Positions 1-64,000 of a stretch of DNA of 64,000 nt are shown here, in pieces. Under the pieces are notes generated by a model. That model did no database searches. It had not been told where the DNA came from and was given only the letters and a program-made list of their open reading frames with translations. Every line of letters starts with the position of its first letter. The stretch's first letter is position 1. The translations under genes were made by a program, and so were the position numbers. This stretch comes from an uncultured Flavobacteriales bacterium (lineage in GTDB: Bacteria > Bacteroidota > Bacteroidia > Flavobacteriales_D > Parvicellaceae): NCBI GenBank assembly GCA_943788755.1, contig CALSRM010000003.1, positions 310,001 through 374,000 of the forward strand. Direction: 5' to 3'.

Positions 1-971
1 TCAAAGAATCCTTCTTTTAATGTTTCTTTTAATGCAGCATAGCCTGCCATCATGGCGACTGGATTTCCCGACAATGTACCTGCTTGGTAAACGGGTCCAT
101 CAGGTGATATTTGACTCATTATTTCTTTACTTCCTGCATAAGCTCCCACCGGTAAACCTCCTCCTATTATTTTTCCGAAGGTGATAATATCTGGTTGAAT
201 ATCATACAACCCGGCAGCTCCTTCAAAGCCAACTCTGAATCCAGAAATAACCTCATCAAAAAACAACAGCACATTCTGTTCCGTACAAACTTTTCGTAAG
301 AAATATAAAAATTGAGGATCTTGGATTAGCAGGCCGTTATTGGCAGGAATTGGCTCAATAATAATACAGGCTATTTCATCTTTGTAATTCTGCAAACATG
401 TTTTAACAGCATCCTCGTCGTTCAATGGAAGCACAATAGTTTCTTGGGCAAATGCTTCAGGAACTCCAGCTGAAGTTGTAACGCCCAATGTTGCTAAACC
501 AGAACCTGCTTTTACCAAAAGTGAATCTGCATGTCCGTGGTAACACCCGTCAAATTTGATTATTTTACTTCTTCCGGTAAACCCCCTAGCCATTCTTATT
601 GCAGACATAGTTGCTTCCGTTCCTGAACTAACAAAACGAATTTTTTCAATGTATTTATGATTGGAAAGAATCAATCCTCCCAGCAAGTTCTCTGCTAAAG
701 TAGGAGTCCCAAAAGATGTTCCGTTATCAACTGCTTCCATAATAGCATTTCTAACAGAAACATTATTATGTCCTAGAATTAAAGGACCCCATGAACAACA
801 AAAGTCAATGTACTTATTTCCATCTTGATCCCATATTTGGCAGCCAGCTCCTTTTTTCATAAATAAAGGTACTCCTTCCACAGCCTTAAATGCTCTTACC
901 GGAGAGTTAACTCCTCCTGGAAATAATTCTTTGGCTTCTTTAAATAATTGTTCTGAAATAACTGTGCTCAT
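1..971 (-). CDS. hemL: Glutamate-1-semialdehyde 2,1-aminomutase, 3' end cut by window edge
   Basis: PLP enzyme that converts glutamate-1-semialdehyde to 5-aminolevulinate in the C5 route to heme. I translated the minus strand from an ATG at 969-971; about 323 of the usual ~430 residues are visible and the frame is open to the window edge. Recognisable are the N-terminal FPGGVNSPVRAF motif, SSGTEATMSA, the GCYHGHAD loop, FDEVISGFR, and the PLP-lysine segment TFGKIIGGGLP. Divergent from kynU, with 76 bases between the two starts. hemH lies elsewhere in the window (18.1 kb). The missing C-terminus is due only to the window boundary. Confidence 0.95.
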   Translation of the reverse strand, partial: MSTVISEQLFKEAKELFPGGVNSPVRAFKAVEGVPLFMKKGAGCQIWDQDGNKYIDFCCSWGPLILGHNNVSVRNAIMEAVDNGTSFGTPTLAENLLGGLILSNHKYIEKIRFVSSGTEATMSAIRMARGFTGRSKIIKFDGCYHGHADSLLVKAGSGLATLGVTTSAGVPEAFAQETIVLPLNDEDAVKTCLQNYKDEIACIIIEPIPANNGLLIQDPQFLYFLRKVCTEQNVLLFFDEVISGFRVGFEGAAGLYDIQPDIITFGKIIGGGLPVGAYAGSKEIMSQISPDGPVYQAGTLSGNPVAMMAGYAALKETLKEGFF

Positions 972-1008
972 CTACTAGAATTTAAATTCCTCTTATTCAA
1001 TTTTACTT

Positions 1009-1016
1009 TATATTTG
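1009..1016 (+). promoter_or_regulatory. Putative Bacteroidota -7 box for kynU
   Basis: TATATTTG fits the Bacteroidota TAnnTTTG -7 consensus and lies 31 bases before the kynU ATG in the hemL/kynU divergent gap. I see no clear TTG -33 element at the ideal spacing, so this is tentative. Confidence 0.45.
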
Positions 1017-1047
1017 TACAAAATTAAATCATTTTAAAGGGAATTAT

Positions 1048-2328
1048 ATGAATTATACGAATTCTTTAGAATTTGCACAGAAAATGGATCAAGAAGATCC
1101 TTTGAAGTCCTTTAGAGAAAAGTTTTACTTCCCTACTTTTACAAAAAAGCCTGTAGTTTATTTTACAGGAAATTCCCTTGGACTGCAACCTAAGTCTGTA
1201 AAAGATTACATTAATGTGGAGCTGGAAGATTGGTCAAAATGGGGAGTTGAAGGTCATTTTTACGCAAATAACCCTTGGAAAGATTATCATGAAATTTTTA
1301 CAAATAAGGTAGCACGTTTAGTTGGTGCATTACCAAAGGAAGTAGCGGTTACACATAGTTTGACAACGAACTTGCACCTATTAATGGCTTCGTTTTATCA
1401 ACCCAATGAAAAACGTTACAAAATTATCTGCGAAGCTAAAGCTTTTCCGAGTGATCAATATGCTTTAGAATCTCAAGCAAAACTGCACGGCTTAAACCCT
1501 GATGACGTAATTATCGAGATTGAAGCTAGAAAAGGAGAACATACCCTTCGTTTGGAAGATGTATTAAATGTAATTGACGAACACAAAGACAGCCTAGCAC
1601 TCATTATGATTGGTGGGGTAAATTACTATACAGGCCAGGTTTTCGATATGAAAACAATCACTGAAGCAGGACATAAAGCTGGTGCAATTGTAGGTTGGGA
1701 TTTAGCACATGCTGCTGGAAATTTAAAACTGGAATTGCACGATTGGGATGTAGATTTTGCCACATGGTGTAGTTATAAATACTTAAACTCAAGTCCTGGC
1801 GGAGTAAGTGGTTTATTCGTTAATGAACGTCACGTTGAGAATACAGATTTAATTAGGCTTGCTGGCTGGTGGGGTCACGATAAAGAAAATCGCTTTTTAA
1901 TGGAGAAAGGATTTCGTCCAATGAAAACAGCGGAGTCTTGGCAACTTAGCAACGCGCCTATTATAGGAATGGCTGCTCATAATGCTTCTTTGGATTTATT
2001 TGATGAAGTGGGAATGGTTGCTCTTTGCGAAAAAAGAGACAAACTAACTGGCTACTTGGAGTATGTTATTGATGAAATATCAAATAATAATGAAAATGTG
2101 ACATTTGAAATAATCACTCCGAGAGATAAAAATCAACGCGGTGCGCAATTATCAATTTTAGCACATGGTCAGGGAAAATCACTTTTTGATAAACTATCAG
2201 AGGAAGGTGTAGTGGCAGATTGGCGAGAGCCAAATGTAATTAGAATTGCTCCTGCACCTATGTACAATAATTTTGAAGATGTATTTCGATTTGGCGAAAT
2301 TTTAGAAGCTGCTATTCAAAAAGCATGA
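1048..2328 (+). CDS. kynU: Kynureninase
   Basis: Fold-type I PLP enzyme that cleaves kynurenine or 3-hydroxykynurenine to (3-hydroxy)anthranilate and alanine, in tryptophan degradation / de novo NAD synthesis. 426 residues, the family's normal length. Seen: FTGNSLGLQPK near residues 39-49, GWDLAHAAGN with the PLP-contacting Asp, WCSYKYLNSSPGG with the Schiff-base lysine, and GWWGHDK. The stop overlaps the next small ORF by 4 bases, and kmo follows, so the three are probably one transcript. The other genes of the pathway (tryptophan dioxygenase, 3-hydroxyanthranilate dioxygenase) are not in the window. Confidence 0.95.
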   Translation: MNYTNSLEFAQKMDQEDPLKSFREKFYFPTFTKKPVVYFTGNSLGLQPKSVKDYINVELEDWSKWGVEGHFYANNPWKDYHEIFTNKVARLVGALPKEVAVTHSLTTNLHLLMASFYQPNEKRYKIICEAKAFPSDQYALESQAKLHGLNPDDVIIEIEARKGEHTLRLEDVLNVIDEHKDSLALIMIGGVNYYTGQVFDMKTITEAGHKAGAIVGWDLAHAAGNLKLELHDWDVDFATWCSYKYLNSSPGGVSGLFVNERHVENTDLIRLAGWWGHDKENRFLMEKGFRPMKTAESWQLSNAPIIGMAAHNASLDLFDEVGMVALCEKRDKLTGYLEYVIDEISNNNENVTFEIITPRDKNQRGAQLSILAHGQGKSLFDKLSEEGVVADWREPNVIRIAPAPMYNNFEDVFRFGEILEAAIQKA

Positions 2329-2513
2329 ACAAATTACCACAACTTGCTATATCAAAAAACGAAATGCTGCAGCTCAGTTTTCAAGCTATACTTATTTTGG
2401 TGGTAGGCATTGTCTTATGGAGAGTTATGGCAGTTATCTCAAAGCTTAAATCAAAGCCCAAAAGGAATGGTTATTTTGATACAAAATATACAAAAAAATG
2501 GAAAAAAAAGTAA
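2325..2513 (+). CDS. Small single-pass membrane protein between kynU and kmo
   Basis: 62 residues. One strongly hydrophobic segment (about residues 17-38, ending VGIVLWRVMAVI) is followed by a very basic tail rich in Lys, which predicts a cytoplasmic C-terminus. It overlaps kynU by 4 bases and kmo by 16 bases, the arrangement of a translationally coupled gene. I do not recognise a family. The overlaps argue that it is real; its size and low complexity argue for caution. A role tied to the membrane-associated monooxygenase next door is only a guess. Confidence 0.6.
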   Translation: MNKLPQLAISKNEMLQLSFQAILILVVGIVLWRVMAVISKLKSKPKRNGYFDTKYTKKWKKK

Positions 2514-3841
2514 TTATTATTGGTGCAGGACTCGTAGGTTCATTATGGGCAGTTTATCTTTCTAGAGCTGGTTATTCGGTAACCATCTACGAGAGAAGGT
2601 CAGATATTCGAAAAGCAGATATCTCTGCAGGTAAATCTATCAACTTAGCTCTTTCTACCAGAGGTTGGAAAGCGCTAGACGCAGTTGGCGTTGGTGATGA
2701 AATTCGAAAAATTGCCATTCCGATGTATGGAAGAATTATGCACGATACAAAGGGGAATTTGACGCATCAGCCATATGGAAAAGAAGGCCAAGCTATCTTC
2801 TCGGTATCACGTGGAGGAGTTAACGCAAAAATGATGGATATTGCAGAAAAATATGGTAAAGCAGAAATTCATTACCATGAAGAATGCATAGATGTTGACC
2901 TTAAAAAAGGTATCGTTTATTTAAAAAATTCAGAAACAGGTAAATTATCTGAAGATAAAGCGGATGTAGTTTTTGCTGCTGACGGGGCATTCTCTGCAGT
3001 ACGATACAATGCGATGCAAAAAAGTACGCGCTTTAATTACAGTCAGCATTTTATTGCAGATGGATACAGAGAAATCCTTTTACCTGCTGATTCGAATGGA
3101 GATTATCAATTAGATAAAAGCTCCCTCCACATATGGCCAAGAGGAAGATTTATGCTTATCGGTTTACCAAATGAAGACGGTTCTTTCACTTGCACTTTAT
3201 TTATGCCTTTTGAAGGAGAAAAAAATGCATTTGACAATCTCGACTCAAAAGAAAAGATTAATGATTTCTTCAAATCTACTTTTCGTGATTTTTATGACAT
3301 GATGCCTAACATAGCTGATGCTTGGGGAGATCACCCTCTATCATCTTTAGCAATTATGCGATGTAAACCATGGGCAATAGGAAAAACAGCTTTAATGGGC
3401 GATTCTGCCCATGCAACAGTACCATTTTATGGGCAAGGTATGAATTCAGGTTTTGAGGATTGTACCGTTTTATCCGATCTCATGAAAAAACACAATGAAA
3501 ACTGGGACTTAGTTTTTGAAGAATACAACGAAACACGAAAAGCTGATGGGGATGCGCTTCAAGACTTATCCGTTCATAACTATCATGTGATGCGCGACTA
3601 TGTAGCAGATCCAGAATTTTTATTGCAAAAGAAAATCGAGGGACACTTCTCTGAAAATCACCCTGAAAAATGGATGCCTCTTTACAGCCAAGTTTCTTTC
3701 AGTAATATTCCATATTCAGAAGCCTGGCAAGTAGGACAAAAACAAGATGCCATCATGAAAAAGGTAATGGGGAGTTTTTCTAATATAGAAGATGTATGGG
3801 ACTCAAAAGAAGTTGCAGATAAAATATTAGATCTTATGTAA
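2498..3841 (+). CDS. kmo: Kynurenine 3-monooxygenase
   Basis: FAD-dependent aromatic hydroxylase that makes 3-hydroxykynurenine from kynurenine with NADPH and O2. 447 residues, close to the eukaryotic and bacterial KMO length. Seen: the N-terminal dinucleotide fold IIGAGLVGSLWAVYLSRAG, the ERR end of beta-2, SINLALSTRGWKAL, the DG motif in the middle (ADGAFSAVR), and the FAD-ribityl motif MGDSAHATVPFYGQGMNSGF. The start overlaps the upstream 62-residue ORF. Together with kynU it forms the kynurenine branch. Confidence 0.95.
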   Translation: MEKKVIIIGAGLVGSLWAVYLSRAGYSVTIYERRSDIRKADISAGKSINLALSTRGWKALDAVGVGDEIRKIAIPMYGRIMHDTKGNLTHQPYGKEGQAIFSVSRGGVNAKMMDIAEKYGKAEIHYHEECIDVDLKKGIVYLKNSETGKLSEDKADVVFAADGAFSAVRYNAMQKSTRFNYSQHFIADGYREILLPADSNGDYQLDKSSLHIWPRGRFMLIGLPNEDGSFTCTLFMPFEGEKNAFDNLDSKEKINDFFKSTFRDFYDMMPNIADAWGDHPLSSLAIMRCKPWAIGKTALMGDSAHATVPFYGQGMNSGFEDCTVLSDLMKKHNENWDLVFEEYNETRKADGDALQDLSVHNYHVMRDYVADPEFLLQKKIEGHFSENHPEKWMPLYSQVSFSNIPYSEAWQVGQKQDAIMKKVMGSFSNIEDVWDSKEVADKILDLM

Positions 3842-3895
3842 GCGAGTTCTAAACACAACAGAATGGATAAAATGTTCGGCTTTATTATTGATTGA

Positions 3896-3912
3896 TTCGC
3901 TAATATTGCGAA
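3896..3912. other. Near-palindrome upstream of 3935 gene
   Basis: TTCGC-TAATATT-GCGAA: five-base arms around a nearly symmetric AT core, 22 bases before the next ATG. It could be an operator or chance; nothing else supports a function. Confidence 0.25.
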
Positions 3913-3934
3913 ATTGCTTTACCAATACTAAAAA

Positions 3935-4735
3935 ATGAACCTTCGGAGAATTATACCTTTTTTATTTGCATTACTATTTACCCTTCCGGTGTTTGGTCAA
4001 TATATATCAAACAGGAAAAACCGAGATTTAGTTGATTTTAAGCAATATAAATATGGAGGATGGATGATTAGCCCTGGACTAACCTACATGTATCCTTCTC
4101 GGGTTAAGTACCTCAATGACAGCACTAAAAAAGATGATAATGTAAACCCAAACGGAAGAATTGCGCTTTATCTCGAAGCCGGTCGTTACCAAATATTTTA
4201 TAATGGAGGAAGAATCCTAAACTACATGGATTATAGCCTTGCCTATAAAAGATTAAGTGGAACGGAAAAATACAGAGGTAATGAGCGTGAAACCAAAGCT
4301 ATATTCAAGCAAAACTTTTTACTTGCTAACTTTAACGTAAATAATATTATTCAATTAACAGATTATACATTTATACAAAACAGTATTGGAGTCAATATTG
4401 ATTGGAAATTTGCAGAAAAGTATGAGACCAATGGATCGCAATATGCCGTTAACAATACCGGCGCTTTTATTTTATCGCTGCATTACAAGTTAGGTTATGG
4501 AATTAAAGTAACCGATCAGCTATTTATTATCCCTACTTTAGAGACGCCTATTTTTAATGGGCTAAAATGGGAAAATGGAAAGTCAACATATGGAATTTTT
4601 AGTAGTAGATACAGGCCTATTATTTTTAGTGTCCGTTTTGCTTGGTTAAGAATCCCAAGTAGAGGAGATTGCCCGCCAGTCTATGGTCCTGATGGAGATG
4701 CTGACAAGCAGCAGCAGCATATGATGGGTCAATAA
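3935..4735 (+). CDS. Putative exported beta-barrel protein, family not recognised
   Basis: 266 residues with a clear signal peptide (MNLRRIIPFLFALLFTLPVFG then QY). The mature part is rich in aromatic, alternating-polarity stretches (GGWMISPGLTYMYPS, IALYLEAGRYQIFYNGG, FILSLHYKLGYGIK, RPIIFSVRFAWLRIP), which suggest an outer-membrane beta-barrel of about eight to ten strands. The C-terminus is a short polar tail containing QQQHMMGQ rather than the usual terminal aromatic residue. Nine bases separate it from the thioesterase gene, so the two may be co-transcribed. No function is assigned. Confidence 0.75.
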   Translation: MNLRRIIPFLFALLFTLPVFGQYISNRKNRDLVDFKQYKYGGWMISPGLTYMYPSRVKYLNDSTKKDDNVNPNGRIALYLEAGRYQIFYNGGRILNYMDYSLAYKRLSGTEKYRGNERETKAIFKQNFLLANFNVNNIIQLTDYTFIQNSIGVNIDWKFAEKYETNGSQYAVNNTGAFILSLHYKLGYGIKVTDQLFIIPTLETPIFNGLKWENGKSTYGIFSSRYRPIIFSVRFAWLRIPSRGDCPPVYGPDGDADKQQQHMMGQ

Positions 4736-4743
4736 TATTATAT

Positions 4744-5256
4744 ATGAAAAGTAAAACTCCTAAAGATTCTTTAACGATTCAAACCAATTTGGTTATGCCA
4801 AATGACACCAATCAAATGCATACACTTTTTGGAGGTAAATTATTGGCTTGGATGGATGAAGTTGCTAGTATATGTGCATTTAGGCATTGTAATAACGTTG
4901 CCGTAACTGCTTCGATAAATAATGTGTCGTTTGATTTACCTATATTAAATGGAGCTTATGTTACGCTAGAAGCAAAAGTATCGCGCGCTTTTAAATCGTC
5001 TATGGAAATATTTGTAGATGTCTTTGTTGAGTCGAGGGATGGTAAAAAAGAAAAATGTAACGAAGCAATTTTAACTTTTGTTGCTATTGACGAGCATAAA
5101 AGACCTATGGTGGTTCCAGAATTATCCCCTGAAACAAAACAGGAAAAACAGCGATATACTTCCGCTCTTAGAAGAAGACAGTTAAGCCTTGTATTAGCTG
5201 GTAAAATGGACGCAAAAGAGGCTACTGAATTAAAATCGCTATTTTTAGGAGAATAA
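4744..5256 (+). CDS. Acyl-CoA thioesterase, hotdog fold
   Basis: 170 residues of the YciA/ACOT hotdog family, which hydrolyses acyl-CoA to free acid and CoA. Seen: PNDTNQMHTLFGGKLLAWMDEVA (the N-terminal hotdog helix with the catalytic Asn/Asp region), the ASINNVSFDLPI strand and AKVSRAFKSSMEIFV. The C-terminal helix is highly charged (YTSALRRRQLSLVL), as in the ACOT-type enzymes of this phylum. The substrate range cannot be told from the sequence. Confidence 0.88.
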   Translation: MKSKTPKDSLTIQTNLVMPNDTNQMHTLFGGKLLAWMDEVASICAFRHCNNVAVTASINNVSFDLPILNGAYVTLEAKVSRAFKSSMEIFVDVFVESRDGKKEKCNEAILTFVAIDEHKRPMVVPELSPETKQEKQRYTSALRRRQLSLVLAGKMDAKEATELKSLFLGE

Positions 5257-5265
5257 AATACTACT

Positions 5266-5865
5266 ATGAAAGCAGAAAACTGCATCGATATTTTTGAAAA
5301 AGCAATTAATAATTATCACATAGCTGATGATGTTTATCAATCTTTTAACAATCCTTTTGAAAGTGGAACTATAGAAAATACAATGTACCAAAAAAGCTGG
5401 ATTGATACGGTTCAATGGCATTACGAGGACATTATTCGGGACCCTAATATTCAGGCAGATGAAGGAATGGTTATGAAGCGTAAGATTGACAAATCTAACC
5501 AGCACAGAACGGATGTTGTTGAACAACTCGATGATTATTATATCTCTCTTTTTAAAGATGTTGTGACAAATTCTGCTGCAAAACTAAATACAGAAAGTCC
5601 TGGCTGGGTAGTAGATAGAATTTCTATTCTTTGCTTGAAAATTTACCACATGCAGGAGCAAGTTGATAGAACCGATGCAGACAACAAGCACAAACAGCAA
5701 TGTTTAAATAAACTAAACGTTTTGTTAGAACAGAAAGAAGATATTTCTAAATCTTTTAATGACTTATTGGATGAAATCCAAAAGGGAGAGAAACAGATTA
5801 AAGTTTACCGTCAAATGAAAATGTATAACGACGATACATTAAACCCTGTCCTCTATAAGAAGTAA
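5266..5865 (+). CDS. DUF4254 domain protein
   Basis: 199 residues, all-helical and charged, soluble, with no signal peptide. The pattern IQADEGMVMKRKIDKSNQHRTDVVEQLDDYY and the position directly before a GT9 glycosyltransferase (20 bases apart) match the DUF4254 family of Bacteroidota, which repeatedly sits beside lipopolysaccharide-type glycosyltransferases. The biochemical role is unknown; a link to cell-surface glycan synthesis is inferred only from this neighbourhood. Confidence 0.85.
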   Translation: MKAENCIDIFEKAINNYHIADDVYQSFNNPFESGTIENTMYQKSWIDTVQWHYEDIIRDPNIQADEGMVMKRKIDKSNQHRTDVVEQLDDYYISLFKDVVTNSAAKLNTESPGWVVDRISILCLKIYHMQEQVDRTDADNKHKQQCLNKLNVLLEQKEDISKSFNDLLDEIQKGEKQIKVYRQMKMYNDDTLNPVLYKK

Positions 5866-5885
5866 AGTTAACGTCCAACATCCAA

Positions 5886-6941
5886 ATGAGCAAAAAAATA
5901 CTCGTTATACGATTTTCTGCCATGGGCGATGTTGCATTATCCGCGCCTGTAATTTCAAGTGTGCTCGAACAGCATCCTACTCTTGAAATAGTTTTTCTTT
6001 CTCGCCAACTTTTTAGACCTTTCTTTCAGGAAAATGATCGGTTAACATTTGTTGGAGCGGATTTAAAAGGCAAACATAAAGGTGTTTTTGGGTTAAAAAA
6101 ATTACAAAAAGAATTAGTCAAAAAACATAATTTTGACGCAGTAGTCGATTTACACGATGTTTTAAGAACAAAAATTTTGCGTTTTTATTTTAAAACTCTT
6201 GGAATACGCTGCCACTCAATCAACAAAGGAAGAGGAGAAAAAAAGGGTTTAATTAATGGAAGTGTCCCATTTAAAAAACTAAAACACACAACACAAAGAT
6301 ATCTAGACGTTTTTGAAAAGGCGAACGTTACATCAACTCTAAATAGCGGTCCTTGGGTAGCTCCTGTTATTTCTGATACTACCCATGATTTTTTAAAATT
6401 TAATAATTGTGAAATTAAAAATAATTCCTGGATTGGTATAGCGCCATTTGCAGCACACAGAAGCAAAGAGTGGCCAATTGAAAAAATGAAAAATGTTATC
6501 TATCAGCTTATTAGCACTGGCAAAACCGTGTTCTTATTTGGAGGTGGTCAAAACGAAATTAAAAAATTAGAATCCATTAAAAACGAATTTCCAAAAAGCA
6601 TTTTAGTTGCTGGACAATTAAAATTAGATGAGGAATTAGCACTAATTTCAAAATTAGACCTCATGGTTGCAATGGATAGTTCGAATATGCACTTATCCGC
6701 AATTGCAGGAACCCGTGTTTTATCAATTTGGGGGGCAACTCACCATTATCTTGGTTTTGGGCCATTAAACAATGAGCATAACATCATAGAAGTTTCAAAA
6801 GAAAAGCTTCCTTGCAGACCTTGTTCAATCTTCGGCAAACTAAAGTCAAAAAAGGATGAAGAATGTGCTCAAAAAGCAATGGAATTGATTTCGGAAGAAA
6901 TGGTTTTAACTAAAATAGCAACAGTATCGGATACAACATAG
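5886..6941 (+). CDS. Glycosyltransferase family 9 (heptosyltransferase-like)
   Basis: 351 residues, GT-B fold enzyme related to ADP-heptose:LPS heptosyltransferases, probably transferring a sugar to lipooligosaccharide core at the inner face of the cytoplasmic membrane. Seen: N-terminal ILVIRFSAMGDVALSAPV, VVDLHDVLRT, the second Rossmann domain start GIAPFAAHRSKEWP, and the donor-site motif AMDSSNMHLSAIAGTRVLSIWG. A cluster of Cys near the C-terminus (PCRPCSIFG...EEC) is common in the family. Donor and acceptor cannot be deduced. A terminator-like hairpin follows at 7025-7053. Confidence 0.92.
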   Translation: MSKKILVIRFSAMGDVALSAPVISSVLEQHPTLEIVFLSRQLFRPFFQENDRLTFVGADLKGKHKGVFGLKKLQKELVKKHNFDAVVDLHDVLRTKILRFYFKTLGIRCHSINKGRGEKKGLINGSVPFKKLKHTTQRYLDVFEKANVTSTLNSGPWVAPVISDTTHDFLKFNNCEIKNNSWIGIAPFAAHRSKEWPIEKMKNVIYQLISTGKTVFLFGGGQNEIKKLESIKNEFPKSILVAGQLKLDEELALISKLDLMVAMDSSNMHLSAIAGTRVLSIWGATHHYLGFGPLNNEHNIIEVSKEKLPCRPCSIFGKLKSKKDEECAQKAMELISEEMVLTKIATVSDTT

Positions 6942-7018
6942 CTTGTTAAATTTATCCCTCTTTTTGCGGGGTGATAGCAGTTGTATTTCATTTTGCCAAT
7001 TCTACAAAACCATATAAC

Positions 7019-7053
7019 AAAGAAAACCCTCATTAACGATGTTAATGAGGGTT
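7019..7053 (-). terminator. Intrinsic terminator of pssA-purS, partly usable by the GT9 gene
   Basis: Perfect 13-base arms AACCCTCATTAAC / GTTAATGAGGGTT (7025-7053) with a GAT loop. On the minus strand the hairpin is followed by TTTTCTTT, so it suits the minus-strand purS gene best. Confidence 0.8.
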
Positions 7054-7073
7054 AAATACCTAATTCCTGAAAA

Positions 7074-7325
7074 TTAATCTTCAGTTAAATCGAAAGTATA
7101 ACTTTCCATAATTTGGTTGCAAAGTAATTTCTTGCAGGCTTCATCTACTTTCGTTTCGGCTGTTGCTTTATCAGCAGCATCGACTTTCAGTGTAATGTGT
7201 TTTCCAATACGGACGTTTGTAATTTCACTTAAATCAAGGTTTCCCATGTTTTGTGAAACTGCTTTTCCTTGAGGATCCAACAACCCTGCTAATGGCATAA
7301 TATCTATTTCAGCTTTGAAGTTCAT
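7074..7325 (-). CDS. purS: Phosphoribosylformylglycinamidine synthase subunit PurS
   Basis: 83 residues. PurS bridges PurL and PurQ in the three-part FGAM synthase of purine biosynthesis. Typical features are the start FKAEIDIMPLAGLLDPQGKA, the V.IGK segment (VRIGKHITLKVDA) and the C-terminal CNQIMESYTFDL. The length is normal. It overlaps pssA by 17 bases and would be translated after it. PurL and PurQ are not in the window. Confidence 0.9.
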   Translation of the reverse strand: MNFKAEIDIMPLAGLLDPQGKAVSQNMGNLDLSEITNVRIGKHITLKVDAADKATAETKVDEACKKLLCNQIMESYTFDLTED

Positions 7326-8106
7326 TCTGTTTCTTTTTGAAGAGATTATTTATTATCGATAAAATAATGTACAAAAGTATAATAATTGGAATAGAAACAA
7401 ACACTGAACTTATTAACAAACTCAGTGAAATTACAACCAAGCAGAGTGCCATGAAAACAAAGCGTATTTCATTCCCTTTCCACCCAAATGATTTAAATTT
7501 TAATGCAACCATTTCTATTGGGGCGTTCAGGAGATAACTAAACAGAAAAATTGTTATTATAATGCTGTACTTAAAGGTTTCAGAGATACTCAATGAATCA
7601 GTTATGAATGGGTTTGAAACATAATTTCTGTTCATATGAGTTAAAACTGCTGGGTAATCCCAACCAAAACTCTCAAAGATAAAGACCAGTGGTATAAATA
7701 CAAAAAACAATGCATTCGCTGGAGTAGGTAATCCAATAAATTTATTCGATTGATTTGAATCCAGATTAAATTTAGCTAGACGAACGGCCGAAAGCAACGG
7801 AATGACAAATGAGATATAAGGAATATATGAATCTTCAATAAATGAAGATAAAAACGAATACATTACAACTCCCGGGGCAACTCCAAAAGTTACCATATCA
7901 GCAAAAGAATCTAACTGCTTACCGAGGTCGCCTTGTACTTTTAACAACCGAGCTACAAAACCATCAAAAAAATCGAAAAAAGCCCCTATTATAACAAAGA
8001 GCCCAGCTAGATAGTAATGTTCGGAGAAACCTACTTTAATAGCTAGCATGCCGCAAAACAAGTTAGCCAATGTTAGTATATTTGGTATATGTTTTTTGAT
8101 AGCCAT
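7309..8106 (-). CDS. pssA: CDP-diacylglycerol--serine O-phosphatidyltransferase
   Basis: 265 residues; integral-membrane enzyme that makes phosphatidylserine, the precursor of phosphatidylethanolamine. The CDP-alcohol phosphotransferase signature DGx2ARx8Gx3Dx3D is complete (DGFVAR ... GKQLDSFAD). About seven to eight hydrophobic segments are visible, the last ones at the C-terminus (VVISLSLLISSVFVSIPIII). The start is an ATG followed by AIKKHIPNILTLANLFCG, the family's usual N-terminus. Followed by and overlapping purS. Confidence 0.93.
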   Translation of the reverse strand: MAIKKHIPNILTLANLFCGMLAIKVGFSEHYYLAGLFVIIGAFFDFFDGFVARLLKVQGDLGKQLDSFADMVTFGVAPGVVMYSFLSSFIEDSYIPYISFVIPLLSAVRLAKFNLDSNQSNKFIGLPTPANALFFVFIPLVFIFESFGWDYPAVLTHMNRNYVSNPFITDSLSISETFKYSIIITIFLFSYLLNAPIEMVALKFKSFGWKGNEIRFVFMALCLVVISLSLLISSVFVSIPIIILLYIILSIINNLFKKKQNELQS

Positions 8107-8266
8107 TACTATACAAAAGTAACATTTACCTTTTAACTAATAATAGGAATATTGATTTCAGCCCACGTATCAGACAATTTATACGTCATTAACGAGTTAT
8201 TAGTCAAGAAAATTAGTCTGTATTATTGCTATTTGTATCTTTATAACCTTAACACTTTCAGAAAAA

Positions 8267-9346
8267 ATGAACAAATCGATTAACATAATACTATTGTTAT
8301 TAGTTCAATTGCCGTTTCTTGCTCAAGATGACGACATAACACCAAAATATAGTAATGAATTTTTAAATATAGGGGTAGGTGCTCGGGCTCTAGGAATGTC
8401 AAACTCTGTCATAGCTTCTACGGATGATGTTACTTCAGGCTATTGGAATCCGACTGGATTATTAAATATAGATAGTGATTTACAAATTGGATTAATGCAT
8501 TCGGAATATTTTGCTGGTATCGCAAAATACGATTATGCTGCTGTCGCAAAGAAAATTAATGATACGAGTGCAATGTCATTTTCATTTATTCGATTTGGAG
8601 TCGACAACATCCCCAATACTACAGAGTTAATTGATGCTCAAGGAAATATTAACTATGATAGAATAAGCTACTTTTCTGCAGCAGACATGGCCTTCATATT
8701 TTCTTATGCCAGAAAAATTAATGATAAACTGGATATAGGAGGAAGTGGAAAAATCATTCATCGAAAAGTGGGAGATTTTGCTAAGTCATGGGGCTTTGGA
8801 ATTGATTTTGCAGCAACTTATCAATTAGGAAATTGGAAAATAGCTGCTCTTACCAGAGACGTAACCACAACATTTAATGCTTGGAGTTTTTCTTTGACAG
8901 ACCAAATGATAGAAACTTTCGATAGAACGGATAATGAAATTCCAGAAAATGGATTAGAAATAACAATGCCTCGCATAATTCTTGCCGGTATGCGCCAATG
9001 GAAAATAGGAAAGAGTTTTACATATTTAGCTGAGCTAGATGCAGATTTCACTACAGATGGAAAAAGAAATGTATTAATTGCACGAGACCCAATATCTATC
9101 GATCCACATTTTGGAATGGAATTAGGGTTTAAAAACATTGTTTTTGTCAGAGCCGGCCTGGGAAACCTTCAAAAAGTTACTGAAATAACAGGTAAAGAAG
9201 TAATGACAATACAGCCAAATATTGGTATAGGTGTTAAATTAAAGGGGATTTCATTGGATTATGCCCTAACTGACATTGGAGATGCTTCTGTTGCATTATA
9301 CAGCAATGTATTTTCATTAAGATTTAACTTAAATAAAAACAACTAA
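8267..9346 (+). CDS. porV: PorV/PorQ-family outer-membrane protein of the type IX secretion system
   Basis: 359 residues with a signal peptide ending FLAQ. The mature start EFLNIGVGARALGMSNSV and ASTDDVTSGYWNPTGL are the signature of the PorV/PorQ (UPF0164) group of 14-strand barrels that shuttle T9SS cargo to the sortase. Many amphipathic strands follow (SFSFIRFGVDNIP, FIFSYARKINDKLDIGG) and the C-terminal strand ends VFSLRFNLNKNN. One base separates its stop from the porU2-like gene, so the pair is certainly co-transcribed. It could be a second PorV-like protein specialised for that partner rather than the main PorV. Confidence 0.88.
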   Translation: MNKSINIILLLLVQLPFLAQDDDITPKYSNEFLNIGVGARALGMSNSVIASTDDVTSGYWNPTGLLNIDSDLQIGLMHSEYFAGIAKYDYAAVAKKINDTSAMSFSFIRFGVDNIPNTTELIDAQGNINYDRISYFSAADMAFIFSYARKINDKLDIGGSGKIIHRKVGDFAKSWGFGIDFAATYQLGNWKIAALTRDVTTTFNAWSFSLTDQMIETFDRTDNEIPENGLEITMPRIILAGMRQWKIGKSFTYLAELDADFTTDGKRNVLIARDPISIDPHFGMELGFKNIVFVRAGLGNLQKVTEITGKEVMTIQPNIGIGVKLKGISLDYALTDIGDASVALYSNVFSLRFNLNKNN

Positions 9347-9347
9347 T

Positions 9348-12300
9348 TTGAAAATATTCTGCCTATTCATACTGTTACTTCTTGTAAACGTTACCAAAGC
9401 ACAGACCTATGGAAATGAATGGATCGAATATTCGCAACAATATTTTCACTTTCCAATTTATAATACAGGCATTCATAGAATAAACTATGCCGATTTAAAC
9501 ACCTCGTTAAGCAATAACGGAGTTCTAATCTCCAACATTAATACCGATAATTTTCAAATTTTCGGTAGAGAAAGTCAAGTCTTCATAGATGTTGTTGATG
9601 GTGGAGACAACACCATGGATCCAGGTGATTATATTGAGTTTTATGCAGAGAAAAATGATGGCTGGTTAGATGGCAAACTTTATGATTCTGCGCAAGCGCA
9701 ACCAGACCAATATTACAGTCTTTTCAATGACACACTACAATATTATTTTACCTGGAACAATACAGGAGGTAACAAACGGATTTATCAAGAAACGGTCGTG
9801 AACTATGCCGCATATACATCCATTGATTACTGCTGGAAAAAGAATTATGTGAACTATTCTGATCAATATAACGAAGGGCCAAAATATCAGGATGTTTCGA
9901 GCCCTGTTTATTCCCTAGGAGAGGGCTATGCAAGTTATCCATATACTAAAGGAGGATCAAATAACACGGCAATACCAACACAAAATGCATATACGGGTTT
10001 TGGGGCACCCAATTCAGTTATTACGGCAATTTCCATGGGAGCTTCTGCTTCGGCATCTTCTCATATAAATAATCACAACCATGCTTTACAAATTAAGTAT
10101 GGTAGTGATAATACTATAATTTTTGACACTACCTATATTGGCTATCAACTGATAAATAAAAGGATAGAAATTCCAACTACAACAATCGAGAGTCCAACTA
10201 CTTCTGTAATACACAGTAGCTATGGTATTGCTCAAACCAGTGACAAACAACATGTTTCTTCAGTGGCAATCAATTACCCGCATACCATGGACTTTGAAAA
10301 TACTAATTATTTTAGGTTTGCTGTTCCATTTAATAACCTAGCACTTAAGTCTCGCTTGTCTATCTCCAATTTTAACGGCGCTAACCCTAAGTTATATGTG
10401 CTAAATGCGGAGCCGGTAAGATCTATTCCCGTTAGTAATGATGCAGGGATTTGGGAGGCCTTGCTTCCTAACTTAATTAACAATGATAGTGCACAATGTT
10501 TATTAGTCGATTCAATTAATTATAATACCGTTTCTAACTTATCCATAGTCGCGGGCAATGGTTATTTCAGAGATTTTAGTCAGATAATGCCGAATGATGC
10601 ATATATCATTGTTACAAACAAAAAACTCTATAACGGAGCTTTTAACTATGCCAGCTATAGAGGCGGAATAGGTGGGGCACATGACACAGTACTCGTTAAT
10701 GTAGAAGAACTGTATCATCAATTTGGAGGAGGTATCTTTAAAAACCCTCTGGGAATTAGGCGTTTTTGCAATTTTGCAATAAATACATGGCCAACCTATC
10801 CAAGTCATTTGTTTTTAATTGGCAAATCCATCAGGGACGTTACCGAAGTTAATTCTTTGGGATCAAGAAAGTCGAATAGTGCATACCAGGCTAACTTAGT
10901 ACCGTCCTTTGGATATCCATCATCTGACAATCATTTTACTTTTTCTCTTGGGACCAGTGGCAATTCATATGCCATACCAACAGGCAGATATAGTGCAATG
11001 GAAAACTCCTCGGTAAATGACTACCTGAATAAAGTAATCGAATACGAAGATCAGCAAGACCCATTTAGCGTATATGATATCCCAAATAAAGAATGGCAGA
11101 AAGAAGTCCTTCATTTTGGCGGAGGTGGATATCCGTCAGAAGTAAATTTAATGAACTACCATTTGTCTCAGTTTGAACAAACCATAGAAGACACTTTGTT
11201 TGGTGGAAATGTTTCTTTCTATTCCCAAGGAACTGGAGCTTCTTTAAATACTGATGATTTTTTTGAAGTTCAGCAAAAACTTCAAGAAGGGGTTTCCTTA
11301 ATTACCTTTTTTTCACATGCTACCAGTAGTGGTGGTTTTGGACAAAATATCGACGCACCAAACAATTGGGGTAATAATGGCAAATACCCTATGGTTATTG
11401 GCCTGGGTTGTTACACAGGAGATGTTCACCAACCAGGAGGAAACAGCTATTCAGAGAATCTTGTAAATCCAGTTGGTCAAGGAGCTATTTCTTTTTTATC
11501 AACCGTTAAACTTGGAAATGTAACAGAGATAGCTAGGTACACCAATATCTGTTACTACCAAATGGGTAAAAAAAATTACGGGCGTGATATTGGGTATTGT
11601 ATGAAGTCGACTGCAGATTCTTTAACACTTGTTCTAAGCCCTAATATCTTATTTCATAGTAACACTATAGGAATGGCTCTGCAAGGTGATCCTGGATTAA
11701 AATTAAATACACATTTAGCGCCAGAAATAGTTCTTTCAACAGACCGCATATGGACCTCTCCATCAACAATTGATTTATCTGTTGACACTTTCGAATTGAA
11801 CATTGTTCTGACCAATATAGGGAGTGCCTTTGTTGATACTTTTGATTTATCAGTACAGCGTTTTTTCCCTAATGGAAATGACTCCACATTTTTTATTCGA
11901 GTTCCCGGACTTTTATTTAGGGATACTATTCGTTATAAAATGGCAAGTGATCATTCTATTGCAGTTGGACTAAACAATTTTACAATTAAAGCTGATTTAC
12001 CTTTCTCTATTATAGGTGAGCATTTTGATGAAACAACAAACAATGAAATTTCCTTTTCTACGTATATTTCTTCAAATGATTTGATGCCAATTTGGCCTTA
12101 TGAATATGCAATAATCCCATCGGACACTATCACATGTAAAGCTTCAACAATTAATCCATTTGCCCCAAACAATCAATATGTTTTTGAAATTGATACCACC
12201 GACTTATTTAATTCTCCATTTAAAAAACACCAATATATTATTAGCGCAGGGGGAATAGTTGAAGCAAGTCCCAATGATTGGATAAACAGCACTTCTTTAA

Positions 12301-14561
12301 TCAATGATCCAATTATCCTTGCAGACAGTACGGTGTATTTTTGGAGGTGTTCTCCTGATAGTTCCACCAAGTCATGGCATGAAAGTTCGTTTCAATATAT
12401 TTCCGACAAATGGGGCTGGGGGCAATCTCATTTCTTTCAATTTAAAAATAATAACTATACAAACCTTTTGTATAATAGACCAACAAGAACTTTTGATTTC
12501 CAACCATCAATTTCTCAAGTGTCTTGCAACAACTTTGTTAACAATAACTATCCCAGCAGTGGCTATTCAGGAACAGCCTGGTATTTAGCTGGAGCACTAG
12601 CAGAGTATGGAGGTTATTGGATACTTCCCGCTATTCATATTGCTGTAATTGATCCTATTACATTAAAACAATGGGGAACACCAAATTATGCTAACGGAAA
12701 CCCAATAAACACTCAGCATTGCTATGGTCAATTTAACGGGCATCCTGCGCTTTGCCCCGGAACAAATGACTGGAAGGGAAGATCAGAAAATATGTTTATT
12801 TTCCAAATGTATAATAGTGTTCAAATGGACTCATTGGTTAGCATGTTGAATAATAAAATTCCCGACGGATATTATATTTTAGCATACACCTATATTCCCG
12901 ACACTTATTCAAACCCAGCAAACCTATATGCCTCTTGGCCTTCATCCTTATTCACGGCATTTCAAAATTTAGGAGCAACTTCATTTACTCCGGGTATGCC
13001 AGATGATGGATTTATCTTTTTCGTGCAAAAAGGAAATATTGGATCAGTTCAAGAGATTCATTCTGAAAATACTTTATCTGGTTTGGCTGGAGATGCAGAG
13101 GAATTATTGACTTTTGAAACTTTTATAGAAGGGTCAAGCACTTCTGGATTAGCACAATCAGAACTTGCAGGACCTTCATTGCGTTGGAATACTCTTTATT
13201 GGGCACAAAACCCGCAAGAATCGTCTACAACTGACACTACTCGCCTACTAGTTTACGGAGTCGACAATTTCGGCAACGAAACATTGCAGGTTGATACGTT
13301 AATGACTACTTATGATTCTATTAACAACCTGAACACAATTATTGATGCTGTAAATTTTCCATATCTTAGATTAAGCGCTTTAACTGCAGACTATCTAGCA
13401 ACTACACCTGCACAATTTAATAGATGGCAAGTAACCTATGAACCCGCTCCAGAATGTGCTATTAACCCTAAAAAAGGGACTTATTTTTCGTTCTCCGAAA
13501 ACGACATACAAGAAGGGGATTCTATTAAGTATGCTGTTGCAATAGAAAACATTAGTGCATTTGACATGGACAGCCTTTTGGTACATTATTGGGTAGAAGA
13601 CGTAAATCATGTGAAAAACTATATATCATATGCTAGGCAGGATTCATTAAAAAGTGGAGACATTATAATTGATACAATAAGTGTTTCTACCAAGGGTTAT
13701 TTGGGAGATAATTCTATTTGGGTAGCAGCTAATCCGAAAATTGATGGAACACAGCAAGACCAATTCGAGCAGTTTTATTTTAATAACTTTGCTGAAAAAA
13801 CGTTTTCCGTGGCAAAGGATAATACAAACCCCATTTTGGATGTAACATTTGATGGTATACACATTTTGGACGAAGACATTGTAAGCCCAATGCCATTAAT
13901 TTCTATAACCCTGGATGATGAAAATGAATTTTTACTTTTAAATGAAGATATTGACACGAGTCTTTTTAACATTCAACTTCTTCATCCAAATTCAAATACT
14001 CCTGAACAATTATTTTTCTCCAACACTGGAGAAAGTGGTTACTTAATGTGGGAACCAGCTATTGATGATAAAAATTTATTTAAAATAGAATACAACCCAA
14101 CATTTATAGAAGATGGAATATATACTTTGATCGTTCAAGCAAGAGATAAGTCGAATAACTATTCTGGTGATTTCTCTTACGAAATTAGTTTTGAAGTAAT
14201 TACTGCATCGACAATTACGCACTTATTTAATTACCCTAACCCATTCAGTACAAAAACACATTTTGTATTTACATTAACTGGAAGCGAGATGCCCGATCAA
14301 ATGTTGATTCAAATAATGACAGTAACAGGAAAGGTGGTGAGAGAAATATCCATGGACGAAATTGGACCGCTTCATATTGGTAAAAACAAAACTGATTTCT
14401 TTTGGGATGGCCGCGACCAGTTCGGAGACCAACTTGCCAATGGAGTTTACCTGTATCGTTCAATCGTCAAAATAAATGGGAAAAATATTGATCACCGCGA
14501 AACCTCAGCAGATTCGAAAAGCTTTAAAAAAGATTTTGGGAAAATGTATTTAATGCGTTAG
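9348..14561 (+). CDS. porU2: C25-family (gingipain-like) peptidase, T9SS sortase PorU2-type
   Basis: 1737 residues, TTG start one base after porV. Signal peptide (IFCLFILLLLVNVTKA-Q). The central part (about residues 420-790) is a caspase-like C25 peptidase domain: catalytic His657 in FFSHATS and Cys688 in GLGCYTGD. Long Ig-like/beta regions follow, and the C-terminus holds a FlgD-like block (YPNPFSTKTHFVFT...FFWDGRDQFGDQLANGVYLYR). This layout and the PorV neighbour match the PorU2 class of putative T9SS sortases, which is larger than classical PorU (~1100-1250 residues). Role inferred: removing C-terminal domains and attaching cargo at the surface. Confidence 0.85.
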   Translation: MKIFCLFILLLLVNVTKAQTYGNEWIEYSQQYFHFPIYNTGIHRINYADLNTSLSNNGVLISNINTDNFQIFGRESQVFIDVVDGGDNTMDPGDYIEFYAEKNDGWLDGKLYDSAQAQPDQYYSLFNDTLQYYFTWNNTGGNKRIYQETVVNYAAYTSIDYCWKKNYVNYSDQYNEGPKYQDVSSPVYSLGEGYASYPYTKGGSNNTAIPTQNAYTGFGAPNSVITAISMGASASASSHINNHNHALQIKYGSDNTIIFDTTYIGYQLINKRIEIPTTTIESPTTSVIHSSYGIAQTSDKQHVSSVAINYPHTMDFENTNYFRFAVPFNNLALKSRLSISNFNGANPKLYVLNAEPVRSIPVSNDAGIWEALLPNLINNDSAQCLLVDSINYNTVSNLSIVAGNGYFRDFSQIMPNDAYIIVTNKKLYNGAFNYASYRGGIGGAHDTVLVNVEELYHQFGGGIFKNPLGIRRFCNFAINTWPTYPSHLFLIGKSIRDVTEVNSLGSRKSNSAYQANLVPSFGYPSSDNHFTFSLGTSGNSYAIPTGRYSAMENSSVNDYLNKVIEYEDQQDPFSVYDIPNKEWQKEVLHFGGGGYPSEVNLMNYHLSQFEQTIEDTLFGGNVSFYSQGTGASLNTDDFFEVQQKLQEGVSLITFFSHATSSGGFGQNIDAPNNWGNNGKYPMVIGLGCYTGDVHQPGGNSYSENLVNPVGQGAISFLSTVKLGNVTEIARYTNICYYQMGKKNYGRDIGYCMKSTADSLTLVLSPNILFHSNTIGMALQGDPGLKLNTHLAPEIVLSTDRIWTSPSTIDLSVDTFELNIVLTNIGSAFVDTFDLSVQRFFPNGNDSTFFIRVPGLLFRDTIRYKMASDHSIAVGLNNFTIKADLPFSIIGEHFDETTNNEISFSTYISSNDLMPIWPYEYAIIPSDTITCKASTINPFAPNNQYVFEIDTTDLFNSPFKKHQYIISAGGIVEASPNDWINSTSLINDPIILADSTVYFWRCSPDSSTKSWHESSFQYISDKWGWGQSHFFQFKNNNYTNLLYNRPTRTFDFQPSISQVSCNNFVNNNYPSSGYSGTAWYLAGALAEYGGYWILPAIHIAVIDPITLKQWGTPNYANGNPINTQHCYGQFNGHPALCPGTNDWKGRSENMFIFQMYNSVQMDSLVSMLNNKIPDGYYILAYTYIPDTYSNPANLYASWPSSLFTAFQNLGATSFTPGMPDDGFIFFVQKGNIGSVQEIHSENTLSGLAGDAEELLTFETFIEGSSTSGLAQSELAGPSLRWNTLYWAQNPQESSTTDTTRLLVYGVDNFGNETLQVDTLMTTYDSINNLNTIIDAVNFPYLRLSALTADYLATTPAQFNRWQVTYEPAPECAINPKKGTYFSFSENDIQEGDSIKYAVAIENISAFDMDSLLVHYWVEDVNHVKNYISYARQDSLKSGDIIIDTISVSTKGYLGDNSIWVAANPKIDGTQQDQFEQFYFNNFAEKTFSVAKDNTNPILDVTFDGIHILDEDIVSPMPLISITLDDENEFLLLNEDIDTSLFNIQLLHPNSNTPEQLFFSNTGESGYLMWEPAIDDKNLFKIEYNPTFIEDGIYTLIVQARDKSNNYSGDFSYEISFEVITASTITHLFNYPNPFSTKTHFVFTLTGSEMPDQMLIQIMTVTGKVVREISMDEIGPLHIGKNKTDFFWDGRDQFGDQLANGVYLYRSIVKINGKNIDHRETSADSKSFKKDFGKMYLMR

Positions 14562-14682
14562 GCTCCAAATCTATTCTTAAGGCTTAAGAAAAAGCTCTCA
14601 TAATATATTTTAAATGTTTTCGCTTCGTTCATTTATAAAAACGAATGTACTGATTTTAAAAAACTTTCCGTTCTTTGTGTAA

Positions 14683-15456
14683 ATGCTAATTGATACACAT
14701 ACCCATTTATATAGTTCCAAATTTGATGAGGACAGAGATGCCGTGATTCAAGATTGCTTGAATAATAATATTTTAAAATTACTCCTACCCAACATTGACT
14801 CTGAATACACTGAAAGTATGCTATCTCTTGCTAAAAAGCACCCAACTGTTTGCTATCCTATGATGGGGATACATCCATGTTCAATACAATCCGACACTTA
14901 TGAAAGCGAATTGAGCCATGCTAAAGAGTGGTTAGATAAAGAGAAATTCATTGCTGTTGGAGAAATTGGCATCGACTTATATTGGGATAAGTCCACTTTA
15001 GAAATACAACAATTTGCTTTTCGCGAACAAATTAGCTGGGCCAAGGAAAAAAAATTGCCTATTGTAATTCACGCAAGAGATTCCTTTGATGAGATTTTTG
15101 AAATTGTAGATGACATGAATGACGAAACCCTAACAGGTATCTTTCATTGTTTTACAGGAAATCAAAAACAAGCTCAACACATTGTTGATTATGGTGGTTT
15201 TAAAATGGGTGTTGGAGGAGTTGTTACATTTAAAAATTCTGGATTAAACCAAGTAGTTAATCAATTTGATTTAAATCATTTTGTTTTGGAAACAGACTCT
15301 CCCTATTTAGCACCAGCCCCATATCGCGGAAAGAGAAACGAAAGTCCTTATTTGACGTTAATTGGTGAAAAAATGGCCGACATTTACGGTTGTTCCCTTC
15401 AGGAAATTGCTGAAGCAACAACCAAAAATGCTTTAGATATATTTAATTTAGATTAA
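14683..15456 (+). CDS. tatD: TatD-family metal-dependent hydrolase
   Basis: 257 residues, TIM-barrel amidohydrolase fold; family members act as DNases or D-aminoacyl-tRNA deacylases. Metal ligands are visible in order: HTH in MLIDTHTHLY, the Glu in GEIGIDLYWD, IVIHARD, FHCFTG and the Asp of ETDSPYLAP. The length is typical. The last base of its stop is shared with the next gene's ATG, indicating coupling to the DUF4105 gene. Confidence 0.93.
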   Translation: MLIDTHTHLYSSKFDEDRDAVIQDCLNNNILKLLLPNIDSEYTESMLSLAKKHPTVCYPMMGIHPCSIQSDTYESELSHAKEWLDKEKFIAVGEIGIDLYWDKSTLEIQQFAFREQISWAKEKKLPIVIHARDSFDEIFEIVDDMNDETLTGIFHCFTGNQKQAQHIVDYGGFKMGVGGVVTFKNSGLNQVVNQFDLNHFVLETDSPYLAPAPYRGKRNESPYLTLIGEKMADIYGCSLQEIAEATTKNALDIFNLD

Positions 15457-16640
15457 TGACTCATTTCATAAAATGCCTATTTCTTGCATTATCGATATTC
15501 TTTTTGAATAACAAATCAAGCGCTCAATTATCGGATAAGGCGCAAATTAGTCTTTTGACGTGTGCAGAAGGGGAGGATATTTATTCCTTATTTGGTCACA
15601 GTGCTATCCGTGTTAATGATCCATTAAATAATATTGACAATTGCTACAACTGGGGGATGTTTGAATTTGATGAAGACCAAGTAGAATTTGCCACTAAATT
15701 CACTAAAGGAAGGCTCAAATACTATATGGACGAGCAAGATTTTGAATACTTTATGATGGAGTATGACTATTTTCAAAGAACTGTGAAAGAACAGGTATTA
15801 AACTTAACACACGAGCAAAAGACTGACCTATGGAAGGCGCTACAAGAAAATTACTTACCTGAAAATAGGGTATACAAATATGACTTTTTCTTTGATAATT
15901 GCGCCACTCGAATTAGGGATCTACTACAAAATATAATTGGTGATAAGCTAGTTTTAAAAGCGCATCCAAATGAAAATGCATACTCGTTAAGGGAATTATT
16001 AAACAAAACTGTTAGCCACATGCCTTGGTTAGGATTTGGGATGGATTTAGCATTAGGAAGCAAGGTGGACATTAAAGCAGGTAACAACAAAATGATGTTT
16101 CTACCCAAGTATATGTTTGAAATTTATCATGAAGCTGAAATTCTAATTAATGGAAAAGCGCAGCCTTTAGTCTTAAGTGAAAGAACATTAATTAATGGAA
16201 TAAATCATGAAGCTGAATCTTCTTTTTGGAGTTCGCCAAACTTTATTTTTTGGAGTCTGTTCTTCATTTCGATTCCACTTACAATTACCAAAATTCGATT
16301 TCTAACAAAATTTTGGGATGGGCTACTTCTACTTCTTTTTGGCTTTTTAGGATTTATTATTCTCTTCCTTTGTTTCGGAACCGATCACCTTACTATGCGG
16401 CCAAACTTTAATGTGCTTTGGGCAAACCCTCTCTACCTATTTTTTATCATCCCATTAATGAGTGAAAAATTACACAACAAACTAAACAAAGCTTATCTGG
16501 TAATGTCTATACTGTTAATTCTTGTGATTTTTGGAGCAATGATAATCCCTCAAGAATTTAATTCTGCAACAAGTCCCATCATTCTAGTTTTTACTTTCAA
16601 GTTTTTTTATTGGTACAAGGAGACAAAAAGAGTTGTTTAA
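15456..16640 (+). CDS. DUF4105 protein with Lnb-type N-terminal domain and C-terminal membrane segments
   Basis: 394 residues. A signal peptide (LFLALSIFFLNNKSSAQ) is followed by a periplasmic domain of the DUF4105/Lnb_N type: SLLTCAEGEDIYSLFGHSAIRV, NCYNWGMFEFD, YKYDFFFDNCATRIRD (conserved Cys/His/Asp set reminiscent of a papain-like fold). Residues ~260-390 hold four or five hydrophobic helices. In this family the soluble part is thought to be a periplasmic hydrolase or lipid-interacting domain, but no activity can be assigned here. Confidence 0.85.
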   Translation: MTHFIKCLFLALSIFFLNNKSSAQLSDKAQISLLTCAEGEDIYSLFGHSAIRVNDPLNNIDNCYNWGMFEFDEDQVEFATKFTKGRLKYYMDEQDFEYFMMEYDYFQRTVKEQVLNLTHEQKTDLWKALQENYLPENRVYKYDFFFDNCATRIRDLLQNIIGDKLVLKAHPNENAYSLRELLNKTVSHMPWLGFGMDLALGSKVDIKAGNNKMMFLPKYMFEIYHEAEILINGKAQPLVLSERTLINGINHEAESSFWSSPNFIFWSLFFISIPLTITKIRFLTKFWDGLLLLLFGFLGFIILFLCFGTDHLTMRPNFNVLWANPLYLFFIIPLMSEKLHNKLNKAYLVMSILLILVIFGAMIIPQEFNSATSPIILVFTFKFFYWYKETKRVV

Positions 16641-16699
16641 CTTATTCAATCTCATTCTTAAAATTTTTACCTTAGCACTCTATTTTAATTTAAACCATC

Positions 16700-18100
16700 A
16701 TGAGCAAATACGACGTTACAATAATCGGATCAGGACCAGGAGGTTATGTTGCAGCAATAAGATGTGCGCAACTAGGAATGAAGACAGCTATAATCGAAAA
16801 ATACTCCACATTAGGAGGAACGTGCTTAAATGTTGGTTGTATTCCATCCAAAGCATTACTAGATTCTTCTCATCATTATCACGATGCTGCTCACACTTTT
16901 GAAAAGCATGGAATTTCAACAGGTAAATTATCTGTTGATTTTGCCAAAATGATAGAACGAAAAGCCAATGTTGTCAACCAAACTTGCGATGGAATTCAAT
17001 TTTTAATGGATAAAAATAAAATTGATGTATATCAAGGATTAGGTTCTTTTCGCGATAGAAATACTATTAATGTAGTTGGAAAAGATAAAAAAGTTACGAT
17101 TACTACGAAAAAAGTAATAATTGCAACTGGTTCAAAACCAAATTTCTTTCCAGGAATGGAACCAGATAAAAAAAGAATTATTACCTCTACTGAAGCATTA
17201 AGTTTAAAGGAAATTCCAAAAAACTTAATTGTGATTGGTGGTGGAGTTATTGGGCTTGAACTAGGTTCTGTATATGCACGGTTAGGATCTGCTGTAACCG
17301 TAATCGAATTTGCTGATTCTATTATCCCTACGATGGACAAAACTATGGGAAAAGAATTGCAAAAAGTGTTAAAGAAAGAAGGATTTAAATTCAACTTTAA
17401 GCATGCCGTTCAAAAAGTAGAAAACAAAGGAAAAAAGGTTGTGGTAACTGCTAAAAACAAAAAAGACGAAGAAGTCACATTCGAAGGAGACTATTGTTTA
17501 GTTGCAGTTGGGAGAAAACCTTATACAACTGGGTTAGGACTGGAAAATATTGGTTTAAAAGTTAACGGTAAAGGTCAGATTGAAACGAACAATCATAAAG
17601 AGACGAATGTTTCTGGAATTTATGCCATTGGAGATGTTACTGCAGGAGCTATGTTAGCCCATAAGGCCGAAGAAGAAGGAGTTTTTGTTGCAGAAACAAT
17701 GGCGGGTCAAGCTCCGCATATTAATTATGACTTAATTCCAGGCGTAGTATATACTTGGCCAGAAGTTGCTGCAGTGGGAAAAACAGAAGAAGAAGTAAAA
17801 GATGCTGGAAGAGAATATAAAGTAGGGCAATTTCCGATAAGAGCTTTGGGTAGAGCTAGAGCTAGCATGGATATCATGGGAGTTATTAAAATAATCTCCG
17901 ATAAACAAACTGACGAAGTTTTGGGTGTGCACATGGTTGCTCCGCGTGCAGCAGATTTAATCATGGAGGCAGTTGTTGCAATGGAGTATCGTGCATCTTC
18001 AGAAGATATAGCGCGTATTTGTCATCCGCACCCCACCTATAGCGAAGGGGTAAAAGAAGCTGCTCTGGCCGCATGGAATGACAATGCACTGCATATATAG
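16700..18100 (+). CDS. lpdA: Dihydrolipoyl dehydrogenase (E3)
   Basis: 466 residues; flavoenzyme that reoxidises the dihydrolipoyl groups of 2-oxoacid dehydrogenase and glycine cleavage complexes. Seen: the FAD-binding IIGSGPGGYVAAIRCAQLG, the redox-active disulfide GGTCLNVGCIPSK, the NAD-binding IGGGVIGLELGSVYARLG, YAIGDVTAGAMLAHKAEEEG and the C-terminal active-site His-Glu HPHPTYSE. Full length, in frame. No E1/E2 gene is nearby. Confidence 0.97.
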   Translation: MSKYDVTIIGSGPGGYVAAIRCAQLGMKTAIIEKYSTLGGTCLNVGCIPSKALLDSSHHYHDAAHTFEKHGISTGKLSVDFAKMIERKANVVNQTCDGIQFLMDKNKIDVYQGLGSFRDRNTINVVGKDKKVTITTKKVIIATGSKPNFFPGMEPDKKRIITSTEALSLKEIPKNLIVIGGGVIGLELGSVYARLGSAVTVIEFADSIIPTMDKTMGKELQKVLKKEGFKFNFKHAVQKVENKGKKVVVTAKNKKDEEVTFEGDYCLVAVGRKPYTTGLGLENIGLKVNGKGQIETNNHKETNVSGIYAIGDVTAGAMLAHKAEEEGVFVAETMAGQAPHINYDLIPGVVYTWPEVAAVGKTEEEVKDAGREYKVGQFPIRALGRARASMDIMGVIKIISDKQTDEVLGVHMVAPRAADLIMEAVVAMEYRASSEDIARICHPHPTYSEGVKEAALAAWNDNALHI

Positions 18101-18134
18101 TAATTCAACTCTATTAACCTATCAGAACTAGCAA

Positions 18135-19157
18135 GTGAATAAAAAAACTGGAATATTATTAGTCAATCTTGGCACCCCAGATAGTCCTTCCGTGAAGGAT
18201 GTAAGAAAGTACCTAAATGAGTTTTTGAATGATGACAGGGTAATTGATTTGGCTTGGTTAAAGAGAAAATTACTTGTAAACCTTATCATTGTTCCGCTAA
18301 GAGCACCCAAATCAGCGAAAGAATATGTTAAATTATTCAAAATGTTTGATGGTGAATCTCCTTTACTAAAATACGGTTTGATTCTCAAAGAAAAACTACA
18401 AGCCAAAATAGCTGAAAACTATACAGTAGAATTGGCAATGCGTTATGGTAACCCTTCTATGGATAGTGTTTTAGAGAAAATGAGAAAGGAGAATTACGAT
18501 AAAATTATTGTTTTTCCAATGTATCCTCATTATGCTGCTTCCAGCATGGGAACGGTTATAGAAAAAACGAACAAGATAATTAATAAGTGGTGGAACATTC
18601 CTGAGGTAGTCACAATGGGTCAATTTTATAACAACCCGAAGTTCATCAAAGCATTTGCTAATCGTGCAAAGAAGCATGTAATAGCCGATTATGACCATGT
18701 ATTATTTTCTTACCATGGATTACCAGAGCGCCACATAAATAAGTCGCATTTAATGGGTGAATCTTGCGTAAACTGTAATTGTCCAAAGGAATATTTACCC
18801 GAGGAGCCTTTGTGCTATAAAAATACTTGTTATGAAACTACAAGACTTCTTGTAAAAGAAATTGGCTTAGATGAAGGTAAATACTCATTATCCTTTCAAT
18901 CTCGTTTAGGAAAAGATCCTTGGATTCAGCCCTACACAGATGATGTAATTGCCGCCTTAGGTAAAAACGGGAATAAAAAAATTCTTGTACTCTCTCCAGC
19001 TTTTGTTTCTGATTGCCTAGAAACTTGCGTTGAAATAAGTGAAGAATACCTAGAGGTATTTGAACAAAACGGAGGAGAGAAATTACAATTGGTGGAAAGC
19101 TTAAATGACGGTGAAGACTGGGTTGATATTGTTCACGATCTTGTATCAAAACAATAA
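18135..19157 (+). CDS. hemH: Ferrochelatase
   Basis: 340 residues; inserts Fe2+ into protoporphyrin IX, the last step of heme synthesis. The chosen start is GTG, which gives the family N-terminus KTGILLVNLGTPDSPS. Catalytic region SYHGLPERHI with the metal-site His; FPMYPHYAASSMGT; FQSRLGKDPWIQPYT; ETCVEI with the conserved Glu. A Cys-rich loop CVNCNC...CYKNTCYETT is present, as in many ferrochelatases of this phylum. Five bases separate it from pabB. Confidence 0.95.
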   Translation: MNKKTGILLVNLGTPDSPSVKDVRKYLNEFLNDDRVIDLAWLKRKLLVNLIIVPLRAPKSAKEYVKLFKMFDGESPLLKYGLILKEKLQAKIAENYTVELAMRYGNPSMDSVLEKMRKENYDKIIVFPMYPHYAASSMGTVIEKTNKIINKWWNIPEVVTMGQFYNNPKFIKAFANRAKKHVIADYDHVLFSYHGLPERHINKSHLMGESCVNCNCPKEYLPEEPLCYKNTCYETTRLLVKEIGLDEGKYSLSFQSRLGKDPWIQPYTDDVIAALGKNGNKKILVLSPAFVSDCLETCVEISEEYLEVFEQNGGEKLQLVESLNDGEDWVDIVHDLVSKQ

Positions 19158-19162
19158 CCCTG

Positions 19163-20377
19163 TTGAGAAAAAGTGAAAAAGATAACAAGTTCAAAAATGA
19201 AACTTTTCTTTTTTTGAACGGGAACAAGTCACATAGTGGATACATTGCTATTGGCTGTAAAAAAGAGATTGTTTACACAGCCAACAACATCCATTTAGAG
19301 AAGTTAAATAACTTTATATCCATTCCCGATAGTTGGAAGTTTGGCTATATTAGCTATGATGTTAAAAACGAATTTGAAAACCTTCCTTCCGCTAATGCAG
19401 ATGGATTAGAGTTTCCGGAAATCCATTTTTTTATACCTCAAACACTTTTTAAAATTGAAAAAGATAACATCAGTATTATTTATGGCGACAACTCTCTTTT
19501 ACCCGATTTAAAAGAGGTTTTTCTAGAAAATAAAGTTAAAAAAACAAATCCAATTGCATTAACTCCCCGAACAACTGAAGAAGAATATCTAGCAAAAGTT
19601 CAGTGTGTAAAGGAAAATATTCAACAAGGGGATATCTATGAAATGAATTTCTGCTATGAACTCTTTAACGAGAATGTTGAAATGGACCCATTTGAAACTT
19701 ACAAGAAATTAAATAAGCTTACCAACGCTCCTTTCTCTTGTTTTGGAAACTTTAATAATAAATACATCCTAAGTGCTAGTCCCGAACGTTATATTCGAAA
19801 AACTAGACAACAAATAACATCTCAACCGATTAAAGGAACGATAGCAAGAGGTGCTGACAAAATGGAAGATTTAACCCAAATCGAAAAGCTAAAAAACAAC
19901 CAAAAAGAACGAAGTGAAAACATCATGATTGTTGATTTAGTGAGAAATGATTTATCCAAAATAGCTACTAAAAACTCCGTCAAAGTAGAAGAGTTATGTG
20001 GAATTTACACATTTGAAACAGTGCATCAAATGATCTCTACGGTAAGCGCTACCATAAAACCTCAGATAACATTTCTAGACATCTTAAAAGCTACTTTCCC
20101 AATGGGATCAATGACAGGTGCACCCAAAATTCGAGCAATGGAATTAATAGAGAAATATGAATCTACTAAAAGAGGGGTTTATTCCGGTTGTGTTGGGTAC
20201 GTAAAACCTAATGGTGACTTTGATTTCAATGTAATAATTCGAACTTTATTGTATAACAGCAAAAAGAAATATTTATCTTGCATGGTAGGTGGAGCGATAA
20301 CCAGTAAAAGCAACGAAAAGGAGGAGTACCAAGAAACACTTTTAAAGGCTGAAGCTCTTTTGCAAGCATTAAAATGA
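19163..20377 (+). CDS. pabB: Aminodeoxychorismate synthase component I (chorismate-binding family)
   Basis: 404 residues, TTG start. Makes 4-amino-4-deoxychorismate for folate synthesis with a glutamine amidotransferase partner. The chorismate-binding domain (about residues 140-400) carries QQGDIYEMNFCYE, SASPERYI, PIKGTIARG, MIVDLVRNDLSKIA, the key GSMTGAPKIRAMELIEKYE and VIIRTLLY. The PIKGT motif favours PabB over anthranilate synthase TrpE. No GATase domain is fused. It overlaps tilS by 4 bases. Confidence 0.9.
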   Translation: MRKSEKDNKFKNETFLFLNGNKSHSGYIAIGCKKEIVYTANNIHLEKLNNFISIPDSWKFGYISYDVKNEFENLPSANADGLEFPEIHFFIPQTLFKIEKDNISIIYGDNSLLPDLKEVFLENKVKKTNPIALTPRTTEEEYLAKVQCVKENIQQGDIYEMNFCYELFNENVEMDPFETYKKLNKLTNAPFSCFGNFNNKYILSASPERYIRKTRQQITSQPIKGTIARGADKMEDLTQIEKLKNNQKERSENIMIVDLVRNDLSKIATKNSVKVEELCGIYTFETVHQMISTVSATIKPQITFLDILKATFPMGSMTGAPKIRAMELIEKYESTKRGVYSGCVGYVKPNGDFDFNVIIRTLLYNSKKKYLSCMVGGAITSKSNEKEEYQETLLKAEALLQALK

Positions 20378-21672
20378 CTCTTATCAACACCATATCAACT
20401 GAATTAGATAAATTGAATTCGGAATATTCTACAAAGAATTTTATTCTAGCCGTAAGTGGAGGAGTCGACTCAATGGTGCTTTTAGATGGTTTTGATAAAT
20501 TAAACCTCAATATTGAAGTTGCGCATTTTAACTTTCAATTGCGCGGAAAAGAATCAGACGCTGATGAGAAGCTTGTAAAAGAAATTTGTTCCAAAAATAA
20601 CATCCCTTTTAATAAGAATTCGGCTAATACAATTGCGTATGCTGCAGAAAAAGGCTTGTCCATTCAAGAAGCCGCTCGTGAATTGCGCTACAATTGGTTT
20701 TTTAATTTATTAAAAGAAAAAAATGCGCATTACTTAGTTACTGGACACCATGCAGATGATTCTATCGAAACTTTCTTTATTAATTTATTAAGAGGCAGCG
20801 GAATTAAAGGGCTTTGCGGAATTAAAAATACACAACAAATTATTCGACCATTATTACCTGTTTCTAGATTAGATATTGAGCAATATGCTAAAAATAACAA
20901 TGTTCGCTATAGAAATGATAGCAGCAACGAATCACTTAAATACAAACGAAATTTTATTCGAAAAAAGATTATCCCTGAGTTAAATAAAGAACTTGAAGCA
21001 TCAAGTTCTTCCATATTAAAAAGCATCGCTCATCTGTCTCAGGCCAATGAATATTTAGAAAAGAAATTATTGGAAGATGCTGAAAAAATAACCAGCACCA
21101 TTAGAGACACCGTCTTTATTGAAACAAAGCATTGTATTGAAAACATTGTTCTATATTCAGCATTAAGTACATATGGGTTCAATCAGTCTCAAGTAAAAAG
21201 TATCCAATCAGATACGCTAGCAATAGGGAAAAAACATTACTCATCTACACATGAATTGTTAGTTGACCGAGGTCAATTAGTGATTCAACCGCTGACTACC
21301 CAATTACCCGCCGTATTTGAAATACCCGCTTTAGGTGACTACAATATTCCGTTTCCAATTAGTTTAAGTATAATTAATAAACCACATTCTCTTCGAACAG
21401 AAAAAAATACTGTATTAATTGATGCTGATACTATTAAATTCCCTTTAAGGATTCGAAAATGGGAAAAGGGAGATTCTTTCGTTCCATTTGGCATGAAGGG
21501 TAAAAAGAAATTAAGTGACTTTTTTATTGATGAAAAATTTTCTCAATTCGAAAAAAAAGATTCTTGGTTGCTTACCTCTAATAATGAGGTAGTTTGGATA
21601 ATAAACCATCGATTAGATGATAGGTACAAAGTGTCTAGTAATACAATTAATGTGTTACAAATTGAAACCTAA
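20374..21672 (+). CDS. tilS: tRNA(Ile)-lysidine synthetase
   Basis: 432 residues; modifies C34 of tRNA-Ile(CAU) to lysidine so that AUA is read as Ile. The N-type ATP pyrophosphatase PP-loop is LAVSGGVDSMVLLDG; VAHFNFQLRGKESDADE and VTGHHADDSIETFFINLLRGSGIKGL are diagnostic. The C-terminal TilS domain is visible as LRIRKWEKGDSFVPFGMKGKKKLSDFFID. Full length. The start overlaps the end of pabB. Confidence 0.96.
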   Translation: MTLINTISTELDKLNSEYSTKNFILAVSGGVDSMVLLDGFDKLNLNIEVAHFNFQLRGKESDADEKLVKEICSKNNIPFNKNSANTIAYAAEKGLSIQEAARELRYNWFFNLLKEKNAHYLVTGHHADDSIETFFINLLRGSGIKGLCGIKNTQQIIRPLLPVSRLDIEQYAKNNNVRYRNDSSNESLKYKRNFIRKKIIPELNKELEASSSSILKSIAHLSQANEYLEKKLLEDAEKITSTIRDTVFIETKHCIENIVLYSALSTYGFNQSQVKSIQSDTLAIGKKHYSSTHELLVDRGQLVIQPLTTQLPAVFEIPALGDYNIPFPISLSIINKPHSLRTEKNTVLIDADTIKFPLRIRKWEKGDSFVPFGMKGKKKLSDFFIDEKFSQFEKKDSWLLTSNNEVVWIINHRLDDRYKVSSNTINVLQIET

Positions 21673-21716
21673 TAGAAAAAGGTACGTATACTATTAGCTA
21701 ACGCGATTGATTTGCG

Positions 21717-21744
21717 TTAATACATCCACCCTTAATACATCCAC
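21717..21744 (+). repeat. Two-copy 15-base tandem repeat before a small gene
   Basis: TTAATACATCCAC occurs at 21717-21729 and again at 21732-21744, ending two bases before the ATG at 21747. Just upstream AACGC...GCGTT could form a hairpin. No Shine-Dalgarno site is visible. Function unknown; it could affect the 5' leader. Confidence 0.6.
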
Positions 21745-21746
21745 AT

Positions 21747-22031
21747 ATGATAACTGAAGCCATTATTGCAGTAGAGAAAGAAGACATTCCTTCCTTAAAT
21801 TTTCCGTCAGAAGCTGTTCAAAGAACGGAAAAACAAATAAAATTACTAAAGCACAAGCTTTCAAGGTCTATGATATTAGGGAATATTCATCGTGTTAAAA
21901 TGAGAATTACATTTGAAGATGATGAATGTGTCAAACAAGTGCGAACTACTATTTGGGCTGTTGGAGATAAAAACATTGTTTTAAAGAAAGGCGTAATCAT
22001 TCCCATATGTCGCGTTATTGATATAATGTAA
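21747..22031 (+). CDS. Small conserved-looking protein of unknown function
   Basis: 94 residues, soluble, no signal peptide. An N-terminal acidic part is followed by a basic helix (RTEKQIKLLKHKLSRSMILGN) and a beta-rich half (KMRITFEDDECVKQVRTTIWAVGDKNIVLKKGVIIPICRVIDI) in which Thr/Trp/Ile alternation suggests a small barrel. I do not recognise a named family. A good terminator follows directly, so it appears to be a separate unit. Confidence 0.7.
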   Translation: MITEAIIAVEKEDIPSLNFPSEAVQRTEKQIKLLKHKLSRSMILGNIHRVKMRITFEDDECVKQVRTTIWAVGDKNIVLKKGVIIPICRVIDIM

Positions 22032-22053
22032 AAAATGGAAAATCTAATTTCAC

Positions 22054-22086
22054 AAAAAGCACTTCGAAAACGAGGTGCTTTTTATA
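22054..22086 (+). terminator. Intrinsic terminator after the 94-residue gene
   Basis: Stem AAAGCACTTCG / CGAGGTGCTTT with a short A-rich loop, ending in a run of T. Lies 22 bases after the stop codon. Confidence 0.85.
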
Positions 22087-22219
22087 TTTATAAATCACTC
22101 AAAACCTTTGACTTATTTATTTTACAGACTTTTTTAGGATTCCAAAGATAAAAATCTCTTAACCGTAGTTTATTCTTTACTATTATTTACTTTTGAATTC
22201 AATAAAATCACAAGCAAAG

Positions 22220-24750
22220 ATGAAGAAAATATTTAGTGTTTTACTGTTACTTATAAGTATTGTTAGTTTTGGACAAAACCCAGTTTCATGGCAAGTAAGC
22301 TCAACTATTCTAGGTGATAGTGCTTATGAAATAAAAATCGAAGCAGATTTAGAAAAAGGTTGGCACTTGTATTCTCAATTTTTAGAAAGTGATGAGGGTC
22401 CTTTGTCTACCTACATCACTTATGAAAATTCGAACTTTGAATTAATTGGTAAAACCGAAGAAGTAGGAGTTGAAACGCATATGGACCCCGTTTGGGAAAT
22501 GGATATCTCCTTCTTTTCAAACCATGCTACTTTTATTCAAAAAGTAAAATCATTGAATCCTGATTCACTATTATTTAAAGGGAACGTAAACTTTATGGTT
22601 TGCGATGATTCACAATGTTTACCCCCTGAAGACTACACGTTTCAAGTAAACCTATCAGCTGGAAGTGAGGTTATAGAAGATGTGGTATATAAAACAGATG
22701 AGGCTACCTTGGCAATAATACCGAAATTGGATTGTTTAGATTTAGATAACCCGATAAATGATTGTGGGGAAAAAAATACCGAGGAAGAAAGAAAGAGTAA
22801 CTGGATGCTATTTATATTTGGCTTAATAGGGGGGCTTGTTTCTCTGTTCACTCCTTGCGTATTTCCTATGATTCCATTAACGGTAAGCTTTTTCACAAAA
22901 GGTGGTTCCGATAAAGGTTCTGGTGTTGCAAAAGCTCTTTTGTACGGTTTTTCTATAGTTGCCGTATATGTTTCCTTAAGCTTGCCTTTCTACTTTTCTG
23001 GAACAGACCCTGAAATACTAAATCAAATTTCAACAAGTTTTACACTCAACATTGTATTCTTTTTAATTTTCGTAGCCTTTGCTATTTCTTTCTTTGGTTA
23101 TTACGAATTGACTTTACCAAGTAGTTGGGCAAATAAAGCCGACAAAGCTGCTGATCTAGGCGGAATAGTAGGAGTCGTTTTCATGGCTTTAGTGCTTGCA
23201 ATTGTTTCTTTCTCTTGCACAGGTCCTTTATTAGGTTCTGTGCTTGCGGGCTCTTTAAAAGACGGGGCGGTACCGATAACATTTGCAATGCTGGGGTTTG
23301 GTGTTGGACTAGGTTTACCATTTACTATTTTTGCAGCATTTCCATCACTTTTAAAAAAATTACCTCAGTCAGGAGGATGGCTAAACTCAGTGAAAGTAGT
23401 TCTTGGTTTTGTAGAGCTTGGACTTGCCGTTAAATTCTTGAGTAATGCTGATTTTGTATATCGATTTGGAATTGTTCATAGAGAGACTTTTTATCTGGTT
23501 TGGATTATCCTAGGAGTGGCTACAGCAGCTTACTTATTTGGGTTATTTCGATTTCCACACGATTCGAAAGGCCTTAAGCTCTCAATCTATAGGAAAGGGC
23601 TGGGAATTGCATTTTTATCATTTGCAATTTATCTTGTACCTGGCGTTTTGCCGCAGAAATCTCAAATGTGGGACACTAAATTGATAGCTGGATTTCCTCC
23701 TTCTATTTGGTATAGCTGGTATAATACTGAGGTAAAACCGAAGTAAGGCATCACCTGAAGTAAGCGATCCTGTTTAGCAGAGGAGGCTGCAAATATTGAC
23801 AATACGAAGACCTTATGCTTTTATAAGTAAAATAATAAAAATGAGTAGTATACTTATCAATACTGACTATACCGTGGATTAAATCTCTCAAAATACATTA
23901 ACAAACCTGTTACTGTTGACTTTACGGGCTATGCTTGCGTCAACTGTAGAAAAATGGAGGAGAATGTTTGGACAGATGAAAAAGTTGCGAAATTCTTGAA
24001 AAGAACTATGTAATAGTTTCTCTGTATGTTGATGATAAAGTCACTCTTTCAGAGGAACTGCAAGGTGAAATTACAGTTCCTTTGTCTGATGGTTCGAAGA
24101 AACAAAAAAAGATAAAAACAGTTGGAGATAAATGGGCTACTTTCGAATCAATACGATTTGGTCAAGTATCACAACCGTACTATGTTTTGCTAAGTCCTGA
24201 GGAGTATCTTCTAGCAAATCCCGTGGCATATACACCCGACTCAAAAGTTTATGCTGACTGGTTAACTTGTGGTATCGATGCTTTTGAAAAACTAATTGAT
24301 GGTAAAGTTGATTTATCTGAAATAGAATGCGGCAAAGAAGTAGTTGCTGAAAACATTCAACCTGTTGCATGGAGCTTCTCAGCGAATTCGTTAGGTAACA
24401 ATGAATATGAAATTATCCTAAATGGCAATATTGAAGACGGATGGCATACCTACAGCACCACATTACCAATGAGTGATGAGGGTCCGTTAGGAAGTTGGAT
24501 TACTTTTGAAGAGTCTGATAATTATGAGTTAATTGATGGAATAATAGAAGAGAATGCACATTCCTATTTTGATGAAACCTGGCAAATGGATATTGTGGAT
24601 TTTGCGGGAGAAGCTATTTTTAAACAAAAAGTTAAGGTTCTTACTGCAGATGAATTTACCTTAAAAGGAAATATTAATTTTATGGTTTGTAAAGACGGAG
24701 CTTGCTTGCCGCCTGAGGATGCTCCATTTGAAATAACGATAACTCCTTAA
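22220..24750 (+). CDS. dsbD: Thiol:disulfide interchange protein DsbD, with frameshifts and an extra C-terminal alpha domain
   Basis: Transfers electrons from cytosolic thioredoxin across the membrane to periplasmic thiols. I start it at the ATG 22220 (signal peptide MKKIFSVLLLLISIVSFGQ). Order: alpha domain with CDDSQC; membrane beta domain from ~22800 (LVSLFTPCVFPMIPLTVSFF and FSCTGPLLGSVLAGS carry the redox Cys pair); thioredoxin gamma domain with CVNC at 23936-23947; then a second alpha-type domain (CKDGAC, ending 24750). The frame breaks near 23745, between 23777 and 23880, and near 24003; restored frames read continuously around CVNC (VTVDFTGYACVNC) and into VSLYVDD. The stretch 23750-23870 is poorly readable. 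Sequence errors are more likely than a dead gene. Confidence 0.85.
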
Positions 24751-24789
24751 TACCGGTATATTCTTTGTTATAACTTTCAATAAAAACAA

Positions 24790-25252
24790 ATGCTACAAAA
24801 ACTAGTATTAATACTATCCTTTGTTATTTTGGGGTTTCATTCCACTGCTCAAAATGCTGTTACTTGGTCAACTACAAAAGAAAAGGTTGAAAAAGAAGAC
24901 AATACCTACTTAATCATTTTTCATGCGAATATTGCCGACAGATTGGCATTTATATTCTCAAGATTTATCCAGCCCAGATGCTGGCCCACTTCCTACCGAA
25001 TTTGCATTTGATGTCAACGAAAACATTGCGCTCATCGGAAAAGTTACGGAAGACAAAAGCAAAATGCATTCGGTTATGGATGAAGCGTTTGGAGTTCAAG
25101 TAAACTACTATGATGGTCAAGTTACATTTACCCAAAAAGTAAAGATTAAATCAGACAAAGCTTCACTTTCTGGTTTTGTATATTATATGATTTGTAACGA
25201 AGAGATGTGCGTTCCCAAAGACATGGAGTTTGATATAGTAATCGGAGGATAA
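24790..25252 (+). CDS. Secreted stand-alone DsbD alpha-type domain, one frameshift
   Basis: About 153 residues after correction. Signal peptide (LILSFVILGFHSTAQ-N) followed by one DsbD N-terminal immunoglobulin-like domain. The frame breaks at ~24938-24942, where one extra A in GCCGACAGATTGG separates NIAD from DWHLYSQDLSSPDAGPLP. The two Cys of the alpha domain are retained (CNEEMC), matching CDDSQC and CKDGAC of the two alpha domains in the preceding gene. Probably exchanges disulfides with DsbD in the periplasm; this is an inference from the domain. Confidence 0.8.
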
Positions 25253-25255
25253 CTA

Positions 25256-27982
25256 TTATTCATTAAGATTAGGAGACAGCCACCTTTCCATGACTTCATA
25301 TTTCTTTGTCTTTTCTATTCGCTAAACTTTCCACTTGATCCTTTTCTATTTTACCTACTCCAAAATACTTGGCATGCTCATTTCCAAAAAACCAACCACT
25401 TACCGAAGCTGTTGGAGTCATCGCTAAAGATTCTGTTAACGCTACTCCAGTATTTTTTGTAGCGTCTAGCAATTCAAATATAGTCTCTTTTTCCGTATGA
25501 TCCGGACAGGCTGGATAGCCAGGAGCAGGACGAATTCCTTTGTACTTTTCTTTTATTAACTCTTCATTTGTGAACTCCTCCTTTAATGAGTATCCCCAGG
25601 CTTCTTGGCGAACATGCTGATGCAAGTATTCTGTAAATGCTTCGGCCAATCGATCGGCTAATGCCTTTAATAAAATTGAATTATAATCATCATGGTCCAA
25701 TTCGAACGCTGTTATTTTTTTCTCAATATTTAACCCCGTAGTAACAACGAAAGCTCCTATGTAGTCTTCAATTTTTGTCTCTTTTGGAGCTATGAAATCT
25801 GCTAAACAATTATTAGGTGCTCCTGCAACCTTTTTTAATTGTTGTCGCATTTGATTAGAAACCGCTAAGATTTCTTGCCTAGATTCATCGGAGTAAATTT
25901 CTATGTCATCATCATTTACCGCTATTTGCTGGAAACAACCCAAATACAGCATTTGCTGTCAACCATTTTTCTGTGACAATCAAATTTAACATAGATAAAG
26001 CATCTGCATACAATCGGCTTGCCTCTGCTCCCACAACTTTATCTTCTAATATTTTTGGAAAACGACCATGCAGTTCCCAAGTTTGGAAAAAAGGAGTCCA
26101 ATCAATAAAATCCTTCAATTTACTTAAATCAAAATCCTTCTAAGAGTTGAACACCTAATTGATTAGGCTTTATTATCGTTGAATCGTTCCAGTCAATCTG
26201 AATTTTATTTTTACGCGCTTCTTCTATTTTTAAGAACGCTTTTTGGCCTCTTTTTTTAGCGTGGTTGACACGAATCTTTTCGTATTCTGCTTGTAAGTTT
26301 TTTATGTACGGTCCTCTTTTATTTTCATTCAACAAACTATCTACCACAGTAACAGAACGAGAGGCGTCTAAAACATGAACTGTTTGTGCTTTCTTTAAAT
26401 GTTCTTCAATTTTAACAGCTGTGTGGACCCTTGAGGTAGTTGCTCCGCCAATCATCAGCGGGGTTTTTAACCCAGCTCTTTCCATCTCCTTAGCAACGTG
26501 AACCATTTCATCTAAAGAAGGTGTTATCAACCCACTTAAACCTATTACATCAACTCCTTCTTCTATAGCAACCTTTATAATCTTTTCGGCAGGAACCATA
26601 ACACCCATGTCTATAATTTCATAATTATTACAGGCCAATACCACCCCTACTATGTTCTTTCCAATGTCATGAACATCTCCTTTAACAGTTGCCATTAATA
26701 TTTTACCTGAAGATTTGGCATCACCCGATTTACTTGCCTCAATAAAAGGCAGCAAATAAGCTACAGCCTTTTTCATCACTCTTGCTGATTTTACCACTTG
26801 TGGAAGAAACATTTTTCCAGAACCAAATAAATCTCCAACAACATTCATTCCGTCCATTAAAGGCCCTTCTATTACTTCTACCGGCTCCGCATATAGTTTC
26901 CTGCACTCTTCAGTATCTGCTTCTATAAAATCTGTTATCCCTTTTACCAAGGCATATGAAAGTCGGTCTTTTACAGAGTTACTTCTCCACTCAAGTACTT
27001 TTTCCTCTTTTTGAACATTTCCAACTATCGTTTCAGCAAAATCAAGTAACCTTTCCGTAGCATCTGCCCTTCTATTTAATAAAACATCCTCAACTTTTTC
27101 TAAAAGTTCATTTGGAATTTCATCATAAACCTCGAGCATAGCAGGATTAACAATACCCATGTCCATCCCTTCTCGAATAGCATGATACAAAAAAGCTGAA
27201 TGCATTGCTTCACGAACAACATTATTACCCCTAAAGGAAAAAGAAACATTACTGACACCTCCACTTACATGCGCTCCTGGCAAATTTTCTCGTATCCAGC
27301 GCGTAGCTCTAAAAAAGTCAAGTGCATTATCGTTATGTTCCTCCATTCCTGTTGCTACAGGGAATATGTTTGGATCAAAAATTATATCCTGCGGCGGAAA
27401 ACCTACCTCATCAACCAATATCCGATAAGATCGCTCACACATTTGAACACGTTTCTCATAATTATCCGCTTGACCTTCTTCGTCGAAAGCCATAACTATG
27501 GTAGCTGCGCCATATCTCTTTATTAAGGTAGCTTGCCTTTTAAATTCCTCCTCGCCCTCTTTTAAACTTATTGAATTGACAATACTTTTCCCTTGAACGC
27601 ATTTTAATCCTTCTTCAATAATTTCCCACTTAGACGAATCTATCATAATAGGAACTTTCGAAATATCCGGTTCAGATGCAATCAGATTTAGGAATTTTTT
27701 CATGGAATCAACTCCATCTAGCATTCCTTCATCCATATTGATATCAATAATTTGAGCGCCACCTTCAACTTGATCCCGAGCAACACTCAGCGCCTCCTCA
27801 AATAATTCTTCTTTAATTAAACGCAAGAATTTTCGGGAACCTGTAACATTCGTTCGCTCCCCAATATTAATGAAGTTCATTTCAGGAGTGACAACTAAAG
27901 GCTCTAAACCGCTTAGTTGCATAAAAGACAAGTCCTTCCACTTGTATTTATATGTCCCTTGATAATCTGGATGTAAACTCAT
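25256..27982 (-). CDS. metH: Methionine synthase, pterin-, cobalamin- and activation-domain part; three frameshifts
   Basis: The C-terminal three quarters of cobalamin-dependent methionine synthase, encoded separately from the homocysteine domain as is usual in Bacteroidota. In order: pterin-binding domain ([35 protein letters not shown]), B12 cap, cobalamin domain with DxHxxG in [18 protein letters not shown], and the AdoMet-binding activation domain ([31 protein letters not shown]). The frame breaks at ~26132 (one extra T), ~25933 (one extra G) and ~25298; removing one base at each gives a continuous protein that ends in RWLSPNLNE with the stop at 25256. Abuts metH part 1. Confidence 0.9.
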
Positions 27983-28983
27983 TATAAAACTATTTTTAAT
28001 TCTCTTGGAGAATGTTTAAAGGCTAATTCAGCCATTACCTTTATATGGTCAGGTGTAGTTCCGCAGCATCCACCTATAATATTTATCAAGCCTTCTTCAA
28101 GAAACTCTTCTATTTGTTCTCCCATTATTTCAGGGGTTTCGTCATATTCTCCAAATTCATTGGGCAACCCGGCATTTGGATGAGCACTGACTAAAAATTT
28201 ACTTTTATCCGACAGAACATGTAAATACTGCTTCATCTCCCTCGCTCCTAGCGCACAATTTAGTCCGATACTTAACAAGGGCATATGCGACATCGAGATC
28301 ATAAACGATTCTGTAGTTTGTCCCGTTAGCGTTCGACCACTTGCATCTGTAATTGTTCCTGAAACCATGATGGGTAATTCTTTTCCGAGTTCATCAAAAG
28401 CTTTCATAATTGCGAATAATGCAGCTTTAGCATTCAAAGTGTCAAAAACTGTTTCTACCAATAACATGTCTACTCCGCCTTCCATGAGTGCTTTTGTTTG
28501 CTGCACATAAGCAACAACGAGCTCATCAAAAGATGTATTCCTGTAGCCTGGATCATTTACATCCGGAGAAATTGAAGCTGTTCTGTTGGTTGGACCTATT
28601 GAACCAGCAACAAATCGCGGTTTATTTGGCTCATTTAAAGTAAACTCTACCGCAACTTCTCTTGCTATTTTGGCGCTTTCAAAATTAATCTCGTAAACAT
28701 ATTTTTCAAGATTATAATCTGCTTGTGCAATGGTAGTTCCGCTAAATGTATTTGTTTCCACTATATCAGCCCCTGCAGAATAGTATTGTGCATGTATTTC
28801 TTTGATAATCTCTGGACGAGTTAAGGACAACAAATCATTGTTCCCTTTTAATGGCGATGCGTGATCATCAAACCACCCTTTTCGGAAATCTTCTTCTTCT
28901 AATTTGTGCCGTTGAATCATGGTGCCCATTGCCCCATCCAAAACCAGTATTCTTTCTTTTAATATCTCTCTAATGTTTGCCAT
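27982..28983 (-). CDS. metH: Methionine synthase, homocysteine S-methyltransferase part
   Basis: 333 residues, the homocysteine-binding, zinc-containing barrel of MetH as a separate protein. Seen: [36 protein letters not shown], the zinc-ligand Cys in [11 protein letters not shown] and the pair in [12 protein letters not shown]. The stop shares its last base with the start of the second metH gene, so the two chains are coupled. A SAM-I riboswitch with terminator lies directly upstream, so expression should fall when S-adenosylmethionine is plentiful. Confidence 0.95.
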
Positions 28984-28994
28984 AGTCTAAAAAC

Positions 28995-29040
28995 AAAAAA
29001 TCTCTATCAACATTTTAGTCGAAAGAGATTTAATAGAGAC
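28995..29040 (-). terminator. Riboswitch expression platform: terminator with competing pairing
   Basis: On the minus strand AATCTCTTTCGAC pairs with GTTGATAGAGATT (two mismatches) and is followed by TTTTTTG. The segment TCTCTAT just upstream (within 29034-29040) can pair instead with ATAGAGA of the 3' arm, an antiterminator choice. Lies between the SAM aptamer and the metH start. Confidence 0.8.
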
Positions 29041-29058
29041 TTCTACAAATTTTCCTCG

Positions 29059-29166
29059 ACTCATCTAATTCTAAGTATACTTAGAATGGAATTGGCACCT
29101 TTTCCGATAGTATCAGAAGGTTGCCAAGGTATCAAAGGGCCTTTCCCTCCACCTTTCTTGATAAGT
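29059..29166 (-). ncRNA. SAM-I (S-box) riboswitch aptamer upstream of metH
   Basis: The minus strand carries the S-box core in order: P1 ACTTATC, then AAGAAAGGTGGAGGGA, GGCCC, a short P2 loop, TTGGCAACC, P3, GGTGCCAATTCC, a P4 hairpin ATTCTAAG/CTTAGAAT, and the closing P1 strand GATGAGT. P1 pairs fully with one G-T wobble. These conserved blocks and the terminator downstream identify a transcription-attenuating SAM-I element that controls methionine synthase. Confidence 0.93.
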
Positions 29167-29230
29167 TAATAAAGAACTGCTGCAAAGATAAATGATAGGT
29201 TTATGAATTACAACCCGGACAGAGAGAAAA

Positions 29231-29467
29231 TTATTGTAATGCTATAAAGTCTTTTAAGAAGGACTTTATTTTTTTCCTGAACAACAGAAATAAAATTATA
29301 TAAGGAACAATCATTAAAAAAATGATTCCCATGTTTAAACCCTGTCCAACACTCAGATCTGCTTTCTGACTGGATTCTATTTGAGCTCGACATGTAGAAC
29401 AACCTTGAGAAAACGATACTACCTGAAAACTCAGAAAAACAATTAATATGAAGAACTTCCGAAGCAT
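29231..29467 (-). CDS. Small membrane protein with periplasmic CxxC, cytochrome oxidase locus
   Basis: About 78 residues, start chosen at the second ATG so that the signal-like segment is MLRKFFILIVFLSFQVVSFS. A short periplasmic part QGCSTCRAQIESSQ follows, then one transmembrane helix (GIIFLMIVPYIILFLLF) and a basic tail. It is the last gene of the oxidase assembly block, 16 bases after DUF420. The CxxC and the context suggest a part in copper or disulfide handling during oxidase assembly, but no function is established. Confidence 0.72.
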   Translation of the reverse strand: MLRKFFILIVFLSFQVVSFSQGCSTCRAQIESSQKADLSVGQGLNMGIIFLMIVPYIILFLLFRKKIKSFLKDFIALQ

Positions 29468-29489
29468 GTACAAAGATAAATGAAAAGAT

Positions 29490-30044
29490 CTAATAATAGG
29501 GAGAGATCATTAAATAAACAATAACACCTGTAACAGCAACATACAGCCAAACAGGAAAAACGTATTTTGCCATTTTTTTATGAGCGGCGAATTCAGAAAT
29601 AGATGCTCTATATGCAGTAAATAAAATAAATGGTAAAGAAAGTCCAGCTAATAATATGTGAGAAATTAAAATTATATAATAAACATACATAATAGCACCA
29701 TCTTTACCAAATGAAGTACTATCTGCTAAAATATGATGTGCTATATAAGACAAGAGAAATAGTAATGAGAGTAGAATGGCCAGATTCATTGTCTTTTTGT
29801 GAAGAACATACCTTTTAGATTTGACAAAATAAATTCCGAGAACCAAAAGAACAGCTACTGTGCCATTAATAATTGCATTAATTTTAGCAAAAATATGCAC
29901 GTCGAATCCAAGATCTATCTTAATCTTGAGTTCATGCAACAGCACAACAACAGCGAATACAACAATGGAGACCGTCCAAATTAATCGTTTGGCCAATTTA
30001 TCATTTTTGGTGAGTGAAGGTTCGGGTAAATTCATATCTTTCAT
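29490..30044 (-). CDS. DUF420 membrane protein
   Basis: 184 residues with five or so membrane helices and conserved His residues (TVAVLLVLGIYFVKSKRYVLHKKTMNLA, SYIAHHILADST, LISHILLAGLSLPFI). DUF420 proteins are the CtaM-like group found in cytochrome c/caa3 oxidase gene clusters and thought to help oxidase maturation. It lies directly after the SCO gene on the same strand. Role inferred from family and context. Confidence 0.88.
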   Translation of the reverse strand: MKDMNLPEPSLTKNDKLAKRLIWTVSIVVFAVVVLLHELKIKIDLGFDVHIFAKINAIINGTVAVLLVLGIYFVKSKRYVLHKKTMNLAILLSLLFLLSYIAHHILADSTSFGKDGAIMYVYYIILISHILLAGLSLPFILFTAYRASISEFAAHKKMAKYVFPVWLYVAVTGVIVYLMISPYY

Positions 30045-30083
30045 TTGCTTATTATAAGTGGTTTAGGTTTAAAATAAATATAG

Positions 30084-30696
30084 TTACTCTTGGGTCAACT
30101 TTCTAACATCTACTATTAATCGCTCTACCTCTGTACTATCTGTTCCGCTGTACATTCCTCTTATTCTTGATTTAGTATCAATTAAAATGAATTTATCTGA
30201 ATGCAAGAATCCTCCTGGAGCTAAAGCATCTTCAGAATTTGGTACAAGATAGCTTAATACCCCCATTTCATAAATCGACTTTTGATCTCCCGTTACAAAA
30301 TTCCAATTAGAATTATCAATTTTTTTGTTTTCACAATACCACTTCAGCCTTCCTACGGTATCAGTTTTTCGGATCTACGGTATGTGTTAGAAATGAAATA
30401 TTCAGTTCTTTGGTTGCTGCCTGAACTTTCGTGATGTTTTTGGTCAATACCGGACAAATACCCGGACATCTGGTAAAAAAGAAATTTGCTACATATACTT
30501 TCCCTTCATAATCTTCTTTGGAAATTAATTTACCGTCTTGATTGGTAAAGTTCCAATAAGAAACAGTATGATAAATAGTGTCTGTATCTATTCCTTCGAT
30601 AAATTCCTTTTGACCCCAGATCGGCAACTTATCATCTTCTTTGCAAGAAGTGAAAAACAGTGAAACTAATAGAGTATATAACAATCCTTTAATCAT
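30084..30696 (-). CDS. SCO1/SenC copper chaperone lipoprotein, one frameshift
   Basis: About 203 residues after correction. SCO proteins deliver copper to the CuA site of cytochrome oxidase. N-terminus with lipobox-like LFFTSCKED; thioredoxin fold with the copper site CPGIC in FFTRCPGICPVLT; the third ligand region is the tail LVPNSEDALAPGGFLHSDKF. The frame breaks at ~30362-30370, where one extra A in CCGAAAAACTG turns DPKTDT into a stop. Its start overlaps the upstream SCO-like gene by 8 bases. Confidence 0.87.
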
Positions 30697-31396
30697 TCTT
30701 TTTAAAATATTCTTCTCTTAACAAAAGTACAATTTCCTTCGATATTCTCGTAATATCTGGGCTAAGAGCAGTTACGTACTTCCCTCTAACGTGTCGTTCT
30801 TTATCTAATAATAGCGTAATTATATACGCTTCTTTGTCATTGCCATAAAAAGAGTCTTTCTTTAGCCAAGGATTGCCTTTACCCAGCTCCATGTCGAAAA
30901 AAGCATTTTCCATACCTTTTACAAAAACCCATTTATCTCCCTTTATTTCATGATGTTTATACATTAAGTGCATGTCTGCAACCGTATCATTACTATTTAC
31001 CATGTGTGATAGTATTCTGACGTCATCAAAATCAATATCATTTACAAAATCATCATAAACATATCTCTTGAACTCCATAAAATTAATAGGACAAACAATT
31101 AAACTATCGTTTGGACATTTACCTGAAATAAAATTTACGATGAGTATTTTATCTTCGAAATCTTTTTCAGTAATAATATTGTTATCAACATCTGTAAACG
31201 AAAATGTATCGACTTTGTAATGAATCGTATCATTCACCATTTTGCCTCCTATTTCTTTTTGTAAAATTTCATGTTCTCCAAAATATGGGAGCTCGAAAAA
31301 AGAGGGTGTTCCTTGCTTCAGAATAACAATAAAAAAAGCCGGAAGTAAGAATATTCCGGCTAATATTAAAAATTTAAAAATTTTCTTTTTGTTCAT
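30689..31396 (-). CDS. SCO-like thioredoxin-fold protein lacking the usual copper site
   Basis: 235 residues with one N-terminal membrane anchor (FLILAGIFLLPAFFIVIL) and a thioredoxin-like domain. The layout (FSFTDVDNNIITEKDFEDKILIVNFISGKCP) is that of SCO proteins, but the CxxxC copper motif is replaced by a longer-spaced pair CPNDSLIVC, and the usual His context is not evident (ILSHMVNSNDT is the nearest). Found between COX4 and the true SCO gene. Perhaps a thiol-handling partner in CuA assembly; this is an inference. Confidence 0.78.
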   Translation of the reverse strand: MNKKKIFKFLILAGIFLLPAFFIVILKQGTPSFFELPYFGEHEILQKEIGGKMVNDTIHYKVDTFSFTDVDNNIITEKDFEDKILIVNFISGKCPNDSLIVCPINFMEFKRYVYDDFVNDIDFDDVRILSHMVNSNDTVADMHLMYKHHEIKGDKWVFVKGMENAFFDMELGKGNPWLKKDSFYGNDKEAYIITLLLDKERHVRGKYVTALSPDITRISKEIVLLLREEYFKKND

Positions 31397-31407
31397 TGAA
31401 AAATCAT

Positions 31408-31791
31408 TTATTGATGAATAATTTCACCCCAATAAGTAGCCTCCGTGAACAAGTGAAAAATTAAGTAAACAATAAATAGAATATAAGGCCCTAAAACCAT
31501 GTACCTAAAGTTTTTACGTTCGTCACCTAAGTGCATAAATGAAAGGACAATGTATCCCGCTTTTACCAATGTAAGAAAAATAAACCCCCATTTAATAATC
31601 CACCAAGAGTCATTTGGCACACCTTCATAAAATTGCTTGATAGACCCACCGGTAATCACTTCCACAATTGTAATAGCTGTAAGGATTATGGTTACTTTCC
31701 AAATCTTTTTCCTAAGTACCTTACCATGCTCTTCATCATGATTGGCGCTTAATGCGTATTCCTTGTCTAAATCTAAGTCGTCTCTTAACAT
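31408..31791 (-). CDS. Cytochrome c oxidase subunit IV-type protein
   Basis: 127 residues; soluble charged N-terminus and three membrane helices (VTIILTAITIVEVITGG, WGFIFLTLVKAGYIVLSFMHLGDE, MVLGPYILFIVYLIFHLFTEATYWG). KAGYIVLSFMHLGDE is typical of the caa3-type COX4/CtaF family. Its position after two COX3 genes matches the usual Bacteroidota order. Structural subunit of the terminal oxidase. Confidence 0.88.
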   Translation of the reverse strand: MLRDDLDLDKEYALSANHDEEHGKVLRKKIWKVTIILTAITIVEVITGGSIKQFYEGVPNDSWWIIKWGFIFLTLVKAGYIVLSFMHLGDERKNFRYMVLGPYILFIVYLIFHLFTEATYWGEIIHQ

Positions 31792-31811
31792 ATCTTTAAA
31801 AGATTAAATAA

Positions 31812-32639
31812 TTATACCAAATAGAAGAATGTAAATACAAACACCCATACTAAATCTACAAAGTGCCAATACAGTCCCACTTTTTCTACCATTTCAAAAT
31901 GACCTCTCTCGTCGTAAACTCCTTTTTTAACGTTAATTAAAATTATTAGGTTGATAACAACTCCTGACAGAACGTGGAATCCGTGGAATCCAGTAATAAA
32001 GAAAAATAAATTTCCAAATTGCGGAATCATTGGCGCATATTCATTCTCAATCATATTAGCACCTTGAATAGCTCCTAAAGGCTCTGCCATGTATTGAGAG
32101 ACCAATGCTGGATCAGTAATCATTTGTCCATGGCCATAATCTAACGAAAACCCACCGCCTACAACTTCTCGAATAGTAGCCCATCCATCATTCATTAATT
32201 CTGGTGTTAATATAACTCCGTAATGTGAACCGTGAATAAAGTGATACCATTCCCAAGCTTGAGAACCAACAAAAAAGGCTCCTCCAATTACGGTAAGCGT
32301 GAGCCATTTGATAACTGCCTTCTTGTCTAGTCTATGTCCTGCCTCCACGGCAAGCACCATAGTAACAGAACTAACAATTAAGATAAATGTCATCAACGCC
32401 ACATATAATAATGGAAACCCATTTCCTAAAAATGGCATTGCATTAAACACCTCTTCTCCAATTGGCCAATCACCATATTGGTGACGAAAATATCCATAAG
32501 TACATAGTAACCCTCCAAAAGTTAATGCATCTGAGACAAGGAAAAACCACATCCACTGTTTACCGTAACTAAGTCTAAATGGTGATCCCCCACCTCCCCA
32601 AAGAGTTGCTGAATCTACTTTTTCTGAATGTCCTGCCAT
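31812..32639 (-). CDS. Cytochrome c oxidase subunit III
   Basis: 275 residues. Heme-copper oxidase subunit III in the inner membrane. N-terminal SPFRLSYGKQWMWFFLVSDALTFGGLL, the SQAWEWYHFIHG segment, a loop of about 60 residues, and the C-terminal FFFITGFHGFHVLSGVVINL and GLYWHFVDLVWVFVF helices are typical. In this phylum two subunit-III genes occur in tandem; the other lies immediately upstream. Subunits I and II are not in the window. Confidence 0.92.
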   Translation of the reverse strand: MAGHSEKVDSATLWGGGGSPFRLSYGKQWMWFFLVSDALTFGGLLCTYGYFRHQYGDWPIGEEVFNAMPFLGNGFPLLYVALMTFILIVSSVTMVLAVEAGHRLDKKAVIKWLTLTVIGGAFFVGSQAWEWYHFIHGSHYGVILTPELMNDGWATIREVVGGGFSLDYGHGQMITDPALVSQYMAEPLGAIQGANMIENEYAPMIPQFGNLFFFITGFHGFHVLSGVVINLIILINVKKGVYDERGHFEMVEKVGLYWHFVDLVWVFVFTFFYLV

Positions 32640-32666
32640 TTCTAATTGTTTTTTAATACCGCAAGT

Positions 32667-33950
32667 TTAATGAAAATATTGTAATAATAGGAATAATGAA
32701 AGCCATAATACACCTAAAAAATGCCAAATTATACTCGTTACTTGAATCCCCAATTGGTTTTTTTCTGTATAATACCCTTTAAAGGACCTCTTAATTATTA
32801 CAAATAATAGGATTAAAGCAACGAGCACATGTAAAACATGCATCCCTGTAAACACGTAAATATATGAGCTTGCAATATTTCCTGCTTGTCGCATTTCATT
32901 ATTTTGAGCATTGTTTAACTCTTCTCTTAGCCTGGTCCATTTACCATTTTTATAATGAATTTCAATTCCATCATTTAACATAACATTGGTTTCGAAACTA
33001 ACTTGATCAAGAAGCTCACCATTCACATAAATTTCACCTTTTTTAATTTCATACTCCTGCCCTCCTTCAAACACCTTCTTGTTAATGTTTGCGACCTCAC
33101 CTGGAGTTAAGTCGTGTGCAGGAAAATACAACTTGTTGTTCTCGTATTCTAAAGTTTCATTATTCAATCGAACCGTAAAATCGAGACCATACTCTCCTTT
33201 TAATGCAAAAAGAGGTGTTTGGTTATATACGCCAAATGCAAACCTAAATAAATCTTTTTGAGCAGACGCAAGAAAAACTTCTCCATTAACAACTGCTTTT
33301 TTCTCCTTAAAATCGACTATACCTTCTTTTAATGAGTCCTTGTGTAAACGCAGAATAGAATAAGGGTTGTTATAATTGTCAACCGTATAATTATCTAACT
33401 TCTCCTTACGACGATCTCCACAAATTTGATAAGCAAACGCCCTTATCTCTTGTACCTCCATTTCAGATAAAACTTCTCCGCCAACTAGATAGTCTTTTCC
33501 GTTAAAGTCAATCTTTTCCTCATCCTTAAGAAGTATAAAATCAGTTCCATAAGCACCATAAGTATAAAATATATTACCCGTTACGACATTTCCCTGACTA
33601 TATAGTTTTTCCCACCCCTTGTATTGAACATATGCGAATGACACACCAAAAAGCATCGTTAAAATCAAGAATCCTTTTAGCATTCCTTGTTTATTCTGTT
33701 TTGCAAAACGCAAAGCCAAATAAAGCGTTATACTGCTGAGAATTATTAAAAGGGTGCTAATATAAAATGGCTTTGGTAATTCAATAACTACCCACGCTTT
33801 ATCCATTTTACTTACAATAAACGCACTCACCCATCCAGCAAACAACAAGACACTTGCAATAACCATGTACCAAGCAATCCCTTTAACAACTTTTTTATGT
33901 TTATGATTTTCTAACTCTTTTCCCGAGTGTTCATCTTCAGGGTTCCCCAT
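32667..33950 (-). CDS. Cytochrome c oxidase subunit III with a ~235-residue insertion
   Basis: 427 residues, about twice the usual ~195-200 of this first COX3. Helices 1-3 lie at about residues 24-46, 60-82 and 90-110 (then YKGWEKLYSQGNVVTGN); helices 4-5 begin at ~361 (SSYIYVFTGMHVLHVLVALI; TSIIWHFLGVLWLSLFLLL). Between them is a soluble, non-repetitive segment of charged beta-type sequence (residues ~120-355) with no stop or frame break, which would project from the membrane. The junction falls where ordinary homologues have only a short loop. The start abuts ctaB. Confidence 0.87.
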   Translation of the reverse strand: MGNPEDEHSGKELENHKHKKVVKGIAWYMVIASVLLFAGWVSAFIVSKMDKAWVVIELPKPFYISTLLIILSSITLYLALRFAKQNKQGMLKGFLILTMLFGVSFAYVQYKGWEKLYSQGNVVTGNIFYTYGAYGTDFILLKDEEKIDFNGKDYLVGGEVLSEMEVQEIRAFAYQICGDRRKEKLDNYTVDNYNNPYSILRLHKDSLKEGIVDFKEKKAVVNGEVFLASAQKDLFRFAFGVYNQTPLFALKGEYGLDFTVRLNNETLEYENNKLYFPAHDLTPGEVANINKKVFEGGQEYEIKKGEIYVNGELLDQVSFETNVMLNDGIEIHYKNGKWTRLREELNNAQNNEMRQAGNIASSYIYVFTGMHVLHVLVALILLFVIIKRSFKGYYTEKNQLGIQVTSIIWHFLGVLWLSLFLLLQYFH

Positions 33951-34847
33951 CTATTGTATTTTATCAATTAAATAAACAATTAGCATTATGGGCAAATATA
34001 GAAATGAGCCAAACATTAATTGTATTGCAAATTTAGTATCTAATGTTTTGTAAAGTTTATAAGCAGGGATACACATTAATATTCCAAAAACAATGGCAAT
34101 AATAGCAGACACAATACCCGTCATGTCAATTACCCAAGGCAACATTCCTACTGGGATTAATGCGGCTGTATAAAGCAATATTTGATATGCACTTTTTTTA
34201 TCCCTTCCTCCTAATGAAGGCAGCATCCAAAACCCTCCTTTCTGGTAATCATCGTGCAATTTCCAAGCGATGGCCCAAAAATGAGGAAATTGCCAAAAAA
34301 ACTGGGTTAAGAACAAGATTCCTGCTTCTAGACAAAACCCTCCAGACGCTGCAACATAACCTAACATCGGGGGCACACTACCAGGGAAAGCACCAACAAA
34401 AACAGAAAGTGGCGTAATCGTTTTTAACGGTGTATAAATTAAGACATATGACGCCAATGCAAGCATCCCAAGGATAGCACTTAATGGATTTAATTGCCAC
34501 AATGATAGAATTCCTATTATTCCTATAAGGGAGGAGAAAACCAAAGCTTCAACAACACTTACCTTACCTGTCGGCATCGGACGGTTTTTAGTGCGGTCCA
34601 TTTTCTTGTCCAAATCTTTTTCCCAAATTTGATTAAACGAATTAGAAGAACCTGTTACGAGAAATCCTCCTGCACCTAAGAACAGAAGGTCCATCCAAAC
34701 GATTGCTCCAGGAGCTAACATATAGCCTAGTACTGCAGAAAAAACGACCAACCACGCTAGTCGCAATTTCATCAATCCCGTGTAAGCAGAAACCTTACTT
34801 GAAAAATTCATTGTTTCAACCGTTATATTTCCTTCCTCCTGATACAT
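33951..34847 (-). CDS. ctaB: Protoheme IX farnesyltransferase
   Basis: 298 residues; prenyltransferase that makes heme O from heme B for the oxidase. Seen: the Asp-rich motif in NSFNQIWEKDLDKKMDRTKNRPMPTG, the second polar loop YTPLKTITPLSVFVGAFPGS, and WQFPHFWAIAWKLHDDYQKGG. About eight to nine membrane helices. The start could also be the internal ATG at MNFSSK. First gene of the oxidase block, followed without a gap by COX3. Confidence 0.95.
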   Translation of the reverse strand: MYQEEGNITVETMNFSSKVSAYTGLMKLRLAWLVVFSAVLGYMLAPGAIVWMDLLFLGAGGFLVTGSSNSFNQIWEKDLDKKMDRTKNRPMPTGKVSVVEALVFSSLIGIIGILSLWQLNPLSAILGMLALASYVLIYTPLKTITPLSVFVGAFPGSVPPMLGYVAASGGFCLEAGILFLTQFFWQFPHFWAIAWKLHDDYQKGGFWMLPSLGGRDKKSAYQILLYTAALIPVGMLPWVIDMTGIVSAIIAIVFGILMCIPAYKLYKTLDTKFAIQLMFGSFLYLPIMLIVYLIDKIQ

Positions 34848-34902
34848 AAATCGAGTGCAAAAATAGTGAATTTTACCTTACATTACCTATGAATACCGAA
34901 AA

Positions 34903-36480
34903 TCAGTAGTCTTTATACTCATTCCAAATAAGTGAGGACACCCCTAATTGAAACAGGGTTGTTAATTCGCTAATACCATTATATTTATCAACCCGATAAA
35001 CAAACTGAGCGAATGCTCTCAGGTTCGTTTCCTTCATAAGCGAATAAGAAACCTTTAAACTATTATACAATACTATATGGTTCTCTCCTTGCCCAATAGT
35101 GTGGCCATAATCCCTATTTGGGTGGTTGGCGTCAACTTCTCTAGCTAAATAAGAATTAAACATATCTCCTCCATAGTTATTCAAAGAAGAATCTTTACCA
35201 TATTCCAAGTAATTAAACTGCTCTTCGAAATACCATTTCCCTTTTTTATATCTTATAAAATTTGACAACTCGTAATAATTGGCCCCTGCTGGGTGAACAA
35301 GTGATTGATTATTATGACCGTAATTTATCAAAGAAGATTGATGAGAATAAGTGAAAGGACGAACAAGGTTAAATTCAGATTGAACACCAAAGTTTTTTAT
35401 GCCTAAAGCATCATACGATTTAGCTCCAACTTGGACACCATATTTATTCGCCCACCATTTGTTACCCGCTTTCATCTCAATTAAATAGAATTCATCAAAG
35501 ATTACTTGGCTATATAAAATGTTCTTCTTCTTAATTCTACACTTAGCGCTTGCCCCAATTAGCGAGTTGTCTGAGGAACCCATGGCAAATTCTGGAGCTC
35601 TGAAAAATATTGCAGGATTCATGTAGCTAACGTCAAAGCCTCTATTGTGCAAGGTGTCGGAACCTTGCCAAACAACTGTTTCAAATAATCCTAAATTAAT
35701 CTCCTTCGTAACATTCCAACTTAAAAAGTGAGAGCTCGTAAATTTATTTCGATTACTCCCCGTTCTAAAATCATTGTGCCATGAATATAAATTTACATAT
35801 TTCACATTCCAAAAAGTACTTTCAATTCTTAAATATGGGTAAGCAGCAGCATTATCCGACAAAAGCAACGAACGATACCCATCTCCCCAAAAATGCTTCC
35901 CTTTTCCCAATAAAAATGAAAAATATTTATTCGCATCGTACAACAACGAACCTTCCCAATGATTTACATTCAAAATTTCAGCTCCTGGATTTGTGGCTCG
36001 ACCAACAGACGGGATTACTTCTTGGCTGAAGAGAGACGAATCCATATAGCTAGGTTGATTACTTCCTACATATCTATAAAATCCATTAAACGTAAATTTT
36101 TCACCGATAAAACCTTTCAAATAAGCCCCTGCTCCATAATCCGTTAAGATTTCTGCTTTATCCTCAAGCTGAGCGGTTCCAAATGCCGATATTAAGGGAA
36201 CAATAAACAACCCATTCTTTTTCGAGTAGCTGTTGTCAATTATTTTATTTAAAAAAAAAGTAGAGGTTTGCTTTTCATTGCTAATATTTGTCCTGCTTAA
36301 ACTTGAGATTGTATAAGGCTTTATTGCTGTGTGAAAATTACTATCACTTTGATTAATCTTTGATTCGAGTTCAAAATCAAACGCTCGATTCATGTTAACC
36401 AATCCTCTTTGGGAAAATAGCACGATAGGAATACAGGTAAATAACGCTACTAAACTTATATTGAAACGGTATTTCCTCAT
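34903..36480 (-). CDS. wzi: Capsule assembly Wzi-family outer-membrane protein, intact copy
   Basis: 525 residues with an N-terminal signal (ISLVALFTCIPIVLFSQ). Wzi proteins are outer-membrane barrels with lectin-like activity that help anchor or organise capsular polysaccharide. Recognisable family blocks: HTAIKPY near the start, the strand LLGKGKHFWGDGYRSLLLSDNAAAYPYL and the long run of amphipathic strands after it. Directly downstream of wecA (2-3 bases). A second, frameshifted Wzi gene lies at 37669-39253 and shares both blocks, so this is a paralogue pair. Confidence 0.87.
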   Translation of the reverse strand: MRKYRFNISLVALFTCIPIVLFSQRGLVNMNRAFDFELESKINQSDSNFHTAIKPYTISSLSRTNISNEKQTSTFFLNKIIDNSYSKKNGLFIVPLISAFGTAQLEDKAEILTDYGAGAYLKGFIGEKFTFNGFYRYVGSNQPSYMDSSLFSQEVIPSVGRATNPGAEILNVNHWEGSLLYDANKYFSFLLGKGKHFWGDGYRSLLLSDNAAAYPYLRIESTFWNVKYVNLYSWHNDFRTGSNRNKFTSSHFLSWNVTKEINLGLFETVVWQGSDTLHNRGFDVSYMNPAIFFRAPEFAMGSSDNSLIGASAKCRIKKKNILYSQVIFDEFYLIEMKAGNKWWANKYGVQVGAKSYDALGIKNFGVQSEFNLVRPFTYSHQSSLINYGHNNQSLVHPAGANYYELSNFIRYKKGKWYFEEQFNYLEYGKDSSLNNYGGDMFNSYLAREVDANHPNRDYGHTIGQGENHIVLYNSLKVSYSLMKETNLRAFAQFVYRVDKYNGISELTTLFQLGVSSLIWNEYKDY

Positions 36481-36482
36481 TT

Positions 36483-37595
36483 CTACGTTAAGTTTTCAGC
36501 TTTCTTCGCTTTTATTAAAAACGGAATAGCCATTAATATGAATGCTATTAGCACCTGCTACAACAAGAGCCATTGTAGGGTTTTTTGGATTAATAAACAC
36601 TACCGATACAACCACAATAATATTGTATAGGTACAAAATCAAAACAGCTTTAGCATGATTTAAGTCCCAAAGCAATCAACCGATGGTGAATATGGTTTCT
36701 ATCTGCCAAAAAGGGTGAAGACACCCTTTATTGCTCTAATCGTAAAAACGCGGATTGTATCAATCAGCGGATACACTAGAATGGACATCACTAAAACAGG
36801 CTTATTTACAGAGGCCAACCAATTTGGAACAACAATGTTGGTTAATGTTTTTCCATTAATCAGTTCTGGAAGATTTATCACGCTTATTGCTAAAACACAT
36901 ATAATTGCTCCAACCACCAAAGACCCTGAATCACCCATAAATATTCGAGCTGGGGAAAAGTTAAACACTAAAAACCCCAGCAGAGCTCCGCACAAGACAA
37001 ATGCCAATAGTGCCAATGGCACATCTCCCCAGAACAAAAATATTAAACCAAAAAATCCAGAAATAATGAAGCCAATCCCTCCTGCAAGCCCATCAATTCC
37101 ATCAATTAAATTGAACGCATTTACAATAACAATATAAACAAAAAGAGAAAGTAAATAGCTTTGCCATATTTCTAAACTTCTCAACCCAAAAATACCATGC
37201 ATACTTTCAATTCGAATATCTGCCATTATCACCATAATAAAGCCAACAATTATATGTGCTCCTAGTTTTTTCATTGGAGCTGTTCCAATAATATCATCTT
37301 TAACACCAACAAAAAAGAGAAGAATTAATATTGCGATCAAATGCTTAAAGTTTGAAAGCATATTATCGATGTGCTTGTACTCTTCTGGAAACCATAGAGA
37401 ATATGAAAACACGATAGCTCCAAAAATAATAATCCCCCCAATGGTAGGAACGCTGCGACTGTGAAGTTTTCTGTCGTCTCCAGGTTCATCTACTAAGTGC
37501 TTTAGTTTAGCCACCTTGATTAGAGATGGCGTAGCCAAAAGTACCACCAAAAATGATGTTATGAAACCTAAAAAAAGTATCTTATCTCCAATCAT
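36483..37595 (-). CDS. WecA/MraY-family polyprenyl-phosphate sugar-1-phosphate transferase, frameshifted near the 3' end
   Basis: Initiates surface glycan synthesis by moving a sugar-1-phosphate to undecaprenyl phosphate. The intact 298 residues carry the family motifs DEPGDDRKLHSRSVPTIGG, NLIDGIDGLAGG and FMGDSGSLVVG, with about ten membrane helices. The frame then breaks at ~36705 (extra T, so VSPFLADRNHIHHRL is lost), ~36660 (extra A) and ~36550; the corrected product continues HIHHRLIALGLNHAKA and ends near AKKAENLT at 36483. HIHHR is the expected WecA-type C-terminal motif. Confidence 0.85.
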
Positions 37596-37668
37596 ATTAA
37601 ACAGCCCTATTAATCAAAGGTAAAACGAATTGCGAAACAGCCCAATTTCTTTATGCCAAATAGCTATA

Positions 37669-39253
37669 TTATTGCTCATAGTAGAAGTTATTGAGTGCTG
37701 TCCGTATTCCAATTTGCCAAAACCATTCATTACTACTCCAATTATCTCCACTTTCTGAACGGCTATAAGCATTTCCAAAAATTTGCATTCGCGTTTTGAT
37801 ATTTAAGTTTAAACCCAATTCGCCGCCAAAATAATTCCAGCTAATTTTTTCCGAGGCAACTGCAATTAAAATAGCATCATTTGGCAAGAATATGTTTTCA
37901 CCATAAATAGATCCTCCAAACCTTTCCTTTTGCGCATAAAAATATTTTGCAGTTGCAAAAAATCTATTCTTTTCAAAATGTGCCATTACCACCAACTCAT
38001 TAAAAGACGCTCCCAGTGGATGCGCCAACTCTTGATTAGCGTGAGAATAACTTTGTATTATATTCTCGCTAGACTTGGTAAATAAGTAGGGAACAGCGCT
38101 GTTGTATTCTAGCATTAGCCAGCTATTTTTAGCCTTGAATAAATCGAACCATTTTCCCCCTACTTGAAAGCCGGTTTTAGAAAAATCATCCATTACAAAC
38201 TGCCCATATATTTTGACATTTTCAATTGGAACAACATTCATATTAACTCCAAATACTACTTTGTTTTCCTCGTTATTCGCATTTAAGCCTGAACCGACTC
38301 CAATAACAGGAATGTAAAATGATGGATCAACAGCAATTTCTCCTATTGAATCTTCATACCTTCGGTAAATTACTCCTTCAAAAAAGCCTATTTCCAATTG
38401 CTTTTTTGGTTTGAATGAAAGGTAATGAAATGACCCACTCTTTCTTTTAAACAATGCCTCAGGAGATGCAGATAATGGCATTCTTTCTAATGTTTGCATC
38501 CAAGCATTAACCGTTTTATAAAATAGCTTGCCCTCTAACAAATTTAGAGAAAATGATAAATAAGGGTAATTAAATGAATTATCTGACAGTAGCATTGACC
38601 TATATCCATCGCCAATAAAATGTTTGCCTTGTCCAAACTGAATGTTAAGTTCTTCGATTGGCGAATAACTAATATAACCGCTTGACATTCCTACATCCTG
38701 TCCTTTATCTTTGAAAATTTTTGACTCTTCCTAAACCAAAAGCTACTCCCCTTGCATCAGCAACGCTATCTAAATATTCAGGATAATAGAACTGGTTTTC
38801 ATAATATCTTGTCTCAAAGGAGAATTTTGAAGTAATGTTCCCAGAAACTCGAACACCTCTTGTATTCGTATAAATTGAGGTAGTTGTATCAGTATAATTT
38901 GTTCGGCCAGTGCCTAAATTAAACAATGGATCTGCTGTTAAAAAGACATCGTCCTCCTTAATGTTTAATAAGTTTTCTTTGAATAATTTTACTGTAAATT
39001 CATAATAATAAACCCCAGTGTCATTAAAAACTGCTGCATAAGAAGACGGAGAAATAAATGTTTGCTGATACGGCTTAATCGCTGTGTGCACATTTTGATT
39101 TGCTATCAAAATACTCTTTTCAATCTTTTGAGAAATCGAATAATTAATCGGAATATTTTGTCTTTGAGAAAAACTAGTTGCCTAAAAAGATCAAGAAGCC
39201 CAGAACAAAAGTCTCTTTCTTTAAAAAAGCTTTTATGTCTCTAAATTCTTCAT
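37669..39253 (-). CDS. wzi: Capsule assembly Wzi-family protein, second copy with at least three frameshifts
   Basis: About 528 residues after correction. Readable parts are a hydrophobic signal (ETFVLGFLIFL), HTAIKPYQQTF, VAFGLGRVK, QFGQGKHFIGDGYRSMLLSDN and a run of barrel strands ending NNFYYEQ. Breaks: ~38713 (one extra A in GTCAAAAATTTT), ~39180 (one extra G) and ~39232. The start is the ATG at 39251-39253, which is tentative because two breaks follow it closely. It lies between fcl and wecA, so it belongs to the same polysaccharide block. Confidence 0.82.
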
Positions 39254-39268
39254 GAAAACAACTGGTTA

Positions 39269-40187
39269 TCAAGTACGTTCTTTATACACCCTTTTTATTC
39301 CGGCCTCTAATTCGATTTGATGTTTCCACCCTAAACCATGCAATTTATCCATACTGAGAAGTTTTCTTGGAGTGCCATCGGGCTTAGAAGTGTCAAACGT
39401 TAATTCCCCTTCAAAACCAACTACTTTTTTAATAGTTAAGGCCAGGTCTTTAATCGATATATCTTCTCCACACCCTATATTAACTAACTCTTTCTCGTTA
39501 TAATTCTGTAATAAGAAAAAACAAGCTGAAGCCAAATCTTCTACGTGTAAAAACTCTCTTTTTGGAGCGCCTGTTCCCCAAATTTCAACCGTCGCTATTG
39601 CCTTCCTGTTTTGCTGTATGGAACTTTCTCAGTAAAGCGGGTAACACGTGTGAATTATTTAGATCATAATTATCATTTGGGCCATACAAATTTGTCGGCA
39701 TTGCAGCTATAAAATTACATCCATACTGATCTCGATAGGATTCACACAGCTTAATCCCTGCAATTTTTGCTATTGCATACGGTTCGTTTGTTGGCTCTAA
39801 CTCCCCTGTCAACAAATACTCCTCTTTCAGCGGCTGGTCGGCCATTTTTGGGTATATACAAGAGGAGCCTAAAAACAATAACTTTTCTACCTTGCTTTTA
39901 TATGCAGCGTGGATAATGTTTGCCTCTATCATGAGGTTGTCGTACAAAAACTCTGCTCGATAAACATTATTAGCATGAATGCCTCCAACTTTGGCCGCTG
40001 CTAAAACAACAATATCAGGTTTTTCTGCTTCGAAAAAAATGTTTACAGCTTGTTGGTTTCTTAAATCAAGTTCGCTAGATGTACGAACAACAATATTGTT
40101 AAATCCTTCAGCGTTTAACTTCCTTATAATCGCAGAACCTACCATCCCTCGATGTCCAGCTACGTATATTTTAGACTCAGTATTCAT
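39269..40187 (-). CDS. fcl: GDP-L-fucose synthase, one frameshift
   Basis: About 306 residues after correction. Epimerises and reduces GDP-4-keto-6-deoxymannose to GDP-L-fucose. Seen: [15 protein letters not shown] (NADP site), [25 protein letters not shown], the catalytic Tyr/Lys in [14 protein letters not shown] and [13 protein letters not shown]. The frame breaks at ~39590-39603; afterwards it resumes with [20 protein letters not shown] use the ATG giving [11 protein letters not shown]; an upstream ATG at 40202 would overlap gmd. Works directly after gmd. Confidence 0.9.
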
Positions 40188-40194
40188 CCGTTCT

Positions 40195-41281
40195 CTACTC
40201 AAAATAATTCATTGTCTGATAACCACCTTCTTTCAGATATTTGTCTTTTTGAAACAACTTTAAATCCGATTGCATCATATCTTTTACCAAAGCCGCTAAG
40301 TCATACTTGTGTTTCCAGCCTAATTCAGTATTTGCTTTTGTAGGGTCTCCGATTAATAATTCAACCTCAGTTGGTCTAAAATATTTCGGGTCCACCTCAA
40401 CTACAACTTCGTTCGTTGTCTATATTAATTCCTTTTTCCTTAACTCCCTCGCCTTCCCATTTTAATGTTACTCCAATTTCTGCAAATGATAGCTCCACGA
40501 AGTGTCGAACGGTATTTGTCACTCCTGTTGCTAGAACAAAATCATCTGCTTTGTCTTGTTGCAGCATTAACCACATTCCTTCTATGTAATCTTTTGCATG
40601 CCCCCAATCTCTGTTAGCGTCTAGGTTCCCTAAGTAGATCTTTTTCTGTAATCCATGTGAAATCTTTGCAACAGCTCGTGTTATTTTTCGTGTTACAAAA
40701 GTTTCTCCTCGAATGGGACTTTCATGATTAAATAAAATTCCATTACAAGCATACATTCCATAGGCTTCACGGTAGTTTTTCACGATCCAAAAAGCATATA
40801 ATTTTGCAATAGCATAGGGACTTCTAGGATAAAATGGTGTAGTCTCAGATTGAGGAACTTCCTGCACTTTTCCATACAGCTCAGAAGTAGAAGCTTGATA
40901 AAACTTAGTCTTTTCAATCAAGCCTAATATTCTAATCGCTTCCAATATTCTAAGTGTTCCCAATGAATCACAATTTGCTGTATATTCTGGCATTTCAAAG
41001 GAAACTTGCACGTGTGATTGGGCCGCCAAGTTGTATATTTCATCTGGCTGAACTTCTTGTATTATACGAATCAAATTAGTTGAATCCGTTAAATCACCAT
41101 AATGAAGTTTTAACCGCACATCATTCTCGTGTAAATCTTGATATAGGTGATCAATTCTATCGGTATTAAACATAGATGCCCTACGTTTAATTCCGTGAAC
41201 TTCGTATCCTTTCTTTAACAAAAACTCAGCTAAATAGGCTCCGTCTTGTCCTGTAATTCCTGTAATTAATGCTACTTTCAT
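40195..41281 (-). CDS. gmd: GDP-mannose 4,6-dehydratase, one frameshift
   Basis: About 361 residues after correction. SDR-superfamily enzyme converting GDP-mannose to GDP-4-keto-6-deoxymannose. Seen: [52 protein letters not shown], the catalytic Tyr/Lys in [15 protein letters not shown], and [15 protein letters not shown]. The frame breaks at ~40416; dropping one A lets [22 protein letters not shown] read through. Start at 41281 with [11 protein letters not shown]. Followed by fcl, the next pathway step. Confidence 0.92.
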
Positions 41282-41361
41282 TCAAGTAATTAATCTTGTT
41301 TGCTCAAAGTTAACATTACAAACCTACTATACAATAGATTTATTGACGATTGTATAATTCG

Positions 41362-42120
41362 TTACTTAACTAAAAACCAATTATTCAATAACTCTTCTCG
41401 ATTATAAACCATTTCGTTTTTAGTTTTGTAATCGATAAATTGTTTTCCTGCATATTTTGCAATCGCATGACCCGCGGCGGTATCCCATTCCATAGTAGGC
41501 GCAAACCTTGGGTACTCATCTGCTACACCTTCTGCCACTAAACATATTTTTAATGAGCTTCCCATAGAAACGACATCTATTTCCCCGTGCTCTTCTGACA
41601 GTTCATTAAAGTATGCTTCCGTTTCTGGACTTTTGTGAGAACGACTTCCTACGGCAACATATTTCTCTTTTGTAATTTGACGAGGTAGTTTTTCTAATTC
41701 ACCATTCTCAATTTTAAAAGAACCTATTTCTTTATGACCATAATAAAGCCATTCTTTAACAGGCACATATATAACGCCCAAAATAGGAACCCCTTTCTTA
41801 ATCAATGCTATATTAACTGTAAACTCTCCATTTCGTTTGACAAATTCTTTGGTGCCATCTAAAGGATCTACAATCCATAAGTACTCCCAATCCTTTCTTT
41901 CTAAGTAATCAATACTCCTTCCTTCTTCGCTTAGAATGGGAATGTTTGTTTCTTTAAGGGTTTCTTCGATAACCGCATTGGCGTTTTTATCCGCTTGCGT
42001 CAAAGGACTATTATCGTCTTTTTCTTCAACAGAAAAATCCGTGTCGTAAATTTTTAAAATCTCCTCTCCGCCCTTTAAAGCAGCTTCTTTAACTACCTCC
42101 AATAACTTATTTAGGTTCAT
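41362..42120 (-). CDS. cysQ: 3'(2'),5'-bisphosphate nucleotidase CysQ
   Basis: 252 residues of the inositol-monophosphatase-like, Mg-dependent family; removes the 3'-phosphate of PAP, the product left after PAPS reduction. Seen: DNSPLTQADKNANAVIEE, the metal-binding WIVDPLDGTKEFVKRNGEFTVNIALI, and APTMEWDTAAGHAI with the second metal site. Overlaps the end of the DUF2061 gene by 14 bases. Fits the sulfate-assimilation genes at 48.7-53 kb. Confidence 0.92.
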   Translation of the reverse strand: MNLNKLLEVVKEAALKGGEEILKIYDTDFSVEEKDDNSPLTQADKNANAVIEETLKETNIPILSEEGRSIDYLERKDWEYLWIVDPLDGTKEFVKRNGEFTVNIALIKKGVPILGVIYVPVKEWLYYGHKEIGSFKIENGELEKLPRQITKEKYVAVGSRSHKSPETEAYFNELSEEHGEIDVVSMGSSLKICLVAEGVADEYPRFAPTMEWDTAAGHAIAKYAGKQFIDYKTKNEMVYNREELLNNWFLVK

Positions 42121-42368
42121 CTGTATCTATTTTATCATGATGCGGAATTTTTATCCCAAAATTAGAATTATACCAGTCGCGTTCGTGAAAATAATAAAAC
42201 ACCATTTTTATTGCCGATTCTGCAATAGCTATTCCTGTCCCTTTTTTCAACTGCCTTTGCATCATCATGAAAAAATAGCCAAGCCAACAAAAATGTTGTT
42301 GCTGATGCAATAATACGCCAAGTTATGGTTTTAACAATATGTCTTTTTCTAGAAACTTGAGCTTTCAT
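42107..42368 (-). CDS. DUF2061 membrane protein, one frameshift
   Basis: About 87 residues after correction. DUF2061 proteins have two membrane helices: here KRHIVKTITWRIIASATTFLLAWLF and AIAESAIKMVFYYFHERDW, the same blocks as the copy at 52147. The frame breaks at ~42241-42248, where one extra A in GTTGAAAAAAGGGAC separates them. Coupled to cysQ by a 14-base overlap. Function unknown; the family often accompanies sulfate assimilation genes. Confidence 0.83.
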
Positions 42369-42404
42369 TATTCTTAATTAAGAAACAAACATACTTTGCA
42401 TTGA

Positions 42405-44087
42405 TTAATAATTACTCTCTAAATCAATTTTAATTTTATCCGCTACTCGAAATGAGTTCGCGTAAATGGAAAAAGTATAGGTAACACTTCCTCCTGTAGG
42501 CATAAAACTACCATCAGAGATGTATAGATTTTCCACCTCATGGGCCTTACAGTTTTTATCCAAAACGGATATTTTTGCATCATCTCCAAAACGACAACCA
42601 CCAGCTTGTAGGTTTGCTGGGGGCGAATTTCCAATTCCAGTGCTAACGTTTTTCATTCCAATTTCTTTGAAAAGAAGTTCCGTTTTATCAGCCAAATACC
42701 TAGCAACTTTATTGTCATGGTCATGATGTCCTGCCCAAATTTTAGCAACGGGATCACCCCATTTATCTTTTACCTCATCGTCAAGAGTTACGTAGCATTT
42801 GTCATTCGGCAACCAGTCAACAAATATTTCAAACTTCAACTTACGCTGTTTTGTAAAATAATCAAAAAGTCTTTTTTTCAATGCTGCCCCATATAAAAGC
42901 CTTCCGCCGGATGTCTTTTTTAGTTTGATAGCTTTTGTGATTCCGTTTGCATGCTCAGAAACAAAATCAATTGTACCACCTTTTACTCTTCCTAATTCAG
43001 GGTGATCTATTTCATACCATTGTTGAATTGCCCTATTGATAAACAATCCTGGAGTGTCTAATGCTTCAGCATCTTCTTTATTCAAATCCGAAAAATATAG
43101 CTGCCCAGAACCAACTCCTCCACTAGAATAAACCATATTCTTTCCTACCTGACCAGAATTATTAGCTAGCCCATTTGGAAATTCAATGTTCTCACTCATC
43201 AATAATAAACGTGAAGTCTCTACAGCTTGAGCAGCAACCACAAAAATAGTTGCTTCGATAGATTGTTTTTCATCATTAATATCATAGAAATTTGCTTTTA
43301 TAATTCTGCCATCCCCGTTCGTTTCTAAATGAAATACTTTTGAGTTTGGTAAAATTGTACAATTCCCGGTTTTAACAGCAGACTCAATAAGAGCTACTCG
43401 CGAACTGCTCTTAGCATCAGAAGAGCATCCGTAACTGCCACAGAAATTCGAATAATAACACGAGTTTCGATCTTCTTTTGACTCTGATATTATTCCCCTT
43501 GGGGTAGGGAATATCTCATAGTTAAGTTGCTTTGCACCCTTATCTAACCAAGAAGCAAAGATATTTTCTTGCAATGGAGGAAAAGGAAAATCAGGCGTGG
43601 AACGTGGCTCTAAAAATGAATGATTCACCACCTTTCCTGAGACTCCAACTATTCTTTCTGTTTTTTCGTAATACGATTCTAAATCCTCATAATTAATTGG
43701 CCAATCAACAACATTTGCCCCTTCAATTGGGCCATATTTAGAAAGTAAATTAAAATCTACTGGCTTTAGGCGATGAAAATATGCACTCATAAAATTGGAC
43801 GAACCTCCAACACAGTTCCCATTCCAAAAACTTCTGCCAGAATCGTAAGTAGACCGTTTCATCCATTTACCTTCCTTGTTCTTTCTAACAATAGTATGGC
43901 ACTCGTCTTTCAGTGCGGGCCTGAATGAATCACGACGCGTCGCGGTCATTTCATCTTTGTTAAAGTCTTCCGTTTTTGCCCAGGGGCCCTTTTCGAGCAC
44001 TACAACTTTATAGCCAGCTTTCGATAACTCATATATAACAGGCCCAGCTCCTGCTCCGCTTCCTATAACACAAACATCATACTTCAT
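42405..44087 (-). CDS. GMC-family oxidoreductase
   Basis: 560 residues; FAD-dependent glucose-methanol-choline oxidoreductase, probably oxidising a sugar or alcohol at or near the membrane. Seen: the N-terminal VIGSGAGAGPVIYELSKAG, GNCVGGSSNFMSAYFHR, the Cys-rich CYYSNFCGSYGCSSDAKSS (a cluster-like stretch typical of this subgroup), and the C-terminal NLYISDGSFMPTGGSVTYTFSIYANSF. No signal peptide; export probably relies on the small subunit upstream, whose gene overlaps this start by 11 bases. The substrate is unknown. Confidence 0.88.
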   Translation of the reverse strand: MKYDVCVIGSGAGAGPVIYELSKAGYKVVVLEKGPWAKTEDFNKDEMTATRRDSFRPALKDECHTIVRKNKEGKWMKRSTYDSGRSFWNGNCVGGSSNFMSAYFHRLKPVDFNLLSKYGPIEGANVVDWPINYEDLESYYEKTERIVGVSGKVVNHSFLEPRSTPDFPFPPLQENIFASWLDKGAKQLNYEIFPTPRGIISESKEDRNSCYYSNFCGSYGCSSDAKSSSRVALIESAVKTGNCTILPNSKVFHLETNGDGRIIKANFYDINDEKQSIEATIFVVAAQAVETSRLLLMSENIEFPNGLANNSGQVGKNMVYSSGGVGSGQLYFSDLNKEDAEALDTPGLFINRAIQQWYEIDHPELGRVKGGTIDFVSEHANGITKAIKLKKTSGGRLLYGAALKKRLFDYFTKQRKLKFEIFVDWLPNDKCYVTLDDEVKDKWGDPVAKIWAGHHDHDNKVARYLADKTELLFKEIGMKNVSTGIGNSPPANLQAGGCRFGDDAKISVLDKNCKAHEVENLYISDGSFMPTGGSVTYTFSIYANSFRVADKIKIDLESNY

Positions 44088-44688
44088 TCATCGTGGTATA
44101 TATAGTTGGGTACATGTTCTTTTCATTGGGGCGCGGCATTCCTGGATTATGATTTAACCATGTCCAACCGATATTATTAGGGTTAACGCCATATAAAGGA
44201 TCTAACAGTAATGCTTCAAAAATTAATGTTAGCATTCTACTACCCCACCTTTTGGGAGCTTTCTCTTCAAAAAATAGTTCTACAAGATCTTCTTTTCGAT
44301 CTATGCTTAATGCATCGTAGGAAACTTTATGCGTTTCTATAGAGAGCTGGTTTAATCCATCAAGATGCTCAACAATAAAATCTTTTTCTCTTTGTGGCTC
44401 TCTTGCGTCATTCAACACATAAACAATCCATTTATCTGCATTTACTTGCAGAGCTGAAGGTCCGTTTCCTTCTTTTGGAAATAATACTAATTGTACTGCT
44501 TGCAATACTTTTAATTGTTCTGGAGATAAGGGAGTGCAATCAAAAAATTCTAGATCTTCTTTGGTTTCGCAACATGTAAGAAAAGGAATGTTTGCAGCTA
44601 CTCCAATAATCAGTAACGAGCGAATGAACTCTTTACGAGAAAGTTCCCACTTGTAGTCTGCCTCTATATCTTCTTCCTCCTTTATCAC
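44077..44688 (-). CDS. Gluconate 2-dehydrogenase subunit 3-type protein, partner of the GMC oxidoreductase
   Basis: 203 residues. The N-terminus has SRKEFIRSLLIIGVAANIPFLTCCE, a hydrophobic stretch behind basic residues with an RK rather than a twin-Arg pair, possibly a degenerate Tat signal or lipobox. The following part contains LKVLQAVQLVLFPKEGNGPSA and WTWLNHNPGMPRP, which fit the subunit-3 family that accompanies GMC flavoproteins. Overlaps the GMC gene, as expected of a two-subunit enzyme. Confidence 0.82.
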   Translation of the reverse strand: MIKEEEDIEADYKWELSRKEFIRSLLIIGVAANIPFLTCCETKEDLEFFDCTPLSPEQLKVLQAVQLVLFPKEGNGPSALQVNADKWIVYVLNDAREPQREKDFIVEHLDGLNQLSIETHKVSYDALSIDRKEDLVELFFEEKAPKRWGSRMLTLIFEALLLDPLYGVNPNNIGWTWLNHNPGMPRPNEKNMYPTIYTTMNEV

Positions 44689-44720
44689 TTAACAAAAATA
44701 CAAACAAAATAATAGAGCAT

Positions 44721-44757
44721 AAAAAAAGCTTCCCGAAAATTCGGAAAGCTTTTTTTT
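44721..44757 (-). terminator. Strong terminator of the repeat lipoprotein gene
   Basis: Arms AAAAAAAGCTTCCCGAA / TTCGGAAAGCTTTTTTT with one mismatch and a short loop. T runs occur on both strands, so it works either way; it lies 20 bases after the minus-strand stop at 44777. Confidence 0.88.
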
Positions 44758-44776
44758 AAAAATTTACTAGTATTCT

Positions 44777-45073
44777 CTAGTGAGCAGCTTCTTCTTCAGT
44801 AGCCTCTCCACCTTCACAAGTAGCTTCTTCCATTTCTTCTCCACCTTCACAAGTAGCAGTAGAATCAGCAACTTCCTCAGCATGAGCTTCTTCAGCATGA
44901 GCTTCTTCAGCATGAGCTTCTTCAGCATGAGCTTCTTCAGTGTGAGCTTCTTCAGTGTGAGCAGCAGCGTCAGTATGAGCATCAGCTTCAGCAGCGTCTC
45001 CACAGCTAGTCATTGCAAACGTAGTTCCTAAAGCTAACATAAGAGCAACGCTTAATTTGTTTAAATTTTTCAT
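44777..45073 (-). CDS. Small secreted lipoprotein with a His/Glu/Ala repeat
   Basis: About 98 residues from the ATG giving MKNLNKLSVALMLALG, with lipobox-like FAMTSCGD, so probably lipid-anchored. The mature part is almost entirely Ala, Glu, His and Thr: a five-residue unit AEEAH/TEEAH runs six or so times, flanked by two ATCEGGE motifs with Cys. It is exactly encoded by a 15-base tandem repeat (44881-44955). The regularly spaced His and Glu could bind metal ions, but this is a guess. An upstream ATG would add 16 residues and spoil the signal peptide. Confidence 0.75.
   Translation of the reverse strand: MKNLNKLSVALMLALGTTFAMTSCGDAAEADAHTDAAAHTEEAHTEEAHAEEAHAEEAHAEEAHAEEVADSTATCEGGEEMEEATCEGGEATEEEAAH
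44881..44955 (-). repeat. 15-base tandem repeat inside the lipoprotein gene
   Basis: Five consecutive units of CATGAGCTTCTTCAG on the plus strand: four exact, the fifth with TG in place of CA. Being in frame and near-identical, copy number could change by slippage and alter the length of the protein without a frameshift. Confidence 0.88.
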
Positions 45074-45211
45074 GATTTGATTTTTTACGGTTTTATTTTC
45101 TTTTCTTTTAACTCCGAGCAAAACCTATTAATTTCGCTTGGAGCCGGCTAAAGTAGTTTAATATTTTTAAATAAAATACTTTTCCTGAAAAAAACATTTC
45201 TAAAGTGCTTT

Positions 45212-46093
45212 CTAATAACCACTTCCCGCTGCTCCAATTTTTTCAATTGGGTGCCAAGTTGTCTTGGTTTCTTGTAAGCTAGATATGAGATATGGATTCT
45301 CGTGTTTATCACTTACATAATTCCCCCCGTCTCTTATTATCACTCGCTTTAGGTTATCAACAGCAGCTTCATGAATCGATTTTATTTCAGCTGCATTATC
45401 TCCGCTATAAACAAGTGCATTGACATCCATATGAGCTGCAAAATGCGGAATTAATTCTTTTCTGTTTCCAGTCAATATATTTATTACTCCCCCTGGAACA
45501 TCCGATGTTGAGAGCACTTCTGCAAGTGTAACTGAGCAAAGCGGTTTGTTTTCTGACGCTAAAACTATGCAAGTGTTTCCACCAGCAATTGTTGGAGCAA
45601 TTTGAGAAATCAACCCCAACAATCCACTTTCTTCGGGAGCCAGTATTGCCACTAATCCTGTAGGTTCAGGTACAGAAAAATTGAAATGACTTGAAGCAAC
45701 CGGGTTTACAGAACTAAAAATCTGCGTGTATTTATCGCACCAACCTGCAAAATAAATAAGTCGATCGATAGAAAGGTCAACTTCTTTTTCTGCTTGTGCC
45801 TTTTTACTTCCTTGCTGAATAAGTTCTTCAATAAACTGATTTTTTCTTCCTTCTAATATTTCGGCTATGCGATACAAAATTTGACTTCTATTATAGGCTG
45901 ATTTTGCACTCCATCCACCTTGAGCTGACCGGGCAGCCACAACCGCGTTTCTAAAATCCTTTCGAGAAGATAAACAAATGTTTCCTAAAACCTTTCCATT
46001 CGCTTCTGGTTGATAATACCTTCCAGATTCTGTTCGTGGAAATTTACCACCGATATATATTTTGTACGTTTTCACTATTTCTATTCTTGACAT
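45212..46093 (-). CDS. ALDH16-like C-terminal pseudo-dehydrogenase domain
   Basis: 293 residues, only the first part of an aldehyde-dehydrogenase fold: KTYKIYIGGKFPRTESGRYY, IYFAGWCDKYTQIF, TGLVAILAPEESGLLGL, PGGVINILTGNRKEL. The catalytic domain with the nucleophilic Cys (present as HVCCAG in the neighbour) is absent. Instead it ends KTTWHPIEKIGAAGSGY. That truncated layout resembles the second, inactive half of ALDH16-family proteins. Placed directly after a full ALDH and deoC, so it is probably a non-catalytic subunit. No sign of decay. Confidence 0.8.
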   Translation of the reverse strand: MSRIEIVKTYKIYIGGKFPRTESGRYYQPEANGKVLGNICLSSRKDFRNAVVAARSAQGGWSAKSAYNRSQILYRIAEILEGRKNQFIEELIQQGSKKAQAEKEVDLSIDRLIYFAGWCDKYTQIFSSVNPVASSHFNFSVPEPTGLVAILAPEESGLLGLISQIAPTIAGGNTCIVLASENKPLCSVTLAEVLSTSDVPGGVINILTGNRKELIPHFAAHMDVNALVYSGDNAAEIKSIHEAAVDNLKRVIIRDGGNYVSDKHENPYLISSLQETKTTWHPIEKIGAAGSGY

Positions 46094-46146
46094 GTTAATG
46101 TGATAATTGGTTAATTCTAGAATTCTATTAACTTTCTAATTAGATC

Positions 46147-47607
46147 TTAATCAAATTTTAAATATGGTTCCAACCCATGCAAACCACCTTCTCTTCCGTG
46201 TCCGCTTTCTTTGTACCCACCAAACGGAGAAGTTGGATCGAACTTGTTATACGTATTAGCCCAAACCACTCCTGCTTTTAATTGAGATGTAAGGTTAAAT
46301 ATTTTTGACCCTTTATCTGTCCATACTCCTGCAGATAAACCATAAGGGGTGTTATTCGCCTTTGTTATTACCTCATCTACCGTTCTAAAGGTTTGAATCG
46401 CTAATACTGGACCAAAAATTTCTTCTTGGGCAATTCTATTTGATTGCGCTACATTAGTGAATAAAGTTGGTTTGCACCAAAATCCTTTTTTCGGGATTTT
46501 ACATTTAGGTTGATAAATCTCTGCTCCTTCCGCTTTACCTATCTTAATATAATCATTAATTACATCCAATTGTTTTTTGGAGTTAATCGCGCCTATATCC
46601 GTATTCTTATCCATTGGGTCTCCAACATACAATGATTCCATTCTATCTTTCAATTTACGAAGAACAACATCATAAACGGATTCCTGAACAAACAATCGAG
46701 AACCGGCACAACAAACATGCCCTTGGTTAAAATAAATGCCATTAATAATGCCTTCAACCGCTTGGTCTAATGGAGCATCTTCAAAAATAATGTTAGCGGC
46801 TTTGCCGCCTAACTCCATTGTAGACTTTTTGTTGGTTCCGGCAATAGATTTCATGATAATTTTCCCAACCCCTGTTGATCCCGTAAATGCAACTTTGGCA
46901 ATATCCTTATGCTCTACCATCATCGCTCCTGTCTTACCATAACCTGTCACAATGTTTACCACACCCTCTGGTAGTCCAGCTTCTTGAATTACTTCAGCTA
47001 ATTTTAACGCAGTTAACGAAGTAGTTTCGGCAGGTTTTAATACCACTGTATTTCCAGCCGCTAGAGCAGGAGCAATTTTCCAAGCTATCATCAACATTGG
47101 AAAATTCCAAGGTGTTATTTGCGCTGCTACGCCTAATGACTTTGGTTGTCTATTTGGAAAAGCATATGCTAACTTATCTGCCCAACCAGCATAATAGAAA
47201 AAATGGGCAGCTGCCAATGGAATATCAATATCGCGTGATTCACGAATAACTTTGCCGCTATCTAAAGATTCTATTACTGAAAATTCACGTGCCTTCTCCT
47301 GAATTAATCTTGCAATTCGATAAATGTACTTCCCTCTTTCTTTCCCAGATAATTTTGACCAGACTGTATCATATGCCTTTTTTGCTGCTTTTACCGCTGC
47401 ATCCACATCCGCTTGCCCTGCTTCTGCTACATCCGCAATCTTCTGCTCCGTTGCAGGATTTATTGTTGCAAAGTATTTTCCTGATTTTGGTTTTACCCAT
47501 TTCCCTCCAATAAACAAGTCGTACTTTTTTTTCAATTTTATATGACCGGTACTTTCTGGCGCTGGATCCAAATTCCAATCAGAGCTATAATCTATTTTAT
47601 TCTTCAT
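46147..47607 (-). CDS. Aldehyde dehydrogenase (ALDH16-type catalytic half)
   Basis: 486 residues, full NAD(P)-dependent ALDH. Seen: YDLFIGGKWVKPKSGKYF, ITPWNFPMLMIAWKIAPALAAGN (NAD site), FTGSTGVGKIIMKS, the general-base Glu in MELGGKAANIIFEDAP, and the catalytic Cys in FNQGHVCCAGSRLF. Eight bases after deoC, so it probably oxidises the acetaldehyde released by deoxyribose-phosphate aldolase to acetate. The partner pseudoenzyme follows 53 bases later. Confidence 0.92.
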   Translation of the reverse strand: MKNKIDYSSDWNLDPAPESTGHIKLKKKYDLFIGGKWVKPKSGKYFATINPATEQKIADVAEAGQADVDAAVKAAKKAYDTVWSKLSGKERGKYIYRIARLIQEKAREFSVIESLDSGKVIRESRDIDIPLAAAHFFYYAGWADKLAYAFPNRQPKSLGVAAQITPWNFPMLMIAWKIAPALAAGNTVVLKPAETTSLTALKLAEVIQEAGLPEGVVNIVTGYGKTGAMMVEHKDIAKVAFTGSTGVGKIIMKSIAGTNKKSTMELGGKAANIIFEDAPLDQAVEGIINGIYFNQGHVCCAGSRLFVQESVYDVVLRKLKDRMESLYVGDPMDKNTDIGAINSKKQLDVINDYIKIGKAEGAEIYQPKCKIPKKGFWCKPTLFTNVAQSNRIAQEEIFGPVLAIQTFRTVDEVITKANNTPYGLSAGVWTDKGSKIFNLTSQLKAGVVWANTYNKFDPTSPFGGYKESGHGREGGLHGLEPYLKFD

Positions 47608-47615
47608 CCTAGTTT

Positions 47616-48515
47616 TTAATCTTTAGAGAAATAATCTTTCGATTGGTAATTTCCTGATTCTTGTTTCATTATTTGCATTAAAACATCATTTGCTAAGCTA
47701 CTTGCTCCAAAACGGAACCATTCATTACTTAACCATTTTCCACCTAACGTTTCTTTTACCATTAATAAATAATGTAAAGCCAGTTTCGAATTGGATATTC
47801 CCCCCGCCGGCTTCATTCCAATCATTTTACCGGTTTTGTAGTAATAGTCTTTTATCGCTTCCAACATAACCAAGGTTACGGGCAAAGTTGCCGCTGGACT
47901 TATTTTGCCGGTAGACGTTTTAATAAAATCAGCTCCGGCATCCATTGCAATATCACTTGCTCTTCTCACTTTGTCAAAAGTACCTAGCTCTCCCGTTTCT
48001 AAAATGACTTTCAACCTTACTTTTCCACACGCTTCTTTAATTGCGGCAATTTCATCGTGCACAAAATTGTATTCCCCACTATGAAATTTTCCACGACTAA
48101 TTACCATGTCAACTTCGTGTGCGCCATTATCTACAGCAATTTTAGTGTCCAACAATTTTATTTCTAAACTAGATTGACCACTTGGGAAAGCTGTCGCCAC
48201 AGATGCAACTTTAACTCCTGACCCTTTTACTTCCTGTACTGCTGTTTTTACAAAATTTGGATATACACAAACCGCAGCAGTAGTTGGCAAGCCAGGGAAA
48301 GAATCATGCAGGTGTTGCGCCTTATAGCACATTTGTTTAACTTTAGAATCTGTATCCGCTCCTTCTAAAGTTGTTAAATCAATCATATTAAGCGCCATAT
48401 ACAAGCCTTTTCTTTTGGCTGCGTTTTTAACACTTCTTTTGGTAATTCTATCAACTCGATCTTGGATGCCGACTTGGTCGACTCTTGGCGATAATCTGTA
48501 ATCTTTTTCTGCCAT
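47616..48515 (-). CDS. deoC: Deoxyribose-phosphate aldolase
   Basis: 299 residues, the longer DeoC type. Cleaves 2-deoxyribose-5-phosphate to glyceraldehyde-3-phosphate and acetaldehyde in deoxynucleoside catabolism. Seen: MALNMIDLTTLEGADTDSKV, AAVCVYPNFVKTA, VDMVISRGKFHSGEYNFV, KVILETGELGTFDKV, the Schiff-base Lys in FIKTSTGKISPAATLPV, and GMKPAGGISNSKLAL. First gene of a three-gene unit with the two ALDH genes. Confidence 0.93.
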   Translation of the reverse strand: MAEKDYRLSPRVDQVGIQDRVDRITKRSVKNAAKRKGLYMALNMIDLTTLEGADTDSKVKQMCYKAQHLHDSFPGLPTTAAVCVYPNFVKTAVQEVKGSGVKVASVATAFPSGQSSLEIKLLDTKIAVDNGAHEVDMVISRGKFHSGEYNFVHDEIAAIKEACGKVRLKVILETGELGTFDKVRRASDIAMDAGADFIKTSTGKISPAATLPVTLVMLEAIKDYYYKTGKMIGMKPAGGISNSKLALHYLLMVKETLGGKWLSNEWFRFGASSLANDVLMQIMKQESGNYQSKDYFSKD

Positions 48516-48537
48516 TATTTACATTCGATTTAAAGAC

Positions 48538-48545
48538 CAAACTTA
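48538..48545 (-). promoter_or_regulatory. Putative -7 box for the deoC unit
   Basis: On the minus strand TAAGTTTG fits TAnnTTTG, 23-30 bases before the deoC ATG. The inverted repeat at 48569-48593 lies just upstream, over the place of a -33 element. Confidence 0.5.
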
Positions 48546-48568
48546 CGAATTTCATTTTAGAATACGGT

Positions 48569-48593
48569 TAATTGACCCATTATAGGTCAATTA
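48569..48593. promoter_or_regulatory. Perfect inverted repeat between deoC and cysC, possible operator
   Basis: TAATTGACC - 7 bases - GGTCAATTA: nine-base perfect arms, in the divergent gap of deoC and cysC, starting 24 bases upstream of the deoC -7 box. It is not followed by a T run, so a terminator is unlikely; a dimeric regulator's site is the simplest reading. Confidence 0.6.
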
Positions 48594-48621
48594 CATTAAA
48601 AAGTAAGGGGAGTTTCGCTTA

Positions 48622-48647
48622 TTGCATTTGATTTTTAAGTTACTTTG
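48622..48647 (+). promoter_or_regulatory. Putative promoter of cysC
   Basis: TTG at 48622-48624 is followed about 17 bases later by TACTTTG (48641-48647), one base short of TAnnTTTG, 20 bases before the ATG at 48667. Weak match. Confidence 0.35.
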
Positions 48648-48666
48648 CGCTTCCATTTAACCGTCT

Positions 48667-49272
48667 ATGAAAGAGGAAGGTAATAATATCCACGCAGACT
48701 TTGAGAAACTTCTTAAGAGAGCAGACAAAGAAGCTTTGCTAAACCAGCATAGCAAAGTAATCTGGCTCACGGGTCTTTCGGGTTCTGGAAAAACATCTAT
48801 AGCTGCTTGGTTGGAGAAAAAGCTGAATGATGAAGGGTATTTAACTCAGGTATTAGATGGAGACAATGTAAGAGCAGGAATAAATAATAATTTAGCCTTT
48901 ACAGAAGAAGATCGCTTAGAGAATATTAGAAGAATTTCGGAGGTTTCTAGGTTGTTTTTAAATTGTGGAGTCATTACAATAAACAGTTTTGTTAGTCCAA
49001 CCGAAGGCATTAGAGCCTTGGCAAAAGAAATAATAGGTGAAGATGACTTTTTGGAAGTTTATATAAACACTTCCTTTGAAGAATGTGAAAAAAGAGACGT
49101 GAAAGGCCTCTATAAAAAAGCGCGAAAGGGAGAAATTCCAAACTTCACTGGAATCAGCGCACCTTTTGAAGCGCCAAAAAATCCAGCTTTAATAATTGAG
49201 ACAGAAAAAAATACAATTGAACAAAGCGGCGAAATATTATATCGCTTTGTAATAAATAAAATAAGCTATTAA
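48667..49272 (+). CDS. cysC: Adenylylsulfate kinase
   Basis: 201 residues; phosphorylates APS to PAPS. Seen: the Walker A WLTGLSGSGKTSIAAWL, VLDGDNVRAGINNNLAF, EEDRLENIRRISEVSRLF, NSFVSPTEGIRALAKEI and VKGLYKKARKGEIPNFTGISAPFE. Stop and cysD ATG abut, so they form one transcript cysC-cysD-cysN-Rrf2. PAPS fits the PAPS-type reductase cysH at 52.4 kb; sulfotransferase use is also possible. Confidence 0.95.
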   Translation: MKEEGNNIHADFEKLLKRADKEALLNQHSKVIWLTGLSGSGKTSIAAWLEKKLNDEGYLTQVLDGDNVRAGINNNLAFTEEDRLENIRRISEVSRLFLNCGVITINSFVSPTEGIRALAKEIIGEDDFLEVYINTSFEECEKRDVKGLYKKARKGEIPNFTGISAPFEAPKNPALIIETEKNTIEQSGEILYRFVINKISY

Positions 49273-50178
49273 ATGGGTTCATATAACTTAACACACTTAA
49301 AAGAATTAGAGTCTGAGGCAATTTTTGTAATTAGAGAAGTTGTCGCGCAGTTTGAAAATCCTGTATTACTCTTTTCAGGAGGAAAGGATTCGATCGTTTG
49401 TTACCACTTAGCGAGAAAAGCGTTTTACCCTGCTAAAGTTCCCTTTCCATTAATGCATGTTGACACAGGGCATAACTTTCCGGAAACAATACAATTTAGG
49501 GATAAATTGATTGAAGAAACTGGAGCTCGGTTAATTGTTGGATCCGTTCAGCAATCAATTGACGAGGGAAAATCTACCGAAGAAAAGGGAGTTAATGCTA
49601 GCCGAAACAAACTGCAAACAGTTACACTTTTAGACGCAATAGAAGCGAATAAATTTGACTGCGCCATGGGTGGAGCAAGAAGGGATGAAGAAAAAGCGAG
49701 AGCAAAAGAACGTTTCTTCTCGCATCGAGATGACTTTGGTCAATGGGACCCAAAAAATCAACGTCCGGAATTATGGAACACGTTTAACGGAAAGAAAAAT
49801 ATGGGAGAACACTTTCGAGTTTTTCCAATTAGTAACTGGACCGAAATGGACATTTGGCAATATATTCTTGCTGAAAAAATTGACATTCCTTCTATTTATT
49901 TTTCGCATACAAGAGATTGCTTTGTTAGAGATGGTGTGATAATGGGAAAAACAGATTTCGTTGAAACAAAAGACACGGAAGAAGTTCAACCCATGGTTGT
50001 TCGATTTAGAACAATTGGAGATGCTACCTGTACAGGAGCAGTTGCTTCTACTGCAGCTACATTAGAAGAAATAATTGAAGAAGTGGCTTCTACTAGAGTA
50101 ACAGAAAGAGGAGGAAGGTCTGACGACAAAAGGTCTGAGGCTGCTATGGAAGACAGAAAAAAAGAAGGATATTTTTAA
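49273..50178 (+). CDS. cysD: Sulfate adenylyltransferase small subunit
   Basis: 301 residues; with CysN makes APS from sulfate and ATP. The ATP pyrophosphatase loop is PVLLFSGGKDSIVCYHLA; MHVDTGHNFPETIQFRD, CAMGGARRDEEKARAKER and VFPISNWTEMDIWQYI are family blocks. The C-terminus has the usual ATLEEIIEEVASTRVTERGGR...MEDRKKEGYF. Full length. 165 bases with repeats separate it from cysN. Confidence 0.95.
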   Translation: MGSYNLTHLKELESEAIFVIREVVAQFENPVLLFSGGKDSIVCYHLARKAFYPAKVPFPLMHVDTGHNFPETIQFRDKLIEETGARLIVGSVQQSIDEGKSTEEKGVNASRNKLQTVTLLDAIEANKFDCAMGGARRDEEKARAKERFFSHRDDFGQWDPKNQRPELWNTFNGKKNMGEHFRVFPISNWTEMDIWQYILAEKIDIPSIYFSHTRDCFVRDGVIMGKTDFVETKDTEEVQPMVVRFRTIGDATCTGAVASTAATLEEIIEEVASTRVTERGGRSDDKRSEAAMEDRKKEGYF

Positions 50179-50343
50179 TGAAATCAGACAAAAGACCGCT
50201 TACGCTCTAAGACAAAAGATCTTAAGACTGACGAATTCTTTGAATAAGGGAGAGATTTAAAAAAATAAAAGACAAAAGATTTTAAGATAAAAGGCTAAAT
50301 AATTAAGGTCTTTCAATCTTAAAGTCTTAAAATCTAGAGAATA
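50179..50343 (+). repeat. Repeat-bearing spacer between cysD and cysN
   Basis: 165 bases without an ORF between two genes that usually abut. GACAAAAGA occurs at 50187, 50211 and 50271, the last two followed by T(C/T)TTAAGA. AGATTTTAAGAT downstream is complementary to ATCTTAAAATCT-like sequence at ~50316-50335, so part can fold back. It looks like a small intergenic repeat element; no coding is seen. Confidence 0.6.
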
Positions 50344-51606
50344 ATGGAAAAATCATATTTAAATATGGACCTCTTGAGGTTCACGACTGCGGGAAGTGTT
50401 GATGACGGAAAGAGCACTTTGATTGGAAGGCTATTATACGATAGTAAATCTATTTTTGAAGATCAAATGGAAGCTATCCAACAAGTTAGTGACAGGAAGG
50501 GTGAAGAGCATGTTAACTTAGCTTTACTTACTGACGGACTTCGAGATGAAAGAGAGCAAGGAATTACGATAGATGTTGCTTATAGATACTTTGCAACACC
50601 ACAAAGAAAATTCATTATTGCGGATACCCCCGGACACATTCAGTACACAAGAAATATGGTTACTGGAGCTTCTACAGCTAATTTGGCTATCATTCTAATT
50701 GATGCCCGACATGGAATTGTTGAGCAAACAAAAAGACACTCTTTTATTGCTTCATTATTAGGCATACCCCACATTGTTTATTGCATTAACAAAATGGATT
50801 TAGTTGATTACAGTCAAGAGGTTTACAATACGTTGGTTGATGATTTAGAGGATTTTAGTGCTAAATTAGAAACGAAAGACGTTCGGTTTATTCCAATTAG
50901 TGCTTTAAAAGGAGATAATGTAGTTCACCGATCAGAAAAGATGGGATGGTTTGAAGGTGCAACGTTAATGCACACTTTGGAAACTGTACATATTGCTTCT
51001 GACCATAACCATATTGATTGCAGATTCCCAATTCAAAATGTAATTCGCCCGCAAACTACCGAACACCATGACTACAGAGGATACGCTGGAAGAATTGCGG
51101 GTGGTGTATTTAAAAAAGGAGACGCTGTAATGGTTCTTCCTTCTGGTTTTACCTCTAAAATAAAATCTATTGATACGTTTGATGGCGAAATTGATGAAGC
51201 ATTTGCTCCGATGTCAGTTACAATGACGCTTGAAGATGACATTGATATTAGTAGAGGAGACATGATTGTTAGAGAAAATAACAAACCTGAAGTTTCTCAA
51301 GATATTGAAGCAATGATCTGCTGGATGGGTGACAGCCCTCTGAAAGAAAAAGGGAAATATGCCCTTAAGCACACTTCTAAAGATGCACGTTGCATGGTAA
51401 AAGAAATAAAGTATAAAGTTGATATAAATACCCTTCATAGAAATGAAGCGGATAAGGTTATTTCTAGCAATGATGTTGCTAGAGTTACTTTACGCACCAC
51501 TTCTCCATTATTTATTGACCAATACGGTAGAAACAGAAACACGGGTAGTTTAATTTTAATTGACGAAGCAACCAACAATACTGTTGGCGCAGGAATGATA
51601 ATATAA
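50344..51606 (+). CDS. cysN: Sulfate adenylyltransferase large subunit (GTPase)
   Basis: 420 residues; EF-Tu-like GTPase that drives APS formation by CysD. Seen: G1 TAGSVDDGKSTLIGRLLYD, EREQGITIDVAYRYF, G3 ADTPGHIQYTRNM, G4 CINKMDLVDY, and the beta-barrel HHDYRGYAGRIAGGVFKKGD. No C-terminal APS kinase domain, in agreement with the separate cysC. The last base of the stop is the first of the Rrf2 ATG. Confidence 0.96.
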   Translation: MEKSYLNMDLLRFTTAGSVDDGKSTLIGRLLYDSKSIFEDQMEAIQQVSDRKGEEHVNLALLTDGLRDEREQGITIDVAYRYFATPQRKFIIADTPGHIQYTRNMVTGASTANLAIILIDARHGIVEQTKRHSFIASLLGIPHIVYCINKMDLVDYSQEVYNTLVDDLEDFSAKLETKDVRFIPISALKGDNVVHRSEKMGWFEGATLMHTLETVHIASDHNHIDCRFPIQNVIRPQTTEHHDYRGYAGRIAGGVFKKGDAVMVLPSGFTSKIKSIDTFDGEIDEAFAPMSVTMTLEDDIDISRGDMIVRENNKPEVSQDIEAMICWMGDSPLKEKGKYALKHTSKDARCMVKEIKYKVDINTLHRNEADKVISSNDVARVTLRTTSPLFIDQYGRNRNTGSLILIDEATNNTVGAGMII

Positions 51607-52013
51607 TGCTATCGAAGAAAACTAAATATGGACTGAAAGCTCTTGCTTATATAGCAAAACAAGAAAATAATGACCCCATCCAGATTGCCGAAATAGCTAA
51701 AAGTGAAAATATTTCTCACAAGTATTTAGAGAGTATTTTGTTAACACTTCGTAAGGCAGGAGTTTTAAGTTCGAAGAAAGGAAAAGGTGGAGGGTATTAT
51801 CTTTTAAAAGCGCCTAAAAAAATTCCAATGACAGACATAATTAGGATATTGGAAGGACCTATAGCTATGGTGCCCTGTGTGAGCTTAAATTATTACGAAA
51901 AATGCGATGATTGTGAGGATGAAGATACTTGTAGTGTTCATAAATTGATGCTTCAGGTACGTGACAATACATTGGAAGTATTTAGAAACAATACGCTAGC
52001 AGACATTACTTAA
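51606..52013 (+). CDS. Rrf2-family transcriptional regulator
   Basis: 135 residues. Winged-helix DNA-binding domain (SKKTKYGLKALAYIA, IAEIAKSENISHKYLESILLTLRKAGVLSSKKGKGGGYYL) and a Cys-rich loop PCVSLNYYEKCDDCEDEDTC with four Cys that could hold an Fe-S cluster or sense thiols. Overlaps cysN by one base. In other bacteria Rrf2 proteins (CymR, IscR) control sulfur and cysteine genes, so it may regulate this operon and the adjacent cysH unit; this is an inference. Confidence 0.88.
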   Translation: MLSKKTKYGLKALAYIAKQENNDPIQIAEIAKSENISHKYLESILLTLRKAGVLSSKKGKGGGYYLLKAPKKIPMTDIIRILEGPIAMVPCVSLNYYEKCDDCEDEDTCSVHKLMLQVRDNTLEVFRNNTLADIT

Positions 52014-52065
52014 TTGCCATAATTACAGGCTTTTACAAAGTTTTCTTGATTTTTTACTAAAAACA

Positions 52066-52096
52066 TTTGTAGATCTAATATTCTCTCTTAATTTTG
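52066..52096 (+). promoter_or_regulatory. Putative promoter of the DUF2061-cysH unit
   Basis: TTTG at 52066-52069 and TAATTTTG at 52089-52096, 19 bases apart, fit the Bacteroidota TTG/TAnnTTTG pattern well. About 50 bases before the ATG at 52147. A possible target of the Rrf2 regulator just upstream. Confidence 0.6.
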
Positions 52097-52146
52097 CAAA
52101 CCCTAGTTTCCCGATAGGGTTTTAGGTTAATGGATAAAGACTAAAG

Positions 52147-52398
52147 ATGTTATTAAATCATGCCATACAAAGTAAGGGCGTTTATTCTGAGGACAAAACC
52201 TCTGAAAAGCCACTTCGTAGCATTGTAAAATCACTTAGCTGGAGAACAGTGGGAACAATTGACACAATATTGATTTCATGGATTATTACGGGACAATTGA
52301 CACTTGCTGTTTCAATAGGATCTGTTGAACTATTTACAAAGGTAGTGTTGTATTTTCTACACGAAAGAGCTTGGAATCAAATTAAATGGGGAAAATGA
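52147..52398 (+). CDS. DUF2061 membrane protein in the sulfate locus
   Basis: 83 residues, two helices: KSLSWRTVGTIDTILISWIITGQ and VSIGSVELFTKVVLYFLHERAWNQIKWG, the same pattern as the copy next to cysQ. Overlaps cysH by 13 bases. DUF2061 proteins have no known activity; their repeated presence with sulfate genes suggests a role in sulfate or sulfite handling at the membrane. Inference. Confidence 0.87.
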   Translation: MLLNHAIQSKGVYSEDKTSEKPLRSIVKSLSWRTVGTIDTILISWIITGQLTLAVSIGSVELFTKVVLYFLHERAWNQIKWGK

Positions 52399-53024
52399 TA
52401 GAGTCCTTAAATGAAATAAAACTAAAAGAGATAAATGACTATTTACGAAATAAGTCACCAAAAGCAATTATAGAATGGGCTTTGTTTATTGCAGAAAGAC
52501 CAATTGTTACTACGAATTTCAAGCCTTTTTCTGCCTCGTTATTGCATGCTATTTCGAATATAAAAAAAGATATAAAAACTATATGGTGCGATACCGGCTA
52601 CAATACCAGAAACACTTATTTGCATGCTGAAGTGCTCATTAGTAAGCTGTCTTTAAACATATTCGTTTATGTGCCAAAGCAAACAACAGGCTACAGGGAT
52701 TCGGTTTTGGGTGTGCCAGAAGTCGATACTCCCGAGCATGATATATTTACTGACCAGGTAAAATTAGAGCCTTTTAAAAGAGCGCTTAAAGAACATAATC
52801 CGGATGTATGGTTTACGAATCTAAGAAAAGGTCAAACTGCGCACAGAGACAATCTTGATATTGTAACAAAAGATAAAAATGGAATAATAAAGGTTTGTCC
52901 ATTTTATTATTGGAGTGATGCTGAACTAGAAAACTACTTAATTGAATATAAATTACCCAACGAGTACAAATATTTTGACCCCACAAAAGTATTAGCCAAC
53001 AGAGAATGTGGATTGCACGTATAA
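52386..53024 (+). CDS. cysH: Phosphoadenylyl-sulfate reductase, PAPS type
   Basis: 212 residues; reduces PAPS to sulfite and PAP using thioredoxin. The nucleotide loop reads TTNFKPFSASLLH, then IWCDTGYNTRNTY; the C-terminal catalytic Cys is in RECGLHV. The paired Cys motifs for a [4Fe-4S] cluster of APS reductases are missing, so this is the PAPS-specific type, consistent with cysC. The frame is intact. Sulfite reductase is not in the window. Confidence 0.9.
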   Translation: MGKMIESLNEIKLKEINDYLRNKSPKAIIEWALFIAERPIVTTNFKPFSASLLHAISNIKKDIKTIWCDTGYNTRNTYLHAEVLISKLSLNIFVYVPKQTTGYRDSVLGVPEVDTPEHDIFTDQVKLEPFKRALKEHNPDVWFTNLRKGQTAHRDNLDIVTKDKNGIIKVCPFYYWSDAELENYLIEYKLPNEYKYFDPTKVLANRECGLHV

Positions 53025-53146
53025 CCATGAAAGCTCAATACTTCCCAAGAAAAAATTTCTGATTCTGTTAAATTAATCAGTTAAAGAAATAAAGCATAAA
53101 TTTGAAATCGAAAGCTAATCCGTAAATAACTGTATAAATCAAAATA

Positions 53147-53452
53147 TTGAATTTACTCTCTAGTAATATCGGTCGATTAAGACTAATTGGGTTTCTGGAA
53201 GGCGTCTCATTCTTGTTGCTGATGGGAATTGCAATGCCCCTAAAATACATATGGGAAATGCCGGAAGCAACTATTGCAATTGGGTATGCACATGGTTTTT
53301 TATTTATCGCATACTGCATCTTAGTAATCCCCGCAAAAATTGATTTGAAGTGGAATTTAAAAATTACCTTTTTAGTTTTAATAGCTTCCCTTTTACCTTT
53401 TGGAACTTTTGTAGCGGATTTTAAATTGTTTAAAAAGGCGCATAATTCTTAA
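53147..53452 (+). CDS. DUF3817 membrane protein
   Basis: 101 residues with a TTG start; no better ATG is available. Three membrane helices: RLIGFLEGVSFLLLMGIAMPLKYI, AIGYAHGFLFIAYCILVIPA and ITFLVLIASLLPFGTFVADF. The order EGxSFLLL, PLKYxWxMP and HGxLF is diagnostic of DUF3817. No function is known. Convergent with the surface-protein gene. Confidence 0.85.
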   Translation: MNLLSSNIGRLRLIGFLEGVSFLLLMGIAMPLKYIWEMPEATIAIGYAHGFLFIAYCILVIPAKIDLKWNLKITFLVLIASLLPFGTFVADFKLFKKAHNS

Positions 53453-53610
53453 GGTAAAAGAAAAATTCCTTCCACAATCTTTTCAGTTTTCAACACTCCC
53501 ATTTAATAACTGCCTGAAGCACTTATAAAATAAACCTTCACGATATAAAGTGAAAATTGTTTTAATTCTGCTTTTCTCTATTTTTTCTGCTATGGTCATC
53601 TTATTATAGT

Positions 53611-53641
53611 CAGCTAAAAAACCGACCCGCTGCGCGGGTTA
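53611..53641 (-). terminator. Terminator of the surface-protein unit
   Basis: On the minus strand AACCCGCGCAGCGGGTCGG folds into a six-base GC stem with a short loop and is followed by TTTTTTAGC. About 95 bases after the stop at 53734. Confidence 0.8.
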
Positions 53642-53647
53642 TTTAGT

Positions 53648-53676
53648 AAACTCTATGCCCTACGGGACAAAGAGTT
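53648..53676 (-). other. Hairpin downstream of the putative DGR variable region
   Basis: Minus strand AACTCTTTG...CATAGAGTT: an 11-base stem with one mismatch and a four-base loop, ~58 bases after the stop codon. A hairpin or cruciform just 3' of the variable region is a known aid to DGR homing. A plain mRNA-end structure is the alternative. Confidence 0.55.
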
Positions 53677-53733
53677 AAAGTGTCAAATCATCGCTGCTAT
53701 CAGGGAACTAACTCGCTAACGCTGCGTTTAGGG

Positions 53734-54826
53734 TTAATCCTTGAGGCAACGCACAGAGTTTCCGCCCGCTCGGGTGCTGTCGCCCATGTAGGCATCGATG
53801 CCGTCGAAGTAGAGGACGCGCGAGAGAGCGCCACTAACCGTACTGCTCCAATAGTAGCCGTAGGTACCGACATAGTTGAGCGAACCATTGCTGCCGCTGC
53901 GGTAGCCCGCCATGGGCAATTTAAGCGGGTGAGGCTATAGCCCCCACCGCTGTATTGTGCACTGCTCCAGCTTAAACGCTCTGCCTCTAACTCTGCTTCT
54001 GTAGGGAAACGGTAGCCACTTGGACATGGATTGTTTATACCATTTACGCCTTGCCATAAATTGTCGTTTTGTGGGCTGCGCCAATCGTAATTACCTGAAT
54101 TTACGGTTATAAAATCACCATGAGCAGGTTGGTCTGTGCTGCTTAGCGCTGGGTTAGTTGCTGAGGTGCGACACTGGTGTCCATCACTAAACCTACCCCA
54201 TTGGTACAAATCGCCATAAGCATCCACATCGGTGCTGCTTGTAGCTGCTTGCGTAGCTCCCAAATTACGGTCCATCCATATTGCTCCAGTTGTAGGGTTG
54301 GTTACATCTACTATCGCGGTAGGTGTGCCGTTACAAAATACTGAGCCTGTTGGATAGGTTCCGCCTCCGCCCCTCCAGCTGTAGTTGTAAAACTAACTTC
54401 ATTGCCATAAGCTGTACCTGCACTGTTGGTTGCGTAAGCGCGTGCGTAATATGTTGTACTTGCTGCTAAACCCGTAAGGTTGCTAACAAAACTCCCCGTA
54501 CCGCTGCCATCATTAGTGGTGCTATTGGCAGTAGTTGGGTTAGTTGATGTGCCATAGCAGACTCCTCTTTGCGTTACTGTGCTGCCTCCATCAGCGGTTA
54601 TATTTCCACCTAAGGTTGCTGATGCAGTAGTTACATTGCTTGCGTTTGTTGTTGTTAGCGTAGCCAAATTACCTGGATTGGGTATGGTATAGGTTATGCT
54701 ATCAATCGTATTTAGTGGTATTTGAAGCACTGTACCATTACTTTGGTGTATGTTCATTATAGTTTGTGCGCTCAGTAGTGTTGAACTCATAAATAGCACT
54801 GCTAAGAGTATAATTCTTGGTTTCAT
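53734..54826 (-). CDS. Secreted Fib_succ_major-domain protein with a DGR-like variable C-terminus, two frameshifts
   Basis: About 364 residues after correction. Signal peptide (IILLAVLFMSSTLLSAQ), a small N-terminal part with PLNTIDSITYTI, a fibronectin-like Thr/Ser domain (ATLGGNITADGG, STTYYARAYATNSAGT), then a Fib_succ_major / C-type-lectin-like domain (IWMDRNLGATQ, YQWGRFSDGHQ, CPSGYRFPTEAEL) ending NSVRCLKD. Frame breaks at ~54361-54376 (inside Gly codons before GTYPTGSVF) and ~53918-53924 (one A short before LPMAGYR). The last ~50 codons are NNC-rich, the pattern of adenine mutagenesis of AAC codons. No T9SS sorting domain follows. Eleven bases after the upstream small surface gene, so it is probably co-transcribed. 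Confidence 0.8.
53737..53910 (-). other. Putative DGR variable region (VR)
   Basis: From the Tyr codon at 53902-53904 through 53758, 31 of 49 codons end in C, and in 53773-53820 (RVLYFDGIDAYMGDST) 14 of 16 do. G+C there is about 60 % by hand count, far above the genome. The 3' end TCTGTGCGTTGCCTC AAGGAT (53737-53757) is not NNC-like and would be the invariant tail. This is what mutating A in AAC repeats gives. No template repeat is seen in the window. Confidence 0.75.
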
Positions 54827-54837
54827 ACGCTAATTTT

Positions 54838-55345
54838 TTATTGTTTAATTACTTGTTTTGTTATCGAATTGTATTTACCCGAAATACGGCAAACGTAAGT
54901 TCCATTTGGCATATCTATTAGGTCAAGCATTTCCTGATGGCTACCAAATGATTTATTTCCTAAAGCCTTTAATAAAATCTGTTTCCCTTGCATGTCATAC
55001 AATCCAATAGAAACTTCGTCTTCTTTTGGCATATTAAAACGAATATTTAAAGTGGTACTTGTTGGGTTCGGATAAACTGCAACCTCCCAAGAATTAGCAT
55101 CATTCAACCATTCTTGAACGTTTATAGAAGATTCATCGTATTGGTAATGACCAATAGTACTGACATTCCATGCGTATAAACTTCCATCAAGCATATGTAA
55201 ATTCATTACATCTGCATCAAACGTTATTTTGCGCAGGTCTTCCAAGTTATAAGCTGATTCGTGCCATCTATTAATTAAAATGGATGCTCTGCGCATTACC
55301 AATTCCAACAATTCCAATAAATAAGAGTAGTAGTAGTTTTTTCAT
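54838..55345 (-). CDS. Small T9SS-exported surface protein, one frameshift
   Basis: About 169 residues after correction, starting at the ATG at 55343-55345 (signal MKKLLLLLFIGIVGIGNAQ). One extra T near 55276-55281 breaks the frame before NRWHESAYNLEDLRKITF. The C-terminal ~75 residues are a T9SS type A sorting domain: VAVYPNPTSTTLNIRF, GLYDMQGKQIL, MPNGTYVCRI. Its N-terminal NLEDLRKITF resembles LNTIDSITY of the next gene, so both may share a small N-terminal domain. First gene of a two-gene unit with the DGR-like target. Confidence 0.75.
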
Positions 55346-55586
55346 AAGTTAATAGCTTAATCTAAGGCAAGTTAATAATATTTCAATCCAATACGTATAT
55401 TTACAATTAAAATATCTTGAACTACTATTCATTTGCCTATTCTCTCGACCTACATCTTGGAAGTATGAGAAATCTAAATGGAGAAGGAAGTGGGGTAAGT
55501 AGATGCTGGAAAAGTAAGGAGATTGCCACTTGAGTATGGGTTATATGGGATGAAATAGTCCCTGTTTAGTCCCCTGTAAAAAACAA
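55346..55586. other. Non-coding stretch next to tRNA-Leu
   Basis: I find no plausible gene here. It is AT-rich at its left end; short ORFs run through it but have no signal of selection. No direct repeat of the tRNA 3' end was noticed that would mark an attachment site. Confidence 0.5.
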
Positions 55587-55618
55587 AACCCTTGCTATCA
55601 TTGAAGATAACAAGGGTT
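55587..55618 (-). terminator. Terminator of tRNA-Leu
   Basis: AACCCTTG...CAAGGGTT with inner CTATC/GATA pairing, followed on the minus strand by TTTTGTTTTTT, six bases after the tRNA end. Confidence 0.87.
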
Positions 55619-55623
55619 ATTTG

Positions 55624-55705
55624 TACCGAAGGTGGGAATCGAACCCACACGTCCGAAGACACACGAGTTTGAGTCGTGCGCGTCTACCAGTTCCGCCACT
55701 TCGGC
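55624..55705 (-). tRNA. tRNA-Leu (anticodon CAA)
   Basis: Acceptor stem GCCGAAG / CTTCGGT closes with a G-T wobble at the end; D-arm GGCGGAACTGGTAGACGC, anticodon loop CTCAAAC with CAA, a variable arm GTCTTCGGAC-like and T-arm GTGGGTTCGATTCCCAC. The long variable arm and the anticodon give tRNA-Leu reading UUG. CCA is not encoded. Confidence 0.95.
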
Positions 55706-55825
55706 GAGTACAAATTGAAATTTAACCGCTGTAGTTAACTCTCAAAGTGAGCGCGAATTTACAGATTGTTTTTGGTTGAGCAAATAATAACTTCAAAATA
55801 CTTTCGCTTGGGTTTTTTATACATA

Positions 55826-55833
55826 TAAATTTG
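55826..55833 (+). promoter_or_regulatory. Putative -7 box for prs
   Basis: TAAATTTG fits TAnnTTTG and lies 32 bases before the prs ATG; the upstream TTG is somewhat too close (15 bases). Confidence 0.4.
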
Positions 55834-55864
55834 GCTTATTTTCGCAGTCCGTTTTTAACGAGGT

Positions 55865-56806
55865 ATGGAAAACAGAGTAAAAATATTCGCTTGTTCAGCA
55901 TCTACCGAGATTGCTGAAAACATCGCAGCAGCATATGACCAAGAGCTTGGCGACGTTGAGCTACAGAAGTTTAGCGATGGTGAGTTTACTTCCGTTTATA
56001 ACGAAACTGTAAGAGGCTGTGATGTTTTTATTATACAATCTACCTGCCCTCCTTCGGATAATTTGATGGAGCTATTGCTAATGGTAGATGCCGCTAAAAG
56101 AGCATCAGCCAAAAAAATTAATGTCGTTATTCCTTATTTTGGATGGGCTCGTCAAGACAGAAAAGACCAGCCACGAGTTGCAATTGGCGCTAAATTAATT
56201 GCAAATCTATTGGAAGCTGCTGGAGTTGATCGTATAATGACAATGGACTTACACGCCGATCAAATTCAAGGGTTTTTTGAGGTTCCAGTAGACCACTTGT
56301 ATGCATCAAGTGTTTTTGCTCCGCACCTGAAAGCTTTGAACTTACCGGATTTAATAATCGCAGCACCAGATGCTGGAGGATCTAAAAGAGCTAATGCTTA
56401 TGCTAAATATCTAAAGGTAGATCTAGCCCTTTGTTACAAGCAAAGAAAAAAAGCAAACGAAATAGCGTCCATGACGATTATAGGTGATGTTAAAGGAAAA
56501 GATGTAGTCATTATAGATGATATGGTAGATACAGCAGGAACGTTGTGTAAATCTGCTGAGCAGTTTATGGAATATGGTGCAAAAAGTGTAAGAGCTATTT
56601 GTACGCATGCTATATTATCTGGACCAGCTTACGAAAGAATTGAAGGTTCAGTATTAGAAGAGTTAATAGTTACCAATACGATTCCTGCAAAAAGGAAAAG
56701 TGATAAAATAAAAGTATTAAACGTCGCGAATATGTTTGCTGACGTAATGAAAAAAACGATTTCTTTTGAGTCCATAAGCGATCATTTTGTATTTGCAAAT
56801 CAATAA
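55865..56806 (+). CDS. prs: Ribose-phosphate pyrophosphokinase
   Basis: 313 residues; makes PRPP from ribose-5-phosphate and ATP for nucleotide, His and Trp synthesis. Seen: LGDVELQKFSDGEF, VFIIQSTCPPSDNLMELLLM, VIPYFGWARQDRK, ITMDLHADQIQGFFEVPVDHLY-type metal site and the PRPP loop VVIIDDMVDTAGTL. Full length. First of a probable prs-rplY-pth unit with 14- and 11-base gaps. Confidence 0.97.
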   Translation: MENRVKIFACSASTEIAENIAAAYDQELGDVELQKFSDGEFTSVYNETVRGCDVFIIQSTCPPSDNLMELLLMVDAAKRASAKKINVVIPYFGWARQDRKDQPRVAIGAKLIANLLEAAGVDRIMTMDLHADQIQGFFEVPVDHLYASSVFAPHLKALNLPDLIIAAPDAGGSKRANAYAKYLKVDLALCYKQRKKANEIASMTIIGDVKGKDVVIIDDMVDTAGTLCKSAEQFMEYGAKSVRAICTHAILSGPAYERIEGSVLEELIVTNTIPAKRKSDKIKVLNVANMFADVMKKTISFESISDHFVFANQ

Positions 56807-56820
56807 ATAAATATATAATT

Positions 56821-57462
56821 ATGAAAACAGTATCATTGAGCGGTTCTGCTAGAGAGAACGTAGGGAAAAAAGATGCTACTCTTCTAAGAAGAGAAGGTAA
56901 AATTCCATCTGTATTGTACGGAGGAAAAGAACAAATTCATTTTCACATTTCTGAAAATGACGCTAAAAAATTAGTTTTTACCCCAAACGTTTATGTCGTT
57001 GAGTTAGAACTTAATGGAAATAAAGTAAACGCTATCGTTAAAGATGTGCAAATTCATCCTGTTACAGATAGAGTTGTTCATATTGACTTTTTAGAAGTTT
57101 TAGATGGAGCACCTGTTAAAATTAAAATACCAGTAAAAACTAACGGATTTTCTATTGGGGTTAGAAATGGAGGAAAACTGAGCCAAAACTTTCGGTCTTT
57201 ATTGGTTGAAGGAAAAGTTTCAGACTTACCAGATGCAATTGAAGTTGACATTACCAATATTAGAATTGGCCACAAAATAAGAGTTTCGGAGATGAATATT
57301 ACTGGACTTCGATTTTTAGATCCTGCTGATGCAGTTGTTCTTGGCGTAGCAATGTCAAGAGGTGCATCAGAAGAAGAAGAAGAAGAAGAAGAAGAAGAAG
57401 GTGAAGAAGGTGCTGAAGGAGAAGAGGGTGCTGAAGGAGAAAAAGCAGAAGCAGCAGAATAA
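56821..57462 (+). CDS. rplY: 50S ribosomal protein L25 / Ctc family
   Basis: 213 residues; the two-domain Ctc (TL5) form that binds 5S rRNA. Seen: SGSARENVGKKDATLLRREGKIPSVLYGG at the start, AIVKDVQIHPVTDRVVHIDFLEV in the middle, and the C-terminal TL5 domain. The tail is an acidic run of Glu and Gly (from EEEEEEE), about 25 residues, as is common in Bacteroidota L25. Between prs and pth as in many genomes of the phylum. Confidence 0.95.
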   Translation: MKTVSLSGSARENVGKKDATLLRREGKIPSVLYGGKEQIHFHISENDAKKLVFTPNVYVVELELNGNKVNAIVKDVQIHPVTDRVVHIDFLEVLDGAPVKIKIPVKTNGFSIGVRNGGKLSQNFRSLLVEGKVSDLPDAIEVDITNIRIGHKIRVSEMNITGLRFLDPADAVVLGVAMSRGASEEEEEEEEEEGEEGAEGEEGAEGEKAEAAE

Positions 57463-57473
57463 AATAATAAATT

Positions 57474-58037
57474 ATGAAATATCTAATCGTTGGATTGGGT
57501 AATCCGGGTGATCAATATAAAAACACCCGACATAATATAGGATTTACAATATTGGACGCATTAGCTAATGCGTCCAATATTTGTTTTGAGCCAGATCGTT
57601 TAGCGGATAAAGCTGTTCTAAAATTTAAAGGCAGAACGCTTATTTTGATTAAACCGACCACCTTTATGAACTTAAGTGGCAAGGCAGTTAACTACTGGAT
57701 TCAAAAAGAAAAAATTGACCCTAATAACTTATTAGTTATCACCGACGACATTGCATTACCGTTTGGTAAAATAAGAATTAAAGCGAAAGGTAGTGATGGC
57801 GGGCACAACGGGTTAAAAGATATTCAGCTAGTATTAAACTCGAGTAAATACGGTCGCCTTCGGTTTGGCGTAGGAAGTGAATTCAACCCAGGAAACCAAG
57901 TCAACTACGTCCTTGGTAAATGGTCAGAAGAAGAGCAACAGGATCTTAAAGAAAGGGGTGAAACAATTGGAAATGCAATCAAGTCATTTGCAACAATTGG
58001 CCTGGACAGAACTATGAACGAATTCAACAATAAGTAA
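57474..58037 (+). CDS. pth: Peptidyl-tRNA hydrolase
   Basis: 187 residues; releases stalled peptidyl-tRNA. Seen: LIVGLGNPGDQYKNTRHNIGF with the catalytic His, IKPTTFMNLSGKAVNYW, ITDDIALPFGKIRIK, and GSDGGHNGLKDIQLVL. The frame is intact. Third gene of the prs-rplY-pth unit. Confidence 0.96.
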   Translation: MKYLIVGLGNPGDQYKNTRHNIGFTILDALANASNICFEPDRLADKAVLKFKGRTLILIKPTTFMNLSGKAVNYWIQKEKIDPNNLLVITDDIALPFGKIRIKAKGSDGGHNGLKDIQLVLNSSKYGRLRFGVGSEFNPGNQVNYVLGKWSEEEQQDLKERGETIGNAIKSFATIGLDRTMNEFNNK

Positions 58038-58101
58038 GGATTACTTCTGAGAAACTAAAAATAAGGTAACGATGAAGTCATCTTGAACTTAGTGCGACTT
58101 A

Positions 58102-58560
58102 TTACAAAAGGTATTCCAACGGATTAACCTTCTTTTTATTCTCAATTATTTCAAAATGAAGGTGTGGTCCTGTGGCATTTCCTGTGGTTCCAATTTTACC
58201 AATAACTTTCCCTTTGCAAATAACGTCGCCTCTTTTTACTGAGAAAGTAGATAAATGAGCGTAAAGAGTTACCAAACCATTTTCGTGCACTATTTTAATT
58301 GTATTTCCATAGCCCTTACTACTCTTTTTTACTTCTACTACGTTTCCGTCAAAAGCTGCATATACGGAATTGCCATGTTTAGCGCGAATATCTATCCCTG
58401 CATGAAACTTTTTCATATTCGTATTCGGATGAATTCGGTAACCATATAAACTTCCAATTGTTCCCTTTTCAACAGGCATTTTAGCACAATCATCTTGGGC
58501 AAACGCTAGATTAGCTAATAGTAAAATTGTAAGGACAGACAAAATTTTAATTGTACGCAT
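58102..58560 (-). CDS. M23-family (LytM) peptidase
   Basis: About 152 residues from the ATG giving MRTIKILSVLTILLLANLAFAQ; an upstream ATG would add 14 residues before the signal. Secreted zinc endopeptidase domain acting on peptidoglycan cross-bridges: IGSLYGYRIHP, the metal ligands in HAGIDI and HLHFE, and the catalytic His in TLYAHLS. Short and single-domain. The unknown secreted protein lies just upstream on the same strand. Confidence 0.9.
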   Translation of the reverse strand: MRTIKILSVLTILLLANLAFAQDDCAKMPVEKGTIGSLYGYRIHPNTNMKKFHAGIDIRAKHGNSVYAAFDGNVVEVKKSSKGYGNTIKIVHENGLVTLYAHLSTFSVKRGDVICKGKVIGKIGTTGNATGPHLHFEIIENKKKVNPLEYLL

Positions 58561-58582
58561 AGCAAGTAGTTTATCGCTTATT

Positions 58583-58990
58583 TTAAAATTGAAAACATGC
58601 ACAACTTAAGTGAAATCTAGCAGTGTGTTTAAATGTTCTTTGCATCCAACATTTTATGGGTTTTAAAACCTTCTTTCGAAATGATTTATACGCTATTTTA
58701 TACTTGTGAGAAATACTTCCTGAAGAAGAATTACCCGTTTTAATTCTAAAGTCTTCCAATCTTTTAGGGCTAACTTTTTTTACCTTTTCTTGCTTTGCGT
58801 GATTTATATTCAAATTAATGGAAGGCACATTTATGTTTCTCATGTTAATTTGTATCGATGGATTATTAATATAATTTCCAATATTATTAGGCAGGCTTAC
58901 ATGCTGTTGTATAGCAATATTATTCTCTTCGTTCTGAGAAGAAAATGCAACTGTATATCCAATAAGTAGTATCGAAAGAATTGATTTCAT
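58583..58990 (-). CDS. Unknown secreted protein, Asn-rich then basic
   Basis: 135 residues. Signal peptide MKSILSILLIGYTVAFSS, then an Asn/Ile-rich middle with near-repeats (NNPSIQINMRNINVPSINLNIN) and a strongly basic second half (KKVSPKRLEDF, HKYKIAYKSFRKKVLKPIKC) with three Cys near the end (CWMQRTF, SCACFQF). No family recognised. It lies 22 bases before the M23 gene, so they may be co-transcribed. The C-terminal part could be altered by a frameshift, which I cannot decide. Confidence 0.55.
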   Translation of the reverse strand: MKSILSILLIGYTVAFSSQNEENNIAIQQHVSLPNNIGNYINNPSIQINMRNINVPSINLNINHAKQEKVKKVSPKRLEDFRIKTGNSSSGSISHKYKIAYKSFRKKVLKPIKCWMQRTFKHTARFHLSCACFQF

Positions 58991-59173
58991 AATTTTTAGT
59001 TTAGTAATTGATAGGACAAATCTATTTTGAAAAAAACTGTAATAAAATGACGAATGAGTAAACGAACCATCTCAGTTAGTAAGCAAACCGAGTGGCTTTG
59101 TGGGTTAGCCTTATTGGCGTACTTCCCCTATGCTAATTGATGTAAGCCATTTTTATGTTCGCTTTTTTGATTG

Positions 59174-59181
59174 TATGTTTG
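59174..59181 (+). promoter_or_regulatory. Putative -7 box for the histidine kinase gene
   Basis: TATGTTTG fits TAnnTTTG and sits 23 bases before the TTG start at 59204; this argues against the more upstream TTG at 59171 as the start. Confidence 0.45.
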
Positions 59182-59203
59182 TTCTAATCACAAAGCCTAT
59201 TTA

Positions 59204-61150
59204 TTGAAAAAATCAATTTACATAGCAGCTAGTTTTATTCTATGCGCCTTACAAATGTTTTCACAGCAGTCAGATACTGTTGCTATTTCTATTAGTAAAA
59301 GAGCAAATACTGACGCAAAAATATTTGCTTGGATAAATGCCGCAAATACGATTTCTCAAGAGGCGCCAAAGCGTGCCTTTAATTATGTGCAGAACGCTAT
59401 TGAGTTAGCGCTTATCCTAGAGAATAAAAGAGGAGAGGCTTATTGCTACAATACTTTAGGAGCACTTAACTATAGCATCAGCAGATATGACGCCTCTATT
59501 AAGAGCTACGAAAAAGCACTTCTATTATTCAATGGGCTTGAGAATGAAAAAGGCTATTACAATTCAATGAAATATATTGGAGCTGCTTATGAGGCTAACT
59601 CTAAATTGAAAAAAGCGGAGACCTTTTATGAGCAGTTTCAGGCGCTAGCTATTGAGAAAAAAAATAAAGACGACGAAATATATGCTATCAACGCATTGGG
59701 AAGGCTTTACTATCGACAGGAAGATTATGCGCAAAGCAAAGTGGCTTACGACACCATACTAGCGCTTGAGCAAACAAGAAATAATCCACAAGGTATAATT
59801 GACGCATCGAACAACCTTGGAAATGTTTATGAAGCCATTGACGATTCTTCTGGAGCTTTTGAAATGTATAACCAATCGTTACAACTGGCCAACGATATTG
59901 GAGATGAAGATGGTGTGAATTCTTATTATTCTAATTCGAATAAATTTTATAGTAAACGAGGTAATACTAAGCAACAAATACAAGTGCAACAAGAGGCTAT
60001 CGAGTTTAATACCTCTAACGGAAATAAAAAAGCTTTAACCGACAACTATAATAGTATAGCTGCTTTAAGCTTAAAAGACGAAAAACCACAAGAGGCGATT
60101 GAATATCTTAAGCAAAATATTGTTTTAATGGATGAACTTGGGACATTAGAAGCTAAGGAGGAAGCCCTAGGTTTAATAACAACAGCCTATGAGCAAATTG
60201 GAGATTATGAAAGTGCCCTTAAAAGTTATCAGAAATTAGTAAAAATTCAAGAAGCCAATACAAAGGAAAAGAATAAACACATTCAATTGGCAAGCACTTT
60301 GTCGAATGAATTGGATGAAAAAGATAAAAGAATTGAATTGCTTCAAACTAATATTGAACTAAGTAAGGATAATATGTTTTTACTTGAGAACAAAAAAGGG
60401 GAAGAATTAAAAAAACAAAGAATTGTAATTTATGCCCTTGCTGGCGGATTTTTAGTTCTACTATTAGCGGCACTTTTAATTATCCGCAGTAACCGTGAAA
60501 AAAGAAAAGCCAATGCAATGCTGGAGCTTAAGTCTTTGCGAGCACAAATGAACCCACACTTTATCTTTAATTCTTTAAATTCTGTAAACAGCTTTATTTC
60601 TAAAAATGACGATAGAAGTGCAAACAAATATTTGTCTCAGTTTAGCCGTTTGATGCGAATGGTTCTTGAAAACTCTAAGCATGATTTTGTTTCATTAGAC
60701 AGTGAAATTGAAATTTTAAAATTATATCTAGAACTAGAACACTTGCGTTTTCAAGATAAATTTGATTATGACTTTACGATTGGAGAAGGCATTAAAAAGG
60801 ATGAGATTGAAATACCTCCCATGCTAATTCAGCCCTTTATAGAAAACTCTGTTTGGCATGGTCTCCGATACTTAGAGGAAAAAGGGAAGTTATTGGTAAG
60901 CGTTCAAAAACAAGAAGGAAAACTGCTTTGGACTATAGAAGATAATGGTATTGGACGCGAGAAAAGCGCAGAACTAAAGACTAAAAACCAGCAAATAGGA
61001 AAGTCTACTGGAATGAAAAACATTGACGACCGTTTACGGATTCTTAATAAAATGAATAACACGAACATGCAGGTTCAGGTAATGGATTCGAACAATGGGG
61101 TAACAGGAACCAAAGTTGAGGTTAGCATCCCTTACCAGCCTATATCTTGA
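59204..61150 (+). CDS. TPR sensor histidine kinase, LytS/YehU type
   Basis: About 648 residues. I choose the TTG at 59204 because it gives the signal peptide KKSIYIAASFILCALQMFSQ and follows a promoter box. Residues ~30-380 are TPR repeats (NTLGALNYSISRYDASIKSYEKAL, NALGRLYYRQEDYAQSKVAYD, NLGNVYEAIDDSSGAFEMY). Then a coiled coil, one membrane helix (IVIYALAGGFLVLLLAALLII) and a His_kinase domain with the phospho-acceptor LRAQMNPHFIFNSLNSVNSF, PPMLIQPFIENSVWHGL and the ATP lid DNGIGREKSAEL. The cognate LytTR regulator is not adjacent. Confidence 0.92.
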   Translation: MKKSIYIAASFILCALQMFSQQSDTVAISISKRANTDAKIFAWINAANTISQEAPKRAFNYVQNAIELALILENKRGEAYCYNTLGALNYSISRYDASIKSYEKALLLFNGLENEKGYYNSMKYIGAAYEANSKLKKAETFYEQFQALAIEKKNKDDEIYAINALGRLYYRQEDYAQSKVAYDTILALEQTRNNPQGIIDASNNLGNVYEAIDDSSGAFEMYNQSLQLANDIGDEDGVNSYYSNSNKFYSKRGNTKQQIQVQQEAIEFNTSNGNKKALTDNYNSIAALSLKDEKPQEAIEYLKQNIVLMDELGTLEAKEEALGLITTAYEQIGDYESALKSYQKLVKIQEANTKEKNKHIQLASTLSNELDEKDKRIELLQTNIELSKDNMFLLENKKGEELKKQRIVIYALAGGFLVLLLAALLIIRSNREKRKANAMLELKSLRAQMNPHFIFNSLNSVNSFISKNDDRSANKYLSQFSRLMRMVLENSKHDFVSLDSEIEILKLYLELEHLRFQDKFDYDFTIGEGIKKDEIEIPPMLIQPFIENSVWHGLRYLEEKGKLLVSVQKQEGKLLWTIEDNGIGREKSAELKTKNQQIGKSTGMKNIDDRLRILNKMNNTNMQVQVMDSNNGVTGTKVEVSIPYQPIS

Positions 61151-61156
61151 AATACA

Positions 61157-61772
61157 TTAAAATAACCCGTGTAATTCAGCGTCAATTTGGCTAATAATCT
61201 TTCCTAAGTCTTCTGGATTATTATGAAACGAGTTTTCATCAATATCAATGATTAGTAACTTTCCCACTATCATAGGTCGAAATCCACGCTTCGTAGCGCT
61301 CGTTTAACCTTTTTAAATAATCTAAACGGATACTCTCTTCGTATTCTCTACCTCTTTTCTGGATGTTGTTAACCAACTTTGGAACACTCGCTCGTAAATA
61401 GATTAAAAGATCTGGTGCGGAAATAAATGATTCCATAAGATTGAATAATGAAAAATAATTTTCAAAATCTCTGGTAGACATTAACCCCATTGAGTGCAAG
61501 TTAGGAGCAAATATATAAGCGTCCTCGTGTATCGTCCTGTCTTGAATTATCGTGTTTTTGCTCTCTTTAATATCTTGAATTTGCGTAAATCGACTATTCA
61601 AATAATATACTTGCAAATTAAATGACCAACGCTGCATATCATCATAGAAGTCTAATAAATACGGATTTTCGTCCACATCTTCATAATGTGTGTCCCATTT
61701 GTAGTGCTTCGATAGTAACTCTGTTAAGGTAGTTTTACCCGCACCAATATTTCCTGCTATTGCTATATGCAT
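61157..61772 (-). CDS. Deoxynucleoside kinase, one frameshift
   Basis: About 204 residues after correction, starting at the ATG that gives MHIAIAGNIGAGKTT; the longer reading adds seven residues. Phosphorylates deoxynucleosides for salvage. Seen: the Walker A GNIGAGKTTLTELL, ENPYLLDFYDDMQRW, the DRT motif IIQDRTIHEDAYIF, and RGREYEESIRLDYLKRLNERYEAW. One extra G near 61256-61262 breaks the frame before the last ~30 residues (LLIIDIDENSFHNNPEDLG), which otherwise continue to a stop at 61157. Confidence 0.88.
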
Positions 61773-61881
61773 TCCACTAATTTTTAAGAGCACCTAAAAT
61801 ACAATTATTTCTATACGTTGCTTGTTGATAAGTCTAAAAATTTAGATTATTTTCAATTATTTGGACGAAACACACGTTTCC

Positions 61882-62691
61882 TTATTTGTTCCCAATAGAA
61901 TAAATTGCGATTTTGTTTTTTGAGAGAACAATTAAACGGTCTTTTTCTAGCCTTATTTTTTCAAAAGAACTAAAAGGAAGTTGGATTTTTACTTCTTCAA
62001 AATCTATTAAACCATAGCCATAATAATTTCCCTCTTTTTGATAGTATATAATTTTATTCGCAACCTGAATTTCATCTACATTTAATACTGGAACCGTTTT
62101 AATATACGACCCATATATATCAAAAACTAAAATACCTTGCTTAGGGCAAACCATATAAACATGATCTTTATGCTCAAGGATTTGTGATGGATTCAGACTA
62201 TCCTTTCGAAGAATTTGTTCTAAGTTGCCAGATTCATATATCCGCTCGAACTCTTTATTTATCTTTATTAATTGAAAAAGTTCCTGGTCGTAAATCCAAA
62301 TTCCATTATCAACCAAACTCGTCGCAATTAATTGTGCCTGATATAAGTCAAGGTCTTCCAAGGAATATGAATGTTGTTGCGCAGATAATGTATTGTCTGT
62401 AACTACAATTCGCGCATTTTCTTTAAAAAACAATATTGGACGAAGTGTATTGTTTACATCTAAATAATTTATATTCCCTAGTGTTTTGTCGCTGTAGGTG
62501 TATAAGGTGTCTCCAGCATAATTTAACTTAAAGACTTGGTTATTCTCAATTAAATAAATTTTATTTAGATGATCCGTTGTAAAGTCTTTAGTCGATGTTG
62601 AGAACTCATTAAGCAATTCAAATTTTATTTGCCCGTTACCGGAAATAACAATTCCAAAAACAAATACGAGTATGGACAACTTCAACTTCAT
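61882..62691 (-). CDS. Secreted protein, probable beta-propeller-like, unknown function
   Basis: 269 residues. Signal peptide (LKLSILVFVFGIVISGNGQ). The mature part is made of repeated short beta strands with pattern hydrophobic-x-hydrophobic (NKIYLIENNQVFKLNYAGDTLYTYS, GIWIYDQELFQLIKINKEF, VYMVCPKQGILVFDIYGSY, LIVLSKNKIAIYSIG), like the blades of a six-bladed propeller. I recognise no named family. Overlaps the GH3 gene by 4 bases and follows it, so the two are coupled. Confidence 0.72.
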   Translation of the reverse strand: MKLKLSILVFVFGIVISGNGQIKFELLNEFSTSTKDFTTDHLNKIYLIENNQVFKLNYAGDTLYTYSDKTLGNINYLDVNNTLRPILFFKENARIVVTDNTLSAQQHSYSLEDLDLYQAQLIATSLVDNGIWIYDQELFQLIKINKEFERIYESGNLEQILRKDSLNPSQILEHKDHVYMVCPKQGILVFDIYGSYIKTVPVLNVDEIQVANKIIYYQKEGNYYGYGLIDFEEVKIQLPFSSFEKIRLEKDRLIVLSKNKIAIYSIGNK

Positions 62692-64000
62692 TTAATCAGC
62701 TCCAATATTTCATCAACAATTTTACGGTCATTTGAAAGCCTTGGTATTTTATTCTGTCCTCCAGATTTTCCTTTGCTTTTTAACCATTCATAAAACGTTC
62801 CTTTTTCTACTTTTTGTATAACCGGAGGACGTAAAGTTAAGCTATTAGATCTTTTAGCTTCGTAATCACTATTTATAGATTTCAACGCCGTATCTAAACT
62901 CTTTGCGAAGTAATCTAAGTTTTCGGGTTCATCTTCAAACTCAATTAACCATTGATGTCCTCCTGCTGTTGAATTATCCATGTAAATAGGACAGGCAGTG
63001 TATTCCTTCACTTGTGCATTAGCTTTTTCACATGCTGTTCTTATTGCTTTTTCAGCATTGTCGATTATCATTTCTTCGCCAAAGGCATTGATGTAATTTT
63101 TGGTTCTCCCCGAAACCTTAATCCGATAAGGGGTAAGTGATGTGAAGATTATTGTATCCCCAATAACATAGCGCCATAAACCCGCATTTGTGGAGATGAC
63201 TAAAGCGTAGTTGACATCAAGCTCAACATCTTCAATGTTAATGACTGTTGGCGAATTTTTTTCAAATTGATCCATGGGTATGAATTCATAAAAAATACCA
63301 TAGTCCAACATCAGAAGCATATCATCGGCAATAACTCGATCTTGAATTCCAAAACACCCTTCACTGGCATTATAAGTTTGGACATAATTCATGTCCCTTT
63401 TTTGGATTATCGCTTTAAATTGTTCTTCATAGGGCTCAAAACTAACGCCTCCATGCATATACAACTCAAGATTTGGCCAAATATCTAAAATGTTATCTGT
63501 ATTGTTTTTTTCAAGTATCTTTTTCAAGAGAACCAGGGTCCAGGAAGGAATTCCTGCAAGAATATGAACATCTTCTTTAACGGTAGATTCAGCCATTTTT
63601 TCCAATTTTTCCTCCCATTCTTCCATTAGTGTAATCTCCTTTTTAGGGGTCCTTCTGAGTTCACACCACCAAGGCAAATTTTTAACAATTATTGCCGATA
63701 AGTCACCAAAATAGGACTTATTGTTGATGTAGTTTATTTGAGCACTTCCCCCAAGAATAAGGTGCTTTCCGTTAAATAATTTTGTTTTGGGGTGGTTTGA
63801 ATAATACAAAGCCAAAAGGTCTTTTCCGCCTTGATAGTGGCTCGCTGTAAGCGCCTCTTTTGAAACAGGAATAAACTTACTTTTATCCCCGGAAGTTCCA
63901 GAGGATTTTGCAAACCATTTTATTTCTGTTGGCCACAATAAGTTTTGCTCACCTTGTTTTAATCTATTAACGTAGGGTTTAATATCCTCGTATGATTGAA
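62688..64000 (-). CDS. GH3 auxin-responsive-promoter family protein, 5' end cut by window edge
   Basis: 437 residues visible; the frame continues to 64000, so the start lies outside. GH3 proteins are acyl-adenylate-forming (ANL-like) amidotransferases in plants; bacterial members have no settled substrate. Seen: the ATP loop AKSSGTSGDKSKFIPVS, VQTYNASEGCFGIQD, and the C-terminal hinge YRIKVSGRTKNYINAFGEEMII. The C-terminus is intact (VDEILELIK). Confidence 0.87.
   Translation of the reverse strand, partial: QSYEDIKPYVNRLKQGEQNLLWPTEIKWFAKSSGTSGDKSKFIPVSKEALTASHYQGGKDLLALYYSNHPKTKLFNGKHLILGGSAQINYINNKSYFGDLSAIIVKNLPWWCELRRTPKKEITLMEEWEEKLEKMAESTVKEDVHILAGIPSWTLVLLKKILEKNNTDNILDIWPNLELYMHGGVSFEPYEEQFKAIIQKRDMNYVQTYNASEGCFGIQDRVIADDMLLMLDYGIFYEFIPMDQFEKNSPTVINIEDVELDVNYALVISTNAGLWRYVIGDTIIFTSLTPYRIKVSGRTKNYINAFGEEMIIDNAEKAIRTACEKANAQVKEYTACPIYMDNSTAGGHQWLIEFEDEPENLDYFAKSLDTALKSINSDYEAKRSNSLTLRPPVIQKVEKGTFYEWLKSKGKSGGQNKIPRLSNDRKIVDEILELIK

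Follow-up and report, generated by a model that had tools for sequence, protein, structure and literature searches.

A variable region of diversity-generating retroelement type in a frameshifted Fib_succ_major-type gene of a Parvicellaceae bacterium, probably an orphaned or decaying remote target

The diversity-generating retroelement (DGR) of Bordetella phage BPP-1 carries its template repeat (TR), reverse transcriptase (RT), Avd, and variable region (VR) together. Fib_succ_major and DUF1566 domains are among the DGR targets reported in the sections of PMC4159848 used here, and in cyanobacteria dispersed remote targets as well as remnants without an RT are described in the portion of PMC7517822 on which we draw. 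A large DGR survey states, in the excerpt consulted, that its own approach would miss remote targets (PMC8144416). The locus described here belongs to an uncultured Flavobacteriales bacterium of the Parvicellaceae (genome G000; 3.17 Mb in 5 contigs, 97.44% complete), and we call the whole 64,000-nucleotide stretch that was analyzed (G000:C3:310001-374000) the window. An earlier note on this DNA had read the 3' end of a Fib_succ_major-type gene as a DGR VR served in trans by a machine elsewhere in the same genome. We hold the stretch to be a true DGR VR, now most probably in the state of an orphaned or decaying remote target.

The variable region and its adenine-limited differences

The VR occupies 53737..53910 on the minus strand, which from 53910 to 53737 reads AGYRSGSNGSLNYVGTYGYYWSSTVSGALSRVLYFDGIDAYMGDSTRAGGNSVRCLKD, and is recognized by its NNC codons together with a bias of its mismatches toward the adenines of a TR in another genome, G273. 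The TR-homologous part spans about 53743-53910 (minus strand) and ends in the IMH-like CGTTGCCTCAAGGATT. C-ending codons make up 34 of the 58 codons of the VR and 14 of 16 within 53773-53820, at a G+C content of 0.60, so the NNC-filled 3' end pointed out earlier is borne out; the count of 31 in 49 given then refers to a shorter stretch. The window-wide NNC fraction is 0.136 over the 45 stop-to-stop frames that reach 200 codons, some of which may not be genes, and the highest count in 1509 sampled 49-codon segments is 16. Codons ending in A or T account for 15/58 of the VR, for 66/108 and 104/148 of the two gene parts before it, and for 65-83% in seven neighbor genes, which agrees with the earlier description; the rise in G+C is gentler than was stated there, since the upstream gene parts (0.48 and 0.42) already lie above the neighbors (0.34-0.39).

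The VR terminates at the stop codon of its reading frame. Its 3' flank (53617..53736, minus strand), common to the paralogues and 15-21% different over 130 nt, holds two hairpins at about 53649-53676 and 53625-53639, roughly 60-110 nt beyond the stop codon, which may be terminators. A hairpin downstream had been anticipated and two are present, folding only slightly better than shuffled sequence (z -1.6; 14 of 200 shuffles fold as well). A VR query and a core-pattern search found no second VR copy and no TR within the window, the latter as first noted.

Three close relatives of the window VR are present elsewhere in the genome, at C3:1204k, C4:60k, and C3:861k, with one diverged copy at C3:39k. 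Matches occur in 5 of 150 related genomes, the own genome included: G000, G003, G075, G100, and, weakly, G001 (51 bp, E 2e-5). The copy in G003, a member of the same genus, is the presumed orthologue of C4:60k in conserved synteny and is likewise frameshifted. The VR family comprises four or more targets scattered over G000 and another in a species of the same genus, apparently written from a common template, and similar nucleotide modules are present in other Bacteroidota metagenome-assembled genomes (MAGs).

When the window VR, its three close relatives, and the G003 copy are aligned, 54 of 150 core columns vary, falling 25/24/5 on the three codon positions, and 32 columns vary in the 150 nt upstream, falling 7/4/21. 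Adenine occupies 8 of 96 invariant columns in the VRs vs 36 of 118 upstream. This column pattern is the trace expected of A-directed rewriting of AAC codons. The 3' end is near-invariant, with 1 of 24 columns varying.

Searches of this genome and of three more from the same genus gave no TR, so the TRs used for testing belong to genomes of other families or orders. Aligned without gaps to the G273 TR, the window VR has mismatches at 30 of 56 template adenines and at 14 of the remaining 111 positions (p 3.4e-8; this and the other A-bias p-values treat sites as independent). The corresponding counts are 31/56 and 13/111 for C3_861k, 32/56 and 11/111 for C3_1204k, 27/55 and 15/110 for C4_60k, and 19/52 and 9/108 for G003, with p from 1e-10 to 3e-5 over the five. 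The TR of G188 gives the window VR the same counts as that of G273 (30/56 A, 14/111 non-A), the TR of G558 gives 29/52 and 26/115, and a TR-like copy at locus L080 gives 21/47 and 9/101. All six TR-TR comparisons are free of A bias (p 0.64-0.96), and the C3_39k paralogue, taken as a control, is weak and not clean (p 0.06, 0.02, 0.08, and 0.04 against the G273, G188, L080, and G558 TRs). The bias against the G273 TR recurs in 15/15 further VR-like stretches chosen from fetched loci (p 1e-8 to 1e-3) and, against the L080 copy, in 13 of 14 VR candidates, the exception being L024 of G001 (21/46 vs 45/100), where the alignment probably lies outside the VR.

The five VRs vary among themselves at 39 of the 56 template-A positions and 15 of the 112 others; 8/56 template adenines are unmutated in all five, and at 11 non-A positions all five depart alike from the G273 TR. 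Every one of the 10 VR pairs differs mainly at template-A positions (p 9e-6 to 6e-13), the window and C3_861k at 31/56 vs 6/112. At non-A positions 6 of 10 pairs are significantly more alike than in the 400 nt upstream (p<0.05), for example C3_1204k and G003 (0.9% against 13.7%) or the window and G003 (3.6% against 14.8%); the pairs not reaching this level are window-C3_861k (5.4% vs 5.1%), window-C4_60k, C3_861k-C4_60k, and C4_60k-G003. The greater likeness within the VR is what overwriting from a single template would give, C4_60k being the copy in which decay has gone furthest, and protein constraint could contribute to the low non-A divergence.

The host gene as assembled

As assembled the gene is frameshifted, a point missed in the earlier note. 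The frame of the VR differs from that of the upstream open reading frame (ORF): the ORF at 53700-54275 crosses the VR out of register, and between this ORF and the one at 54311-54826 lies a second break, so that the VR and the two ORFs occupy three different frames. The target gene is therefore broken in the assembly and does not form an intact surface-protein gene there. The breaks appear close to short G and C runs; should the frameshifts prove to be errors of assembly, the gene may be intact.

The ORF at 53700..54275 (minus strand) carries the conserved part of the Fib_succ_major (FISUMP) domain (PF09603, E 0.0047, under the curated cut-off). That at 54311..54826 (minus strand) is the N-terminal part of the same broken gene, with a start that by eye resembles a signal peptide, and it has no nucleotide match to the N-termini of the paralogues. 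Directly upstream, an ORF at 54838..55317 (minus strand) encodes a Por_Secre_tail, the type IX secretion sorting domain (PF18962, E 1.9e-14), and upstream lies a 216-nt piece at 55284..55499 (minus strand) with a signal-peptide-like start, repeated at 98.6% identity upstream of the C3_861k and C3_1204k targets. Beyond this shared piece the sequence diverges into a frame with an early stop, and the end of the piece is likely a recombination junction, to judge by where the copies part.

Only at C3_861k does a single open gene (488 aa) include the VR in frame, at its end, and 53617-54346 is 87.8% identical to that gene and its 3' flank. The C3_1204k and C4_60k targets are frameshifted, so that with the window copy 3 of the 4 own targets are broken. 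The G558 target exceeds the Fib_succ_major cut-off, and the window ORF, the G273 target, and C3_861k, scanned alone, fall under it. A structure model of the FISUMP domain from 7 sequences has a mean pLDDT of 36.6, and no PDB sequence match to the target domain was found at E 0.1. By its family, the Fib_succ_major-type target would have a C-type-lectin-like fold and bind a ligand.

Retroelement cassettes in related genomes and in this one

Three genomes carry cassettes that, by sequence, we assign to the VR lineage of the window. G273 (locus L108) has a target cut by the contig end, a 159-aa accessory protein, an RT of 415 aa, Avd, and a TR at L108:7247-7414 on the minus strand; G558 has a target with two VRs, an RT, Avd, and a TR; and G188 has an RT, Avd, and a TR, its VR gene not being on the contig. 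The RTs of all three are of the LPIGNLTSQ type and Avd exceeds the PF22296 cut-off in each. The G273 VR departs from its own TR at 27/56 adenines and 0/112 other positions, and the second VR of G558 from its own at 22/52 and 0/116. These TRs beside DGR RTs, together with the A-limited repeats in the own genome, uphold the identification of the stretch as the DGR VR of a Fib_succ_major-type gene. The accessory protein of G273 (L108:9116-9595), which sits between target and RT, matches MutS domain I at E 0.003, below the cut-off.

A partial cassette occurs at L129 (G404:C82, a 4.1-kb contig), with the end of a Fib_succ_major-like target, an Avd that passes the PF22296 cut-off, the start of an RT, and a TR-like stretch at 1818-1976 that is 72% like the G273 TR; from its gene order G404:C82 looks like a DGR layout, and the same genome carries the VR of L079. 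At L080:155-334 (minus strand; G405, a Flavobacterium MAG), an A-rich TR-like copy lies between the VR gene and a thioredoxin-like gene, with no RT found between the two genes. A thioredoxin-like gene follows a VR or TR in five genomes (L018:3662-4771, L030, L076, L080, and L108:3106-4545): it stands 3' of the VR at C4_60k, in G003, and at L076, and in G273 it is found past the TR, from which three genes separate it. The gene is identified by Pfam Thioredoxin_8 in G273 and at C4_60k and by sequence likeness in the others. This shared neighbor would be explained if RT, Avd, and TR had been lost from the interval between the VR gene and the thioredoxin-like gene.

In the own genome the only RT recovered with PF00078 is a 213-aa C-terminal half (G000:C3:832265-832903), 67% identical to one DGR lineage (RT of 416 aa) and 47% to the G273 RT. 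At L015:6263-12512 (G000:C3:832k-838k) it lies downstream of Por_Secre-like and Lcl_C target-like genes with three others between, the Lcl_C match being below the Pfam cut-off. Since this is the order found in the cassettes of the 67%-identical lineage, the half RT is probably what remains of a second, broken DGR. Its relatives occur in 23 of 399 sampled genomes of the order, the own included, and in 59 phage records, all at <60% identity.

When 12 loci with such RT relatives were compared with themselves, 7 showed a clear A-limited TR/VR pair. Mismatches fell at TR adenines (read as T at minus-strand loci) in 18/19 cases at L056, 25/26 at L058, 24/25 at L059, 19/20 at L060, 35/35 at L061, 30/31 at L062, and 25/28 in the best of several pairs at L064. 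L057 has a diverged pair with 27/44 mismatches at A of one copy, and self-comparison of L063, L065, L066, and L067 gave no pair, a TR at L067 being found later.

A VR query and a core-pattern search of the own genome found no TR, and both recovered all five VR-like places. The G273 TR as query was silent in four same-genus genomes, but of the four VRs known in the own genome it recovered only one strongly, which makes its silence a weak test. No full-length DGR-clade RT was found in four same-genus assemblies, the own genome having only the C-terminal half, and no convincing Avd; the sole PF22296 match in the own genome (E 0.1, L124) contains 4 stops and was rejected as an Avd relic. What had been supposed, a working DGR acting in trans within this genome, is thus not supported: searches of the assembly gave neither a TR nor a convincing Avd, and the single RT they gave is truncated and belongs to another sublineage. 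An RT and a repeat with A-limited differences had been expected elsewhere in the genome: the repeats are there as other VRs, but the TR and a full RT were not found.

The G273 RT, searched in nine genomes, matched in three: G000 (the fragment), G273, and G404 (partial, at a contig end). No DGR RT of the window lineage was found in the VR carriers G399, G401, and G405, all MAGs. Among the other carriers of the core pattern, PF00078 matches occurred in 3 of 7 genomes and the LPIGNLTSQ motif at none of the scanned loci. A scan of genome contigs for relatives of the RT returned 65 pattern stretches, none of which was confirmed.

An orphaned target or one still written

If the VR arose as in described DGRs, a TR of mostly AAC/AAT codons would be transcribed, the DGR RT would misread the adenines of the transcript, and the mutated cDNA would overwrite the 3' end of a Fib_succ_major-type surface protein gene (mutagenic retrohoming), the dispersed targets apparently having been written from one common template whose cognate cassette was then lost. 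That a DGR wrote the window VR we hold to be nearly certain; granted that, it is quite probable that the VR is now orphaned in its own genome. Because the assembly yielded no cognate machine and three of the four targets have frameshifts, the window copy is most likely a remote target that has been orphaned or is in decay. We infer that writing in this lineage was A-directed, that the cassette was lost, and that the product has a surface or ligand-binding role.

The strongest competitor, which we consider rather unlikely, is a DGR that is alive in the population and writes the VRs in trans from a TR/RT cassette in an unassembled part, on another replicon, or in some cells. Room for such a cassette exists, the assembly being 97.44% complete and the other same-genus genomes 82-94%. 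Between C4_60k and G003, which are presumed to be orthologues, 19/49 template adenines and 9/112 other VR positions differ (flanks 33/396 and 17/397), so that, barring conversion of one copy by a paralogue, writing persisted past the separation of the species. Furthermore, all eight bases missing from the five VRs (7 from G003, 1 from C4_60k) fall at template-A positions (p 1.5e-4, given 56 adenines among 168 template positions and a gap placement that depends on the alignment); if the DGR is live, these single-base deletions would be consensus errors where reads disagree. Against this stand the fruitless searches for a TR, a full RT, and a convincing Avd in four same-genus assemblies, the indels of the target gene outside the VR, and searches of phages (with the G273 TR), plasmids (with the window VR), and viral contigs (with the VR core pattern), all without a match.

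A-site deletions of this kind are unusual: in all seven cassettes that gave a clear pair on self-comparison, the best TR/VR pair aligns without gaps; one further pair at L064 has 9 gap columns, and the C3_1204k VR has one inserted base. They could come from consensus errors at polymorphic sites or from RT errors. Insertions and deletions inside AAC repeats are ascribed to slippage in multiples of three in the section of PMC12875486 used here, whereas the losses in these VRs are of single bases and not in multiples of three. It is doubtful that the VRs are still written by a DGR outside the assembled chromosome, on another replicon or in a subpopulation, with the A-site losses either as -1 deletion products of the RT, visible because the frame no longer matters, or as the consensus trace of a living polymorphism.

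That ordinary positive selection and gene conversion diversified a family of surface-protein paralogues without any retroelement is very improbable. The module is common to several paralogues, and unlike N-termini together with a repeated upstream piece suggest recombination, but third codon positions scarcely vary in the VRs, the invariant columns avoid A, and the changes fall at adenines of TRs that adjoin DGR RTs in other genomes, a pattern that the C3_39k paralogue shows weakly. Least probable of all is that the high-GC codon run reflects only foreign DNA or composition drift. The similar modules in other Bacteroidota MAGs make horizontal spread plausible and the upstream gene part is also richer in G+C than its neighbors, but foreign origin alone leaves differences concentrated at template adenines between copies in one genome without an account, and the mismatch counts already contradict this reading.

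The locus shows that neither TR nor RT is needed to recognize a DGR target, since position-limited differences among its dispersed copies suffice. One genome here holds four targets, of which one is intact, so that the writing can be dated against flanks and a same-genus species, and deletions at template adenines are a testable question raised by these VRs.

As far as the consulted parts of PMC4159848 go, the locus resembles the Fib_succ_major DGRs in its target type, the VR at the 3' end, and A-to-N differences to a TR, and the G273, G188, and G558 cassettes resemble them also in their LPIGNLTSQ-type RT with Avd, but the targets in the own genome stand alone at four dispersed loci, with a TR, a convincing Avd, and a complete RT not found. 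The likeness to the Bordetella phage BPP-1 element is by analogy, in A-specific mutagenic retrohoming as treated in the portion of PMC12875486 used here. TR, RT, Avd, and VR are not together in this genome, unlike in BPP-1. The cyanobacterial case, in the portion of PMC7517822 consulted, is alike in its dispersed variable-protein paralogues, in a C-lectin domain that is joined to N-terminal domains of several kinds, in TR-VR homology that survives as a remnant with no RT close by, and in a degraded cassette of which only the RT is left; it differs in phylum and target family, and here no TR was found in the assembly, copies are frameshifted, and intact TRs sit in other taxa. Dispersed DGR targets and RT-less remnants were already known, and the window VR adds another such case.
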